Shown: positions 1-64,000 of the stretch, in pieces
How the letters are laid out: every line of letters begins with the position of its first letter
Position numbering within the stretch: position 1 is the stretch's first letter
Source of the DNA: Flavimobilis marinus
GTDB lineage: Bacteria > Actinomycetota > Actinomycetes > Actinomycetales > Cellulomonadaceae
Length of the DNA stretch: 64,000 nt
Direction: 5' to 3'
NCBI RefSeq assembly: GCF_900113055.1
Contig: NZ_FONZ01000005.1
Coordinates: 1-64,000, forward strand
Position numbers and translations under genes: made by a program
Notes under the pieces: model-generated
Seen by the model: the letters and a program-made list of their open reading frames with translations, nothing else
What the model was told of the DNA's origin: nothing
Databases searched by the model: none

Positions 1-552
1 GCGTCGCTCGAGCGCGTCGCGAACGCCACGGCGATCGACGCCGCCGGGCTCGTCCCGGACCTGGTGTCGTCGAACTCCTGGGTGCAGGTGGTCGAGGAGG
101 TCGAGCCGCTCGAGATGCTCGAGGTCCAGCTGTGCAACTCCACGGCGCCATTCATCCTCATCGCACGGCTGCGCGCCGCCATGCGCGCCTCGACCGCGCG
201 CCGGAAGTACATCGTGAACGTCTCAGCGATGGAGGGTCAGTTCGGCCGCGGCTACAAGGGCCCGGGCCACCCGCACACCAACATGGCCAAGGCGGCCGTC
301 AACATGCTCACGCGCACCTCGTCGCGAGAGATGTTCGAGACCGATCAGATCCTCATGACCTCGGTCGACACCGGCTGGATCACCGACGAGCGCCCCCACA
401 CCACCAAGATGCGCCTCGCCGAGGAAGGCTTCCACGCCCCCCTCGACCTGGTCGACGGCGCCGCGCGCGTCTACGACCCGATCGTCATGGGCGAGGCTGG
501 CGAGGACCAGTTCGGCTGCTTCCTCAAGGACTACCAGCCGGCGGCCTGGTAG
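1..552 (+). CDS. Short-chain dehydrogenase/reductase, C-terminal part (5' truncated by window edge)
   Basis: The frame is open from base 1 to the TAG at 550-552, giving 183 residues of a protein whose start lies outside the window. The peptide resembles the second half of an SDR Rossmann enzyme: a strand ending VNVSAMEG (the usual catalytic-Ser region), a PHTNMAKAAVNM helix and a TGWITDE stretch that matches the loop after the last core strands. The usual YxxxK catalytic motif is replaced by TxxxK (Thr at 277-279, Lys at 289-291), so classical proton transfer from Tyr is not available. The GTG at 64 is only an internal codon. NAD(P) binding would depend on the missing N-terminus. SDR fold is fairly sure; substrate unknown. 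Confidence 0.75.
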   Translation, partial: ASLERVANATAIDAAGLVPDLVSSNSWVQVVEEVEPLEMLEVQLCNSTAPFILIARLRAAMRASTARRKYIVNVSAMEGQFGRGYKGPGHPHTNMAKAAVNMLTRTSSREMFETDQILMTSVDTGWITDERPHTTKMRLAEEGFHAPLDLVDGAARVYDPIVMGEAGEDQFGCFLKDYQPAAW

Positions 553-594
553 CTCGCGGCTTCCCCCAGGCCGGCGCCTCCGACCGCCGAGTCA

Positions 595-650
595 GATAGT
601 TGAGTACCGAGTCCGATAGCACCTCCTATCGGACTCGGTACTCAACTATC
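595..650. terminator. Perfect 25-bp inverted repeat between convergent genes, probable bidirectional terminator
   Basis: Bases 595-619 and 626-650 are exact reverse complements, separated by a 6-nt loop. The repeat lies between the SDR gene stop (552, plus) and the Nudix gene stop (671, minus). There is no T-run on either side, so termination would depend on the strength of the stem. It is unusually long and mismatch-free for a simple terminator. Confidence 0.7.
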
Positions 651-670
651 GGATTCGGCGGAGCTCGACC

Positions 671-1099
671 TCAGTCCGCGAGCACACCCGCCCGCAGGTG
701 CTCCACGATGCGCACGTCCCCCGTCAGCCACGGCACGTCCATCAGCTCGCCGCGACGCAGCCACCGCAGCTCGTCATGCTCCACCAGAGGCTGCGGCTCG
801 CCGCCGGTCACCCGCGCCACCCACAGTCGCATCACGTGCCGGTCGGTGATGACCCAGGCGCCGTCGTCAGGCCCCACGACCTCGTCCCCGAGCTCGACCT
901 CGACGCCCAGCTCCTCGGACAGCTCGCGGTGCAGGGCCTCGACCGGCGTCTCGCCCGGGTCGACCTTGCCGCCGGGGAACTCCCACATGCCGGCGAGCTC
1001 CGCCGGCCGCGAGCGCCGCGCCGCCAACAGGGCCGTGGGCGCGCCGAGGTCGTCCACCAGCGCGGCGGCGACCACGAGCTTGCGTTCCATGGCCGTCAT
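671..1099 (-). CDS. Nudix hydrolase, MutT-like
   Basis: This gene encodes a 142-residue Nudix pyrophosphatase. The Nudix box is intact at residues 44-66 (G-x5-E-x7-REL-x-EE-x-G-V), with the Mg-binding REL-EE core present. MutT-type enzymes of this size clean oxidised nucleotides such as 8-oxo-dGTP, but the exact substrate cannot be read from sequence. I chose the ATG at 1099; a second ATG four codons in (1090) is possible because neither has a strong ribosome binding site. It stands 13 bp from gcvH on the same strand, at the tail of the gcv operon, so it may be co-transcribed with it. Confidence 0.85.
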   Translation of the reverse strand: MTAMERKLVVAAALVDDLGAPTALLAARRSRPAELAGMWEFPGGKVDPGETPVEALHRELSEELGVEVELGDEVVGPDDGAWVITDRHVMRLWVARVTGGEPQPLVEHDELRWLRRGELMDVPWLTGDVRIVEHLRAGVLAD

Positions 1100-1112
1100 G
1101 ATGCCAGGTGCG

Positions 1113-1493
1113 TCAGGCGCCCGGCCCACCCGTGAGCGCCGCGTACTCCTCGGCCGTCAGCACGGGGCCGAGCGTGTCGATCTCCACGCGCACCAGCCAG
1201 CCCTCTCCGAACGGGTCCGAGTTGATGGTCTCGGGGGCGTCCGCGAGCGCGGCGTTGACCTCGACGACCGTGCCCGTGACGGGCGAGAACAGCTCGGAGA
1301 CGGACTTCACGGACTCGACCTCGCCGAACACCGCGCCGGCGGTCAGGCTCGCGCCGACCTCGGGCAGCTCGACGAACACGATGTCGCCGAGCGCCTCGGC
1401 GGCCACGGACGTGATGCCGACGGTCGCGGGCGACCCGGAGTCGATCCACTCGTGCTCGGCGGTGTACTGCAGGTCCTCGGGCAGGGCGGCCAT
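1113..1493 (-). CDS. gcvH: Glycine cleavage system H protein
   Basis: A 126-residue lipoyl carrier of the glycine cleavage complex. It shuttles the aminomethyl group from GcvP to GcvT on a lipoyl-lysine arm. The lipoylation site is Lys63 in GEVESVKSVSEL, in the expected hairpin turn, and the full length matches the family. The ATG at 1493 has a clear TGAGGAG ribosome binding site. It follows gcvT by 49 bp on the minus strand and is the last cleavage gene of the operon. A dedicated lpd (L protein) is not in this window, so the complex presumably uses a dihydrolipoamide dehydrogenase encoded elsewhere. Confidence 0.97.
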   Translation of the reverse strand: MAALPEDLQYTAEHEWIDSGSPATVGITSVAAEALGDIVFVELPEVGASLTAGAVFGEVESVKSVSELFSPVTGTVVEVNAALADAPETINSDPFGEGWLVRVEIDTLGPVLTAEEYAALTGGPGA

Positions 1494-1542
1494 GGTGTGC
1501 TCCTCAGGCGGTGGGGATGGTGCGGACGTGCTGCGGCTCAGG

Positions 1543-2741
1543 CTAGTTCGCGCGGCGGTAGAACGGCAGGGGCACCACGCGCACTGGCTCGGTGCGCCCG
1601 CGGACGTCCACCGCGAGCTCGGTTCCCGGCTCGGCGTGCGCGGCGTCGACGTACGCGAGCGCGATCGGGTGGCCGAGCGTGGGCGAGGGCGCCCCGGATG
1701 TCACACGCCCGACGACGGTGGGCTCGCCGTCGGCTCCCTCCTCACCTGGGGCAGGGACACCGGGGACGACGACGGCGTATCCGGCCCGGGCGGGACGGCG
1801 CCCCAGGCCCTGCAGGCCGACGAGCACGCGCGCGGGGGCGTCGCCGTCGAGCTCCGCGCGGGCGTCGCGCGAGGCGCGGTACTCCAGGGCGGCGCGGCCC
1901 ACGAAGTCGAGCGGCTCGCCGTCGGCCCCCACCTTGTCGAGCTTCACGGTGCGGCCCAGGCCAGCGTCGTACGGGGTGACGTCGCGGCTGAGCTCGTGCC
2001 CGTACAGGGGCATGCCGGCCTCGAGGCGCAGCGAGTCGCGCGACGCCAGCCCGGCCGGCACGAGTCCCAGGGGCGTCCCGGCCTCGAGCAGCGCGCGCCA
2101 CAGCGCGACGGCGTGCTCGGGCTCGACGAACAGCTCGAAGCCGTCCTCGCCCGTGTACCCGGTGCGCGCGAGCAGCGTCTCGACCCCGGCGACCGTCACG
2201 GGAACCGCCGCGTAATAGCGCACGCCCCGGACGTCGTCGGCGGCGTCCGCAGCGACGAGCCCCACCAGGATCTCCTCCGCGCGCGGGCCCTGCACGGCGA
2301 TCAGCGCGAGGGCCGTGCGGTCCACGACACTCGCCGCGAAGCCCGCCGTCCGCTCCTGCAGCTCGCCCAGCACCACGGGGGCGTTCGACGCGTTCGCCAC
2401 CACCATGAAGCGCTCGGGTTCGAGGCGGTAGACGACGAGGTCGTCGATCACCGTGCCGTCGTCGGCCACGATCATCGTGTACCGCGCCCGGCCGACGCCC
2501 ACGGCGCTGAGGTTCCCGATCAGCGCGTGATCGAGCGCGGCCGCGGCCTGCGGCCCGACGACGTCGATCTCGCCCATGTGCGACAGGTCGAACAGCCCGG
2601 CGGCCTTGCGGACGGCGTGGTGCTCGGCGAGGTCGGAGTCGTAGCGCAGCGGCATCAGCCACCCGCCGAAGCTCGTCATCGCGGCGCCGAGCGCCACGTG
2701 CTCGTCGTGCAGCGGGGAGAGCCGGTCCTCAGAAGCAGTCA

Positions 2742-2742
<1 letters not shown>
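1543..2742 (-). CDS. gcvT: Aminomethyltransferase, glycine cleavage T protein
   Basis: This 399-residue protein transfers the methylene carbon from lipoyl-bound glycine to tetrahydrofolate and releases ammonia. It shows GcvT family blocks: FGGWLMPLRY near the N-terminus, an FDLSHMGE block, and SRDSLRLEAGMPLYGHEL in the folate-binding core around residues 230-250. The start is the ATG at 2742, which overlaps the gcvP stop (ATGA) and implies translational coupling; the frame is open 15 codons further upstream but that part lies inside gcvP. It is slightly longer than the usual 360-375 residues because of Ala/Gly-rich insertions, one around the PGVPAPGEEGADGEP segment. Confidence 0.97.
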
Positions 2743-5636
<2,894 letters not shown>

Positions 5637-5699
5637 GGCAGGCTCCAGGGGGCGAGGCGTCGTCGGGCTGGCGATCCCGGCCTCGCCGGCACCGCGCCC

Positions 5700-5925
5700 T
5701 CCCCGCTCTGTCCTCGGACCCGGAGGTCGACCTGAGAGTTTTCCCCGGGCGCCTAGGCCGGGTTGCCCCTTCGGTGAGGTCCTCCGCCCGGCGATGCCCG
5801 ACGTCGTCCCTGCTGTTCAGAGTTGCCTCGCCGCGGCGGTATGTGGGCCTGAGAGTTTCCCGGGGAGGGTTTGCTCCGTCGGCGCCCCGTCCGATCTACC
5901 AGCGGGGCTCTCCCGCCGCGGTTCG
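5700..5925 (-). promoter_or_regulatory. Tandem glycine riboswitch upstream of gcvP
   Basis: The minus strand carries two glycine aptamers in series. Aptamer 1 contains GCGGGAGAG (near 5918), a CCGACGGAGCAAA core (5882-5870) and GGGAAACTCTCAGGC (near 5860-5845). Aptamer 2 starts with ACTCTG near 5823, has the consensus core CCGAAGGGGCAA (5774-5763), AAAACTCTCAGG (near 5742-5731) and closes with GGACAGAGCGGGG (near 5714). In known cases this RNA turns on gcv genes when glycine is high. The downstream gene being gcvP makes the assignment secure; the expression platform (terminator or SD masking) was not resolved. Confidence 0.92.
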
Positions 5926-5937
5926 AGCAGCAGGGCC

Positions 5938-5967
5938 AGCCTAACCCCCGCGTGTGCGGTGGGTCAC
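5938..5967 (-). promoter_or_regulatory. Candidate promoter of the gcv leader
   Basis: On the minus strand GTGACC (5967-5962) is followed after 18 bp by TAGGCT (5943-5938), a reasonable actinobacterial sigma-70-like -35/-10 pair. It would start transcription near 5931, just before the first glycine aptamer. It lies between the luxR-type gene stop and the riboswitch. This is inference from motif and position only. Confidence 0.5.
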
Positions 5968-5977
5968 GACCCGTCCA

Positions 5978-6202
5978 CTACTGCAGCCCGAGCTCCCGGG
6001 CGCGGTCGACGGCCTCGGCGCGCGTGGAGACGCCGAGCTTGCGGTACGCGCTGCGCACCTGCGACTTCACCGTGTTGCGGGTGACGAAAAGGCGGCGCGC
6101 GATGTCGTCGAGCGTCGTCTCCTCGGTCAGGTGCGCGAGGACGACGCGCTCACGCTTGGTCAGGTCCTCGCGCAGCAGCGGCGCCATCTCGATCGTGGTC
6201 AT
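5978..6202 (-). CDS. Small LuxR-type helix-turn-helix regulator
   Basis: A 74-residue protein that is almost only a LuxR/GerE DNA-binding domain: LTKRERVVLAHL, then the HTH TLDDIARRLFVTRNTVKSQV and the dimer helix RKLGVSTRAEAVDRA. No receiver, PAS or ligand domain precedes it. The start is set by a near-perfect AGGAGG ribosome binding site before the ATG at 6202; the frame stays open for 51 codons upstream but that part has no good start signal. It lies upstream of the glycine riboswitch on the same strand, so read-through into gcv is possible, though a separate promoter candidate exists. Target genes unknown; the divergent ABC transporter is an obvious candidate. Confidence 0.85.
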   Translation of the reverse strand: MTTIEMAPLLREDLTKRERVVLAHLTEETTLDDIARRLFVTRNTVKSQVRSAYRKLGVSTRAEAVDRARELGLQ

Positions 6203-6461
6203 CGTGTCCTCCTGGGTGGTCTCGTTCTCGGTGGGGGTCTTGTGTCCGTCGGCCCCGGCTTCGTCAGCGGAGCCGGCGGGGTTCTGCCTGGTCACACTGG
6301 AGAGAGACACGGGGACGGAAGTTATGACGCCAGTTCTCGTCCGCGATTCGCGCATATGCCTGTGAGGTACGGCACGCTAGGGTTTGGGTGCTCTGCCAGG
6401 GGGTTGAGCGCGCGGCGGGACGCTCGCCGCGACCGGGAGCACTTCATTCACAAGGGGACCT

Positions 6462-7463
6462 GTGACCACTGCACCTTCGGGGGATCTCGCGATCTCCACG
6501 CGCGGACTGCGCAAGACCTACCGGAGCCTGCGGGGCCGCTCGGTCGCCGTCGAGGGCCTCGACCTCGACGTGCCCTACGGTGGCGTCCACGGCTTCCTCG
6601 GCCCCAACGGGTCCGGCAAGACGACGACGATCCGCATGCTGCTCGGGCTCATCCGGCCCGATTCCGGCACCATGACTCTGTTCGGCCAGACCGTGCCGCA
6701 GCACCTGCCCGCCGTGATCGGTCGCGTCGGCGCGATCGTCGAGCAGCCCAAGTTCTTCCCGCAGTTCTCGGCGCGCCGCAACCTCGAGCTCCTGGCGGGC
6801 GCGATCGGCGCCCCGCCCACCGCCGTCGGGCGCGTCCTGACCGACGTGGGCCTGGCCGACCGCGCCAAGGACTCCTACCGCAGCTACTCGCTCGGCATGA
6901 AGCAGCGGCTCGCGATCGCCGCGACGCTGCTCAAGGACCCGGACCTGCTGATCTTCGACGAGCCCACCAACGGCCTCGACCCGGCGGGCATCCGGGAGAT
7001 CCGCGACACCATGCGCCGCCTGGGCTCCGAGGGCAAGACCGTCCTGGTCTCGAGCCACATCCTCGCGGAGGTCGAGCAGGTCGCGGACACCGTGTCGATC
7101 ATCGGTCACGGCCGGCTGCTTGCCTCCGGCCGCGTGGACGAGCTCGTCGGCGGGCAGGCCAGCCTCAGCGTCAAGGTCGGCGTCGCCGATGTTCCCGCCG
7201 CCCACCAGGTGCTCCAGGCCGCCCAGCTCGACGCCCGCGTCGAGGGCGCCCACCTGCAGGTCCGGGGCGTGGCCGACTCCGCCGACATCACCCGGCTCCT
7301 CGCTGCCCAGGGCCTGTACGTCAACGAGCTCGTCCCCCAGCACGCCGACCTCGAGTCCGTGTTCCTCGAGCTCACCGCCGGGCAGGGGCCCGGAACCGTC
7401 GCGCCGCCGCACGGACGACACGCCGGCACCGACCATGCCAGCACCGAGGGAGGGGACCTCTGA
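6462..7463 (+). CDS. ABC transporter ATP-binding protein
   Basis: The 333-residue ATPase subunit of an ABC-2 type exporter. Visible motifs are Walker A GPNGSGKT (47-54), a Q-loop in IVEQPKFF, signature YSLGMKQ (142-148), Walker B LLIFDEP and the H-loop in VLVSSHIL. The ~100-residue C-terminal extension after the ATPase core is typical of drug/antibiotic-type ABC-2 ATPases. Translation starts at GTG 6462 behind an AAGGGGA site. The stop overlaps the start of the next gene (TGATG), so ATPase and permease are coupled. Substrate cannot be told; the set lacks a dedicated substrate-binding protein, which fits an exporter. Confidence 0.93.
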   Translation: MTTAPSGDLAISTRGLRKTYRSLRGRSVAVEGLDLDVPYGGVHGFLGPNGSGKTTTIRMLLGLIRPDSGTMTLFGQTVPQHLPAVIGRVGAIVEQPKFFPQFSARRNLELLAGAIGAPPTAVGRVLTDVGLADRAKDSYRSYSLGMKQRLAIAATLLKDPDLLIFDEPTNGLDPAGIREIRDTMRRLGSEGKTVLVSSHILAEVEQVADTVSIIGHGRLLASGRVDELVGGQASLSVKVGVADVPAAHQVLQAAQLDARVEGAHLQVRGVADSADITRLLAAQGLYVNELVPQHADLESVFLELTAGQGPGTVAPPHGRHAGTDHASTEGGDL

Positions 7464-8461
7464 TGCGACTTCTCAAGGTCGAGCTCAAGCGTTTCTGGGC
7501 GCGCCGTCTGACGTGGGTCGCGTTCGTGGGCCTCGTGGGGGTCATGATCGTCAGCGCCGTCGGAACCTGGTTCTCACTCGCGCCGCCCAGCGCTGAGGAG
7601 CAGCGCTCGCAGGAGGCGAGCTATCGGCAGTACCACGCAGACTGGCAGGCCAACAGCGACGAGTGGTACCAGGAGTGCCTCACCGGCGAGGCCGCGGAGC
7701 GCGAGGCGCTCGACGGAGACACCACCGTGGACTGGGGTTGCGAGAGCCAGCTAGTCGAGCCCAAGCCTGAGGACTGGCTGTCGAACTACCCGCCGTACTC
7801 GGACGAGGCTGAGCGCGGCGTCGAGGGCTTCGGCACGCTGCTCGGCTTCGTCGCGCTGGCCATCGGGGCAAGCTTCTTCGCCGCCGAGATGGCGAGCGGC
7901 GCGATCAGCAACTGGCTGACGTTCGAGCCGCGGCGGACGCGGGTGTACTTCAGCAAGATCGGCGCGACGGCCCTGGGCATCGTGCCCATCGCCGTCGCCA
8001 CGCTCGCGCTGAGCGTCGCCGGGATGTGGGCTGTGTACGCGGCCCGCGATCTGCTCGGCTCACCGGACGCCGACATGTGGCGGGCCGTCGCCCTGGCGTC
8101 GGTGCGCGTCGCTCTGCTGATGATCGCCACGGCCGTCGCGGGGGCTGCACTCGGCGCCCTCACCCGGCACACCGCGGCAGTGATCGGTATCGCTGTGGGG
8201 TGGGTCGTCGTCGACCAGATGGTCTTCTTCGGCCTCTTCCCGCGCTTCATGCAGTTGAGCGGCATGATCAACATGGACGCCTGGATCAAGGGCGGGACGA
8301 CGTACTGGAAGCAGGTGTGCACGGTCGGGTCCGACGGCCGCGTGTGCGACACGGTCGAGACGGCCCTGTCGATGACGCACGGCGGGATCTACCTCGGCGT
8401 CCTCACCGCGCTCGTGATCGTCGTCGGCCTCCTGATCTTCCGCCGCCGCGACGTAGCCTGA
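7463..8461 (+). CDS. ABC-2 type transporter permease
   Basis: A 332-residue membrane partner of the preceding ATPase, translated from ATG 7463 that overlaps its stop codon. It has one N-terminal membrane helix (about residues 18-40), a long polar extracellular loop of about 90 residues containing two cysteines (ECL and WGCES) that could form a disulphide, then about five further helices, and a short RRRD tail. A second Cys pair occurs in the loop before the last helix (VCTVGSDGRVCD). This pattern fits ABC-2 permeases. It ends just before a long hairpin terminator. Confidence 0.88.
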   Translation: MRLLKVELKRFWARRLTWVAFVGLVGVMIVSAVGTWFSLAPPSAEEQRSQEASYRQYHADWQANSDEWYQECLTGEAAEREALDGDTTVDWGCESQLVEPKPEDWLSNYPPYSDEAERGVEGFGTLLGFVALAIGASFFAAEMASGAISNWLTFEPRRTRVYFSKIGATALGIVPIAVATLALSVAGMWAVYAARDLLGSPDADMWRAVALASVRVALLMIATAVAGAALGALTRHTAAVIGIAVGWVVVDQMVFFGLFPRFMQLSGMINMDAWIKGGTTYWKQVCTVGSDGRVCDTVETALSMTHGGIYLGVLTALVIVVGLLIFRRRDVA

Positions 8462-8500
8462 CCAGCCCGCCGACACACCCCGCACCCCCCCGCACCCTCC

Positions 8501-8562
8501 GCTGAGTGCATGATTTTGGCGGTCTTTTCCCCCGAAGAGACCGCCAAAATCATGCACTCAGC
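8501..8562. terminator. Long perfect hairpin between convergent genes, probable bidirectional terminator
   Basis: Bases 8501-8525 and 8538-8562 are exact reverse complements (25 bp). The stem extends three more pairs with one G-U, leaving a 6-nt loop of C's and one G. It separates the ABC permease (plus) from the phosphatase gene (minus). The TTTT at 8525-8528 lies inside the stem, not after it. Same design as the 595-650 element but unrelated sequence. Confidence 0.75.
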
Positions 8563-8576
8563 GTTCTTGGTGGGGG

Positions 8577-9074
8577 TCAGGGGCGAGCGTGCTCGCGCAG
8601 GTGGGCGATGATGCCGTCCGTGGCCGCCTCGACCTGGTCGAGGCAGAGCTCGAAGTCCTCGGGGCCGCCGTACCAGGGGTCGGCGACGTCGAGGCTCGAC
8701 TCGTCGCGTTCGTCCTCGACCCGCGGTGCGTCGGGGTCGAAGCTGCGGAACATGCGCACCGGCGCGTCCGGGTCCAGGCGCCGCAGCGCGCGGGCGTGGG
8801 ACGCCGTCATCGCCAGCACGAGGTCGCGCTCGGCCAGGTGCGCCGCCTCCACCTGGACCGCGGCCCGGTCGGCGGGGTCGTAGCCGCGCGCCCGCAGCGC
8901 ACGCACCGCCCGCGGGTCGATCGGGTTGCCCCGCTCCTCGTCGCTCACCCCGGTCGAGTCGACGACGACGTCGTCGCCCAGCCCGGCGGCCTGGAGCCGC
9001 TCGCGCAGGACGACCTCGGCCATCGGGGACCGGCAGATGTTGCCCGTGCAGACCATCATTACTCGCTGAACCAT
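8577..9074 (-). CDS. Low-molecular-weight protein tyrosine phosphatase
   Basis: A 165-residue LMW-PTP. The P-loop CTGNICRS (CX5R) has nucleophile Cys9 and Arg15, and the general acid is Asp132 in DPWYGG, at the usual distance near the C-terminus. Such enzymes dephosphorylate phosphotyrosine proteins, or arsenate in the related reductases; the DPW loop favours the phosphatase. I took ATG 9074 behind GGCAGGATGG; the ATG at 9083 is an alternative. The frame is open far upstream but that stretch overlaps a separate plus-strand RNA element. Monocistronic by context. Confidence 0.93.
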   Translation of the reverse strand: MVQRVMMVCTGNICRSPMAEVVLRERLQAAGLGDDVVVDSTGVSDEERGNPIDPRAVRALRARGYDPADRAAVQVEAAHLAERDLVLAMTASHARALRRLDPDAPVRMFRSFDPDAPRVEDERDESSLDVADPWYGGPEDFELCLDQVEAATDGIIAHLREHARP

Positions 9075-9164
9075 GCGACCCATCCTGCCCCGAGAAAAAG
9101 GGGTGCCGCCCGTCGAGGCGAGGCGTAGCGTCGGAGTCACACACGAAGGGAGGTGGTCCACGAC

Positions 9165-9203
9165 ATGAAGTTCTCTTGGACTTGTGAGGTGGTCGCCGGC
9201 TGA
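9165..9203 (+). CDS. Putative 12-residue leader peptide
   Basis: An ATG at 9165 follows a very strong ribosome binding site (GAAGGGAGGTGG, 9145-9156) and reads MKFSWTCEVVAG then TGA. It contains adjacent Trp-Thr-Cys codons. It is immediately followed by a series of stable stem-loops ending in a U-run, as in attenuator leaders. No plus-strand gene follows, so what it would regulate is unknown. The call rests on SD quality and the RNA context; the peptide itself matches nothing I know. Confidence 0.4.
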   Translation: MKFSWTCEVVAG

Positions 9204-9310
9204 CTGCCGGTCGAAGACGGTCCGCCAATCCCAGGCGGCCACCGGGACCCGTGGGTGGTGCGACTCGTCCCCGCACTCGTCGGAACCCTCCGACAGCCCA
9301 CGGGTCTTTT
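9196..9310 (+). ncRNA. Structured leader/small RNA ending in an intrinsic terminator
   Basis: Downstream of and partly overlapping the tiny frame, the plus strand folds into CCGGC/GCCGG (9196-9200 with 9206-9210) and CCGCC/GGCGG (9222-9226 with 9234-9238). A 10-bp stem GACCCGTGGG/CCCACGGGTC (9246-9255 with 9297-9306) then encloses two more hairpins (GTGCG/CGCAC near 9258-9275, and GTCGGA/TCCGAC at 9279-9294), followed by TTTT (9307-9310). This is a three-way junction with a U-run. An alternative CCACC/GGTGG pairing (9239-9259) would break the terminator stem, as in an attenuator. Promoter not identified with certainty. Confidence 0.5.
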
Positions 9311-9345
9311 CCTGCCCCGGCGGCCCAGACCCGGACCGCGCGCCG

Positions 9346-10185
9346 TCAGACCGGAAGCAGCAACACGACGGTCAGTGCGACCGACGCCGCGATCTCGCCG
9401 AGGCCGACCTGCAGCGGCGTCGCCGGCCGCCCGGGCATCACGACGGTCCGCACACACAGCGCCACCAGCAGCGCGCCGACGAGCAAGACGCTCCCGTGCC
9501 CCGACCACGCGACGAGCCCCGTGCCCGCGAGCGCCAGCACCAGGTGGTACGCCACCGAGGCCCGCCGGTACCCGAGGCTCCCGCGCTCCCGGATCATCGT
9601 CTTCACGTACAGCACCGTGCCGAGGAAGTACCCGAGCACCAGCGCGAACACGACCCACGCCCGCCCGTCGACCGGCCCCGCGACGTCCACGGCGACCAGC
9701 AGCATGAGCGACGCCGCGAGCACGGTCACCCCGTCGTTCAGCAGCGACCGGTCCCGGCGCTGGTAGGAGCACCACAGGCTCACGACGACGAGCGGCACGA
9801 AAGCCGGGACCCACACCACGAGCTCGGGCGCGGTGAGCAGCACCGCCACGCCGCACGGCACGACGGCGATCGAGTACGCCCGCACGGGCGGCCACCACCG
9901 CTTCTTGAACCGCGCCCGCAGCCACTGCCCGACCGCGTAGAACGCGAAGTACCCGACGAACCACAGCAGCGCCAGGGGCACGTGTGCCCACACCGGCCCC
10001 CCGAGCGCGACGCCGACGACGAGGGGCACCACGAGCATCGCCCACGCCCCGTGCTGGTCAGGCACCCACCCGGGCCCGCGACGTCGTCGGCCACCACGAC
10101 CCCCGCCATCAGGACGGGCCGAAGGGCGCGCCGAAGGGCGGCGTCCACGCGGGACGCCGCCCTCCCGGGCTGGTGCTGAGGTCAA
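9346..10185 (-). CDS. YwiC-like family membrane protein (copy 1)
   Basis: A 279-residue polytopic membrane protein of the YwiC-like family, recognised by the N-terminal [14 protein letters not shown] block after a GWVPDQ lead, followed by about nine hydrophobic helices. Function is not established. The longest frame starts at TTG 10185 and adds about 40 residues of Arg/Gly/Pro-rich sequence; a GTG just before PDQHGAW would give a protein starting directly at the conserved block, so the start is uncertain. A paralogue of the same layout lies at 18691-19494. It follows the decayed dcu/aspA genes on the same strand. Confidence 0.75.
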
Positions 10186-10195
10186 CGGCGCGCCC

Positions 10196-10591
10196 TCAGA
10201 GCAGGACCGACCCGAACAGGAACCCGAAGGCCACCGCGAGCGCGATGTTGATGACGCCGGGCAGCAGGAACGGGTGGTTGAACACGGCCTTGCCGATCCG
10301 CGTCGTGCCCGTGTCGTCCATCTCGACCGCGGCGAGCAACGTCGGGTAGGTCGGCAGGATGAACAGCGCGGACACCGCCGGGAACGCGGCGACGGCCGCG
10401 GCCGGGGTGACGCCGATCAGCAGGGCCGTCGGCATGAGCGCCTTGGTCGTGGCGGCCTGCGAGTACAGCAGCGCCGACGCGAGCCCGAGCACCACGGCGA
10501 GCATCCACGGGAAGTCCGTCAGGACGTCCGAGGCGGCGTTCATGATGGCCTCCTCGTGCGCCTTGACGAAGGTCGTGCCGAGCCAGGCGAT
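10196..10591 (-). pseudogene. C-terminal remnant of an anaerobic C4-dicarboxylate transporter (Dcu family)
   Basis: From an Ile codon at 10591 the frame reads [17 protein letters not shown] and continues to a TGA at 10196, about 131 residues. It matches the last third of DcuA/DcuB-type fumarate-succinate exchangers, which are usually about 430-450 residues ([34 protein letters not shown] are family blocks). Some 300 N-terminal residues are missing. It begins exactly where the aspA remnant ends, in a different frame. An internal ATG at 10543 with GAGGAGG before it could still allow a 115-residue fragment to be made, but transport is very unlikely. Confidence 0.85.
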
Positions 10592-11144
10592 TCAGCACGT
10601 CGTCGAACTCGCGGGACTTGGCCTCGAACGCCAGGGCCAGCTGTTCGATCTCGCCCTTGAGCTGCTCGACGACGTTGTACACGGCGATGCGGAAGCCGGT
10701 GGGGTAGGCGTCGTTGGTCGACTGGCTCTTGTTCACGTGGTCGTTCGGGTTGACGACGTCGTAGCTGCCCTTGGGCAGGCCCAGGTGCTCGAGCGCGAGG
10801 TTGGCGATCACCTCGTTCGTGTTCATGTTCACCGAGGTCCCGGCGCCGCCCTGGAAGGCGTCGATGGGGAACTGGTCGAGGCACCGGCCGCGCACCAGGA
10901 CGTCGTCGCACGCGGCGACGATCGCGTCCGCGACATCGACGGGCAGGGTGCGCATCTCCTTGTTCGTCAGCGCGCAGGCCTTCTTGACCATCACCATCGC
11001 GCGGACGAAGTCCGGCGTGTCGCTGATGACGGTCGGGCTGATCCGGAAGTTCTCCATGGCGCGCACAGTGTGGACGCCGTAGTACGCGTCCGCGGGGACT
11101 TCCTTGGCCCCGAGCAGATCCTCTTCGATCCTTGTGCCGTTCAT
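10592..11144 (-). pseudogene. aspA: N-terminal remnant of aspartate ammonia-lyase
   Basis: The ATG at 11144 starts a protein that matches aspartase closely for 184 residues: [53 protein letters not shown]. Aspartases are about 470 residues. The match stops at EFDDVL (near 10593), just before the region that would hold the GRTQLQDA block. The frame then runs on as unrelated sequence, antisense to nothing, over the dcu remnant. The catalytic SS loop of the C-terminal part (GSSIMP) is absent, so no lyase activity is expected. It lies 61 bp after sdhB with an AAGGAG site, as a fourth operon gene. Confidence 0.88.
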
Positions 11145-11205
11145 GCGTGTGGTGCTCCTTCAGTTCTGAGCCTGGGGACGCCGTCGTCCCCGTGCCCGGT
11201 GGTCT

Positions 11206-11958
11206 CTACGTGCTCCTGCCGCCGCGCCAGACGGCGCGCAGCCGCTCCTTGTTCACCGCGGCGATCGCGGTCAGGGGGATGCCTGCGGGGCAGACCTCGA
11301 CGCAGGCGCCGAAGCTCGAGCATGGCCCGAAGTCCGTCTCCATCTCGGCAACCATGGCCCGGGCGCGGCGGGTGCGCTCGTGCTTGCCCGTGGGCAGCAG
11401 CGCGAGGTGGCTGAGCTTGGCGCCGACGAACAGGTGGCCCGCGCCGTTGGGGCAGGCTGCGACGCACGCGCCGCACCCGATGCAGGCGGCGAAGTCGAGC
11501 GCGAGCTCGGCGGCGGCGTGGTCGAGGGCCACAAGGTCGGCGGCCGGCGCGGTGCCGGCGTCGATCGCCACGTGGCCGCCCGCGGCGATCACGCGGTCGA
11601 GCGAGGAGCGGTCGACGACGAGGTCGCGGATCACGGGGAACACGGCGGACCGCAGCGGCGCGATGCGCACGCGCTGTCCGTCGGTGTAGCGCGCGAGCCG
11701 CTGGTGGCACGAGGGGGTGTTGGCCTGCGCGCCGTGCGGGCGCTCGTCCACGGTGACGCCGCACGAGCCGCAGACGCCCTCGCGGCAGTCGGACTCGAAC
11801 GCCACCGGGTCGCCGCCGGACTCCACGAGCTGCTCGTTGAGCCGGTCGAGCAGCTCGACGACCGACATCTCCGGCGTCGCGTCGGCCACCTCGTAGGTCT
11901 CGTACCGACCTTCCGCGGCAGGGTCCTCCTGCCGCCACACCTCCAGGACGAGTCTCAC
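11206..11958 (-). CDS. sdhB: Succinate dehydrogenase/fumarate reductase iron-sulfur subunit
   Basis: A 250-residue electron-transfer subunit. All cluster ligands are present: Cys58, 63, 66 and 84 for [2Fe-2S]; Cys159, 162, 165 and 223 for [4Fe-4S]; Cys169, 213 and 219 for [3Fe-4S]. The start is a GTG at 11958 that overlaps the sdhA stop (GTGA) and has AAGGAG five bases before it, so longer readings into sdhA are rejected. It passes electrons between the flavoprotein SdhA and the membrane cytochrome SdhC. Direction (succinate oxidation or fumarate reduction) cannot be decided from this subunit. Confidence 0.95.
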   Translation of the reverse strand: MRLVLEVWRQEDPAAEGRYETYEVADATPEMSVVELLDRLNEQLVESGGDPVAFESDCREGVCGSCGVTVDERPHGAQANTPSCHQRLARYTDGQRVRIAPLRSAVFPVIRDLVVDRSSLDRVIAAGGHVAIDAGTAPAADLVALDHAAAELALDFAACIGCGACVAACPNGAGHLFVGAKLSHLALLPTGKHERTRRARAMVAEMETDFGPCSSFGACVEVCPAGIPLTAIAAVNKERLRAVWRGGRST

Positions 11959-13952
11959 CGGTAGCTCCTTGTCTGCAGGGGGACGGCGTCGAACGTGAGC
12001 GGCTCGTGGTGGCGCACGAACCGTCCGTCGCCAGGGACCTCCCACGCGGAGACGAACGACCACCGCTCGTCGTCGCGCGCGGCCTCGCCGTCGATCTGGT
12101 GCTCGCCCCGGAAGTGCGCCCCGCAGGACTCCTCGCGGTCGAGCGCGTCGAGGCACATGAGCTCGGCGAGCTCGAGGTAGTCCGCGACGCGTCCGGCGCG
12201 CTCGAGCTCCTGGTTCAGGCGCCTCCCGGTGCCAGGCACCCGGAGGTCCGTCCAGAAGGCGGCGCGCAGCGCGCGGATCTTGTCGATCGCGGTGGTCAGG
12301 GAGGCAGCGGTGCGGTGCACGCCGCAGCCGGCGTACAGGATGTCCCCGAGCTCGCGGTGGAACGACGTCGCGCTGCGCGTGCCGCCGACGCCGAGCAGAC
12401 GGTCGACCCGGGCCCGGGTGCGCGCGAGCGCCTCCTGCACCGCGGGGGCGTCCGCCTCGAGCGGCGTCGATCCCAGGCGCCCGGCGAGGTAGCTCGGCAC
12501 CGAGTACGGCAGCGTGAACCAGCCGTCGACGGCCGCCGACAGCAGCGAGTTCGCGCCGAGCCGGTTGGCCCCGTGGTAGCCCCACCCGGCTTCGCCGCCC
12601 ACGAAGAGGCCGGGCAGCGAGGTCATCTGGTCGTAGTCGCTCCACAGGCCGCCCATGGTGAAGTGCGCGCCCGGGGCGATCCGCATGGGCGTGGTGTACG
12701 GGTCCTCGCCGGTCGCGTGGGTGTACATCTCGAACAGGTTCCCGTAGCGCTCGGCGATCGCCTGCTTGCCCACGCGCGCGATCGCGTCCCGGAAGTCCAG
12801 GTAGACGCTGTTGCGCAGCGGGCCGACGCCGTGGCCGGCCTCGATCTGCTCGGTCGCGTTGCGCGAGGCGACGTCGCGCGGGGTGAGGTTTCCGAACGTC
12901 GGGTAGCGCCGCTCGAGGTAGTAGTCGCGCTCGTCCTCGGGGATCTGGTCGGGTGTGCGCTCGTCGCCGGCCTTCGCCGGCACCCAGATGCGTCCGTCGT
13001 TGCGCAGCGACTCGCTCATCAGGATCGTCTTGGACTGCCACCGCGAGCTGACCGGCAGCGCCGTGGGGTGGAACTGGATGAACGACGGCGAGGCCATCAG
13101 CGCCCCGCGCTGCACCGCGCGCCACGCGGCCGACGCGTTGGAGTTCTTCGCCAGGGTGGAGAAGTAGAAGACGTTGCCGTAGCCGCCCGTCGCGAGGACG
13201 ACCGCGTGCGCGGTGTGCGCCGTGATCTGGCCGGTCAGCAGGTTCCGCATGACGACGCCCTGCACCTGGCCGTCGGTGACGATGAGGTCGAGCATCTCGT
13301 GCCGTGTGCGCAGGGTGACGGTGCCGGCATCGACCTGGCGCAGCAGCGCCTGCGCGCCGGCGACCTGGAGCTGCTGGCCGGTCTGCCCGCGCGTGTAGTA
13401 GGTGCGCGAGACCTGGACGCCGCCGAACGAGCGGGTGGCGAGCATCCCGCCGTACTCGCGGGCGAAGGGCGCGCCGATCGCGTTCATGTGGTCGATGACG
13501 CGGACGGACTCCTCGCCGAGGCGGTAGGCGTCTGCCTCCCGGCCGCGGAAGTCCCCGCCCTTGACGGTGTCGACGACGAAGCGGTCGATCGAGTCGTTGT
13601 CGACCTTGCGCCCGCGCGCCGCGTTGATGCCGCCCTGGGCGGCGACGGAGTGCGCCCGGCGCGGGGCGTCGTGGTAGGTGAAGGCCTCGACCTGGTACCC
13701 GAGCTCCCCGAGCGCGGCGGCCGCACCGGACCCGGCGAGGCCGGTCCCGACGACGATCACCTTGAGCTTGCGGCGGTTCGCCGGGTTCACGAGCCGGTAC
13801 GCGAGCCGACGCCGTTCCCACGCGCTCTGCGGCGGACCGTCGGGGACGTTCGGGTTCAGCGCTCGGCCGCCCTCGACGCCGGGCACCGTGGGCACCGGGA
13901 CGGTCGTCCCGGCTGTGGTCTCGGGCGTCACCGTCGTCGGGTGCGCGCTCAT
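11955..13952 (-). CDS. sdhA: Succinate dehydrogenase/fumarate reductase flavoprotein subunit
   Basis: A 665-residue flavoprotein. FAD-binding GTGLAGSG sits at 69-76, and the covalent flavin His is His101 in RAHSVAAQGGINA. The C-terminal GLFVGGEAGWGYHGANRLGANSL matches the active-site Arg/His region. The roughly 60-residue N-terminal extension and the single-cytochrome operon are typical of B-type enzymes like those of Bacillus and many Actinobacteria. ATG 13952 overlaps the sdhC stop (ATGA). It sits between sdhC and sdhB in a coupled sdhC-A-B operon followed by remnants of aspA and dcu, which hints at an original role in fumarate respiration. Confidence 0.96.
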   Translation of the reverse strand: MSAHPTTVTPETTAGTTVPVPTVPGVEGGRALNPNVPDGPPQSAWERRRLAYRLVNPANRRKLKVIVVGTGLAGSGAAAALGELGYQVEAFTYHDAPRRAHSVAAQGGINAARGRKVDNDSIDRFVVDTVKGGDFRGREADAYRLGEESVRVIDHMNAIGAPFAREYGGMLATRSFGGVQVSRTYYTRGQTGQQLQVAGAQALLRQVDAGTVTLRTRHEMLDLIVTDGQVQGVVMRNLLTGQITAHTAHAVVLATGGYGNVFYFSTLAKNSNASAAWRAVQRGALMASPSFIQFHPTALPVSSRWQSKTILMSESLRNDGRIWVPAKAGDERTPDQIPEDERDYYLERRYPTFGNLTPRDVASRNATEQIEAGHGVGPLRNSVYLDFRDAIARVGKQAIAERYGNLFEMYTHATGEDPYTTPMRIAPGAHFTMGGLWSDYDQMTSLPGLFVGGEAGWGYHGANRLGANSLLSAAVDGWFTLPYSVPSYLAGRLGSTPLEADAPAVQEALARTRARVDRLLGVGGTRSATSFHRELGDILYAGCGVHRTAASLTTAIDKIRALRAAFWTDLRVPGTGRRLNQELERAGRVADYLELAELMCLDALDREESCGAHFRGEHQIDGEAARDDERWSFVSAWEVPGDGRFVRHHEPLTFDAVPLQTRSYR

Positions 13953-14728
13953 GAGACGAGACCGGTCAGGACGGCGATCGGTATGCAGATGTTGCCCACG
14001 AGGATCGCGAGCGGGACGATCCCCGCGATCGCGTAGCCGACGGCGCGGGCGCGGCGCCCGGTGACCCCGAGGTCCTGGACCACGGTCCACAGCCCGTGCG
14101 CGAGGTGCAGAAACAGGGTCAGCAGCGCGACGCAGTACGCGAGCGCCGCCCACGGGCGCTGGAAGCTCGCGACGACGTTCTGGTAGGCGAACGCCTCCTC
14201 GGTCGTGACGTGCTGGTAGCCGTCAGCCGCGACCCCGGGGGTGCCGAGCGTGAGGTCCATCAGGTGGAAGATGACGAAGCCGAGGATCACGACGCCGCTG
14301 ACGGGCATGGTCCGGGCGGCGAACGACCGCGCACCCAGGCGCTGCCGCGGGAACGCCCCCCGTGAGCGCCGCGCACGCGCGGACAGCATGACGGCCGCCC
14401 CGACGTGGCCGACGAGCGCCGCCAGCAGCACGATCCGCATGATCCACAGCACGCCTTCCCACGGCAGCAGCGGCTCGAACAGCGTACGGAGCCAGTAGGC
14501 GTAGTGGTTCAGACCCTCGGGGCTGATGAAGATCTTCAGGTTGCCGACCATGTGCACGAGCAGGAACAGCGCGAAGATCGACCCGCTCACCGCCATGACG
14601 ACCTTGAGCGCCCAGGACGGGATGCGCGGCGCTCGCCGCAGCGGCTGGTCCCGCAGGTGCCCGTGCGTCAGTGCGTCGAGGTCAGCGCCCGGAAGGGGGC
14701 TGCCTGGTCCTGCGGTCGTGGGTGACAT
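13949..14728 (-). CDS. sdhC: Succinate dehydrogenase/fumarate reductase cytochrome b subunit
   Basis: A 259-residue membrane anchor with five predicted helices, starting near residue 40 (WALKVVMAVSGSIFALFLLVHMVG). Histidines inside helices (LLVHMVGN, VGHVGAA, FHLMDL, LFLHLAHGL) are good haem b ligands, and the layout is that of the diheme single-subunit B-type anchor. ATG 14728 is preceded by AAGGAGAC. First gene of the operon. A B-type diheme enzyme with menaquinone can work either as fumarate reductase or as an energy-driven succinate dehydrogenase. Confidence 0.95.
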   Translation of the reverse strand: MSPTTAGPGSPLPGADLDALTHGHLRDQPLRRAPRIPSWALKVVMAVSGSIFALFLLVHMVGNLKIFISPEGLNHYAYWLRTLFEPLLPWEGVLWIMRIVLLAALVGHVGAAVMLSARARRSRGAFPRQRLGARSFAARTMPVSGVVILGFVIFHLMDLTLGTPGVAADGYQHVTTEEAFAYQNVVASFQRPWAALAYCVALLTLFLHLAHGLWTVVQDLGVTGRRARAVGYAIAGIVPLAILVGNICIPIAVLTGLVS

Positions 14729-14798
14729 CGCCGTCTCCTTGCCTCGAGAACGACGTTACGAGGCCCGCGGCAGGTGCACGTGGGCCTTCCTACCCCCT

Positions 14799-15275
14799 CT
14801 AGGCAGGACCGATGTCCCCAATCGGGCGATACCGACGCTGGCAGCGCAGCTCGAGGTGGGCACCGAGGAGGCCGACGGCGCCGGCGCCCAGACCGAACGC
14901 CCACCCGATCGGCGCCCACCCCGTGACGACGGTCCCGAGCGCCCCGGGGAGGACGGCCCCGACGACGAGCGCGGCCGTCCGCGACCACCGTCCCGCGCTG
15001 CGCACGAGCAGCCACACCACGACGCCGACCGCAGCCCCGACCACGAGCGCCGGTGGCCACAGCCAGAGGAGCAGCCCCCACACGATGGACTCCCAGACGA
15101 TCTCCGCCCACAGGCCCTCGTGGTCCGGGCCGGCGAGCCCGATGACGAGGAGCACCGCCCACACCGTCGCCACCACCATGCCGAGGCCGGCGGCGGCCGC
15201 GGCCCGGCGCAGCACACGGCCCAGGCGCTCCGGCCGCGCGGACCGGTCGGGTCCGCCAGGCCGGGCGACTGTCAT
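14799..15275 (-). CDS. Hypothetical four-helix membrane protein
   Basis: A 158-residue protein with a short charged N-terminus and four hydrophobic segments (about residues 26-47, 62-90, 97-118 and 119-140), ending RRYRPIGDIGPA. I do not recognise the family. Its ATG (15275) overlaps the stop of the LysR-type gene (ATGA), so it is translated from the same message. Being coupled to a regulator rather than to the ene-reductase that the regulator faces is the main clue to its role. Confidence 0.7.
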   Translation of the reverse strand: MTVARPGGPDRSARPERLGRVLRRAAAAAGLGMVVATVWAVLLVIGLAGPDHEGLWAEIVWESIVWGLLLWLWPPALVVGAAVGVVVWLLVRSAGRWSRTAALVVGAVLPGALGTVVTGWAPIGWAFGLGAGAVGLLGAHLELRCQRRYRPIGDIGPA

Positions 15276-16177
15276 CCGAGCTCGAGCGCGGAGGTCGCCT
15301 GGGCGAGCGCGTCCAGGACGGCGGACACCGCGGGGCGCGGCTCGTGCTTGGTCTGGCGGTGCCGCGCCATGATCCGGCGGGCGCCGAGGCCGGGCAGGGG
15401 CACCACCTGGACGCCGTCGGGCACCCCGTGCTGCAGGGCGAGCGCGGGGAGCAGGGCGACGCCCTCGCCCGCCGCCACGAGGGAGAGCGCGACGCCGAAG
15501 TCGTAGAAGTAGTGCCGCTCGCGCATCGTGATCCGGAACGTCTCCGCCATGCGCCGCGCCGCGCGCGCGGCCGCGGTGTCCGGGTCAGCCGCGATCCAGG
15601 TGGCGTCGGCGACGTCGTGCAGGGTCGCGGGGACCGGCATGGTCGCGGGGGTGACGAGACGCCACGGCTCGTCCAGGAGGGGGACGTCGCGCTGGCCGCG
15701 GGGCGGCGCGTGCTCGGTGTCCGCGTCGATCTCGTGCAGCGCGATGTCGAGGTCGCCGGCACGCAGCGCGCGCATGGCCTCCTGCTCCTCGTGCTCGACG
15801 ACCTCGACCTCGATGCCCGGGTGCGTCTCCTTGAGGAGCGCGAGCGCAGGCACGAGGATCCCGATGATCACGGTGGGGAAGGCGCCGATCGCGACGGGGC
15901 CGGCGATGTCGTCGTCGAGCGCGGTGATCTGCTTCTTCGCGGCCACCAGCTCCGCCTCGATGCGCTCGGCGGCCTCGGCCAGCATGCGCCCCACCGGCGT
16001 CAGGGTGACGCCCCGCGGCCCGCGGTCGAGGACCTGCACGCCCTCCTCCGCCTCGAGGCGCGCGATCTGCTGGGACACCGCGGACGGCGTCACCTTGAGC
16101 AGGTCCGCCGCGGCCAGCACGCCCCCGGACCGGTGCACGGCGAGCAGGTACGCGAGTCGCCGGGGGTCGATGGCCAT
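15272..16177 (-). CDS. LysR family transcriptional regulator
   Basis: A 301-residue LysR-type regulator. The N-terminal winged HTH spans about residues 5-60 (SGGVLAAADLLKVTPSAVSQQIARLE), followed by the RGVTLTPVGRML hinge and a periplasmic-binding-like effector domain (GAFPTVIIGILVPAL). The start is ATG 16177 (MAIDPRRLAY); the frame is open 74 codons further but that overlaps the divergent gene's promoter region. It is divergent from the ene-reductase at 16287 with 109 bp between, the classic arrangement for LysR control of the neighbouring gene. Effector unknown. Confidence 0.92.
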   Translation of the reverse strand: MAIDPRRLAYLLAVHRSGGVLAAADLLKVTPSAVSQQIARLEAEEGVQVLDRGPRGVTLTPVGRMLAEAAERIEAELVAAKKQITALDDDIAGPVAIGAFPTVIIGILVPALALLKETHPGIEVEVVEHEEQEAMRALRAGDLDIALHEIDADTEHAPPRGQRDVPLLDEPWRLVTPATMPVPATLHDVADATWIAADPDTAAARAARRMAETFRITMRERHYFYDFGVALSLVAAGEGVALLPALALQHGVPDGVQVVPLPGLGARRIMARHRQTKHEPRPAVSAVLDALAQATSALELG

Positions 16178-16286
16178 GGCCGCAAGACTAGTGGTCCGCT
16201 GCGGGAAGGATCTGGCCGGCGTCTCGGTTCTACCGTCCGGCCCCACCGTCGTGGCCGGACCCCCGACCTGCGACGAGACGGACCCC

Positions 16287-17381
16287 ATGACCGACCTGTT
16301 CAGCCCCGCGACCTTCGGCGCCCTCACGCTCGCCAACCGCATCGTCATGGCCCCCCTGACCCGCATGCGGTCCGGCGCTGCCGGGATCCCGGGCGACATC
16401 GTCGTCGAGCACTACCGCCAGCGCGCCAGCGTGGGTCTGATCGTGAGCGAGGGCACGTACCCCGCGCACGAGGGGCAGGGCTTCGTGGGCCAGCCCGGCC
16501 TGGTCGAGGCCGAGCAGTTCGCCGGGTGGCGCCGCGTGACCGACGCCGTGCATGCGGAGGGCGGCCAGATCGTCGCGCAGGTGATGCACGCCGGGCGCGT
16601 GAGCCACCCGGACATCAACGGTGGCCGCACCGTCGTCGGCCCGAGCGCGATCGCGATCCAGGGCGAGACGCACGGCCCTGCCGGCAAGGTCGCCTACCCG
16701 GTGCCCGAGGCGCTCTCGGCCGACGGGGTGCGCGGCGTGGTCGACGCGTTCGTCACCGCCTCACGCGACGCCGTCGAGGTCGCCGGGTTCGACGGCGTGG
16801 AGATCCACAGCGCCAACGGCTACCTGCTGCACGAGTTCCTGTCGCCCGCCGCGAACGTGCGCGAGGACGGCTACGGCGGCTCGCCCGAGAACCGCGCGCG
16901 GCTCGTCGTCGAGGTCGTGACCGCCGTGGCGCGGGCGATCGGCGCGGACCGCGTCGGCCTGCGGATCTCGCCCGCCCACAACATCCAGGACGCCCTCGAG
17001 ACCGACGACGCGGACGTCGCCGCGACGTACGGAGCGCTCGTCGACCAGATCGCCCCGCTCGGGCTCGCCTACCTGAGCGTGCTCCACCGGGAGCCGGCCG
17101 GCCCGCTCGTCGCGGACCTGCGGGCCCGGTTCGGCGGCGCCGTGATCGTGAACTCCGGCTTCGGCGTCGTGACCACCAAGGACGAGGCCGCTGCGCTCCT
17201 GGCCGCCGGGCACGGCGACGCGGTCGCCGTCGGTCGGCCCGTGCTGGCCAACCCCGACCTCGTCCGCCGCTGGCGCGAGGACCACCCGCTGAACCCGGTG
17301 GACCAGGCGACCGTGTACGCGCCCGGACCCGAGGGCTACATCGACTACCCCACGATCGACGAGGCGCCGCTGTCCGCGTGA
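16287..17381 (+). CDS. Ene-reductase, Old Yellow Enzyme family (NADH:flavin oxidoreductase)
   Basis: A 364-residue TIM-barrel flavoenzyme. Diagnostic blocks are MAPLTRMR (residues 21-28), HAGRVSHP (101-108), HSANGYLLHEFLSP with the substrate-binding pair His174/Asn177, and YGGSPENR. These enzymes reduce activated C=C bonds of unsaturated carbonyl compounds or nitro compounds with NAD(P)H. It belongs to the classical OYE class rather than the thiol-sensitive YqjM class, judging from the His/Asn pair and length. ATG 16287 has only a weak ribosome binding site. Probably controlled by the divergent LysR-type protein. Confidence 0.93.
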   Translation: MTDLFSPATFGALTLANRIVMAPLTRMRSGAAGIPGDIVVEHYRQRASVGLIVSEGTYPAHEGQGFVGQPGLVEAEQFAGWRRVTDAVHAEGGQIVAQVMHAGRVSHPDINGGRTVVGPSAIAIQGETHGPAGKVAYPVPEALSADGVRGVVDAFVTASRDAVEVAGFDGVEIHSANGYLLHEFLSPAANVREDGYGGSPENRARLVVEVVTAVARAIGADRVGLRISPAHNIQDALETDDADVAATYGALVDQIAPLGLAYLSVLHREPAGPLVADLRARFGGAVIVNSGFGVVTTKDEAAALLAAGHGDAVAVGRPVLANPDLVRRWREDHPLNPVDQATVYAPGPEGYIDYPTIDEAPLSA

Positions 17382-17405
17382 GCTGAGGCCGGGCCTGTCT
17401 GTCCG

Positions 17406-17918
17406 TCAGGTGGCGAGAGCGAGCCGCTGCCCGACGGCGGACAGGAGCGTCCCCACCTCGCACCGGCGCGCCACGGCGCACGCGCAGAGCGCCAGGCTCG
17501 CCGCGCGCAGGTAGTAGCCCAACGCACCCATCCCCGCGGCAGGGTCGGCCCCGATCTGGTCGACGAGCGTCGGCGGGAGCTGGCTCGACCCGCGCAGCGC
17601 CAGCGCCTCGTCGAGAGCGCGCGCCATCGACACGGCGCCGGGCAGGACCGCCGCGTAGTCGGCGTCGGCCTGGTCCCGCGTCTGGGCGAGCGCGTCGTCG
17701 AACGACGGGTAGGCGCCGACCGTCGCCGCGTCCTGGGCGAAGATGTGCCAGATGGTCCGGCTGGAGGCGAGGAGGCAGAGGCGCTCCTCCACGGGTTCCC
17801 CGGCGAAGTCGCCGAGCAGGGACGGCATCATGTCCGGCGCGAGGATGAAGCTCGTGAGCATGCCGAACGAACGGCGGACGTGCTCGCCGTCGACCACCAC
17901 GTGCAGGGCGTCGGCCAT
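17406..17918 (-). CDS. Hypothetical protein
   Basis: A 170-residue protein I do not recognise. It starts at ATG 17918 with a good GAGGAGGG site. It is mostly helical, rich in Ala and Leu, with SFILAPDMMPSLLGDF near the N-terminus and a hydrophobic Cys-containing helix LRAASLALCACAVARRC near the end, but no clear membrane anchor or signal peptide. Codon use looks like its neighbours. It is convergent to the ene-reductase, with 24 bp between their stops. Confidence 0.6.
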   Translation of the reverse strand: MADALHVVVDGEHVRRSFGMLTSFILAPDMMPSLLGDFAGEPVEERLCLLASSRTIWHIFAQDAATVGAYPSFDDALAQTRDQADADYAAVLPGAVSMARALDEALALRGSSQLPPTLVDQIGADPAAGMGALGYYLRAASLALCACAVARRCEVGTLLSAVGQRLALAT

Positions 17919-18134
17919 GGTCCCTCCTCGCTCGACAGGTCCATCATCGCGCTGCGCGCCACGCCCCGCACGGCGAGGATCGAGACACCTCGGGCAACGG
18001 TGTCAGCACCGTCAAGATCCGGTGCGATAACGCGCGGCGGCGGTCGGCCATCCCCGCGTCTCCGCCAAGCCGGAACCGCCGTTCAACCATGAAGTAGCGC
18101 TGAACGCCGGCTACAGAGTTGTTCTATTGTGCTA

Positions 18135-18150
18135 AACCCCGGAGGGGGTT
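18135..18150 (+). promoter_or_regulatory. Hairpin with purine-rich loop and SD-like 3' arm upstream of the CBU_0592-type gene
   Basis: AACCCC-GGAG-GGGGTT forms a 6-bp stem with GGAG in the loop. Its 3' arm is SD-like and lies six bases before an ATG (18155) in a different frame from the real gene at 18213. It could control access to a short upstream frame. TATTGT at 18125-18130 is a possible -10. Nothing else was found in the gene-free stretch 17919-18212. Confidence 0.25.
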
Positions 18151-18212
18151 CACCATGGAGCCGTTCCTCCTTGGCGCAGCCCACTCAGAACCCCTTTTCG
18201 GAGCAGATCACG

Positions 18213-18659
18213 ATGTTCGCCGCACCCGAGCTTCTCGCCGCCGTCACCGGCTGGGCCGGAGCTCTCTCAGGTCTGGTCGCCTACGGCGGCCTCACGGCCA
18301 AGCGGATCAGCCCGGACACCCTGCTATACCAAGGGCTCACGCTGGGTGGGGCTGCGCTCATGGGGATCTCCGCGACCCTCTACGGCGCAGTGCCCTCCGC
18401 TGTCGTGAACGCGATCTGGGTCGTGATCGGCACCTACGGCATCCTTGCGATCGTGCGCGCCCGCCGGGCCTCGGGCACCGTCGTGTCCCTCGACGCCACC
18501 GTTTCCCTCGAGCTCGCGGCCGCTGTCGAGCTCCCCGCCGATGTCCTGGACCCGACCAACGGAGACACCCAGCCGGACGCGGTCAAGGCAGAGACCATGG
18601 CCGCCGAGGCCGCGGCGCTGGCCGACGCCGACCGCACGGACATCGCCCTCGCCGCCTGA
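18213..18659 (+). CDS. Small membrane protein of the CBU_0592 type
   Basis: A 148-residue protein with three hydrophobic segments in the first 85 residues. The pattern GWAGALSGLVAYGGL, RISPDTLLYQGLTLGGAALMG, VVNAIWVVIGTYGI matches the short CBU_0592-like membrane domain, whose function is unknown. It is followed by an acidic, Ala-rich tail of about 60 residues that the core family does not need. I chose ATG 18213 because the domain starts right there; 28 codons of open frame upstream show no domain similarity and cross a putative control hairpin. Confidence 0.65.
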   Translation: MFAAPELLAAVTGWAGALSGLVAYGGLTAKRISPDTLLYQGLTLGGAALMGISATLYGAVPSAVVNAIWVVIGTYGILAIVRARRASGTVVSLDATVSLELAAAVELPADVLDPTNGDTQPDAVKAETMAAEAAALADADRTDIALAA

Positions 18660-18690
18660 CGCTCGGCGCGGCTCACCCCGGTCCGGACGA

Positions 18691-19494
18691 TCACGTCGTC
18701 TGCAGCAGCAGAACCGCTGCGACCGCGAGCGCGGCCCCCGCCTCGCTCACCGCGACCTCCGTCGACGTGGCTCCCCGGCGCGGCAGCACCGCGGCACGCA
18801 TGACCAGCGCCCCGAACAGCAGCACGAGGCTCACCGGATGGAACACCCGCGTCGACATCGCGACCACCCGCATGAGCACGAGGGCCACGGCGTGAAAGCC
18901 GATCGACGCCGCGTACAGTCGCGGTCCCCGCTCCGCGAGCATCGTCGAGACGTACAGGACGGTGCCGAACGAGTAGGCGAGCACGACGGCGAACGCGACC
19001 CAGACCGTCATGCCCACCCCGTGCATCGCGACGAGGGCGCCTGGCGCCCCCGCGTCGAACGCCACCGGGAGCATCAGGCTGGCCGCGAGGACCGCGCCCC
19101 CGCCGTCGACGACGCTGCCCGCACGGCCGCGGTGGACCGCCCCCAGGCTCACGGCGACCAGGGACGCGAAGGCCGGGAGCCACAGCGCGAGCAGCGGTTC
19201 CTGGACGAGGACGACGACGCCGGCCCCGGCCGCCACCGCCGCATACGTGTAGAAGGGTCTCGTCACCCGCTCGGCGCGCGGCGTCCCGAGCCACCCACGG
19301 GCCGCCTCGAACGCGAGGAACCCCGCGACCCAGGCGATCGTGAGCGGCGCATGCACGGGCTGCCATCCGGCGATCGTCACGCCGACGACCAGCGGGACCG
19401 CGAGCAGCGCCCACGCGCCGTGCCGGCTCGGCAGCCACCCCGAGCTGACGTGCCGCGGCGCAGGGGTCGCCGGAGACAGCTCGAGGGTGGTCAT
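18691..19494 (-). CDS. YwiC-like family membrane protein (copy 2)
   Basis: A 267-residue polytopic membrane protein with the same signature as the protein at 9346-10185: GWLPSRHGAWALLAVPLVVGV, then about eight to nine helices ending in VAAVLLLQTT. The two copies are diverged paralogues rather than a recent duplication. The start could be ATG 19494 (GAGGG lies too close to it) or ATG 19521. Function unknown. It is convergent with the CBU_0592-type gene. Confidence 0.78.
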   Translation of the reverse strand: MTTLELSPATPAPRHVSSGWLPSRHGAWALLAVPLVVGVTIAGWQPVHAPLTIAWVAGFLAFEAARGWLGTPRAERVTRPFYTYAAVAAGAGVVVLVQEPLLALWLPAFASLVAVSLGAVHRGRAGSVVDGGGAVLAASLMLPVAFDAGAPGALVAMHGVGMTVWVAFAVVLAYSFGTVLYVSTMLAERGPRLYAASIGFHAVALVLMRVVAMSTRVFHPVSLVLLFGALVMRAAVLPRRGATSTEVAVSEAGAALAVAAVLLLQTT

Positions 19495-19649
19495 CCCTCG
19501 ATCGTGGCACCGCGACAGCACCGCTACCAGAAGATCGGGGTCAAATCTGTCGCTTCGCTCACGATTTCACCCGCAGAACCCCTCACAGCGGACAGGTCGC
19601 GGCAGCCATCGCCTAAGTTGAGAGAACAAGCCGATCCCAGGAGCCTGAC

Positions 19650-21221
19650 GTGGCCATCCTCGACGTCCTCGCGTCGTCCCCCCTCCTCACCATCTTCGTC
19701 GTCGTCGCGCTCGGCACCGCCCTCGGCGCGGTCCCGTTCGGCCCGCTGCGCTTCGGCGCGTCAGGAGCCCTGTTCGTCGGACTGGCCGTCGGCGCCACCG
19801 ACGCGCGCCTGGGGGAGAACCTCGCGCTCCTGCAGTCGCTCGGGCTCGCGCTGTTCGTCTACACCGTGGGCCTCGCGGCCGGCAGCACGTTCTTCCGCGA
19901 CCTGCGGCGCCAGCTGCCGCTCATGGCCGCCACCGTCCTCGCAATCCTCGCCTCCGCAGGCGTCGCCATCGGGCTCGGAAAGGTGTTCGAGCTCAGCCCG
20001 GCCCTCGTCGCCGGGACCTACACTGGCGCGCTGACCTCCACGCCTGCCCTCGCCGCGGCCCAGGCGGCGGCGGACAGTCCTGAGACGGCCGTCGGCTACT
20101 CGCTGGGCTACCCGGTCGCAGTGGTCCTGGCGATCCTGGTGGTCTCTGCCGTCGTCGGGCAACGCTGGCCCGCCCGCAAGGACCCGCGTCCCGCCGCAGG
20201 GCTCGGCCTCGAGGCCGTGACGGCGCAGGTCGACCGCGAGGTGCAGCTGCGGGACGTTCCCGGCTTCGGGCAGAAGATCCGCCTGTCGTACCTCGCGCGC
20301 GACGGCCGCACCCGTGTGATCACCCCGGACGAGACGTTGCGCCCCGGAGACCAGGTGGTCGTCGTCGGCCCCCAAGACGACGTGCACGCGGCCGTGGCGA
20401 GCCTCGGTCACCTGCTCGACGACCACCTGGCGCACAACCGCACCGTGGTCGACTTCCGGCGCTTCGTCGTCTCCAACCGGCGCGTCGCCGGGCGCAGCGT
20501 CGCCGAGCTCGACTTCCCCGGCCGGTTCGGCGGTGTCATCACCCGGGTGCGCCGCGGGGACCTCGACCTGCTGGGCGCCGACGACCTCACGCTCGAGCTC
20601 GGCGACCGCGTGCTCGCCGTCGTGCCGCGCGACGAGCTGACGGCCGTGTCCCGGTTCCTGGGCGACTCCGAGCGGCGCGTGTCCGAGATCGACGCCCTCA
20701 CCGTCGGGATCGGCATGGCGCTCGGGCTCGCGCTCGGTCTCGTGACGATCCCGCTGCCCGGCGGGGCGAGCTTCGCGCTCGGCGCCGCCGCGGGGCCTCT
20801 GCTCATCGGCATGGTGCTCGGCGGGCTGGAACGGACCGGGCCGGTCGTGTGGGGCATGCCGCACGCCGCGAACCTCACGATCCGCCAGCTCGGCCTGCTG
20901 TTCTTCCTCGCCGCCGTCGGCCTCGCCTCCGGTCAGGACTTCGTCGCCCAGGCATGGACCACGACCGGTCTCATGGTCGTCGTCACGGCCGCCGCGGTCG
21001 TCGGCGTCGCTGCACTCGTGCTGCTGTGGACGGCGCGCCGGATCGGCGTCAGCGCTCCCCGGGCGTCGGGCGGCTTTGCCGGGATGCTCGGCCAGCCGGC
21101 CATCCTCGCCTACGCGGGCGAGCGGGTGGTCGACGAGCGGATCGAGTCCGGGTACGCCGCGACCTTCGCCCTCGGCATCATCGTGAAGATTCTGCTGGTC
21201 CAGCTGATCGTCGCGGTGTAG
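19650..21221 (+). CDS. AspT/YidE-type putative transporter with two TrkA-C domains
   Basis: A 523-residue membrane protein built as two halves of about five helices (about 1-170 and 350-523) around a soluble middle with two TrkA_C/RCK_C-type regulatory domains (GDQVVVVGPQDDV and GDRVLAVVPRDEL as end strands). This is the architecture of the aspartate:alanine exchanger family; GTYTGALTSTPALAAA and GFAGMLGQPAILAYA are the repeated motifs of the two halves. GTG 19650 has AGGAG in front. It may exchange amino or dicarboxylic acids, but substrates of YidE-like members are mostly unproved. Standing alone. Confidence 0.85.
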   Translation: MAILDVLASSPLLTIFVVVALGTALGAVPFGPLRFGASGALFVGLAVGATDARLGENLALLQSLGLALFVYTVGLAAGSTFFRDLRRQLPLMAATVLAILASAGVAIGLGKVFELSPALVAGTYTGALTSTPALAAAQAAADSPETAVGYSLGYPVAVVLAILVVSAVVGQRWPARKDPRPAAGLGLEAVTAQVDREVQLRDVPGFGQKIRLSYLARDGRTRVITPDETLRPGDQVVVVGPQDDVHAAVASLGHLLDDHLAHNRTVVDFRRFVVSNRRVAGRSVAELDFPGRFGGVITRVRRGDLDLLGADDLTLELGDRVLAVVPRDELTAVSRFLGDSERRVSEIDALTVGIGMALGLALGLVTIPLPGGASFALGAAAGPLLIGMVLGGLERTGPVVWGMPHAANLTIRQLGLLFFLAAVGLASGQDFVAQAWTTTGLMVVVTAAAVVGVAALVLLWTARRIGVSAPRASGGFAGMLGQPAILAYAGERVVDERIESGYAATFALGIIVKILLVQLIVAV

Positions 21222-21242
21222 CTGGCGCGGTACGGCGACCGT

Positions 21243-22193
21243 TCAGGCGCCGCGACCGTTCCACAGCGGGACCGGGGCGCCACGCAGACCGAGCTCCGCG
21301 CCGACGGGCGCGACGAAGATCCGGCCCGCGTCCGGCAGGGCCTCGCGATCGTCCGCGTCCAGCCCTTCGCGCCCCGTCGTGATGACCAGGACGTCGAGGT
21401 CCGGCCCGACGAACGCGACCGACGTCGTCGCGGGGATGCCCGTGACCACCGTGTGCAGCACCTCGCCCTCGGGGCTGACGCAGCGCACCTCACCCGTGCC
21501 GTAGAGCGCGACCCAGAGGTTGCCGTCGCTGTCGAGGCAGAGGCCGTCGGGCTTGCCGTCCTCGAACCGGACCACCTCGCGGCGCGGGCCGACCTCGCCG
21601 GTCTCGGCGTCGTAGGCGCGCGCCCGGATCACGTCGGCCTCGGTGTCCGCGGAGTAGAAGGTGCCGTCCGGCGTCCACGCGAGGCCGTTGGACAGCTGGA
21701 GGTCGTCGTCGAGCGTCGTCAGGGACCCGTCGTCCTCGAGCCGCACGAGCACCTCCGAGCCGGTGGGACCGTCGAGGGCCAGCGTGCCCACGAGCATCCG
21801 GCCTGCGGGGTCGCAGGCGCCGTCGTTGAGGCGTCGCTCCTCGGTCGGGTCGAGCACGTCCACGGCGGGCCGCACGGTCCCGTCCGGCTCGACGACGACG
21901 AGCGCGGACCTCGCACCGACGAGGAGGCGGCCGTCGGCGTCGGGGACGACGAGCGTCGCGAACTCGCCGATCGCGTGCGTCTCGTCCGTCGTGATCGTCA
22001 CGCGTGCGGTGTCCGCCGTCCCCGTGAGCGACGTGCCGTCCGGGGTCAGCGTGCCCAGGTCGACGCGCCCGGCGTGCACGTTGCCGGAGGGGATGTCGAC
22101 CCAGAGCAGGCGGTCGCGGTCAGCGTCCCAGAACGGGCCCTCGCCGAGCTCGAAGACGTCCGTGCTGGCCGGCAACGCGAAGATCGTGGTCAT
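21243..22193 (-). CDS. SMP-30/gluconolactonase family protein
   Basis: A 316-residue six-bladed propeller of the SMP-30/gluconolactonase/LRE family. Metal ligands fit the family: Glu in LGEGPFWD, Asn in RRLNDGACDPAGR, Asn in QLSNGLAWTPDG and Asp in KPDGLCLDSDGN. Such enzymes hydrolyse sugar lactones. The start is ATG 22193, overlapping the stop of a small upstream frame (ATGA). The frame is open 40 codons further upstream but is Arg-rich there and unlikely to be coding. No sugar-catabolism genes flank it, so the substrate is not indicated. Confidence 0.88.
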   Translation of the reverse strand: MTTIFALPASTDVFELGEGPFWDADRDRLLWVDIPSGNVHAGRVDLGTLTPDGTSLTGTADTARVTITTDETHAIGEFATLVVPDADGRLLVGARSALVVVEPDGTVRPAVDVLDPTEERRLNDGACDPAGRMLVGTLALDGPTGSEVLVRLEDDGSLTTLDDDLQLSNGLAWTPDGTFYSADTEADVIRARAYDAETGEVGPRREVVRFEDGKPDGLCLDSDGNLWVALYGTGEVRCVSPEGEVLHTVVTGIPATTSVAFVGPDLDVLVITTGREGLDADDREALPDAGRIFVAPVGAELGLRGAPVPLWNGRGA

Positions 22194-22330
22194 CGCTCCA
22201 TCGTGGTGCGCCGCTCGGACCGCGGCAACCGCGTCTCGCGGCGTCCCGCGAGCCCGGCCAGCACGCCAGCGGCGGCGAGCGCGAGCACGAGGAGTCCCGT
22301 GATCGCGATCCACGAGCCGCGGGACGGCAC
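22190..22330 (-). CDS. Possible small membrane protein coupled to the SMP-30 gene
   Basis: A 46-codon frame from GTG 22330 encodes one clear membrane helix (WIAITGLLVLALAAAGVLAGLAG) followed by a basic tail RRETRLPRSERR. Its TGA overlaps the ATG of the lactonase gene. Overlap and the single-helix design argue that it is real, but no ribosome binding site is evident and I know no family. It could also be the tail of a longer non-coding frame that runs back towards tRNA-Leu. Confidence 0.35.
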   Translation of the reverse strand: MPSRGSWIAITGLLVLALAAAGVLAGLAGRRETRLPRSERRTTMER

Positions 22331-22433
22331 CGGGCAGCCCGCCGGTGCGCGGTCAACACTGCGCCGGCCAGATCTCGGGAGCACCTCTGCACGCCAGCGC
22401 CGTGCACAAGTCCTCCGAACTTCGCCCGGACGC

Positions 22434-22474
22434 ACAGAACCCCGGCTCGGACGAGGTCCGGACCGGGGTTCTGT
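22434..22474 (-). terminator. Terminator behind tRNA-Leu
   Basis: Bases 22434-22445 and 22463-22474 are perfect 12-bp complements (ACAGAACCCCGG/CCGGGGTTCTGT) around a GC-rich loop. It starts six bases after the 3' end of tRNA-Leu on the minus strand. Confidence 0.75.
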
Positions 22475-22479
22475 CTGCG

Positions 22480-22562
22480 TGCGTGAGGGGGGACTTGAAC
22501 CCCCACGCCCTTGCGGGCACTGGCACCTGAAGCCAGCGCGTCTGCCATTCCGCCACTCACGC
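22480..22562 (-). tRNA. tRNA-Leu (anticodon CAG)
   Basis: An 83-nt class II tRNA. Acceptor GCGTGAG (22562-22556) pairs with CTCACGC (22487-22481), discriminator A at 22480. The anticodon stem CTGGC/GCCAG holds loop TTCAGGT, giving CAG for codon CUG. A long variable arm (TGCCCGCAAGGGCG) and a T-loop TTCAAGT are present. CCA is not encoded. Confidence 0.95.
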
Positions 22563-22770
22563 ATGCTCTTCACGAGCGCAGTGAAGGCTAGCACGCACGC
22601 CAGACCTTCCCCAAACCTCACCGACTTCCCCCGGTGGAACACCACCTCAGGACCGGTACCTGCGGCTACGATCGGTGAGGCGGGCGCCATGTGCGTCATG
22701 CTGCTGTGCGCTCCGACCACGGGGCGCACAGGAACCGGGGGCCGACCGGGGGTCAGAAGGAGGTGTGGGC

Positions 22771-23472
22771 ATGGGCGTCTTGGACAAGTTCGAGAAGGGC
22801 GTCGAGCGCGTCATGAACAACGCGTTCGCTCGGGTGTTCCGCAGCGAGCTCAAGCCCGTCGAGCTCGCGAGCGCCCTGCGCCGAGAGGTCGACGACCGCG
22901 CCGCCGCGGTCGACCGCGACCGCACCGTCGTGCCCAACGAGTTCACCATCCAGCTCTCGCCGGACGACTTCGCCCAGGTCGAGGGCTGGGGCGCGGAGCC
23001 GATGGCCGACGAGTTCGCGGCCAACGTCACCGAGTACGCAGCCTCCCAGCACTACGCGTTCGTCGGGCCGGTGACGGTGACCTTCGAGGAACGCACCGAC
23101 CTGGAGCCGGGCCGGTACCAGCTGCGCTCGCGCAGCACCCGGGGCAACGTCGCCCCGCCGTCGGCCGCCCCCAGCTCCCGCCACCCGCTCGTCGACATCG
23201 ACGGCCAGCGCTATCTGCTCACCGGGCCAGTCACCGTGATCGGGCGAGGCTCCGAGGCCGACATCGTGGTGGACGACCCCGGGGTCTCCCGCAAGCACCT
23301 CGAGATCCGCATCACGGGCGATGGCGTCGTCGCCACCGACCTCGGCTCGACCAACGGGCTGTACGTCGAGGGCCACCAGGTCCCCGCCGCCACGCTGCTC
23401 GACGGGAACTCCCTGACCATCGGGCGCACCCGCATCCTGTTCTGGACCGGCGCCGAGTCGGACGAGAGGTGA
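22771..23472 (+). CDS. fhaA: FHA domain protein FhaA (DUF3662 plus FHA)
   Basis: A 233-residue cytoplasmic adaptor. The N-terminal DUF3662 domain (MGVLDKFEKGVERVMNNAFARVF, to about residue 125) is followed by an FHA domain (about 150-233) with the phosphothreonine-binding blocks GRGSEADIV, SRKHLEI and DLGSTNGLYV. ATG 22771 has a strong AGGAGGTG site. In mycobacteria FhaA binds the phosphorylated pseudokinase domain of MurJ/MviN and restrains peptidoglycan synthesis; a matching pseudokinase is encoded at 58479-60206. It is shorter than the mycobacterial protein because the Pro/Gln-rich linker is nearly absent. Confidence 0.94.
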   Translation: MGVLDKFEKGVERVMNNAFARVFRSELKPVELASALRREVDDRAAAVDRDRTVVPNEFTIQLSPDDFAQVEGWGAEPMADEFAANVTEYAASQHYAFVGPVTVTFEERTDLEPGRYQLRSRSTRGNVAPPSAAPSSRHPLVDIDGQRYLLTGPVTVIGRGSEADIVVDDPGVSRKHLEIRITGDGVVATDLGSTNGLYVEGHQVPAATLLDGNSLTIGRTRILFWTGAESDER

Positions 23473-23482
23473 CCGGCCCCCG

Positions 23483-23947
23483 ATGAGCGAGCTGACGATC
23501 ACCCTGCTCCGGCTGGGCTACCTGGTCCTGCTGTGGGTCTTCGTGCTGGCCGCCATCGGCGTGCTGCGCAAGGACATCTACGGCACCCGCATCACCCCGC
23601 GGCTCGCGGGCCGCAGCACCGGGACGCCAGCGCCGTCGTCGCCCGGGCGCTCCACGCGACCCACGCGGCTCGTCGTGACGGACGGCTCCCTGACCGGCAC
23701 CACCCTCCCGCTGACGAGCTCCGCGATCCTCATCGGCCGCGCCCCGGCCTGCACCCTCGTGCTCGACGACGACTACTCGTCCTCGCGGCACGCGCGTATC
23801 TTCCCCCAGGGCGAGCAGTGGGTCGTCGAGGACCTCGGCTCCACGAACGGCACGTACATCGGCGAGCAGCGGCTCGCAGAACCGACGATCCTGCCCGCCG
23901 GCACCCCCGTGCGCATCGGTCAGACCGTCCTCGAGCTCCAGAGGTAA
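23483..23947 (+). CDS. fhaB: FHA domain membrane protein FhaB/FipA-like
   Basis: A 154-residue protein with one N-terminal membrane helix (about residues 8-27, LRLGYLVLLWVFVLAAIGVL) and a C-terminal FHA domain (about 70-154) carrying LIGRAPACTLVL, SSSRHARI and DLGSTNGTYIG. It is the second FHA protein of the cluster, expected at the cell membrane near the division site, reading phosphothreonine marks made by PknA/PknB. It follows fhaA by 10 bp and is followed by pstP after 8 bp, so all are one transcript. Confidence 0.94.
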   Translation: MSELTITLLRLGYLVLLWVFVLAAIGVLRKDIYGTRITPRLAGRSTGTPAPSSPGRSTRPTRLVVTDGSLTGTTLPLTSSAILIGRAPACTLVLDDDYSSSRHARIFPQGEQWVVEDLGSTNGTYIGEQRLAEPTILPAGTPVRIGQTVLELQR

Positions 23948-23955
23948 CCCGGCCC

Positions 23956-25275
23956 GTGACCATCGCCCTGCGCTACGCCCTCCGGTCCGACGTCGGACTC
24001 GTCCGGTCCAACAACCAGGACGCGGGCTTCGCCGGCCCCAACCTGCTCGTCGTCGCCGACGGCATGGGTGGCCACGCGGGCGGTGACATCGCATCGTCGA
24101 TCGCCGTCGCGAACCTGGCGACGCTGAACGACGACTCCTTCGGCACGGACGACGCGATCAACGAGCTCGAGTCCGCGATCGACCGCGCCCGCGACGAGCT
24201 CGTCGCGCTCTCCGCCGAGAACCCCGAGCTGTCCGGCATGGGCACCACGATCACCGCGATGCTGCGCGTGGGCTCCAAGCTCGCGATGGCTCACATGGGT
24301 GACTCCCGTGCCTATCTGCTGCGCGACGGCGAGCTCACGCAGATCACGACGGACCACACCTTCGTCCAGCACCTCGTCAACACGGGAAAGATCACGGCCG
24401 AGGAGGCCCACGTCCACCCGCAGCGCAACGTCGTCATGCGCGTGCTGACGGACTTCGGGCTCGACCTCGCCCCCGACGTCTCCATGCGCGAGGCGCGACC
24501 CGGGGACCGGCTCCTGCTGTGCTCGGACGGCCTGTGCGGCTACGTGAGCGAGTCCACCATGGCGCAGGCGCTGCGTGACGTCACCGATCCTGACGCCTGC
24601 ACCGACCGGCTCGTCCAGCTCGCGCTGCGCGCCGGCGGGCCCGACAACATCACCTGCCTGGTGGCGGACGTCCTCGACCTCGACGACCTTCCCGACGACG
24701 TCGAGCCCAGCTCCGACGTCCAGATCGCCGGCTCGGCCGCGGTCGACCGCGACCGCCCGACCGTCGCCAAGGACGGCCCCGCAGCGCGTGCCGCGATCCT
24801 CGTCCGCAGCGCCGACGAGCCCCGGGCGGCCGACGACGCCCCCGACGAGCCCGACGACGACGAGGACCTCGAGGACGAGGACGACGACGCCACGAGCCAG
24901 CCGCGGCGCCGCCGTCGCGGGCTGCGCGTCGTCACCGCCGTCGCCGTGCTGCTCGCCGTCGTGGCAGGCCTCGGTTGGCTCGGCTACCGCTGGACGCAGG
25001 AGCAGTACTACGTCGGCATCGCGGACAACACCGTCGCGATCTTCCGTGGCATTCCCCAGCAGGCCGGTCCGTTCTCGCTCTCGACCGAGGTGGAGCGCAC
25101 CAACATCGACATCTCCACCCTCGACGAGTTCGTGGTGGACCGCCTCGAGCAGACCCTGCCCGAGGACTCGTTGACCGCGGCCCGCACGCGCGCACTCGGC
25201 CTCGCCGCGGCGGCCACCCCGACACCCACGCCGACACCCACGCCGACGCCTGCCGACGGCACGGGCGGCGAGTGA
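23956..25275 (+). CDS. pstP: PP2C-type Ser/Thr protein phosphatase PstP
   Basis: A 439-residue membrane phosphatase that reverses PknA/PknB signalling. The cytoplasmic PP2C domain has metal ligands Asp22 (NNQDAG), Asp35 (VADGMGGH), an Asp in LCSDGLCGY and GGPDNITCLV. An acidic DEPDDDEDLEDEDDD linker leads to a membrane helix (about 323-345), then an outside domain of about 75 residues ending in a Thr-Pro repeat (TPTPTPTPTP). It starts at GTG 23956. Its stop overlaps the rodA start (TGATG). Confidence 0.95.
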   Translation: MTIALRYALRSDVGLVRSNNQDAGFAGPNLLVVADGMGGHAGGDIASSIAVANLATLNDDSFGTDDAINELESAIDRARDELVALSAENPELSGMGTTITAMLRVGSKLAMAHMGDSRAYLLRDGELTQITTDHTFVQHLVNTGKITAEEAHVHPQRNVVMRVLTDFGLDLAPDVSMREARPGDRLLLCSDGLCGYVSESTMAQALRDVTDPDACTDRLVQLALRAGGPDNITCLVADVLDLDDLPDDVEPSSDVQIAGSAAVDRDRPTVAKDGPAARAAILVRSADEPRAADDAPDEPDDDEDLEDEDDDATSQPRRRRRGLRVVTAVAVLLAVVAGLGWLGYRWTQEQYYVGIADNTVAIFRGIPQQAGPFSLSTEVERTNIDISTLDEFVVDRLEQTLPEDSLTAARTRALGLAAAATPTPTPTPTPTPADGTGGE

Positions 25276-26768
25276 TGGCGACCGTGCAGCCGGGCGAGGT
25301 CCGGCGCGGGCGCGGCCGCGAGCTCATCCTGCTCGTGCTCGCCGTCGTGCTCGGCCTCGGCGCCTACGCGTCGGTCTCGCTCGCCGTCGAGGAGTCGCTG
25401 CCCGCAGACTTCTACGCCCACAGCGGTGTCCTGGTCCTCCTCGCCGTCGTCCTGCACCTGCTGGTGCGGTACTTCGCGCCCTACGCCGATCCCGTGATCC
25501 TGCCGGTCGCCGTCGCCCTGAACGGCGTGGGACTCGCGATGATCCACCGCCTCGACCTCGCCGCCCAGGCAGCCGGACGTTCCTCCGAGCTCGCCACCAA
25601 GCAGCTGGTCATCACCGCCGTCGGCGTCGCCGCGGCGGCCTTCCTGCTGGCGTTCCTGCGCGACCACCGCACCCTGCGCCGGTTCACCTACACCGCGATG
25701 GTCGTCGGCCTCGGTCTCGTGCTGCTCCCCCTCGTGCCCGGGCTCGGCAACGAGATCCGCGGCGCGCGCATCTGGATCGGCGTCGGCGACTACTCGCTGC
25801 AGCCCGCCGAGTTCGCCAAGCTCGCGCTCGCCGTCTTCTTCGCCGGCTACCTCGTGACCAACCGCGACACGCTCGCGATGGCCGGCCCCAAGGTGCTCGG
25901 CATCCAGCTGCCACGCCTGCGCGACTTCGGCCCGATCCTCGTCGTGTGGGCCGCGTGTCTGGCGATCCTCGTCCTCGAGCGCGACCTCGGCACCTCGCTG
26001 CTGTTCTTCGGCCTGTTCGTCGCGATGCTGTACGTCGCGACGGAGCGCGTCAGCTGGATCGTGATCGGCCTGACTCTCTTCGCCGGCGGCGCCGCCCTGG
26101 CCGCCACGCAGTTCGGTCACGTCGCCGCCCGGTTCGAGGTGTGGCTCAACGCGATGGACCCGGCGATCTACGAGCGCAGCCCGGGCGGGTCGAGCCAGCT
26201 CGTCAAGGGCCTGTTCGGCATGGCCTCCGGTGGCCTGTTCGGCACCGGGTGGGGCCAGGGCCACCCCCAGCTGGTCCCGTTCGCGTCGTCGGACTTCATC
26301 ACCGCCTCGCTGGGCGAGGAGCTCGGCCTCACCGGCCTGCTCGCGATCCTGCTGTGCTACCTGGTGCTCGTCGAGCGCGGCTTCCGCGTGGCGATCGGCG
26401 TCCGGGACGGCTTCGGCAAGCTGCTCGCGAGCGGCCTCGCGTTCGTCCTCGCGTGGCAGGTGTTCGTCGTTGTCGGGGGCATCACCCGCGTGATCCCGCT
26501 GACCGGGCTGACCATGCCGTTCCTGGCCTACGGCGGCTCGTCCCTGCTCGCCAACTGGCTGATCGTCGCCCTCCTGCTGCGCATCAGCGACAGCGCGCGC
26601 CGGCCCACGCCCCTGCCGCTGCGCGGCGGACCGCTCGTCCCCACCACCCCGGAGGACGACGACGAGCCCGACGACGCCGTCGCCCACCACGGTCCCGTCC
26701 CGAGCCCGGAACACGAGCCCGGCCAGGAGCAGGTCACCGAGATCATCCGACAGGAGGGACGCGCATGA
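25275..26768 (+). CDS. rodA: FtsW/RodA/SpoVE family peptidoglycan glycosyltransferase
   Basis: A 497-residue SEDS protein with about twelve membrane helices, which polymerises lipid II into glycan strands. Family blocks: KQLVITAVGV, GARIWIGVGDYSLQPAEFAKLA, ERDLGTSLLFFGLF, QLVPFASSDFITASLGEELG and LPLTG-like PLTGLTMPFLAYGGSSLLANW at the end. It overlaps pstP at its start and pbpA at its end (ATGA). The partner transpeptidase is the next gene, so the pair should act as a RodA-PbpA synthase. FtsW is expected elsewhere, in the dcw cluster. The Pro/Asp-rich C-terminal tail of about 60 residues is cytoplasmic. Confidence 0.95.
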   Translation: MATVQPGEVRRGRGRELILLVLAVVLGLGAYASVSLAVEESLPADFYAHSGVLVLLAVVLHLLVRYFAPYADPVILPVAVALNGVGLAMIHRLDLAAQAAGRSSELATKQLVITAVGVAAAAFLLAFLRDHRTLRRFTYTAMVVGLGLVLLPLVPGLGNEIRGARIWIGVGDYSLQPAEFAKLALAVFFAGYLVTNRDTLAMAGPKVLGIQLPRLRDFGPILVVWAACLAILVLERDLGTSLLFFGLFVAMLYVATERVSWIVIGLTLFAGGAALAATQFGHVAARFEVWLNAMDPAIYERSPGGSSQLVKGLFGMASGGLFGTGWGQGHPQLVPFASSDFITASLGEELGLTGLLAILLCYLVLVERGFRVAIGVRDGFGKLLASGLAFVLAWQVFVVVGGITRVIPLTGLTMPFLAYGGSSLLANWLIVALLLRISDSARRPTPLPLRGGPLVPTTPEDDDEPDDAVAHHGPVPSPEHEPGQEQVTEIIRQEGRA

Positions 26769-28213
26769 ACGCCGCCCTGCGCCGGCTCTCCCTCGTGGCG
26801 TTCGTGATGATGCTCTCCCTCATGGTCGCGGCGACGTACATCCACGTGTTCGCCGCGCCCGACCTCAACGCGGACAACCGCAACGTGCGCACGATCTACC
26901 GCGAGTACGGCAACTCGCGCGGCCCGATCATCGTCGACGGCGAGTCCGTCGCGCTCTCCACGCCGTCGGACGACGCGTTCGGCTACCAGCGCGAGTACCC
27001 GCAGGGCCCGCTCTACGCGCCCGTGACGGGCTTCTACTCGATCGTGTTCGGTCGCAGCGCGATCGAGTACACGCAGAACTCCGTGCTCAACGGCACGGCG
27101 GACTCGCTGTTCATCTCCCGGCTCGAGGCCCTCGTGACGGGCGAGCAGCCCCGCGGCTCCTCGGTCGAGGTGACGATCTCCGCCGCGGCCCAGCAGGCAG
27201 CGTGGGACGCCCTGGGGGACCAGCGCGGCGCCGTCGTCGCGCTCGACCCGAAGACCGGCGCCGTGCTCGCGATGGTCTCGAAGCCAAGCTACGACCCCAA
27301 CGACCTCGCCGCGCACGACACCTCGCTCGTCAACGACGAGTACCAGCGGCTCCTCGCCGACGACGACTCACCCCTGATCAACCGCGCCACGACCAACCGC
27401 TACCCGCCGGGCTCGACCTTCAAGCTGCTCGTCGCGGCGGCGGCCCTCGAGTCCGGGGCGTACGACGCCGACACGGTCATCCCGGCGCCCGACCAGCTGC
27501 CCCTGCCGCAGTCCAGCTCGATCATGGGGAACTTCGGCGGGGCCACGTGCGCCCCCGACGAGGAGATGACCCTCGCGGACGCCCTGCGCATCTCCTGCAA
27601 CACCGCGTTCGGCCAGCTCGGGATGGACGTCGGCGCCGACGCGCTGCGCTCCACGGCCCAGGCGTTCGGGTTCGGGACGTCCGTGGAGATCCCCCTCAAG
27701 ACGACGCCGAGCGTCTTCCCCGGTGAGCTCGACGTGCCGCAGACGGCGCTCGCGTCGATCGGGCAGTTCGACGTCGCCGCGACACCCCTGCAGATGGCCC
27801 TCGTCGGCTCCGCGATCGCCAACGACGGCGTGCAGATGTCCCCGTACCTCGTGGACACCGTGCGGACCGCCGACCTCGACGTCGTGAGCCAGACGGAACC
27901 GAGCGAGCTGGCCCGGCCGATCAGCGCCACCACCGCGAACACCTTGACCGACATGATGGTCGGCGTCGTCACGGGCGGCTCCGGCTCGGCGGCCCAGATC
28001 CGCGGTGTCGACGTCGCGGGCAAGACCGGCACAGCCCAGACCACCACGGACGCGCCCCCGCACGCCTGGTTCGTCGGGTTCGCGCCCGCGGACGACCCCG
28101 AGGTCGTCGTCGCGGTGATCGTCGAGAACGGCGGGAACCTCGGCGCCGAGGCCACCGGCGGGGCCGTGGCTGCCCCGATCGCCCGCGCCGTCATGCAGGC
28201 GGTGATCTCGTGA
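26765..28213 (+). CDS. pbpA: Class B penicillin-binding protein PbpA
   Basis: A 482-residue transpeptidase that cross-links peptidoglycan. After an N-terminal anchor helix (about 7-27) and a short dimerisation region, the catalytic domain shows the three penicillin-binding motifs: STFK with nucleophile Ser217 and Lys220, SCN at 277-279, and KTGT at 420-423. Length and missing PASTA domains fit actinobacterial PbpA rather than FtsI. ATG 26765 overlaps the rodA stop and its own stop overlaps the pknA start, so levels of the enzyme pair and the kinases are linked at translation. Confidence 0.96.
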   Translation: MNAALRRLSLVAFVMMLSLMVAATYIHVFAAPDLNADNRNVRTIYREYGNSRGPIIVDGESVALSTPSDDAFGYQREYPQGPLYAPVTGFYSIVFGRSAIEYTQNSVLNGTADSLFISRLEALVTGEQPRGSSVEVTISAAAQQAAWDALGDQRGAVVALDPKTGAVLAMVSKPSYDPNDLAAHDTSLVNDEYQRLLADDDSPLINRATTNRYPPGSTFKLLVAAAALESGAYDADTVIPAPDQLPLPQSSSIMGNFGGATCAPDEEMTLADALRISCNTAFGQLGMDVGADALRSTAQAFGFGTSVEIPLKTTPSVFPGELDVPQTALASIGQFDVAATPLQMALVGSAIANDGVQMSPYLVDTVRTADLDVVSQTEPSELARPISATTANTLTDMMVGVVTGGSGSAAQIRGVDVAGKTGTAQTTTDAPPHAWFVGFAPADDPEVVVAVIVENGGNLGAEATGGAVAAPIARAVMQAVIS

Positions 28214-29937
28214 AGCCGGTCGAGGGGCTCGCTCTCGGCGGTCGCTACCGCCTGGTGCGCCAGATCGCCGTCGGCGGGATGGGCGAGGTGTGGGTCGCCC
28301 GCGACACCAGCCTCGCGCGCGACGTCGCCGTCAAGGTGCTGCGCGAGGAGTTCGCCGGGAACTCCGACTTCCTGGACCGTCTGCGCACCGAGGCCCGCAA
28401 CAGCGCAGCGCTCTCCCACACGAACATCGCCCAGCTGTACGACTACGGCGAGCAGTCCGGGTCGGGCTACCTCGTGATGGAGCTCGTGGTCGGGGAGCCG
28501 CTGAGCGACCTGCTCGAGCGACGTCCCGTGCTCCCGCCGCGCACTCTGCTGCCGATCCTCGCCCAGACCGCGCGCGGGCTGCACGCCGCCCACGTGGCCG
28601 GCGTCGTGCACCGCGACGTCAAGCCGGGCAACATCCTGCTCGAGCACGGCACCACCGTGAAGATCACCGACTTCGGGGTGTCGCTCGCGACCAACCAGGT
28701 GCCGATGACCGCCGCCGGCATGGTGATGGGCACCGCCCAGTACCTGTCGCCCGAGCAGGCGATCGGGCGCGCCGCGACCGGCGCGTCGGACATCTACGCG
28801 CTCGGCATCGTCGCGTACGAGGCCACCGTCGGGCACCGGCCCTTCACCGGCCAGACGCCTGTGGACATCGCCGTCGCCCACGTGAACGAGGCCGTCCCAC
28901 CGCTGCCGACGACCGTGCACACCGACCTCGCGGCGCTCATCATGCAGATGCTCGACAAGGACCCGACCCGACGCCCGCGTTCCGGCGCCGCCCTCGCCGC
29001 CGTGCTGGACCAGCTCGCCGAGAGCATCGAGACGGACCCGTTTGGCCGCAACCGGTCGTCCCTCGGGCGTCACTCCGCCATGTCCAGCGTGTCCGCCCAC
29101 TCGGCGGCGAGCGTGCGGACGGCAGCGAGCCCGGAGTCCTCGTCGTTCGCTCCGCGCCCGGCGCCGTCATCGACCGCGGGCACCGCCGCGCCGTCCCGTG
29201 CGGCCGTCCGGGCGGCCCGGGAGGCGCGCGAGGCCTCGACGCGCACCGACGCCCCCTGGCACACGACGGCGTCGCGCACCCCTGTGCCGCGTCCGGTCAC
29301 CCGCACCACCGTCCAGCCGCAGGTCCCGCCCGCCGAGGCGGCGAGCGGGGCAGCCGGCGCAGGCCCGGACGCGGGGACGCAGGCGCCCTCGTGGACCGCG
29401 ACCACCGCACCTGCCGAGGAAGCACCTCGCTCCGGTGGCACCGCGTGGCCGCGCGAGGCGTCCCGCTACGCGGCGTCCGGACCCCTTCCGACGGCGCAGC
29501 CCTCGGTCCCCCCGCCGCCCGTCCCACGGCCACCGACGTCCGGGCCGGCGTCGGACCCGGCGTGGCTGCCCCCGGTGCCGAGCCCGCCCCCGCCCTCGAT
29601 CCCCCCGGCGACCCGTCGGCAGGCCACCACGGTGCGGCGGCCGGCGTCGGCGGCACGAGCGCTCCCCGCCCCGGGACGTTCCACCTCGACCGGACTGCGC
29701 CTCGGCCGCTTCTCGTGGCCGTCCCTCGTGCTCGCGGGCATCTTGCTCGTGATGATCGTCGCTGCGATCCTGAACCTCGGGTCCGGGGACGACGACGGCG
29801 CGAACGCGCAGGAGTACCGTGGCGGGGCGTCTCGCACGGTGTCCGGCTCGCCCTTCCCGGGGTCGGACGATGGGAAGATGCACATCATGGACCTGCGGCC
29901 GACCGCCGTGGACCCGACAACACCTAAGGACGCGTAG
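28210..29937 (+). CDS. pknA: Serine/threonine protein kinase PknA-like
   Basis: A 575-residue membrane kinase. Glycine loop IAVGGMGEVWVA, catalytic Lys42, HRDVKPGN with Asp136, and Asp154 in DFG are all present. A long Pro/Ala/Ser/Thr-rich juxtamembrane region (about 290-490) precedes one membrane helix (about 503-523). The outside part is only about 50 residues and has no PASTA repeats, as in PknA. GTG 28210 overlaps the pbpA stop. PknA is known to phosphorylate division and envelope proteins. The juxtamembrane region is much longer than in mycobacteria. Confidence 0.94.
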   Translation: MKPVEGLALGGRYRLVRQIAVGGMGEVWVARDTSLARDVAVKVLREEFAGNSDFLDRLRTEARNSAALSHTNIAQLYDYGEQSGSGYLVMELVVGEPLSDLLERRPVLPPRTLLPILAQTARGLHAAHVAGVVHRDVKPGNILLEHGTTVKITDFGVSLATNQVPMTAAGMVMGTAQYLSPEQAIGRAATGASDIYALGIVAYEATVGHRPFTGQTPVDIAVAHVNEAVPPLPTTVHTDLAALIMQMLDKDPTRRPRSGAALAAVLDQLAESIETDPFGRNRSSLGRHSAMSSVSAHSAASVRTAASPESSSFAPRPAPSSTAGTAAPSRAAVRAAREAREASTRTDAPWHTTASRTPVPRPVTRTTVQPQVPPAEAASGAAGAGPDAGTQAPSWTATTAPAEEAPRSGGTAWPREASRYAASGPLPTAQPSVPPPPVPRPPTSGPASDPAWLPPVPSPPPPSIPPATRRQATTVRRPASAARALPAPGRSTSTGLRLGRFSWPSLVLAGILLVMIVAAILNLGSGDDDGANAQEYRGGASRTVSGSPFPGSDDGKMHIMDLRPTAVDPTTPKDA

Positions 29938-31988
29938 TGGCGCAGGCACCTCGGATTCTCGCTGACCGGTACGAGGTCGGTGAGCTCATCGGCCGTGGCG
30001 GCATGGCTGAGGTCCACATCGGGCACGACGCCCGGCTGGGCCGCACCGTCGCGATCAAGATCCTGCGGTCCGACCTCGCCCGCGACCCGTCCTTCCAGGC
30101 ACGGTTCCGCCGCGAGGCCCAGGCCGCCGCCGCGCTCAACCACCCCGCGATCGTCGCCGTCTACGACACCGGGGAAGAGGTCTACACCGAGACGACCGGC
30201 GCGGTCGCCCACGTGCCGTTCATCGTCATGGAGTACGTCGAGGGCCACACGGTCCGCGACATCCTGCGTGACGGGCACGCGGTGCCCATCGAGGAGGCCA
30301 TCGAGATCGTCTCGGGCGTGCTCTCCGCGCTCGAGTACTCCCACCAGGCGGGCATCGTCCACCGCGACATCAAGCCTGCGAACGTGATGCTCACACCCAC
30401 GGGCGCGGTCAAGGTGATGGACTTCGGCATCGCGCGCGCCATCGCGGACTCCTCCGCGACCATGACGCAGACGCAGGCCGTGATCGGCACCGCTCAGTAC
30501 CTGTCGCCCGAGCAGGCGCGCGGCGAGAGCGTCGATGCTCGTAGCGACCTGTACTCCACCGGCTGCCTGCTGTTCGAGCTGCTCACGGGGCGTCCGCCGT
30601 TCCAGGGCGACTCACCCGTGGCGGTCGCCTACCAGCACGTCCGCGAGGCACCGCCGCTGCCGTCCCAGCTGGCCGGCGACGTTCCTGAGGTCCTGGACCG
30701 CATCACGCTCAAGGCTCTGGCCAAGGAGCGCACGTCCCGCTACTCGACCGCCGCGGAGTTCCGCGCCGACCTCGAGTCCGCGCTGCACGGCGGCAAGGTC
30801 GAGGCCGGCCCCATCGCCGCAGTCGCGGCGGCGGCCACCGGCGCACCGACGGAGTCGCTCGAGCACGCGACCCAGGTGTTCGGCACGGACCCGGGGCCAG
30901 CGACCCAGGCCCTGCCCGCGGCTTCGCCCTGGGCCCCGACCGGCGTAGCGGCGGCGGCAGGAGCCGGGGCCGCGGCGGCGCAGACGCGGACGTCCGAGCC
31001 CGAGGCGAAGTCCCGCAAGGCACTCGTCTGGACCCTCGTCGTCGTCGCGCTGCTGGCGCTCGCCGGCCTGATCGCCCTCCTGGTGGTCAACTCCAACAAG
31101 GAGGAGGAGCCGTCGCTCGTCCCGGTCCCCGCACTCGCGGGGATGACCCAGGAGCAGGCGCAGGCGGAGCTCGACGCCGTCGGGCTCGAGATGCGCGGTC
31201 TGTCGGAGGCGTCGACCACCGAGGAAGGACTCTTCGTCCGCTCCGAGCCCGGTGCGGGCGAGGACGTCGAGGTCGGCTCGACGGTCGACGTCTACTTCTC
31301 CGCGGGACCCGACACGGTGAAGGTCCCGGACGTGTCCGGCATGGACCAGGCCACCGCAGAACGCACCCTGCGCGAGGCCAAACTCGAGGTGTCGACCTCG
31401 CGAGAGTCCGAGACCGGCGGCACGGTCCCGCGCAACAACGTCACGCGCACGGACCCCGAGGCCGGCGAGTCGGTGGCCGAGGGCACGCCCGTGACGCTCT
31501 ACATCTCCGACGGCCAGATCGACGTCCCCTCGCTGCTCGGCATGACCGAGGAGGAGGCGACCGCGAAGCTCGACGAGATCGGCATCACCCGGATCAAGAC
31601 CACGCAGCAGGAGAGCGAGGAGGAGGCGGGCACGGTCATCGACCAGCAGCCCGCCGCGGGTCCGATCGACGCGAACACGACGGTCACCCTCGTCATCGCG
31701 ATCCCGCTGCCGCCCGAGCTCGTCCAGGTGCCGACGGACCTCGTGGGCCTGACCGAGGCTGAGGCGCGCGACCGCCTCGACCAGCTGGGTCTGAACGCTC
31801 AGGTCGAGAGCGAGGCCTCCAACGAGCGCGTGGCGGGCGAGGTGTTCCTCGTCCCGTCCGCCGGAGTCCAGGTCGAGGAGGGATCCGACGTCGTCATCTA
31901 CGTGTCGATGGGACCGGGCCCCAGCACCGAGGACCCACCGACCCAGCCGACGGACCCCACCGAGCCCGACGACGGTGGGGACGACTGA
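29937..31988 (+). CDS. pknB: Serine/threonine protein kinase PknB with four PASTA domains
   Basis: A 683-residue receptor kinase. Kinase domain: Lys41, HRDIKPAN with Asp144, and DFG Asp162. An Ala-rich linker leads to a membrane helix (about 363-385), then four PASTA repeats beginning near 392, 459, 525 and 594 (VPALAGM, VPDVSGM, VPSLLGM, VPTDLVGL). PASTA repeats bind muropeptides or lipid II and so sense wall synthesis. The tail is Pro/Thr/Asp-rich. GTG 29937 overlaps the pknA stop (TAGTG). Last gene of the fhaA-pknB run. Confidence 0.96.
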   Translation: MAQAPRILADRYEVGELIGRGGMAEVHIGHDARLGRTVAIKILRSDLARDPSFQARFRREAQAAAALNHPAIVAVYDTGEEVYTETTGAVAHVPFIVMEYVEGHTVRDILRDGHAVPIEEAIEIVSGVLSALEYSHQAGIVHRDIKPANVMLTPTGAVKVMDFGIARAIADSSATMTQTQAVIGTAQYLSPEQARGESVDARSDLYSTGCLLFELLTGRPPFQGDSPVAVAYQHVREAPPLPSQLAGDVPEVLDRITLKALAKERTSRYSTAAEFRADLESALHGGKVEAGPIAAVAAAATGAPTESLEHATQVFGTDPGPATQALPAASPWAPTGVAAAAGAGAAAAQTRTSEPEAKSRKALVWTLVVVALLALAGLIALLVVNSNKEEEPSLVPVPALAGMTQEQAQAELDAVGLEMRGLSEASTTEEGLFVRSEPGAGEDVEVGSTVDVYFSAGPDTVKVPDVSGMDQATAERTLREAKLEVSTSRESETGGTVPRNNVTRTDPEAGESVAEGTPVTLYISDGQIDVPSLLGMTEEEATAKLDEIGITRIKTTQQESEEEAGTVIDQQPAAGPIDANTTVTLVIAIPLPPELVQVPTDLVGLTEAEARDRLDQLGLNAQVESEASNERVAGEVFLVPSAGVQVEEGSDVVIYVSMGPGPSTEDPPTQPTDPTEPDDGGDD

Positions 31989-32024
31989 GCACCTCCCGCC
32001 AGCGCTGAACCGGCGGTGTGCTCA
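31986..32024. terminator. Bidirectional terminator between pknB and the amidotransferase gene
   Basis: Outer stem TGAGCAC/GTGCTCA (31986-31992 with 32018-32024) and inner stem CCGCC/GGCGG (31996-32000 with 32012-32016). The outer arms contain the stop codons of both convergent genes. Confidence 0.6.
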
Positions 32025-32645
32025 GTGCCGCATGAGCGGCGCGAGACCCTCGGAGCGGGCGACCGCACCGTCCTGGCCCGCGATCTCGAGCCAGTTGGCC
32101 AGCAGCCGGTGCCCGCCCTCGGTGAGCACGGACTCCGGGTGGAACTGCACCCCGTGCAGGGGCAGCTCCCGGTGGGCCAGGCCCATGACGATGCCGTTCG
32201 CGGTCTCGGCCGTGACCTCCAGCTCGTCCGGGACGGTCTCCCGCACGACCGCCAGCGAGTGGTAGCGCGTCGCCGTGAACGGCTGCGGGAGGCCGTCGAG
32301 GACGCTCGCACCGGCGTGCTCGATCAGGCTGGTCTTGCCGTGCATGAGCTCGGGGGCGTGGGTCACCCGGCCACCGAAGGCCTCACCGAGCGCCTGATGC
32401 CCGAGGCACACGCCCAGCATGGGCGTGCCGCTGTCAGCGCAGGCACGGATGACGTCGAGGCTCGCCCCGGCCTCCGCGGGCGTGCCGGGGCCGGGGGAGA
32501 CGAGCACCCCGTCGTAGTGCCAGTCCGCGGCGTCGGGCACGGCGTCGTTGCGCACCACGACGGTCTCCGCGCCAAGCTCGGCGAGGTATCCGACGATCGT
32601 GTAGACGAACGAGTCGTAGTTGTCGACGACGAGGATCGTGGCCAT
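32022..32645 (-). CDS. pabA: Glutamine amidotransferase, anthranilate/aminodeoxychorismate synthase component II
   Basis: A 207-residue class I glutamine amidotransferase that supplies ammonia to a chorismate-using partner. The triad is Cys80 in LGVCLGHQ, His169 and Glu171 in FHPESVL. The oxyanion motif SPGPGTP is present. Either tryptophan (TrpG) or folate (PabA) synthesis is possible and many actinobacteria use one protein for both; no partner gene is nearby. Its position behind pknB is conserved in Actinobacteria. ATG 32645. Confidence 0.92.
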   Translation of the reverse strand: MATILVVDNYDSFVYTIVGYLAELGAETVVVRNDAVPDAADWHYDGVLVSPGPGTPAEAGASLDVIRACADSGTPMLGVCLGHQALGEAFGGRVTHAPELMHGKTSLIEHAGASVLDGLPQPFTATRYHSLAVVRETVPDELEVTAETANGIVMGLAHRELPLHGVQFHPESVLTEGGHRLLANWLEIAGQDGAVARSEGLAPLMRH

Positions 32646-32699
32646 GTCAGTCCCTAGGGTCGGTGGGCTCTCGGGTCCATTGTGCGTGCTCCGGCGCGG

Positions 32700-33455
32700 T
32701 CAGGAGTCGCCCGGCACGCTGACCTCCGCGCCGACCCGGGCATAGGACAGGGGGGCCGAGCGGCTCGGGAGCTCGAGCTCGTCCGCGCGGCTGACACCCC
32801 AACCCAGCCCGACGGCGTCGACCCAGGTGAGGTACTTCTGCACCTCCGCGTCAGCGAGGACGGCCTGCTCGAGGGCTGCGGGGTCTCCGATCGCCTGGAC
32901 GGTGTACGGCGGGGAGTAGACGCGGCCGTGCAGTGACAGGACGTTCCCGACGCAGCGGAACGCCGTCGTGGTCACGACGCGCTGGTCCTGCAGCATCATG
33001 GCCTCCGCGCCGCCGGCCCACAGGGCGTTGATGACCGCCTCGAGATCCTGCTGGTGCACGACGAGCGCGTCGGCCGACACCTCAGGGCCCAGCGGAGTGC
33101 CGGCGGGGGCGTCGTCGAGGGTCACGGTGATCCCGGGGCCACGCAGGGGAACCGCCCCGGCCGCCACGGCATCCTGCCGGGCTCCGGTCGTGAGCATCGG
33201 GTCGTCCCCGATCTCCGTCTGGGCCTCCGCGAGGTCTTGGACGGTCTCCTGCAGCGCGTCGACCTCGGCCTGGAGCTTCTCCACCCGGCCGCTCTCGATC
33301 TCGACGAGCGCGGCGAGGTCCTGCGGGTGGCGCTCGCCGGCATCTCGGGCCAGCGTGGCGCTCACGGTGAACATGAGCCCTGCGAGCGCGAGCACGGCCA
33401 TGACCGCGACCCGGGCGCGCCAAGGACGGGTGGGGCGTCGAGCGCCGTGCTCCAT
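32700..33455 (-). CDS. DUF881 family membrane-anchored protein
   Basis: A 251-residue protein with one N-terminal membrane helix (about 16-36), a coiled-coil stretch (EIESGRVEKLQAEVDALQETVQDLAEAQ) and a DUF881 domain (GPGITVTLDDAP, VVHQQDLEAVINALWAGGAEAM, GYSPPYTVQAIGDP-like block). Function is not established; the family often sits near division genes. ATG 33455 has a GGGAGGTGA site. It is divergent from crgA across 158 bp that hold both promoters but no clear motif. A sortase gene often found between pabA and DUF881 in relatives is absent here. Confidence 0.87.
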   Translation of the reverse strand: MEHGARRPTRPWRARVAVMAVLALAGLMFTVSATLARDAGERHPQDLAALVEIESGRVEKLQAEVDALQETVQDLAEAQTEIGDDPMLTTGARQDAVAAGAVPLRGPGITVTLDDAPAGTPLGPEVSADALVVHQQDLEAVINALWAGGAEAMMLQDQRVVTTTAFRCVGNVLSLHGRVYSPPYTVQAIGDPAALEQAVLADAEVQKYLTWVDAVGLGWGVSRADELELPSRSAPLSYARVGAEVSVPGDS

Positions 33456-33613
33456 CCGTTCACCTCCCTGCGCCTGCCCGCTTCTGACGGGCCTGAGCAC
33501 TAGGCTATGTGCTGCGGGCGCACCGAGGCGCCCGTGCGTGTGCGTCGAGACGTACCGCCGTCCGTCCGGGCGTGACCTGCCGGTCGCCCCGTCATCGCAG
33601 GGAGCCCGCCCCC

Positions 33614-33859
33614 GTGTCCGAGCCCACGAGCAAGAAGAAGCCGCGTCCCGCACGCACCGAGCGCGTCGCCATGCCGTCGGGCCCGAACCCCCGCTGGCTC
33701 GCTCCCACGATGATCGCCCTGTTCCTCGTCGCTCTGGTGTACCTCGTCGTCGCCTATCTGTTCAACATGCAGTGGCCCCTGCCCATCGGGAACTGGAACC
33801 TGGTCGTCGGCTTCACGTTCGCGATCGTCGGCTTCGGTCTCGCCACGCGCTGGAAGTAG
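33614..33859 (+). CDS. crgA: Cell division protein CrgA
   Basis: An 81-residue protein with a basic N-terminus (SKKKPRPARTERV) and two membrane helices (about 32-53 and 61-76). CrgA is an actinobacterial divisome factor that touches FtsZ, FtsQ and PBPs. The NPRWLAPTMIALFLVALVYL block and the NWNLVVGFTFAIVGFGLATRWK end are typical. Start is GTG 33614; the frame is open upstream but without similarity. Its position beside the kinase cluster is conserved. Confidence 0.93.
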   Translation: MSEPTSKKKPRPARTERVAMPSGPNPRWLAPTMIALFLVALVYLVVAYLFNMQWPLPIGNWNLVVGFTFAIVGFGLATRWK

Positions 33860-33894
33860 GCCGGCCTCGGTGCTCGTCCCCAGCGGGGGACAAC

Positions 33895-33928
33895 CCTGTG
33901 GATAACTACACGGGTGTAATTCCACAGG
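33895..33928 (+). terminator. Nested hairpin after crgA containing a consensus DnaA box
   Basis: CCTGTGGA (33895-33902) pairs with TCCACAGG (33921-33928), with TACA/TGTA inside. It follows the crgA stop by 35 bp and faces the convergent rhomboid gene. The 5' arm overlaps TGTGGATAA (33897-33905), the exact complement of the DnaA box TTATCCACA. A palindrome CTGTGCACAG follows at 33940-33949. Confidence 0.45.
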
Positions 33929-33985
33929 TGTGAACAACTCTGTGCACAGGGCCCGACCGTCCGAATCCTGCTGTGGGCGTGATCC

Positions 33986-34870
33986 TCAGCGGAACAGCAG
34001 CTCGACCACGCTGGGCGCCGTCGCGTAGCGGAGCGCAGCGGCGCCCACGACGAGCCCGAGGGCGAGCGCCGGGACCACCACGCCCCACGCCCGACGACGC
34101 TCGCGGGGCGCATAGGCGAACCCCGCAGCGATCGCCGCGCCGACGACCAGCCCACCGAGGTGGCTTTGCCAGGCGATGTTGGGCAGCACGAAGCCGATCA
34201 CGAGGTTGATCGCCAGCAGCGAGTAGATGCCCGACGCGCGGCGGTCCAGCCGCCGCGAGATGACGGCGAACGCGCCGAAGAGCCCGAAGACCGCTCCCGA
34301 CGCGCCCAGGACCGGGGTGAACCAGGCCTCGCTGCCAGGCGCGGCCAGCAGCAGGAAGGCGACGGACCCCGCGACCGCGCTCACCAGGTAGAGGGCCGCG
34401 AAGCGAGCGCGTCCGAGCACGCGCTCGAGCTGGGGACCGACTATCCACAGGGCGTACATGTTGAGCAGGATGTGGAACGGGCTCTCCGAGTGGAGGAACG
34501 CAGCCGTCAGTGCGCGGTACGGCTCGGTCTCCCCGAGGTACGGCACGAACACCAGGGTGCTCGTCCACCCGTCCCACCCGATCACGCGCTGGGCGAGCCA
34601 CGACAGCGCGCACAGGCCGATCAGCGTCAGGGTGACGTAGGGCCGGTCGTCCGCGCGGACCGGCGCACCGAGCACCGTGCGGTGCTGGCGCATCGTCCGG
34701 GCCTGCTCGGCCACGCAGTCGACGCACTGCACGCCGACCGCCGCGGGCCGCTGGCACTCGGGGCAGGTCGGCCGCTCGCACCGCTGGCAGCGGACGTACG
34801 AGGGACGGTCAGGGTGGCGGGGGCACGAAGGAGCCGCCGCGGGCCCTCCGGGTGCGTCAGTGGCACTCAT
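33986..34870 (-). CDS. Rhomboid family intramembrane serine protease
   Basis: A 294-residue rhomboid. The catalytic dyad is Ser191 in GASGAVFGLFGA and His237 in SHLGGLVVG; His133 and Asn137 in HILLNMYAL line the oxyanion side. The first 60 residues hold a Cys/His-rich zinc-ribbon-like domain (CPRH, CQRCERPTCPECQ, CVDC). About seven helices. Rhomboids cleave membrane proteins within the bilayer; substrates here are unknown. ATG 34870. Confidence 0.93.
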   Translation of the reverse strand: MSATDAPGGPAAAPSCPRHPDRPSYVRCQRCERPTCPECQRPAAVGVQCVDCVAEQARTMRQHRTVLGAPVRADDRPYVTLTLIGLCALSWLAQRVIGWDGWTSTLVFVPYLGETEPYRALTAAFLHSESPFHILLNMYALWIVGPQLERVLGRARFAALYLVSAVAGSVAFLLLAAPGSEAWFTPVLGASGAVFGLFGAFAVISRRLDRRASGIYSLLAINLVIGFVLPNIAWQSHLGGLVVGAAIAAGFAYAPRERRRAWGVVVPALALGLVVGAAALRYATAPSVVELLFR

Positions 34871-34903
34871 GGGTCGCGACGGCTCCTTCGCTACGTGCGG
34901 TTC

Positions 34904-35452
34904 TCAGTCCTCGATCGTGACCGAGCTGATGACGACGTCCTCGATCGGGCGGTCGCCCGGGCGGGTCGGCGTCGTGGCGATCGCGTCGACGACGGCGCGC
35001 GACGCGTCGTCAGCCACCTTGCCGAAGATCGTGTGCTTCCCGGTGAGCCACGGGGTCGCGGCGACCGAGATGAAGAACTGCGAGCCGTTGGTGCCCTCCG
35101 GCGCGCCCGTGACGGGGTTGCGGCGGGTACCGGCGTTGGCCATGGCCAGCAGGTACGGCTCGGTGAAGCCGAGCTCGGGGTGGATCTCGTCGTTGAACTT
35201 GTAGCCGGGGTCTCCCGTGCCGGTGCCCAGCGGGCACCCGCCCTGGATCATGAAGCCCTCGATGACGCGGTGGAACACGAGGCCGTCGTAGAAGCGCTCG
35301 GTGGACTCCTCGCCGGTCTTCGGGTCGATCCACGTCTTGTCGCCCGTGGCCAGCCCGGTGAAGTTCTGGACCGTCTTGGGTGCGTGGTTGGCGAACAGCT
35401 CGATGCGGATGTCACCAGCGGTGGTGTGCAGGGTTGCAAACATGCGCCTCAT
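34904..35452 (-). CDS. Cyclophilin-type peptidyl-prolyl cis-trans isomerase
   Basis: A 182-residue cyclophilin that speeds proline isomerisation in folding proteins. It shows FHRVIEGFMIQGG, NGSQFFISV and the KHTIFGKV end block, with no signal peptide, so it is cytoplasmic. I chose ATG 35452 (MRRMFATLHT) because AGAGGTGG lies at good spacing; ATG 35443 gives a protein three residues shorter. It lies 33 bp upstream of the rhomboid gene on the same strand. Confidence 0.94.
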   Translation of the reverse strand: MRRMFATLHTTAGDIRIELFANHAPKTVQNFTGLATGDKTWIDPKTGEESTERFYDGLVFHRVIEGFMIQGGCPLGTGTGDPGYKFNDEIHPELGFTEPYLLAMANAGTRRNPVTGAPEGTNGSQFFISVAATPWLTGKHTIFGKVADDASRAVVDAIATTPTRPGDRPIEDVVISSVTIED

Positions 35453-35530
35453 TGTTCCACCTCTGGCGTCGCACCGTGACCTCATCGGTGGCAGAGTGGG
35501 CATGGATCCTTATCGAGAACGGGAGCAGAC

Positions 35531-36448
35531 ATGTTCACAGGCGCAAAGAGCTCGAAGAGCAAGGCCGCACACCTCGACTCCGAGAAGGTGAAGGACACGG
35601 CAGCGGCTCTCGTCGCTGCGGTCTCCGATGCCGGGACGCAGGCGAGCGTGGTCGCAGGCCGGCTCGCCCACCAGGCCAAGGAGTCCGCCTCGCAGGCGAA
35701 GGACTGGAGCGACCCCCGCGTCCACGAGTTCCGCGAGTGGCTCACGCCGCGGGTCGAGAAGGCCTGGGAGGAGAGCCGCCGCGCAGCGTCGCCCCACGTC
35801 GAGAAGGTCGCCGAGAAGGCGGGCCCGAAGATCGACGTCGCACACGACAAGTTGGTCGACGAGTACCTGCCCAAGCTCGTCGCCACCTTCAGCGCTGCCA
35901 CCGCGGCCGCCGCGGCGAAGGCGAGCACGTCGGCCGAGTCCGCAGCGGAGAGCTTCACCAAGGCGGCCGACTCGGTCGCCAGCAAGCACGGTGCCGCCGC
36001 GAAGGCCGCCGCCTCGCGCGCCGCGAAGTCGAAGAAGACCGGCAAGGGCAAGACGTTCTGGTTCCTCGCCGGGACCGCCGCCGCTGCTGGCGGCGCGTAC
36101 GCGGTGTGGCGCAAGAGCCAGCCCGAGGTCGACCCGTGGGCCGAGCCCTGGGAGAAGGTCGAGACCGAGGACTCCGGCGTCGTGAGCGACGTCAAGGAGA
36201 AGGTCTCGGGGGCCGCTGCGGCCGCCACCGCGGCCGTGAAGGAAGCGAAGGACGGGCTTTCGAAGGACGACGACGACGCGAAGCCCGCCGAGGGCGCCGA
36301 CAAGGTCGCGGCCACCGCGGCGGCGAAGGCTGACGTGCCGGCCAAGTCCGACTCCGCCGGCAAGCCCACCCCGGCCACGACGCCGAAGCCGAGCGTCATG
36401 AAGCCGATCGCCGAGACGACGGACGGCTCGGACGGCAGCAAGCAGTAG
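35531..36448 (+). CDS. Ala/Lys-rich protein with a single hydrophobic segment (DUF5324-like)
   Basis: A 305-residue, low-complexity protein. The first 140 residues are amphipathic, charged helices (KVKDTAAALVAAVSDAGTQA, AHQAKESASQAKDWSDPRV) with apolipoprotein-like heptads. A short hydrophobic segment GKTFWFLAGTAAAAGGAYAVW follows near 175-195, then WRKSQPEVDPWAEPWEKV and an acidic Ala/Lys tail. The layout resembles the actinobacterial DUF5324-type proteins; function unknown. ATG 35531 has GGGAG in front. Followed by a strong terminator. Confidence 0.7.
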   Translation: MFTGAKSSKSKAAHLDSEKVKDTAAALVAAVSDAGTQASVVAGRLAHQAKESASQAKDWSDPRVHEFREWLTPRVEKAWEESRRAASPHVEKVAEKAGPKIDVAHDKLVDEYLPKLVATFSAATAAAAAKASTSAESAAESFTKAADSVASKHGAAAKAAASRAAKSKKTGKGKTFWFLAGTAAAAGGAYAVWRKSQPEVDPWAEPWEKVETEDSGVVSDVKEKVSGAAAAATAAVKEAKDGLSKDDDDAKPAEGADKVAATAAAKADVPAKSDSAGKPTPATTPKPSVMKPIAETTDGSDGSKQ

Positions 36449-36468
36449 TCGTAGGCCGCTGCGATCAC

Positions 36469-36500
36469 CGAGAGCCCCGGGCGGATGCCCGGGGCTCTCG
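36469..36500 (+). terminator. Strong hairpin terminator
   Basis: CGAGAGCCCCGGGC (36469-36482) and its perfect 14-bp complement (36487-36500) around a GGAT loop, 20 bp after the stop of the Ala/Lys-rich gene. No T-run. It also faces the small membrane gene on the other strand. Confidence 0.8.
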
Positions 36501-36528
36501 TGTGTCCGGGCTCGCCGCGCCGTTCGAG

Positions 36529-36756
36529 CTAGCTGAAGCCCTCGAGCACCGCCACGAGCCCGGTGAACGTCAGCAGCGTCGGCGCCACGATGATGGTCCC
36601 GAAGAGGAAGCGTGATCCGCTCGTCCCCACGAACCGCGCCTCCGCGTCGCCGCGACCGTGCGCCCGCGCGACCTCCGCCACCCCCACGCGCCAGGACACC
36701 ACCATGATCACGACGGCCAGCAGGCCGACTACCAGCGTCAGCGTCTTGAAGGTCAT
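36529..36756 (-). CDS. Small two-helix membrane protein
   Basis: A 75-residue protein with helices at about 5-23 and 52-72 and a charged middle (ARAHGRGDAEARFVGTSG). Start ATG 36756 follows a weak AAGG; reading further upstream would run into tRNA-Ala. I do not recognise the family. Located between two hairpin terminators and tRNA genes. Confidence 0.6.
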   Translation of the reverse strand: MTFKTLTLVVGLLAVVIMVVSWRVGVAEVARAHGRGDAEARFVGTSGSRFLFGTIIVAPTLLTFTGLVAVLEGFS

Positions 36757-36853
36757 GGGAAGGACCTTAGCGGCCCGGACACCGAGGCAGGCAGACCCAG
36801 ACAGACGAGCGGGACCCCCTGCCTGCTGGCCGACGGTCCCGCTCAAGAAAATG

Positions 36854-36926
36854 TGGAGCCAGGGGGACTCGAACCCCCAACCCCCTGCTTGCAAAGCAGG
36901 TGCGCTACCAATTGCGCCATGGCCCC
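36854..36926 (-). tRNA. tRNA-Ala (anticodon TGC)
   Basis: A 73-nt tRNA. Acceptor GGGGCCA/TGGCTCC, anticodon stem CCTGC/GCAGG with loop TTTGCAA, T-arm GGGGG-TTCGAGT-CCCCC, discriminator A. CCA is not encoded. Confidence 0.97.
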
Positions 36927-36957
36927 GTGCGAGCGTCACGCTCGCCGCACTCCGAGA

Positions 36958-37077
36958 CTACTCGAAGCTGTCGGTCACGTCCGCCCAGAGCTGCCGGTCC
37001 GCGGCGTGCTGCGAGAACCTCCGCCACAGCAGCGATCCAGCGACCGCGGCGAGCACTGCGAGGATCAGCCGCTTCAT
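36958..37077 (-). CDS. DLW-39 family small protein (QLW variant)
   Basis: A 39-residue protein between tRNA-Ala and tRNA-Ile: MKRLILAVLAAVAGSLLWRR, then a charged part ending RQLWADVTDSFE. Length, N-terminal helix and C-terminal xLW-x-x-VTD pattern are those of the actinobacterial DLW-39 family, which is named for Asp-Leu-Trp and 39 residues and occurs at this very place in relatives. Here the motif reads Gln-Leu-Trp. ATG 37077 has GGAGAG in front. Function unknown. Confidence 0.85.
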   Translation of the reverse strand: MKRLILAVLAAVAGSLLWRRFSQHAADRQLWADVTDSFE

Positions 37078-37100
37078 GGTGATCTCTCCGTTCGTGACTG

Positions 37101-37174
37101 TGGGCCTAGGAGGACTTGAACCTCCGACCTCTTCCTTATCAGGGAAGCGCTCTAACCGCCTGAGCTATAGGCCC
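37101..37174 (-). tRNA. tRNA-Ile (anticodon GAT)
   Basis: A 74-nt tRNA. Acceptor GGGCCTA/TAGGCCC, anticodon stem CTTCC/GGAAG with loop CTGATAA, T-arm GGAGG-TTCAAGT-CCTCC, discriminator A at 37101. CCA is not encoded. It follows the gyrA-DUF3566 genes on the same strand, as in many actinobacteria. Confidence 0.97.
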
Positions 37175-37253
37175 GTCTCTGCGCGCACACCGCTCCGATC
37201 GACGCGAGGTCGGTGGGAGTTCTGCACGGGCAGCGCACCGAGATTACCCCACC

Positions 37254-37294
37254 ATCGGCACGGGAACCAAAACGTCGTCGACTCCCGTGCCGAT
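37254..37294 (-). terminator. Terminator of the gyrB-gyrA-DUF3566 unit
   Basis: ATCGGCACGGGA (37254-37265) and TCCCGTGCCGAT (37283-37294) form a 12-bp perfect stem with a 17-nt loop, starting 15 bp after the DUF3566 gene stop on the minus strand. Confidence 0.75.
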
Positions 37295-37309
37295 CCTGTG
37301 GTCGGCGTC

Positions 37310-38121
37310 TCAGTCGTCCGTGAGCGTCAGGTTGATCCCGCCCACGAGCGCGGCCGTGACGTTGAACAGGAACGCACCGATGGTCGCCAGGGCCGTCATC
37401 AGCACCACGTCGATCACGGCCACGATCGTGGCCAGCGCGATGATGCGATCCCGCTCGACGAACTGCAGCAGGTTGATCTCGGACTCCGGACCGACGATCT
37501 CCTTGATCATCTCGTCGATCGACGTGAACACGCCCAGGTCGTTCATCGCGTACCAGAACACCCACGCGGCGACGACGATCATGATGCCCGCGGCGACGGA
37601 CAGCAGGAACGCGAGCTTCATGACCGACCAGGGGTCGACGCGAGCGATCGCGAGCCGCACCTTCCGCGGACCCGTGGGCTCGACACCCTCCTCCACCCGG
37701 ACGGTCTCGGCCCTAGCGACCTGCGTCGCGCCGGCAGCCGCTCCCGGAGCCGCAGACGTGGCCCCGCCGACGGGACGCTCGCTACGCGCGTCGTCCTCGT
37801 CGTCGTCCGTGGACACGGCTCGCTGCACGGCTGCGACAGCCGAGCCGCCCCAGGTCCGCAGCTTGAGCCCCGCACCCTTGAGCGCGCCGGGCTCGTCGTC
37901 CCCGGTGCGCCCCCCGTCGTCCGTGTCCGGTGCGGCCCCCACGGGGCTCGACGGGCCAGGAGCGGGACGAGTCACGGCAGAGAACGCGGGCTTCTTGTCG
38001 AACGAGCTCGTGTCGACGTCGGGCAGCGCGAAGCCCTCGGGCCGCGGGGGAGCATCCGGCCGGGGCGTCGGGGTGCGTGGCGTGATCGCCGGCGGCGCGC
38101 CCGTCGCCTTCTTGTCGTCGC

Positions 38122-38125
<4 letters not shown>
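37310..38125 (-). CDS. DUF3566 membrane protein downstream of gyrA
   Basis: A 271-residue protein. The first ~150 residues are Pro/Ala/Asp-rich and disordered. The C-terminal DUF3566 domain has two helices ([20 protein letters not shown], and a second around [21 protein letters not shown]) and ends with [18 protein letters not shown]. The family nearly always follows gyrA in Actinobacteria; function unknown. GTG 38125 overlaps the gyrA stop, with GAGGAGG inside the gyrA end, so translation is coupled. Confidence 0.9.
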
Positions 38126-40770
<2,645 letters not shown>

Positions 40771-40855
40771 CGTTCAGTCCTTCGCTCGGCGCATCCGCCG
40801 GGTCTTGGTCAGGCTGCTGGGTTCTGCTCGCGGTGCGCGGGAGCGCACCGGCCGG

Positions 40856-42922
<2,067 letters not shown>

Positions 42923-43157
42923 TCAGGCGGGCGGGCGAACCATCGGCCGGGTGCGGAGAAGGTTCGGACGCTGCTGGGTGGTGCTGACAGACTGCCGTCG
43001 ACGTGCGCCACGGTGTCCGCGCCCCCGCCCCTGGTCCACCCGCTCCGCGCGCACAGGTGCGCGGCGATGAGGTGGGGACGGCAGCTGACTGATCCCGCTG
43101 GCTCGTCAACCTGTCCAGTCTACCCGGAAGGCCGCCAGAACGCGGGATCCTCGCACG

Positions 43158-43166
43158 TTATCCACA
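43158..43166 (+). promoter_or_regulatory. Consensus DnaA box upstream of gyrB
   Basis: TTATCCACA, an exact E. coli-type consensus box, lies about 257 bp upstream of the gyrB start and 22 bp after the end of the dciA-like gene. It is outside the dnaA-dnaN intergenic cluster. Confidence 0.6.
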
Positions 43167-43187
43167 CCCTTGTTCACAGCCTTCACG

Positions 43188-43739
43188 TCACCCGTACGTA
43201 TCGCGCGGTCCGCGACCACGGACCGTGCGTGGTCCCCGTCGGAACGAACGGCCCGCGGGCCCGTCCACCGTCACCGACGTCACCACGCCCTCGCCCAGCT
43301 CCTGCGTCAACCGTCCCAGGATCTGCGGGGTCAGCAGCGTCAGCTGCGTCGCCCAGGCCGTCGAGTCCGCCGTGATGACGAGGACGCCCTCCTCGAAGGT
43401 GAGCGGGGTGCAGTGGTCGGCGATCTCGTCCCCGACGACCTCGCGCCACCGGCCGATCACGCCGCCGACCTTGACCTCCTCGACCCAGCCACGCTGGCGC
43501 AGCAGCGTGCCGAGCGCATCGCCGAGCAGCTGCGGGTCTCGACCGCCCTTGCGCGCCCCGCTGAGCTCGGGCGCGAGCGGGCGTCGCGGCACCTGCCCCG
43601 GCCGCGCACCCCGAGCCCGTGCCGCCTCCTTGGCGCGGGCGAACGCCTCGTGCGCCACTCGTTCCGCAGCCGGGAGGTCGATCGCGTCCCGCAGCGAGGA
43701 CACGTCGGGAATCTCCCGCCGCCCCTCGTCACCGGACAC
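43188..43739 (-). CDS. DciA-like (DUF721) replication protein
   Basis: A 183-residue DUF721/DciA domain protein. The core is [29 protein letters not shown] followed by strands [26 protein letters not shown]. DciA is the ancestral bacterial helicase loader or operator that replaces DnaC/DnaI; its place after recF is conserved in Actinobacteria. The start (GTG 43739) overlaps the recF end by 11 bp. A basic C-terminal tail ([17 protein letters not shown]) may touch DNA. Confidence 0.9.
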
Positions 43740-44943
43740 GGGTCACCGTTCCCGCCATGACGTCGATCCGCGTGCCGCGCAGCTCCTCGGGCACGTCCTC
43801 GGCGACCGCCGCGGTGATCAGAACCTGGCGAGCACCCGCGACGAGCTCGGAGAGCTTGCGTCGACGCCGGGAGTCGAGCTCGGCGAACACGTCGTCGAGG
43901 ATCAGGACCGGCTCCCCGTCCTCCATGGCCTCCGGCATCCACAGGTCCTCGGCAAGCGCGGGATCCTCGATGCCCTGGGTCAGGAGGCGGTACGACGCCA
44001 GGCGCAGCGCCAGAGCGAACGACCACGACTCCCCGTGGCTCGCATATCCCTTGGCGGGCAGCCCGCCGAGCTCGAGCACGACGTCGTCGCGGTGGGGCCC
44101 GACGAGGCACACCCCCCGCTCGACCTCCTTGGGCCGCAGCCGGGTCATCGCCTCGAGCATCTGCGCCTCGAGGGCCGCCGGCTCGGACCATCCCGCCGCG
44201 CCCGCCGTCGGGTCCTCGGGATCCAACGCGCCGGCGAGGGAGGACTTGTAGGAGATGCGCGCGGCGCTCTGACCGGAGCTGACCTCCTCGTACGCCGCTG
44301 ACACGAACGGCGCGAGCGCCTGGATCAAGCGTTGGCGAACCGCGATCAGCTGGCCGCCCAGCTGCGCAAGCTTCGCGTCCCAGACGTCGAGCGTCCGGAG
44401 GTCGCCCGTACCCTCGCTGCGTCCTCGGCGCGCCGCGCCCGCCGACTTGAGCAGGGCCGACCGCTGGCGCAGCACTCGCTCGTAGTCACCGAGCACACCC
44501 GCCATCCGCGGCGTCAGCAGGACCATGAGCTCGTCCAGGAACCTACGACGCGCGTCGGGGTCACCCTTGACCAGCACGAGGTCCTCGGGAGCGAACACGA
44601 CGGTCCGCAGGATGCCGACGACGTCGCGCACCTTGGCTGCCGGCGCGCGGTTGATCCTGGCCCGGTTCGCCTTGCCCGCGGCGATCTCCAGCTCGATCGT
44701 GCTCGCGCGCTCCCCGCGAACGATGCGCGTCCGGATGATCGCGCTGCTCGCACCCGCGCGAATCAGGGCTGCATCGCTCGCGACCCGGTGCGAGCTGAGG
44801 GTCGCCACGTATCCGACGGCCTCGACCAGGTTCGTCTTCCCCTGGCCGTTGGGCCCCACGAACGCGTTGACGCCCGGCTCGAGCTCGACGTCCGCCTCTG
44901 GGTAGGAGCGGAAGTCACGCAGCGACAGGTGCGAGACGTACAC
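43729..44943 (-). CDS. recF: DNA replication and repair protein RecF
   Basis: A 404-residue SMC-like ATPase that helps load RecA at gaps. Walker A GPNGQGKT spans 30-37; the ABC-like signature region lies around the [16 protein letters not shown] stretch, and Walker B is [13 protein letters not shown]. The N-terminus [21 protein letters not shown] is typical. It starts at GTG 44943, 11 bp after dnaN, with no gnd gene between them. Confidence 0.96.
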
Positions 44944-44954
44944 GAGACCTGACG

Positions 44955-46085
44955 TCAGCTCGCGAAGCGGATGGGAACCAGCAGGTAGCGGTAGTGGCTG
45001 AGCGAGTCGCCCTCGAGCGACTCCTGGCCGGTGAACTCGACCGGCTTGTTGGGGTGCGTGAAGCTCATCCGCACGAAGTCGGTGCCCAGAGCGTTGAGCC
45101 CGTCCTGGAGGAAGGTCGGGTTGAACGCGACGGAGATTTCCTCACCGACGAGCAGAGCCTCGAGCGCCTCAGAAGCCTGGGCGTCGTCGCCCTGACCGGC
45201 GTTGAGCACCACCTGGCCGTCGGTGAAGGACAGTCGGACCGGGGTGTTCCGCTCGGCGACGAGAGCCACACGCTTCGTGGCGTCGAGCAGCGCCTGGGTC
45301 GGGACGACCGCGTGGATCGGCGTCTCGTCGGGGAACAGCCGCCGCACCGGCGGGTAGTCGCCGTCGACGAGCAGCGAGGTGGTGTGGCGTCCGCCCGCCT
45401 CGAAGCCGATGAGGTCGACGCCGGCGCCGGTGGCGAGGGCGACCGACACGTCGCCCGCCGATCCCAGGGACTTCGCGACGTCGGACAGCGTGCGGGCGCG
45501 CACGAGCGCGACCTCGGAGATGTCGGGGCGGTCTGGCGACCACGTCAGCTCCCGGAGCGCGAGACGGTAGCGGTCCGTGGCGAGAAGAGTGATCCGCTCA
45601 CCCTCGATCTCGACGCGGACCCCCGTCAGCAGGGGCAGCGTGTCGTCACGGCTCGCGGCGACGCTGACCTGGGCGACGGCCGACGTGAGCTCGTCCCCAG
45701 AGATCGTCCCGACCGTGGCCGGCATCACGGGCAGCGCGGGGTAGTCCTCGACGGGCATCGTCAGCAGGGTGAACCGGCTGGCACCGCACGTGACCGTGAC
45801 CTTCGTACCCTCGAGCACGACGTCGACCGGCTTGTGCGGCAGCGCCCGGGAGATCTCCGCGAGCAGGCGCCCGGACACGAGGACCTCACCTGCCTCGGAC
45901 ACCTCCGCCGCGATCTCGGACCGTGCCGAGACCTCGTAGTCGAAGGTCGACAGCGTCAGGACGCCCTCGGCGCTCGCCACGATCCGGATCCCCGCCAGCA
46001 CGGGGGCCGGAGGACGGGTGGGGAGGGTGCGGGCCGTCCACGTCACGGCTTCTGCGAGAACGTCGCGTTCGACGCGGAACTTCAT
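44955..46085 (-). CDS. dnaN: DNA polymerase III sliding clamp, beta subunit
   Basis: A 376-residue processivity clamp with the three-domain layout and the typical N-terminus [20 protein letters not shown] and C-terminus [10 protein letters not shown]. The dimer forms a ring that tethers polymerase. It follows dnaA across the 465-bp origin region. A good start at ATG 46085 gives the family's usual N-terminus. Confidence 0.97.
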
Positions 46086-46258
46086 CGGACACCCTTTCGT
46101 GTGGTGATCGGTCGGCGCACGACCTGCCTGACCAGATCACGGGACACAGTACGCGAGATGGGGACGGGCGGTCACGTCCTAGGAGCGGGGACTTGTCGTT
46201 CGTGGCTAGCAGCACGGAGCTGCGCGGGGATCGGCGCTCGGATCACCCAATGAAGGCG

Positions 46259-46500
46259 TGTGGATTTTTCTTGTAGGGAAGACTCGTCATCGTCATCGCA
46301 CCTGTGAATCGTGTGGACGAAGCTTGTTCGTGCTGGTCACGCCCGGTTTCTGGGTGTGGGGGGAGCAGTGTGATCGGTTGTGCACGGCGGGCGGTCGTCG
46401 TGGACGACAAGATTCCGGCCATCGGCCGTCCACCGGAATGCCATGCCGGGTCCACATGCTCGTCGCGTGTCGTCCACCGTCGTCCACAGGGATATCCACA
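46259..46500. other. Probable replication origin (oriC) in the dnaA-dnaN gap, cluster of DnaA boxes
   Basis: The 465-bp gap (46086-46550) holds DnaA-box-like sites in two groups facing each other. Reverse-oriented: TGTGGATTT (46259-46267), TGTGGACGA (46312-46320), CGTGGACGA (46399-46407). Forward: GGGTCCACA (46448-46456), TCGTCCACC (46470-46478), TCGTCCACA (46480-46488), ATATCCACA (46492-46500). The TCGTCCACA form is common in high-GC actinobacteria. TGGATTTTTCTTGTAG (46261-46276) is the most A/T-rich spot and a candidate unwinding element. Gene strands and rpmH-dnaA-dnaN order support an origin here. Confidence 0.8.
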
Positions 46501-46550
46501 GGTGTGCATAGGTCCCATGGATTACTGACCTTGTGGTTGAGGCTGCAAGG

Positions 46551-47993
46551 TCAGCCGCGGTGCTCGTGCTTGATCCTGCTCGTGAGCTCGGTGACCTGGT
46601 TGTAGATCGAGCGGCGCTCGGCCATCTGCGCACCGATCTTGCGATTGGCGTGCATGACGGTGGTGTGGTCGCGTCCGCCGAACTGCTGGCCGATCTTGGG
46701 CAGGGACAGGTCCGTGAGCTCGCGGCAGAGGTACATCGCGATCTGACGGGCGGTGACCAGGACGCGGGAGCGCGAGCTGCCGCAGAGGTCCTCGATGGTG
46801 AGCCCGAAGTAGGTGGCCGTCTGGGCGATGACGCTCGCCGCGGTGATCTGTGAGGCGTCCTCGTCCGTGATGAGGTCCTTGAGGACGATCTCGGCCAGAC
46901 CGAGGTCCACCTGCTGCCGGTTGAGGTTGGCGAAGGCCGTGACGCGGATGAGGGCGCCCTCGAGCTCCCGGATGTTCGTGGAGATCTTGGAGGCGATGTA
47001 CTCGAGGACGTCGTCCGGGGCGGCGAGCCGCTCCCCCGAGGCCTTCTTGCGCAGGATCGCGATGCGGGTCTCGAGGTCGGGGGGCTGGACGTCGGTGATC
47101 AAGCCCCACTCGAACCGGGACCGCAGACGGTCCTCGAACCCGTTGAGCTGCTTGGGCGGCAGGTCGGAGGTGATCACCACCTGCTTGTTCGCGTTGTGCA
47201 GGGTGTTGAACGTGTGGAAGAACTCCTCCATCGTCTGTTCCTTGCCCTGCAGGAACTGGATGTCGTCGATCAGCAGGACGTCGACCTCGCGGTAGCGGCG
47301 CTGGAACGCGCCCGCCTTGCCCTCGCCGATGGAGTTGATGAAGTCGTTGGTGAACTCCTCGGAGTTCACGTACCGCACCCGGACGTTCGGGTACAGGCTC
47401 TGGGCGTAGTGGCCGATCGCGTGCAGGAGGTGCGTCTTGCCCAGACCCGAGTCGCCGTAGATGAACAGCGGGTTGTAGGCCTTCGCCGGAGCCTCGGCGA
47501 CGGCGACAGCCGCGGCGTGCGCGAAGCGGTTGGACGCTCCGATGACGAAGCTCTCGAACACGTAGTGCGCGTTGAGGCTGGTCGGCTCGAATGCTTGGGG
47601 AGCCTGACGGCGGACCGAGGCGGCCGGCTCGGGAGTGAACGGGCTCGGAGCGCTGTCGCGCATCGCGGGTTCGGCGGGCTCGGCAGGTACCGGCCGCGCG
47701 AGCGGCTCGTCCCGGGACGCGTCCTCGAGCTCGGGGTCCACCGTGATCGCGAAGCGCGCTTCCTTCCCGAGGGCGTTGCTCAGTGCTTGCGTCAGCTCGG
47801 TCCGCACGCGGGTCTCGAGATAGTCGCGGGTCCACTCGTTGGCGACCGCGAGGATCACCGTGCCGTCGATGGCCCCGAGGGGCTTGGCCAGCTTGATGAA
47901 GGCGAGCTGGCGGGGAGTCATGTCAGGACTCGCCTCGAGCTCGGCGATCGCGCTGCTCCAGACGGCGGGGACGTTCTCGTCCGGGCTAGGCAT
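46551..47993 (-). CDS. dnaA: Chromosomal replication initiator DnaA
   Basis: A 480-residue initiator. Domain I spans the first ~90 residues; a Pro/Glu-rich domain II linker follows. Domain III is AAA+ with Walker A GDSGLGKT at 180-187, Walker B in [10 protein letters not shown], and sensor motifs. Domain IV has the DNA-binding signature [11 protein letters not shown] near 440. ATG 47993 (MPSPDENV) has GGAGG at correct spacing; 13 further upstream codons are open but lack a site. DnaA boxes in its own leader (48042-48186) point to autoregulation. Confidence 0.97.
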
Positions 47994-48041
47994 CTGCTTC
48001 CCTCCATGTTGCGTGCCTGCGCAGTTTGTCATGCACCCCCT

Positions 48042-48186
48042 TGATCCACATAGTTGTCCACAGGTTGTGGGTATCCTGAGGTCCCCACGGACGCTGCGGG
48101 TCGGTCTCGCACGGGATCGCGGGTCACGTCGGTGGCGGCGACCCTGTGGATGAATGCCGGGTGCACCGTGGATGAACGGTGGACGA
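48042..48186. promoter_or_regulatory. DnaA boxes in the dnaA-rpmH gap
   Basis: The 385-bp divergent gap (47994-48378) contains TTGTCCACA (48054-48062), TGATCCACA (48042-48050), TGTGGATGA (48145-48153), CGTGGATGA (48167-48175) and GGTGGACGA (48178-48186). TTGTCCACA is a preferred actinobacterial box. They may autoregulate dnaA or act as a second origin lobe. The rest of the gap shows no gene. Confidence 0.65.
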
Positions 48187-48378
48187 CCTGTGCACGACCG
48201 CTGCGGGGCCGCGGATCACAGCCCGTCCGGCTTGACCCGCGGGCCGTCCAGCACGTAACGTCAACAAGCCGTTGTTGGCGCCTTTGGCGTGCCCGCCGCA
48301 GCGCGGCACGACCTGTGCCAACCTTTCCTCGCCCGTGGATGTCACTACGGCGATTGACTAACGTTCTTGGAGTAACTC

Positions 48379-48516
48379 GTGAGCAAGCGGACCTTCCAGC
48401 CGAACAACCGGCGTCGTGCCAAGACCCACGGCTTCCGGCTGCGTATGAGCACGCGCGCCGGTCGCGCGATCCTCGCCGCTCGTCGCCGCAAGGGCCGCTC
48501 CGAGCTCTCTGCCTGA
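48379..48516 (+). CDS. rpmH: 50S ribosomal protein L34
   Basis: A 45-residue basic ribosomal protein. [20 protein letters not shown] and the [15 protein letters not shown] core are diagnostic. GTG 48379 has GGAG nine bases before. It is divergent from dnaA, the usual bacterial order, and is followed by rnpA after 2 bp. Confidence 0.97.
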
Positions 48517-48518
48517 CG

Positions 48519-48881
48519 GTGCTGCCAGCGGCGCACCGGTTGCGCCGTTCAGCCGACTTCGGGCGAACGGTGCGCCAGGGCGTGCGCGCCGGCCGATCGA
48601 CCATGGTCGTTCACCTGCTCTCCCCTGCGGAGTGCGACGAACCGACCATGGTCGGTTTTGTCGTATCCAAGGCTGTGGGTAACTCTGTGCACAGGAACCT
48701 CGTGAAGCGTCGGCTGCGCGGTTCCATGGCAGGTCGGCTCGACCGCGTGCCCACCGGGTCCTCGGTCGTCGTCCGTGCTCTGCCCGCGGCAGCGGCGGCG
48801 TCGTTCGCTGATCTCGAGCGTGACCTCGACTCGTGCCTCTCGCGCGTTCTGCGCGGCGACGCATCGAGGGCGCGGAGATGA
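48519..48881 (+). CDS. rnpA: Ribonuclease P protein component
   Basis: A 120-residue protein subunit that helps RNase P RNA bind pre-tRNA leaders. The signature [10 protein letters not shown] is at 59-68, after the central [12 protein letters not shown] strand region. The start GTG 48519 lies two bases after the rpmH stop, with no good ribosome binding site, so translation probably depends on rpmH coupling. The long open frame upstream across rpmH is a shadow. Confidence 0.95.
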
Positions 48882-49186
48882 GCCAGCCGGGCCTGCCCTC
48901 GCGCGCGGTCCTGGTGTTGCTGCGGGGATACCAGCGGGTGATCTCGCCGATGACAGGCCCGACGTGCCGGTACTACCCCTCGTGCTCCGAGTACGCGGTC
49001 CGGGCAGTGCGACTGCACGGGGCGGTGCGGGGCGGTGGGCTCGCCGCGTGGCGCCTGCTGCGGTGCAACCCGTGGAGTCACGGCGGCGTCGACGACGTTC
49101 CCGGGGACGGCCCGAGTCCCGAGGTGCTCGCCGCGATGGGCCGGCGCTCACAGCACTCCTCCCCCACGCCCCGCGAACCAGAGTAG
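48878..49186 (+). CDS. yidD: Membrane protein insertion efficiency factor YidD
   Basis: A 102-residue YidD protein with the family core [28 protein letters not shown] and [15 protein letters not shown]. It contains the conserved cysteines and an amphipathic N-terminal helix. ATG 48878 overlaps the rnpA stop (ATGA). It helps membrane protein insertion together with YidC, the next gene. Confidence 0.95.
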
Positions 49187-49198
49187 GAAGCAACAGCG

Positions 49199-50137
49199 AT
49201 GGATTCCCTGTACGACATTCTTCTGCCGATCCAGTGGGTCGTGGCGTGGGTCATGTACCTGTGGCACGAGCTCTTCACCATGGTGGGCATGTCGAGCACC
49301 TCGGGCGTCACCTGGGTCCTCGCGATCGTCGGACTGACGCTGGTCATCCGTACGCTCCTGATCCCGCTGTTCTTCAAGCAGATCCACGCCTCGCGCGGCA
49401 TGCAGCTCCTCGCGCCGGACCTGCGCAAGCTCCAGGACAAGTACAAGAACAAGAAGGACCCCGCCTCCCGCGAGGCCATGGCCCGCGAGATGCAGGAGCT
49501 GTACAAGCACCACAAGACGTCGCCGTTCGCCTCATGCATGCCGATCCTGCTGCAGACGCCGATCTTCTTCGCGCTCTTCCGGGTGCTCAATGGGCTGCCC
49601 GGCATCGCCGACGGTAGCGAAGCCGGCATCGGCCCGATCGACCGGGTGCTCGCCGGTCAGATCGAGAGCTCGACCTTCTTCGGTGCCCCGCTCTCAGAGA
49701 CGTTCATCCGAACGGATGTCACGGCCGTCCGGGTCGTCACGGCTGCGCTCATCGTGCTGATGGCCCTCACGCAGTTCTTCACGCAGCGTCAGCTGACCAT
49801 GAAGAACATGCCGCCGTCGGCCCTCGAGGGCCCCACGGCGAGCATGCAGAAGAACATGATGTACCTGCTGCCGATCATCATCGCGGTGTCGGGCGTGAAC
49901 TTCCCGATCGGTGTGCTGGTCTACTGGACGGTGTCGAACCTGTGGTCCATGGGCCAGCAGTTCTACACCATCCGCAAGATGCCGACCCCCGGCTCGGCCG
50001 CAGCGAAGCGGCTCGAGGAGCGGCGCCGTGCCAAGGGCATCGTGACCCCGACGACGGAGACCACCACGCCGACGATCGAGCAGCCCCGTGGGCAGCGTCA
50101 GCAGCCGGTCTCGAAGAAGCGCAAGAAGAAGAAGTAG
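49199..50137 (+). CDS. yidC: Membrane protein insertase YidC
   Basis: A 312-residue insertase of the Oxa1/YidC family without the large periplasmic domain of Gram-negative forms. Helices: about 12-35, 36-60, 110-130, 170-190 and 215-245. The hydrophilic groove Arg is in TLVIRTLLIPLFFKQ, and the coiled-coil C1 loop is RDLRKLQDKYKNKKD-like. The C-terminus is strongly basic (KKRKKKK), suited to ribosome contact. AGGAAG precedes ATG 49199. Confidence 0.95.
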   Translation: MDSLYDILLPIQWVVAWVMYLWHELFTMVGMSSTSGVTWVLAIVGLTLVIRTLLIPLFFKQIHASRGMQLLAPDLRKLQDKYKNKKDPASREAMAREMQELYKHHKTSPFASCMPILLQTPIFFALFRVLNGLPGIADGSEAGIGPIDRVLAGQIESSTFFGAPLSETFIRTDVTAVRVVTAALIVLMALTQFFTQRQLTMKNMPPSALEGPTASMQKNMMYLLPIIIAVSGVNFPIGVLVYWTVSNLWSMGQQFYTIRKMPTPGSAAAKRLEERRRAKGIVTPTTETTTPTIEQPRGQRQQPVSKKRKKKK

Positions 50138-50174
50138 CCTGGCCCGCAGGCCCCGCCGACTTTCAGGAGAGACC

Positions 50175-50678
50175 GTGAACATGGCTGACGCCGCCCCCGA
50201 GAAGACCACCACCCAGCGCCTCGAGGAGGAGGGCGAGATCGCCGCGGACTACCTCGAAGAGCTGCTCGACATCGCCGACCTCGACGGCGAGATCGACATG
50301 GACATCGATCATGGCCGTGCGACGGTCGACATCGTCACCGAGGCACGAGGCTCGCTGTCGCACCTCGTCGGTGCCGAGGGCGAGGTGCTCGACGCGCTGC
50401 AGGACCTGACGCGGCTCGCTGTGCAGGCGCGTACGGGCGAGCGGAGCCGGCTGATGCTCGACATCGCTGGCTACCGCGCCGAGCGTCGGGCGGCGCTCAC
50501 TGCGCAGGCGAACGAGGCGATGGAGACCGTGCGCTCGTCGGGGGAGGCTATTGAGCTCGAGCCGATGAACGCGTTCGAGCGGAAGGTCGTCCACGACGCC
50601 GTGGCTGCGGCTGGCCTGACGAGCGACTCGCACGGGACGGACCCCGAGCGATACGTCAAGATCCATCCGGCTGGTTGA
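50175..50678 (+). CDS. jag: Jag/KhpB-type RNA-binding protein (KH and R3H domains)
   Basis: A 167-residue protein with an N-terminal KH domain (AADYLEELLDIADLDGEIDMDI to LVGAEGEVLDALQDLTRL) and a C-terminal R3H domain (MNAFERKVVHDAVAAA). It lacks the long Jag-N domain of Firmicutes, as usual in Actinobacteria. I prefer the GTG at 50175 (MNMADAAPEK), six bases behind AGGAG, over the ATG at 50181. Last gene of the rpmH-rnpA-yidD-yidC-jag run; followed by a palindromic parS element. Confidence 0.92.
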   Translation: MNMADAAPEKTTTQRLEEEGEIAADYLEELLDIADLDGEIDMDIDHGRATVDIVTEARGSLSHLVGAEGEVLDALQDLTRLAVQARTGERSRLMLDIAGYRAERRAALTAQANEAMETVRSSGEAIELEPMNAFERKVVHDAVAAAGLTSDSHGTDPERYVKIHPAG

Positions 50679-50691
50679 TCTCTGGTTGACG

Positions 50692-50725
50692 AGGGCGCCG
50701 TGTTTCACGTGAAACACGGCGCCCT
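50692..50725. repeat. 34-bp perfect palindrome centred on parS site 1
   Basis: Bases 50692-50725 equal their own reverse complement: AGGGCGCCG and CGGCGCCCT arms flank a consensus parS, TGTTTCACGTGAAACA (50701-50716). It starts 14 bp after the jag stop. As RNA it would fold into a strong hairpin, so it could terminate the yidC-jag transcript and bind ParB. Confidence 0.85.
50701..50716. promoter_or_regulatory. parS site 1 (consensus)
   Basis: TGTTTCACGTGAAACA, an exact match to the chromosomal parS consensus bound by ParB. Intergenic, 1.7 kb upstream of parA. Confidence 0.95.
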
Positions 50726-51440
50726 TCGCGTTGTCCCGGGCGGCCAGCCGCGTCATCCGCGCATCGCGGTCGACGGTGCGCATTCGCTCGTCAGACGTCC
50801 GCGACCGGATGGGTCGGTGCTCGGGAGCGACGCCTGCAGGCGTCCGCAGGAGCGTGGCCATCAGGCGCGATGGTCAGTCGACGCCCGACTGGTGAGGAAC
50901 GAAGTCCTGTCGAAGATCTCGGGGCGCTGGCCGACACGAGACCGGGTATCGCTCGAAGCGGAGACAGCGATCACTGACCGCGACCGCGACGTGACGCGTG
51001 CTGCACGTACCCCGGGACCGCGGATGCGGCGCGATGGTCGCGAGAGGGAAGCGGCTTCGGCGGCGGAGAGGGACCCAGCCGTGAGAGCCCGCCAGCGCTC
51101 GAGAGCCCGCGCCTGGCACAGCGGCCCCCGCAGACACCGGGCGGGGCGGCGGGCCCTCACCTTGGCCTCCCGGCGCAGTCCCGCGTACGACGGCGTCGAT
51201 CGGCGTTTCCCATGCCTTCTGTGCCACGGCGCCACACTGAACCGGGGCGTTGGGCCTGGGATGCGGACGCTGAAGGACCACCGGCAACGGCGCAGCCCTG
51301 GAAGTGCCCAGGTCCTTTGCGGACCCCCCGGGGACGGCAGCGCTGGAGAGGCGTCGCCCTCGTGAGGCATCGCCCACCATGGCGGTCGGCTTCGACGAGT
51401 CACGGTAGGTTTAGATGCCAGGACGACAAGAGGATGTGCA
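50726..51440. other. Gene-free stretch between jag and rsmG
   Basis: About 715 bp in which I find no supportable gene. Open frames exist on both strands but are Arg/Pro/Ser-rich, have no ribosome binding sites and overlap each other. A 16-bp palindrome GACGCCTGCAGGCGTC lies at 50829-50844. No tRNA-like or terminator-with-U-run structure was seen. It sits between parS 1 and parS 2, in the ParB-spreading zone. Confidence 0.6.
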
Positions 51441-52181
51441 GTGAACGACGTTTCACGTGAAACACCCGTGGGAGCTGCTGCTCCGAGCGACGCGCTGATT
51501 GATGCTGGTGGACGGGACGTAGCAGCACCCGAGGGTGAGCGTCCGGCACCCGACGCGATCGCGGACGACGATCATCGGCTCGTCGCTCTCTTCGGTGCCC
51601 ACCACGCGCGCGCGGTGCAGTTTCATGGTCTGCTGCGCCAAGAGGGCGTTCTTCGGGGACTGATCGGTCCTCGGGAGACGAGCAGGCTGTGGGAGCGTCA
51701 CCTGGTGAATTCCGCCGCAGTCGTCCCCTTCCTCCCGACCGAGGGTGACATGGTCGACGTGGGGTCAGGAGCGGGTCTTCCGGGAATCGTGATCGCGATC
51801 CTGCGGCCCCAGGCCCAGGTGATCCTGGTAGAGCCGATGGAGCGCCGGACGACGTGGTTGGGGCACGTCGTCGACGAGCTCGAGCTCTCCAACGTCGATG
51901 TCCGGCGTGGGCGTGCCGAGGAGTATCACGGCGCCTTCCAGGCGGATGCCGTGACCTCCCGCGCGGTCGCACCGCTGGAGAAGCTCGCCCGGTGGACCTT
52001 CCCGCTGGTGCGGAAGGGTGGCCAGCTCGTCGTGCTCAAGGGTCGCAGCGCGGAGGTCGAGATCGAGGCCGCCGCCAAGGTGCTGCGCAAGTACGGCGCC
52101 ACCGACGCCCGCGTAGCCGACGCGCCGACGCTTCCTGACCTCGAGCCGACACGGGTCGTTGTGGCGACTCGGACGCGCTGA
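51441..52181 (+). CDS. rsmG: 16S rRNA (guanine527-N7)-methyltransferase RsmG
   Basis: A 246-residue SAM-dependent methyltransferase modifying 16S rRNA. The SAM motif is VDVGSGAGLPGIVIAILRP, followed by EPMERRTTWL and the TSRAVAPLEKL block. It starts at GTG 51441 behind AAGAGGA. Residues 4-8 (VSRET) are encoded by parS site 2, inside an extra N-terminal segment of about 40 residues that precedes the conserved core. Order rsmG-parA-parB is the normal one. Confidence 0.95.
   Translation: MNDVSRETPVGAAAPSDALIDAGGRDVAAPEGERPAPDAIADDDHRLVALFGAHHARAVQFHGLLRQEGVLRGLIGPRETSRLWERHLVNSAAVVPFLPTEGDMVDVGSGAGLPGIVIAILRPQAQVILVEPMERRTTWLGHVVDELELSNVDVRRGRAEEYHGAFQADAVTSRAVAPLEKLARWTFPLVRKGGQLVVLKGRSAEVEIEAAAKVLRKYGATDARVADAPTLPDLEPTRVVVATRTR
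51449..51464. promoter_or_regulatory. parS site 2 (inside rsmG, one mismatch)
   Basis: CGTTTCACGTGAAACA differs from consensus only at the first base. It covers codons 3-8 of rsmG. Confidence 0.9.
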
Positions 52182-52380
52182 GCGGACGCGCTGCTCAGAC
52201 ACTGGAGTGGTGAGCGGGACAACCGGGTGAGCGGAATCGGACGCGATCCTCGCGCCACCGGAATGAGTGCGCGGTACGCCGTGACCACGAGGAGCCGGGG
52301 CGCCGCACGGGCCGCCGAACGGCGGAACCCACTCGCCGGTTCGGCGATGTGGGAGGCGCAAGGCAGAATAAGGTCACGCG

Positions 52381-53472
52381 ATGAATGGAGACCAGGTGAG
52401 TGAGGCGAACAGCCGATCCGAGCGTGTTTCACGTGAAACAAGCGAGGACTGGAGGCGCGCGGCGCTGATCAAGGCCTTGCCAGCGATGGACGCCGACACC
52501 CCCCTCGCGGCCCAGCTCGCCGAGGACTCCCGGCGGCGCATCACGTTGCGTGGACGCCAGTTCGAACGACCCGCGACGACGCGGATCCTGACGGTCGCCA
52601 ACCAGAAGGGTGGCGTCGGCAAGACGACCACGACGGTGAACCTGGCCGCGGGCCTCGCTCAGGGCGGTCTCAATGTCCTCGTGATCGACAACGATCCGCA
52701 GGGGAACGCCTCGACGGCGCTCGGCATCGACCACCGGTCGGGGACGCCGTCGGTGTACGACGTCCTGGTGGAAGACGCCGACATGGCTTCGACCGTCCAG
52801 GTCTGCCCGGACATCCCGAACCTCTGGTGCGTGCCCGCGACGATCGACCTCTCCGGAGCGGAGATCGAGCTCGTCTCGCTCGTTTCACGTGAAACACGAC
52901 TCCGGCGAGCTCTCGACACCTATCTGGCGCAACGCGTCGAACGCGGCGAGCCGCGCATCGACTACGTCCTGGTGGACTGCCCGCCGTCTCTGGGCTTGCT
53001 GACGGTCAATGCCTTCGTCACGGGTCGCGAGGTGCTCATCCCCATCCAGTGCGAGTACTACGCACTCGAGGGCTTGAGCCAGCTGCTCAAGACGATCCAG
53101 ATGATCCAGGCGCACCTCAATCCGGAACTGCACGTGTCGACGATCCTCCTGACGATGTTCGACGGGCGCACCAACCTGGCGCAGCAGGTGGCCGCCGAGG
53201 TTCGTGAGCACTTCGGCGAGCAGACCCTGCGCACAGCGATCCCGCGGAGCGTCCGCGTCTCGGAGGCCCCTTCGCACGGACAGACCGTGCTGACGTACGA
53301 CCCCAACTCCACGGGTGCGCTCGCGTACCTGGAGGCGGCGAACGAGCTCAGCCAGCGGCACGCAGACCGGGACGCGGCAGCCCACGCCCGCGATGGAGGC
53401 GCCGCTGAGCAGGAGCGGCAGGACGACCATCACCAGCACGAGCAGCGCACGATCGACGAGGAGCAGAGATGA
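52381..53472 (+). CDS. parA: Chromosome partitioning ATPase ParA (Soj)
   Basis: A 363-residue ParA-type ATPase that pulls ParB-parS complexes. The deviant Walker A is KGGVGKT (76-82), with signature Lys76 and the ATP Lys81. The switch motif VDCPPSLGLLTVNA and the VLIPIQCEYYALEGLSQLL block are typical. ATG 52381 gives an N-terminal extension of about 65 residues before the ATPase core, which contains parS site 3 (VSRET, 16-20). The His/Gln/Glu-rich tail (DDHHQHEQR) is unusual. ATGA overlap with parB. Confidence 0.96.
   Translation: MNGDQVSEANSRSERVSRETSEDWRRAALIKALPAMDADTPLAAQLAEDSRRRITLRGRQFERPATTRILTVANQKGGVGKTTTTVNLAAGLAQGGLNVLVIDNDPQGNASTALGIDHRSGTPSVYDVLVEDADMASTVQVCPDIPNLWCVPATIDLSGAEIELVSLVSRETRLRRALDTYLAQRVERGEPRIDYVLVDCPPSLGLLTVNAFVTGREVLIPIQCEYYALEGLSQLLKTIQMIQAHLNPELHVSTILLTMFDGRTNLAQQVAAEVREHFGEQTLRTAIPRSVRVSEAPSHGQTVLTYDPNSTGALAYLEAANELSQRHADRDAAAHARDGGAAEQERQDDHHQHEQRTIDEEQR
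52425..52440. promoter_or_regulatory. parS site 3 (inside parA, consensus)
   Basis: Exact TGTTTCACGTGAAACA, covering the codons for VSRET (residues 16-20) of ParA. Confidence 0.95.
52881..52896. promoter_or_regulatory. parS site 4 (inside parA, one mismatch)
   Basis: CGTTTCACGTGAAACA, read as VSRET at residues 168-172 of ParA, with the same first-base change as site 2. Confidence 0.9.
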
Positions 53473-54554
53473 GCGACAAGCGACGAGGCCTCGGACGGGG
53501 ACTGGGCGCGCTCATCCCCACGAGCACCGACAACCAGCGCCCGGTCGACGTCTTCTTCCCCGGGGGCCCGAGCGCCCGCAAGGCCACCGACCCCGGCACG
53601 CCGAAGGCGACCGACGAGCCGGCGCAGAGCGCTGACCTGCTGAAAGACCCTCAGAGCAGAGACGACGACGGCACAGGCGCGGTCTCTGCGACGCCCAGCG
53701 CGACGGGGGCTGAGCTGTTGCCCGTCCCCGGAGCGGAGTTCGCCGAGCTGGACGTCACTCAGATCCGCCCCAACTCCCGCCAGCCGCGGACCGTCTTCGA
53801 CCCCGACGACCTCGCCGAGCTGGTCGGGTCGATCCGGGAGATCGGCGTGCTCCAGCCGATCGTCGTGCGACGCACGCCAGACGGTCCGACCCCCTACGAG
53901 CTCATCATGGGCGAGCGCCGCTGGCGGGCGACGCAGGAAGCCGGCCTCAGCGCCGTGCCCGCGATCATCCGGGCGACCGAGGACGACGACCTGCTGCGCG
54001 ACGCGCTGCTGGAGAACCTCCACCGCGCGGCGCTGAACCCCCTCGAGGAGGCAGCGGCGTACCAGCAGCTGCTCGACGACTTCGGCTGCACGCACGAGGA
54101 GCTGGCTGCCCGGATCTCCAGGAGCCGGCCGCAGATCTCCAACACGCTTCGACTGCTCCGGCTGCCCGCGCTCGCTCAGCGCCGCGTGGCAGCGGGTGTG
54201 CTGTCCGCAGGGCACGCGCGTGCGTTGCTCGGCTTGCAGGACGCCGCGGCGATCGAGCGGCTCGCCCAGCGGATCGTCGCCGAGGGTCTGTCCGTGCGAG
54301 CCACGGAGGAGATCGTGTCGATGGGCGGCCTCGACGGTGCCGAGCCGGCCAAGCGACGCCCGCGGGCGGGCACCCGGTCCGCCGCGGTGGACGAGCTCGC
54401 GACCCGGCTGTCCGACCGGTTCGAGACCCGCGTGAAGGTGGCCCTCGGCAAGAGCAAGGGTCGGATGACCATCGAGTTCGCGTCGGTCGAGGACCTCAAC
54501 CGCATCCTCGACGTCATGGCACCCGAGGAGCCGGGCCTCTTCCGCAAGGGCTGA
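53469..54554 (+). CDS. parB: Chromosome partitioning protein ParB (Spo0J)
   Basis: A 361-residue CTP-dependent parS-binding clamp. N-terminal MSDKRRGLGRGLGALIP holds the ParA-activating box (LGRGLGALI). The CTP-binding part has the GERRWRAT motif and LLENLHRAALNPLEEA; the HTH reads LAARISRSRPQISNTLRLLRLP. The C-terminal dimer domain ends MTIEFASVEDLNRILDVM. The roughly 80-residue linker after the N-terminal box is longer than usual. ATG 53469 overlaps the parA stop. Confidence 0.97.
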   Translation: MSDKRRGLGRGLGALIPTSTDNQRPVDVFFPGGPSARKATDPGTPKATDEPAQSADLLKDPQSRDDDGTGAVSATPSATGAELLPVPGAEFAELDVTQIRPNSRQPRTVFDPDDLAELVGSIREIGVLQPIVVRRTPDGPTPYELIMGERRWRATQEAGLSAVPAIIRATEDDDLLRDALLENLHRAALNPLEEAAAYQQLLDDFGCTHEELAARISRSRPQISNTLRLLRLPALAQRRVAAGVLSAGHARALLGLQDAAAIERLAQRIVAEGLSVRATEEIVSMGGLDGAEPAKRRPRAGTRSAAVDELATRLSDRFETRVKVALGKSKGRMTIEFASVEDLNRILDVMAPEEPGLFRKG

Positions 54555-54598
54555 GCGCTCGGCGCGCTCGGCCCGCCGGGCTGGAGGCGATCGCTCAG
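54551..54598. terminator. Possible bidirectional terminator between parB and the ligase gene
   Basis: CTGAGCG (54551-54557) pairs with CGCTCAG (54592-54598), enclosing further GC-rich pairing. The arms contain both stop codons, as in the element at 31986-32024. Confidence 0.4.
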
Positions 54599-55572
54599 AC
54601 CAGCGACGCGGCCTCGCGCCGGCGGGGTGTCGCGGCCGCGAGATCCACGATGCTGCGGTACACGTCAGCCAACGAGCGATCCGCAGCAGCCACCGCCTGC
54701 GGGAACAGCGAGGTCTCCGTCTGGCCCGGTGAGGTGTTCACCTCGAGGAACTCGACCGAGCCGTCTGGGCGGACGATGAGGTCCGAGCGGGACAGATGGC
54801 GCAGCGCGAGCGCCTCGTGGGCCGCGACGGCGGTCTCGGCGACTCGGCGTGCGACGTCGTCGGGCAGGCGCGCGGGAGCGAAGTACTCGGTACGACCAGG
54901 GTTGTACCGGGCGTCGAAGTCGTACGGACCGTCGGTGACGATCTCGACCGCCGGAAGGGCGGTGAGGCCGTCCGGCGTGGCGAGGACGGATACCGCGACC
55001 TCGGTGCCGTCGACGGCCTGCTCGATCAGCGCGATCTCGTCGTAGGAGAAGCACGTCACCATGGCGCGGGCCATGTCCTCCCGGGAGCGCACCAGGGTGA
55101 CGCCGAGCGCCGAACCCCCGCGGGCCGGCTTGACGACGAGCGGCAGGCCGAGGCTCTCCACGACGAGGTCGAGGACCGTCGCTGCGCCCAGCTCGCTGAA
55201 GAGCGACTGCGGCAGCGTGACGTAGTCGGGGGTCGAGACTCCCGCGTGGGCGACGATCGACTTGGTGACGGCCTTGTTCCACGAGGCGCGCGTGGCGCGG
55301 GGCCCGGCACCCACGAAGCGCACGCCCAGGAGCTCGAGGACGTCCGCCACCGAGCCGTCCTCGCCGGAGGCGCCGTGGAGCAAGGGCCACACGACGTCCG
55401 GCTGCTCGGAGCGGACGCGGTCGATGAGGTGCGCGTCGACGTCGTGCACCAGGACCTCGCAGCCCGTGGCGCGCAGCGCCTCGGCGACCCGACGCCCGGA
55501 CCGCAGCGATACGTCACGCTCGTGGGACAGGCCGCCGGCGAGGACGAGGACACGGGGGTGGGGAGCGCTCAT
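54595..55572 (-). CDS. D-alanine-D-alanine ligase family protein
   Basis: A 325-residue ATP-grasp enzyme. Blocks: LAGGLSHERDVSLRSG at the N-terminus, LLHGASGEDGSVADVLELLGVRFVG, KPARGGSALGVTLV, EIALIEQAVDGTEVAVSV and the metal-binding EFLEVNTSPGQTETSLFP. It should form D-Ala-D-Ala or a related dipeptide for the wall. It may be a second ligase, since the main ddl of actinobacteria usually lies elsewhere. ATG 55572 overlaps the stop of the upstream aminotransferase (ATGA), which links them in one operon. Confidence 0.88.
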   Translation of the reverse strand: MSAPHPRVLVLAGGLSHERDVSLRSGRRVAEALRATGCEVLVHDVDAHLIDRVRSEQPDVVWPLLHGASGEDGSVADVLELLGVRFVGAGPRATRASWNKAVTKSIVAHAGVSTPDYVTLPQSLFSELGAATVLDLVVESLGLPLVVKPARGGSALGVTLVRSREDMARAMVTCFSYDEIALIEQAVDGTEVAVSVLATPDGLTALPAVEIVTDGPYDFDARYNPGRTEYFAPARLPDDVARRVAETAVAAHEALALRHLSRSDLIVRPDGSVEFLEVNTSPGQTETSLFPQAVAAADRSLADVYRSIVDLAAATPRRREAASLV

Positions 55573-56939
55573 GCGAGATCAGGTCCTGGGGAGTCGACGT
55601 CGTCGGTGGGGTGCTCGAACTTGGTGGTGCCGAAGATGTTCAGCAGGTCCGCCTCGCCGTTGACCACGGTCGCGAGGCGGCGGACGCCCTCGCGGATGCG
55701 CTCCGGCGTCGGGAAGCAGAAGGACAGGCGCATGTGGTCGGCCCCGGCGCCGTCGGCGTAGAAGGCCGTGCCCGGGACGTAGGCGACCCTGTTCGTCACG
55801 GCGCGGGGGAGCATCGACTGGGCGTCGAGGCCCTCCGGCAGCTTGACCCAGGTGTAGAAGCCCCCCGCCGGGACGGTCCAGCTCGCCTGGGGCAGATACT
55901 TGGCGAGCGCGCCGACCATCGCGTCGCGTCGCTCGCGGTACAGCTCGCGGAAGTCCTTGATCTGGCCCTGCCAGTCGCAGGTCGTCAGGTAGGTGGAGAT
56001 GGCGAGCTGGCTCGCGTTGGACGGGCAGAGGATCGCTGACTCGCTCGCCAGGACGAGCTTCTCGCGCACGGCGTGCGGGGCGACGACCCAGCCGACGCGA
56101 TAGCCGGGAGCGAAGGTCTTGGAGAACGAGCCCAGGTAGAGCACGCCGTCGTCGTCCATCGACCGCATCGCGGGCAACGGCTCACCGTCGAACCCGAGCA
56201 GCCCGTACGGGTTGTCCTCGAGGACGAGGACGCCGTGGCGCCGGGCGATCTCCAGGATCTGCGGGCGGCGCTCGAGGGAGATCGACACCCCGGCCGGGTT
56301 GTGGAAGTTGGGGACCGTGTACAGCAGCTTGACCCGGCGGCCCTGCTGCGCGAGCCGCACCAGCGCCTCGTCGAGCGCCTCGGGGACGAGCCCGTGCTCG
56401 TCGATCGGCACGTGCACGACGTCGGCCTGGTACGCCCGGAAGACGCCGAGCGCCCCGACGTAGCTGGGGGCCTCGGCGACGATCACGTCGCCTGGATCGA
56501 TGAAGATGCGGGTCACGAGGTCGAGGGCCTGCTGGGACCCGGTCGTGACGACGACGTCGTCCGGGTGCGCGTCGATCGACTCGAGTCGCATGACCTCGAC
56601 GATCTGCTCGCGCAGGCCTTCGTCTCCCTGGCCAGACCCGTACTGGAGCACGGTGGTCCCGCGGGTCGTGACGAGCCGCTGGATCGCGTCAGCGATCACC
56701 TCGAGGGGCAGTCCCTCGAGGTACGGCATGCCGCCGGCGAGCGAGACGACCTCGGGCCGGTTCGCGACGGCGAAGAGCGCCCGGATCTCCGACGCTCGCA
56801 TCCCGTGGGTTCGCTGCGCGTAGGCGCCGAACCACGGGTCCAGGCGCGTTCCTCCGCGCTGGGCAGGGGCTACTGCCCCGGTGGGAGCCGGAGCACCCGG
56901 CCCGGGGACGTCCTGGTCGTCGAGACTCACGTCTCCCAT
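55569..56939 (-). CDS. PLP-dependent aminotransferase, class I/II
   Basis: A 456-residue fold-type I transaminase. PLP Lys274 is in SFSKTFAPGYRVGW; VVTTGSQQALDLV and YTVPNFHNPAGVS are the cofactor loops of the 2-aminoadipate/MocR-like aminotransferase group, but there is no DNA-binding domain. The true substrate cannot be told. Coupling to the D-Ala-D-Ala ligase suggests a wall-related amino acid, but the same pair in relatives is not well studied. ATG 56939 is chosen; upstream codons are Arg-rich and overlap trxA. Confidence 0.88.
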   Translation of the reverse strand: MGDVSLDDQDVPGPGAPAPTGAVAPAQRGGTRLDPWFGAYAQRTHGMRASEIRALFAVANRPEVVSLAGGMPYLEGLPLEVIADAIQRLVTTRGTTVLQYGSGQGDEGLREQIVEVMRLESIDAHPDDVVVTTGSQQALDLVTRIFIDPGDVIVAEAPSYVGALGVFRAYQADVVHVPIDEHGLVPEALDEALVRLAQQGRRVKLLYTVPNFHNPAGVSISLERRPQILEIARRHGVLVLEDNPYGLLGFDGEPLPAMRSMDDDGVLYLGSFSKTFAPGYRVGWVVAPHAVREKLVLASESAILCPSNASQLAISTYLTTCDWQGQIKDFRELYRERRDAMVGALAKYLPQASWTVPAGGFYTWVKLPEGLDAQSMLPRAVTNRVAYVPGTAFYADGAGADHMRLSFCFPTPERIREGVRRLATVVNGEADLLNIFGTTKFEHPTDDVDSPGPDLA

Positions 56940-57003
56940 CTTGGCACGCCGTGTGCGGGGGACGTGTGAAGAGCCGACGGAGTCCTCCGTGCCGCGCGGC
57001 TCG

Positions 57004-57339
57004 TCAGCGGACGCCCGCGACGAGCTCCTCGATCTCGCGAGCGATCTCCGCCTTGGGGCGGGCACCGACCAGGGACCGCACGAGCTCGCCGCTCCGGTAC
57101 AGGTTCAGCGTGGGGATGGACACGATGCCGTAGGCCGCGGTGACCGCCTGGTTCGCCTCGGTGTCGAGCTTCGCGATCCGCACCTGGCCCGCGTACCGCG
57201 CCGCCAGCTCCTCGAGCACGGGCGCGATCTGGCGGCACGGACCGCACCAGTCGGCCCAGAAGTCCACGACCACCGGGAGGTCGTGCTCGAGGACCTCAGC
57301 CTTGAAGGTCTCGTCCGTGACGGCGACCGTGGAGGCCAC
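57004..57339 (-). CDS. trxA: Thioredoxin
   Basis: A 111-residue thioredoxin with active site WCGPC (Cys32, Cys35) and the cis-Pro loop SIPTLNLY. It reduces protein disulphides in the cytoplasm. ATG 57339 is one base after the trxB stop, so both come from one message, as expected for the pair. Confidence 0.96.
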
Positions 57340-57340
57340 G

Positions 57341-58408
57341 TCAGCTCTCCAGGGCGTCGCTGAGCTCGGCCGGCGGGACCACGATGCTCGGGTCCTCGTC
57401 GCCGCGCTCCATCGCCGCGTCGGCCGCGGCTGCGCCGCGGTCAGCCAGCAGCGCCAGGTAGTTCTGCGCGTCGATCGCCGCGGAGCATCCCGACCCCGCC
57501 GCCGTGATCGCCTGCCGGTAGGTGTGGTCGACAGCGTCGCCGCAGGCGAAGACGCCGGCGAGGTTCGTCAGCGTGGTGCGACCCTGGACCTCGATGTAGC
57601 CGTTCTCGTCGAGGTCGACCTGCCCACGGACCAGCTCGGTGCGGGGCTCGTGCCCGATCGCGACGAACAGCGCGGTGGCGTCGAGGGGGCGCTCGGCGCC
57701 CGTCACGGTGTCCCGCAGCGTGAGGGACTCGACCTTCGCGTCACCCGAGATGCCGACGACCTCCGAGTTCCAGGCGAACTCGATCTTCGGGTCGTTGGCC
57801 GCCCGGTCCGCCATGATCTTGGAGGCGCGCAGCGCGTCACGACGGTGCACCATCGTGACCTTCTCGGCGAACCGCGTCAGGAAGGTGGCCTCCTCCACGG
57901 CGGAGTCGCCGCCGCCGACGACGGCGATGTGCTGGTTCTTGAAGAAGAAGCCGTCGCAGGTCGCGCACCACGACACGCCCCGGCCGGACAGGCGGCGCTC
58001 GTCGTCGAGCCCGAGCTCGCGGTAGGCCGAGCCGGTCGCGAGGATGACGGCGTGGGCGCGGTAGGTGTCACCGTTGGCGGTGCGGACGACCTTCACGTCG
58101 CCCTCGAGCTCGACCTCGCTCGCGTCGTCCCACTCGATGACGGCACCGAAGCGCTCAGCCTGCTTCTGCATGTGCTCCATGAGCTCGGGACCCATGATGC
58201 CGTCGGGGAAGCCGGGGAAGTTCTCGACCTCCGTGGTGTTCATCAGCGCACCGCCGGCGGTGATGGAGCCGGCGAGGACGAGCGGCTCGAGGCCGGCGCG
58301 CGCCGCGTAGATCGCGGCCGTGTAGCCGGCCGGGCCGGAGCCGACGATCACGAGGTTCCGGGGCTCGACGTCGTCGACGGGGGTGGGCGCGGGAAGCTGG
58401 ATCGTCAC
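57341..58408 (-). CDS. trxB: Thioredoxin reductase
   Basis: A 355-residue low-Mr thioredoxin reductase. FAD motif [20 protein letters not shown] (about 20-39), redox pair CATC (Cys148, Cys151), NADPH motif [18 protein letters not shown] and end motif [15 protein letters not shown]. It transfers electrons from NADPH to TrxA. The start GTG 58408 has AAGGAG. A C-terminal tail of about 35 residues ([19 protein letters not shown]) extends beyond the family's usual end. Confidence 0.96.
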
Positions 58409-58478
58409 GGGGTGACTCCTTGGTCGTTGTCCGGGTCTGCTGGGCAGAACACGTGCGGGGCGGTCGGTGTTCCCACGC

Positions 58479-60206
58479 TCACGCGACGGAGATCTCGCGC
58501 AGCTCGACGCGGTTGCTGCCGTCTGGGGTCTGCGGGAGCTCGGTGAACCACAGCACGAGGTCCTCCGCCTCGACAGGGGACGGCAGATCGATCTCCATCT
58601 CCTCCTCGAGCGGGCCGGACCACAGGATGTCGCCCTCGTCCGGTGTCTCGGGAGAGGTTGCGCGGATCTCGACGTTGCCGCCCGAGTTGTTGGTGCTGAG
58701 GTAGATCGTGGACACCGGGGCGGCCTCCTCGAGCTCGATCGTGTACCCGACGCCGGACTTGCCGAGGCCGGCGTACGTCGCTGAGTTGTAGGTGCGGGTG
58801 TACCAGTACGTCGTCGGGTCGAGGTCGATGGCGCGGTCGACGGCCTCGGGGTGCTCGTTGTCGTCGCCCTGCGGGTCGAGCTGGTCGCCTGAGGCGATCA
58901 CGGGGACCTGCTGGGACTCGGACTCCGGCGCGGTGGTGGCGACCTCGCCGCTCTCGACGGGTCTGGAGGCATCGGGGAGCTGGAACGGGTTCCGCCAGCC
59001 CTCGCCCAGGGTCTGCCACGCGATGACGAGGCCGATCACGATGATGAACGCCATGATCCCGAGCGTCATGGCGGTCGGGTCGAAGCGCAGCGCGGAGCCG
59101 GCGGGCCGGCGGGGCGGGGCGGGCTCCGCGGCGGGGGCGACGGGGCCGAGCACGGAGTCCCACGGGACCGCGGGCGCGGGGCCGCTGCCCGGTGCGATGC
59201 TGGGGGGTGCCGACGGTCCCGCGGTGGGTGGCGCGTCGTTCGCGGCTCCGGCGACGCCCGCGGCTCCGACCGCGGCCGCGCCACCGGCGCGGATGCTCGT
59301 GCGGGCCACGGGCGGCCGCGCAGGCATGGCGGGGGGCGGTGTCCCGGGTCGGGCGACCCGCTCCCCGACGCTCGTCCGCACTGACTGCCGGACGACCGGG
59401 CCGGGCGCCGCCGGCGGCTGCGGGACCGGCGCGGGCTCGGGCTCAGGCGCAACGTCGGTGACGGCGCCGCTCGGCTGTGCCACGGGCTCCCACTCGCCGA
59501 GCGCGGCGACGACCTCACCGGCGGTCCGGGGTCCCGCGGTCCGGCTGGTCAGGACCGTGCGGCAGAGCGCGGCGAGGTCCTCCGGGGCGTCCGCAAGGCC
59601 GGCGAGCGCCGCGTCGTCCTCCGCGATCTCCGGCTCGGGCCACACACCGGTGAGGCAGTAGGACAGGAGGCGGGCGAGCCCGACGACATCGGTGCGCGCG
59701 GTGGTCACCGCGCCGCGCCACGTGTGGTCGCCCAGCGCGGCGTCGAGCCCGAGGCCGGTCACCTGCGCACCGGCGCCGGAGAGGCGCACGACGGCGGGGC
59801 GCAGCGCGAGGTGGTGGACGCCGCGGTTGCGCGCGACCTCGAGCACTGTCGCGACCTCGCCGACGACGGCGCGGGCCTGCGCAGGGTCGAGCGCGCCGGT
59901 GCCGTCGGCGCCCACGACCTCGGTCAGGCTGGTCCCGGACCACGGCTCGGTGACGACGTAGGCCTGCTCGCCGTCCCTACCGACGTCGAGGATGCGCGGG
60001 AGGCGCGGGTCGGCGATGAGCGAGGCGCGACGTGCGTCGTCGAGCGCGGCCTCCGCGTGCTCGCCGCCGACGAGGCTCGCGTGCACCGGGCGGTCGAGGA
60101 TCTGGTCACGGCCGGTCCAGGCCTGGACGTCCTCGAGGTCCGAGCTCGTCCGAGCGAGGAGCTCGTAACGCCCGGCGAGCACGTCCGACTGTGACATCCC
60201 CTGCAC
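58479..60206 (-). CDS. Membrane pseudokinase with C-terminal sugar-binding-like domain, partner of MurJ
   Basis: A 575-residue protein. The N-terminal half looks like a Ser/Thr kinase ([20 protein letters not shown]) but the VAIK lysine region reads PVHASLV and the HRD loop reads HHLALRP, so both catalytic Lys and Asp are missing. A Pro/Ala linker leads to a membrane helix (about 380-398) and an outside domain ([37 protein letters not shown]) that resembles discoidin/NPCBM folds. In M. tuberculosis the same domains are fused behind MviN. I prefer GTG 60206 with AAAGGA; ATG 60197 is possible. Confidence 0.85.
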
Positions 60207-60328
60207 GCGAAGTCCTTTCCGAGCATGCACCGCGGTGCTCGACACTAGGTGGCGGTCGGCCGCACGGCCGGCGGCTCCATCGTACGGGTGAACGGGCGCG
60301 ACGCCCCTTCGGTTCCCTCCCCGGTCCG

Positions 60329-61969
60329 TCAGCGGCGGCGGCGCACCGCTCGGGTGACCGTCGCGACGAGTCCGCGCATCTCCTGGACCCGCATGACCGT
60401 CAGGGCCAGCACGTAGACGGCGGTGATGACGGAGCCGCCGACGCCTGTCACCAGCGCGGCCCGGCCCCAGGACAGCCCGCTGAGGTCCCCGAAGAGCCGG
60501 ATGACCAGCCATCCGGCCAGACCCGCCACGACGGCGGCCAGGAGCGCGCGCACGTGCAGCCGTACGACGCGGTGGCCGTCGAGCCCGCCGATCTTGCGCG
60601 ACAGGGCTCCGGCCCGCAGGGCGACCGCCGCTGCGTTCGACGCCGCCACGGAGGCGCCGATCCCGACGACCCACCACTGCTGGGGGGCGAGCCACATGGC
60701 CGCCAGGGAGCCGCCGACGAGGACGATCGTCATCGGCACCTGGATCCAGAAGACGGTGCGCCCGTCCTCGAACGCGAAGAACGCCCACTTCATCAGGACC
60801 ATCGCGCCGAGCGGCACGAGCCCGAGGCTCATCGTGACCAGGACCTGCGCGACGGCCTCCGCCCCGACGTCGCTGATGGTCGGGACGAGCAGGCGGGTCA
60901 GGGGCAGCGCGAGGACGACGAGGACCGCCGTCGCGAGCATCGTGAAGACGCTCACCGTCCGCAGCCCCCGGGAGAGCTGGGCGCGGACCTCGTCCATCCG
61001 TCCCGCCTGGACCGAGGCGCTGAGGCCGGTGAACAACGCCGTGGCGATCGACACGGTCACCAGCGAGTGCGGGAGCAGGTAGATCAGGAGCGCCTGGCTG
61101 TACGCCGCGTTCCCGGCGATCGCCGGGTCGGGGATCGCGGTGCCGGGCAGGATCGGCGCGGCCGAGGCGATGCGCGTGGTGGCGAGCACCCCGACCTGGT
61201 CGAGCAGCACCGCGGCGAGCGTCCACGCCGCGACGCGCCCGGCGGAGCCGAGGCCGACGCCGCGGGGGTCCGGCTGGAACGAGAACCGGAAGCCGCCGCG
61301 CACGAGGGGCCACAGCAGGATCAGGGCCTGGGACGCGACCCCGAGCGTGGCGGTCCCGGCGAGCACGGCCACGCGGGGACCGTTCCAGCGCGCGGGATCG
61401 TCGACCCAGCCGTCGACCGCGTACCCCCCGAACATCGCGATGAAGAGCGCGAAGCCGGCGATGGACACGATGTTGTTGAGCACGGGGGCCCACATGAACG
61501 GACCGAACTGCCGGCGCGCGTTGAGGACCTGGCCCCACAGCGTGTAGAGCCCGTAGAAGAACAGCTGCGGGATGCACCAGAGCGCGAAGGTCACGGCGAG
61601 CGCGCGCTGCGGCTCGGTCCAGTTCGGGCCGGACATCACGGCGATGACGAGTCCTGACCCTGCCGTCAGCAGCACGGTCATGGCGCCGATCGCGAGCGTC
61701 GCGACGGTCAGGAGCTTGTTGACGTACCGCTCCGGGTCGCGGCCCTGATAGGCCCGCACGATCTGCGGGACCAGGATCGCGTTGAGGACGCCGCCCGCGA
61801 GGATCGCGAAGAGCATGTTGGGGATCTTGTTCGCGATGTCGAACGAGTCGGCTGCCAGGCCCGTGCCACCGATGGCACCCACCAGCAGGATGTTGCGCAC
61901 GAAGCCCAGGGCGCGTGACGCGGCGGTCCCGGCGGCCATGATCATCGAGCTGCGGCCGAGGCCGCTCAC
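60329..61969 (-). CDS. murJ: Lipid II flippase MurJ (MviN)
   Basis: A 546-residue MOP-family flippase with 14 predicted helices, moving lipid II across the membrane. N-terminal SRALGFVRNILLVGAIG and FDIANKIPNMLFAILAGGVLNAILVPQI are typical. GTG 61969 overlaps the stop of the DUF6049 gene (GTGA) and has AGGAGG. A 122-bp gap without visible features separates it from the pseudokinase gene, so unlike in mycobacteria the regulatory domains are on a separate chain. Confidence 0.95.
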   Translation of the reverse strand: MSGLGRSSMIMAAGTAASRALGFVRNILLVGAIGGTGLAADSFDIANKIPNMLFAILAGGVLNAILVPQIVRAYQGRDPERYVNKLLTVATLAIGAMTVLLTAGSGLVIAVMSGPNWTEPQRALAVTFALWCIPQLFFYGLYTLWGQVLNARRQFGPFMWAPVLNNIVSIAGFALFIAMFGGYAVDGWVDDPARWNGPRVAVLAGTATLGVASQALILLWPLVRGGFRFSFQPDPRGVGLGSAGRVAAWTLAAVLLDQVGVLATTRIASAAPILPGTAIPDPAIAGNAAYSQALLIYLLPHSLVTVSIATALFTGLSASVQAGRMDEVRAQLSRGLRTVSVFTMLATAVLVVLALPLTRLLVPTISDVGAEAVAQVLVTMSLGLVPLGAMVLMKWAFFAFEDGRTVFWIQVPMTIVLVGGSLAAMWLAPQQWWVVGIGASVAASNAAAVALRAGALSRKIGGLDGHRVVRLHVRALLAAVVAGLAGWLVIRLFGDLSGLSWGRAALVTGVGGSVITAVYVLALTVMRVQEMRGLVATVTRAVRRRR

Positions 61970-63984
61970 GGCGCGTCCTCCTCGGGGCGCATCGGGGCCA
62001 TCCGGCTCGCGGAGCGGCCGCGGCGCACGGTGCGGGCGATCCCGGCGACGAGCAGGACGGCGAGGGCGATGCCGACGACGGCGGTGCCCGTCGACTCCCA
62101 GTCGGCGCGCACCCGGACGGTGAACGCGGCCGGCGCGGCGACCACCGTGCCGTCGTCCGCCAGCACCTGGACGTCGACGTCGACGTTGCCGGACCCGATC
62201 GCGGTCACCGGGACCGTCACGGACGCGGTGGTGCCCGGCTCGATCGTCACGCGCTCGCTCGGTTCCGCGCTCAGCCGCGGGTCGCTCGGACGCAGCATCA
62301 CCCCGACGGTGACGGCCTGGGCGAGGTCGTTGCGCAGCGTCACGGGCAGGTCCCCGCTCGCCGCGATCAGGTTGACGGTGCTGCCCTCGACGACGCTCAG
62401 ACCCGACGCGAGCGCTCGCCCCTGCTCCCGGGCCGACTCCAGCAGCGCGGTTCGCACGGCGTCGTCCCCGCGCAGAGCGAGCGAGGAGGCTGCCGCGAGC
62501 GTCGTCAGGTACGGCTCCAGGAGGGCGTCGGGCTCGGCGGCCACCTGCGCCACCCGGCGCGCGTCCTCGGCGAGCTCGTCCGCGAGCCTCAGTGCACGGC
62601 TGGACGCTTCTCCGGGTGCGATCGCCTCGGCCGGCGCGTCGGCGTCGAAGGGGTTCCCGGCGTCCGCGGTCCACTCCGACAGCGGACGCAGCTCCACGAA
62701 CGGGGCCTGCGCCACGGCGTCGAGCAACGCTGCGGTGTCCGTCGCGTTCGGGTGCCAGTCGCGCCCGGCCGCGAGCAGCAGGTGCTCGGGACCGTCCTGC
62801 TCGAGGCTGACGATCGCGAGCTCGGCGAGCAGCAGCTGACGCGACTCGAAGGCGGAGCCGACGACGTCCGGCACGGCGCCCTGGAGGAGCCCCGAGAGCT
62901 CCGCGTCCGGAGTCAGCGTGGTGGCCGGCCCGGCGCTGGTCGCCAGGGCGGCGAGGGCCGGGGGCGTCGGCAGCCCGGGCTCGGGCGGGGCCGCAGGGTC
63001 GAGGACCACGGTGCCCCGCCCGGCGCGGACCGCCGCGGTGAGCGTCGCGACGTCGACGACACCCGGTCCCGGCAGGGTGAGGTCCTGGCGCCACCCCGTC
63101 AGGGCCGACCCGGGCGTCCGCGACGACGTCGTGAGGAAGGCATCGACGTCGGCGTGCGCGAGGGCGGCGACGTCGGGGTCGTACGGGTCGAGCGCGTAGA
63201 CGTCGCGGCCCTCGGCCGACGCGACGAGGGTCTGCGCCCAGGTGATGCCCGCATCTCCGGCAGTGCCTGCGGCGGCGTCCTCGACGACGGCCGGGTCGAC
63301 GGCCCAGGTCACCCCGGGCTGGGCCCGGGTCGCCTGCAGCAGCGCGTCGAGGCGCCCCCCGGGAGCCATCTCGGTGCTGAGCCCCTGGGCGCGCGCCTCG
63401 AGCGTGCCCGCAGCCTGTGTCGTCACCGGGGCCAGGATGCCCAGGGTCATGGGGTCAGGGTCCGGCTCGGGCTGCCACAGCAGGAACGTCCGGGTCTCGT
63501 CGAGCAGGCGCCCGTCGGCGACGAGCTCCACGACGAGGCCGCGGGGACCCGCGGCCTCGGGGTACGTCAGGAGCCCGAGGGTCTCGGCCGGGACGGTCAG
63601 CCGGACGCTGCGGGTCTCGCCCGCAGCGAGAGGCGCGAGCTCTTCCCGAGCGATCAGACCGGGGGCGACAAGGTACTGATCGTCGAGGTACCAGGCGTCG
63701 AGCACCGACCGGGTCGACATGCGGTAGCGCACGATCGACAGGTCGACGCGTGGCGCCTCGATCTCCTCGGCCGTGGGGTTCGTGACGGCGACGTCGAGGG
63801 TCACGACGCTCTCGGGCGTCACCGCGGTCGGTGCGAGACCTGAGACGGCGACCGTGGCGCCCGGAGCCTCCTCGGGGCTGACGGCCTGCGCGGGGACGCC
63901 GAGGCCGGGCAGCGCGACGAGCGCGAGCGTGCACAGCGTGACCAGCGCGGTCGCGACGCGACCGCGAACAGCGCGAGCAGCCAT
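61966..63984 (-). CDS. DUF6049 family secreted/membrane protein
   Basis: A 672-residue protein with an N-terminal signal peptide (about 1-33, ending GVPAQA), a long extracellular part starting with an Ig-like stretch (VTPESVVTLDVAVTNPTAEEIEAPRVDLSIVRYR), and one membrane helix near the end (TAVVGIALAVLLVAGIA) followed by a basic-then-acidic tail. The family normally lies upstream of murJ in Actinobacteria and is unstudied; a role in wall export is likely only by position. It starts at ATG 63984 close to the window edge. Confidence 0.9.
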   Translation of the reverse strand: MAARAVRGRVATALVTLCTLALVALPGLGVPAQAVSPEEAPGATVAVSGLAPTAVTPESVVTLDVAVTNPTAEEIEAPRVDLSIVRYRMSTRSVLDAWYLDDQYLVAPGLIAREELAPLAAGETRSVRLTVPAETLGLLTYPEAAGPRGLVVELVADGRLLDETRTFLLWQPEPDPDPMTLGILAPVTTQAAGTLEARAQGLSTEMAPGGRLDALLQATRAQPGVTWAVDPAVVEDAAAGTAGDAGITWAQTLVASAEGRDVYALDPYDPDVAALAHADVDAFLTTSSRTPGSALTGWRQDLTLPGPGVVDVATLTAAVRAGRGTVVLDPAAPPEPGLPTPPALAALATSAGPATTLTPDAELSGLLQGAVPDVVGSAFESRQLLLAELAIVSLEQDGPEHLLLAAGRDWHPNATDTAALLDAVAQAPFVELRPLSEWTADAGNPFDADAPAEAIAPGEASSRALRLADELAEDARRVAQVAAEPDALLEPYLTTLAAASSLALRGDDAVRTALLESAREQGRALASGLSVVEGSTVNLIAASGDLPVTLRNDLAQAVTVGVMLRPSDPRLSAEPSERVTIEPGTTASVTVPVTAIGSGNVDVDVQVLADDGTVVAAPAAFTVRVRADWESTGTAVVGIALAVLLVAGIARTVRRGRSASRMAPMRPEEDAP

Positions 63985-64000
63985 CAGTGTCCGGGGGCCT

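Follow-up and report, generated by a model that had tools for sequence, protein, structure and literature searches.

A recent single deletion probably inactivated aspA and dcu beside an intact sdhCAB in Flavimobilis marinus

We analyzed a 64,000-nt stretch of the Flavimobilis marinus genome (the window), the minus strand of which carries a cluster in the order sdhC-sdhA-sdhB-aspA-dcu, with the last two genes present as remnants. It is very probable that a recent, single 1,834-bp deletion, likely made via non-homologous end joining (NHEJ), killed aspA and dcu while SdhCAB was kept. The locus is an ordinary and well-resolved case of two-gene pseudogenization, and the rest of the cluster is whole.

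Results

Gene content of the cluster

The window belongs to a genome of 2.90 Mb in 11 contigs (99.84% complete). We compared it with the closest of the 39 genomes searched (its own counted in), which is of the same genus and is referred to here as G003. An earlier note on this DNA, made from the sequence alone, had proposed the order sdhC-sdhA-sdhB-aspA-dcu on one strand, with sdhCAB intact. Family matches and the comparison with G003 agreed with this order. The sdhC gene (13952-14728 without the stop codon, minus strand) encodes a b558-family membrane subunit of succinate dehydrogenase/fumarate reductase (NCBIfam TIGR02046, E 7.2e-45) with 96.5% amino acid identity to its G003 counterpart. 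It is followed on the same strand by sdhA for the flavoprotein subunit (11958-13952 without the stop codon; NF005749, 1051 bits; TIGR01811, 915 bits) and sdhB for the iron-sulfur subunit (11209-11958 without the stop codon; NF005746, 348.9 bits). All three are intact, with dN/dS values of 0.078, 0.115 and 0.113 for sdhC, sdhA and sdhB against G003. The gene order is like that of the Bacillus subtilis-type sdhCAB, a succinate:quinone oxidoreductase with a b558-type membrane subunit, and the families matched by the window subunits (TIGR02046, TIGR01811/NF005749 and NF005746) fit either a fumarate reductase or a succinate dehydrogenase. The same genome encodes a second, separate succinate dehydrogenase (SDH) flavoprotein (TIGR01816, 909.7 bits, above the cut-off), with counterparts of similar PF02910 score in all five congeners, so that a special role of the window sdhCAB is conceivable. 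A fumarate-linked role would fit this but is not demonstrated by it.

The aspA remnant (10591-11144, minus strand) consists of the 5' 554 nt of the gene, namely codons 1-184 and two nucleotides of codon 185, as delimited by TIGR00839 and the G003 alignment. Positions 10593-11144 matched TIGR00839 (aspA) at profile positions 1-179 of 468 (E 2.9e-79), with a score of 267.2 bits, below the curated cut-off of 681.2, as opposed to 770.8 for the intact G003 copy. The fragment represents the N-terminal 38% of AspA, with 184 of 487 residues kept and 303 (62%) lost relative to G003. These values are in line with the earlier note, which had seen the match stop at residue 184 (near 10593) and about 290 residues missing; the last kept aspA base is 10591. 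The loop GSSIMPAKVN, which has a role in AspA catalysis, is invariant at residues 319-328 in six aligned sequences and is also found in 1jsw. The remnant ends at residue 184 and hence lacks this loop. An open frame of 320 aa (10182-11144, minus strand; ATG at 11144, stop at 10182-10184) runs across both remnants and comprises 184 AspA residues, one hybrid codon and 135 residues translated from the end of dcu in another frame. The Pfam Lyase_1 match in this frame covers residues 12-184 only (profile 1-153 of 312).

The dcu remnant (10196-10590, minus strand; TIGR00770 and PF03605) consists of the 3' 395 nt of the gene, namely two nucleotides of codon 310, codons 311-440 and the stop codon. Positions 10196-10591 matched TIGR00770 (Dcu) at positions 300-430 of 430 (E 2.7e-51), and the PF03605 match covers positions 306-368 of 368. 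The TIGR00770 score was 175 bits, below the cut-off of 331.35, compared to 585.4 bits for the G003 copy. Relative to the 440 codons in G003, 130 whole codons and the hybrid codon are kept and 309 are lost, close to the loss of about 300 residues estimated before. Only the C-terminal 30% of the membrane carrier remains. The remnant also contains a frame of 115 aa (10196-10543, minus strand) with GAGGAGG upstream of its ATG at 10543. The earlier note had suggested that this stub may still be made. The motif, the ATG and the frame do exist, but their special meaning was not upheld, as GAGGAGG is present as coding sequence in four of the five intact congener dcu genes, together with the ATG in three. 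We therefore rejected the stub as a designed start, the GAGGAGG and ATG being ordinary dcu coding sequence in intact relatives.

Deletion junction

At the same place, G003 has an intact aspA (487 aa) and an intact dcu (440 aa), and the stop of the former overlaps the start of the latter. When 16 kb of the window was aligned, a G003 stretch of 1,834 bp (L032:6383-8216) proved to be absent from it. The difference at aspA-dcu is this one gap, and the flanks on its two sides are 94.9% and 94.8% identical. The junction lies at 10590-10591 (minus strand), between positions 2 and 3 of a Lys codon (AAG) on the aspA side and between positions 1 and 2 of a Val codon (GTC) on the dcu side. The retained sides meet without any inserted base, and 0 bp is shared backwards or forwards. 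This agrees with the earlier description of a Dcu match starting at 10591 in another frame with no spacer. Both codons are the same in all five congeners, which means that no microhomology can have been masked by synonymous drift. Since 1,834 is not a multiple of three, the aspA and dcu frames do not join.

The deletion and its ends are directly visible in the assembly, and five congeners lack it. The intact G003 pair and the single gap support the view that one deletion truncated aspA and dcu together, in accordance with the one event of roughly 1.8 kb suggested by the earlier note. We also searched the 11 contigs for the missing 1,834 bp. There was no close copy, and the four weak matches comprised one of 66% identity over 460 nt, in a paralogue at 648 kb of contig C7, and three of 53 nt or less. 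We thus rejected the idea that the same genome has the deleted DNA in a second copy.

Other differences from G003

For comparison with the window we used 59 frames that a simple rule based on codon composition predicted in G003. Fourteen of them were without a match in the window, four of these lying beyond its end. Among the 45 matched frames, 38 had a single, stop-free match over more than 93% of their length. Another four were matched over 80-93%; for two of them, a further piece lies in a different frame. The remaining three fell below 40%; they are aspA, dcu and, next to another gap, a chemotaxis-receptor-like frame. Differences in gene content from G003 are thus not confined to aspA-dcu.

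The chemotaxis-receptor-like frame (806 aa, assigned by eye) is cut to 183 residues at window 22210-22425, where approximately 3.8 kb of G003 is absent, through loss in the window or gain in G003, and where an alkaline-phosphatase-like frame of G003 (by eye) is also missing. At 5969-5977, about 11.0 kb of G003 (C1:162864-173882, with eight predicted frames unmatched) is absent upstream of a glycine riboswitch (5827-5925, minus strand, 61.4 bits), which itself lies upstream of a glycine-dehydrogenase-like frame (by eye). At 31989-32018, the window has no match to a 257-aa frame of G003 that resembles a sortase by eye. The window also contains an Rfam Ms_IGR-5 actinobacterial sRNA at 9139-9314 (plus strand, 72.5 bits).

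Distribution of the cluster

Our sample of the genus comprised six genomes, that of the window and five congeners. PF03605 was full-length in all five congeners and present only as a fragment in the window's genome. The five genes sdhC-sdhA-sdhB-aspA-dcu were intact and in order in every congener, and an intact aspA-dcu pair, which the earlier note had suggested seeking in close relatives, was accordingly found in all five congeners, G003 among them. The same fused gene occurred in none of the five.

In more distant relatives, seven AspA-like loci (L038-L044) had neither dcu nor sdh within 15-16 kb. We further surveyed named AspA loci, the best 80 of 494 found, a set rich in gammaproteobacteria. 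Of these 80, 57 also contained a Dcu match, and sdhA was present in two, Flavimobilis itself and Bowdeniella nasicola. The latter was the only one outside the genus with sdhA-sdhB beside aspA among the 79 other named loci from these best 80 of 494, several of which are cut by contig ends. Its genes (L123) are ordered sdhA-sdhB-aspA on a contig of 4.3 kb, the end of which lies 228 bases past the aspA match.

Age of the loss

Against G003, synonymous and nonsynonymous changes numbered 10 and 1 in the aspA remnant (dN/dS 0.029) and 14.75 and 3.25 in the dcu remnant (dN/dS 0.076), and neither ratio is worse than those of sdhC, sdhA and sdhB. A YwiC-like gene downstream of dcu had a dN/dS of 0.46, above those of all the other genes compared, and was left out of the argument on age. 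The low values in both remnants make the loss look recent. In the remnants, the window's branch accounts for two amino acid changes, or for three if an ambiguous site is counted. The neutral upper bound on the time since loss is 0.16 to 0.20 of that branch, presuming that all changes post-date the loss and that each branch carries half of the synonymous distance, and it rises to 0.23 if all counted changes are assigned to the window's branch. The loss would therefore fall, roughly, within the last sixth to quarter of the branch at most.

Discussion

We propose that DNA ends within the sdhCAB-aspA-dcu cluster were rejoined, which would have removed the 1,834 bp from within aspA codon 185 to within dcu codon 310. 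Ku/LigD NHEJ is the likeliest route, because the join is blunt and the genome has Ku and LigD-type genes. Ku was matched at E 2.3e-50, and the NHEJ-ligase match (278.7 bits; cut-off 227.75) lies approximately 1.7 kb away from it. Within the genus, Ku was found in six of six genomes and the ligase match likewise in six, above the cut-off in three; the ligase model matched 6 of 14 control genomes, one of them above the cut-off. As Ku and the ligase match occur throughout the genus, their presence is permissive only. The combination of 0 bp microhomology with Ku and LigD is consistent with NHEJ, not proof of it. The window case resembles NHEJ-joined small-deletion pseudogenes in its blunt junction, in the loss of two neighboring genes at once and in the presence of Ku and a LigD-type ligase. 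Compared with them, it has nothing special and would be a single event caught early.

Recombination between short repeats, or a mobile element, could instead have made the deletion, and we consider this very unlikely. A 6-bp repeat (CGTGCT) and an 8-bp repeat (GACGACGT) do start within 14 bp of both ends; however, they are out of register with the deletion ends, and equal or more repeats were found in 35% (7-mers) and 24.5% (8-mers) of 2,000 random pairs. Such repeats, for which the earlier note had advised looking at the break, are thus present near the ends but not above background. A mobile element is disfavored by the junction, which contains no extra sequence. It is scarcely credible that the cell retains the 320-aa fusion or the 115-aa stub as a working protein. 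In favor of this reading, the frames of both remnants are still open, with few changes, and the stub has an ATG preceded by GAGGAGG. However, the fusion is out of frame past hybrid codon 185 and is absent from the five congeners, and the putative start of the stub is coding sequence in intact dcu genes. The recency of the loss explains the conserved frames of both remnants.

It is also unlikely that the gap is an artefact, with the chromosome carrying intact aspA and dcu and the flanks joined by the assembler or a chimeric read. The low dN/dS of both remnants would be expected from an intact gene pair as well. Yet the flanks share no sequence at the junction, so that, as far as assemblers can be reasoned about, an overlap-based join would have nothing to use. 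Moreover, the missing DNA is without a close copy anywhere on the 11 contigs of this nearly complete assembly, and the reading frames of the window are otherwise largely sound against G003. We infer that the assembly reflects the chromosome. The deletion may have arisen in culture or in a subpopulation.

We take both the AspA and the Dcu remnants to be dead, since the former lacks the GSSIMPAKVN loop and the latter is less than one third of a carrier. The cell would be expected to have lost Dcu-type dicarboxylate exchange as well as its dedicated step from aspartate to fumarate, with SdhCAB retained and able to act on fumarate or succinate from inside the cell. No match to four further C4-dicarboxylate transporter families (PF00375, PF00939, PF03606 and PF06808) was found in the window's genome, and within these families a replacement transporter was rejected. 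None of the four had a match in G003 either.

The window's genome has one AspA-like paralogue, on contig C7 (L140:471-1913, minus strand), on which the NCBIfam models disagree. It scored above the aspartase-subfamily cut-off (NF008909, 542.9 versus 510) and below that for class II fumarase (540.7 versus 664.75). Its closest relatives in the PDB are class II fumarases, with no aspartase among the 37 sequences at E 1e-110 or better, and class I fumarase was found in none of the six genomes of the genus. From these relatives and the absence of a class I enzyme, the paralogue is probably a fumarase; a second aspartase is the less likely reading, although NF008909 accepts it. With the aspartase cut-off passed and the fumarase cut-off missed, a complete loss of aspartase activity is likely but not demonstrated.

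PMC10634366 outlines for Escherichia coli and Actinobacillus succinogenes how aspartate is taken up through DcuA and turned by aspartase into fumarate, which is then respired. The intact congeners resemble the aspA-dcuA operon of these species (Asuc_0141-0142 in A. succinogenes) in having AspA followed by a Dcu-family antiporter, whereas in Flavimobilis the pair comes after sdhCAB, and both genes are truncated in the window. The titles and abstract openings among the matches listed in the literature on Flavimobilis, DcuA/aspartase and NHEJ/LigD contain nothing on the window locus.

The aspA-dcu deletion leaves general understanding unchanged. It offers a clean, roughly datable case in which two linked functions were removed by one deletion, with the intact version in a close relative. 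For annotators, sdhCAB with two fragments is no basis for inferring aspartate-driven fumarate respiration here. More tentatively, and with the balance of our judgement somewhat against it, the genus might keep sdhCAB-aspA-dcu as an aspartate-to-succinate respiratory module beside a normal SDH, the supply half of which the window species would have just dismantled by blunt end joining with SdhCAB intact. If true, this would provide a natural test of the role of SdhCAB independent of outside aspartate.
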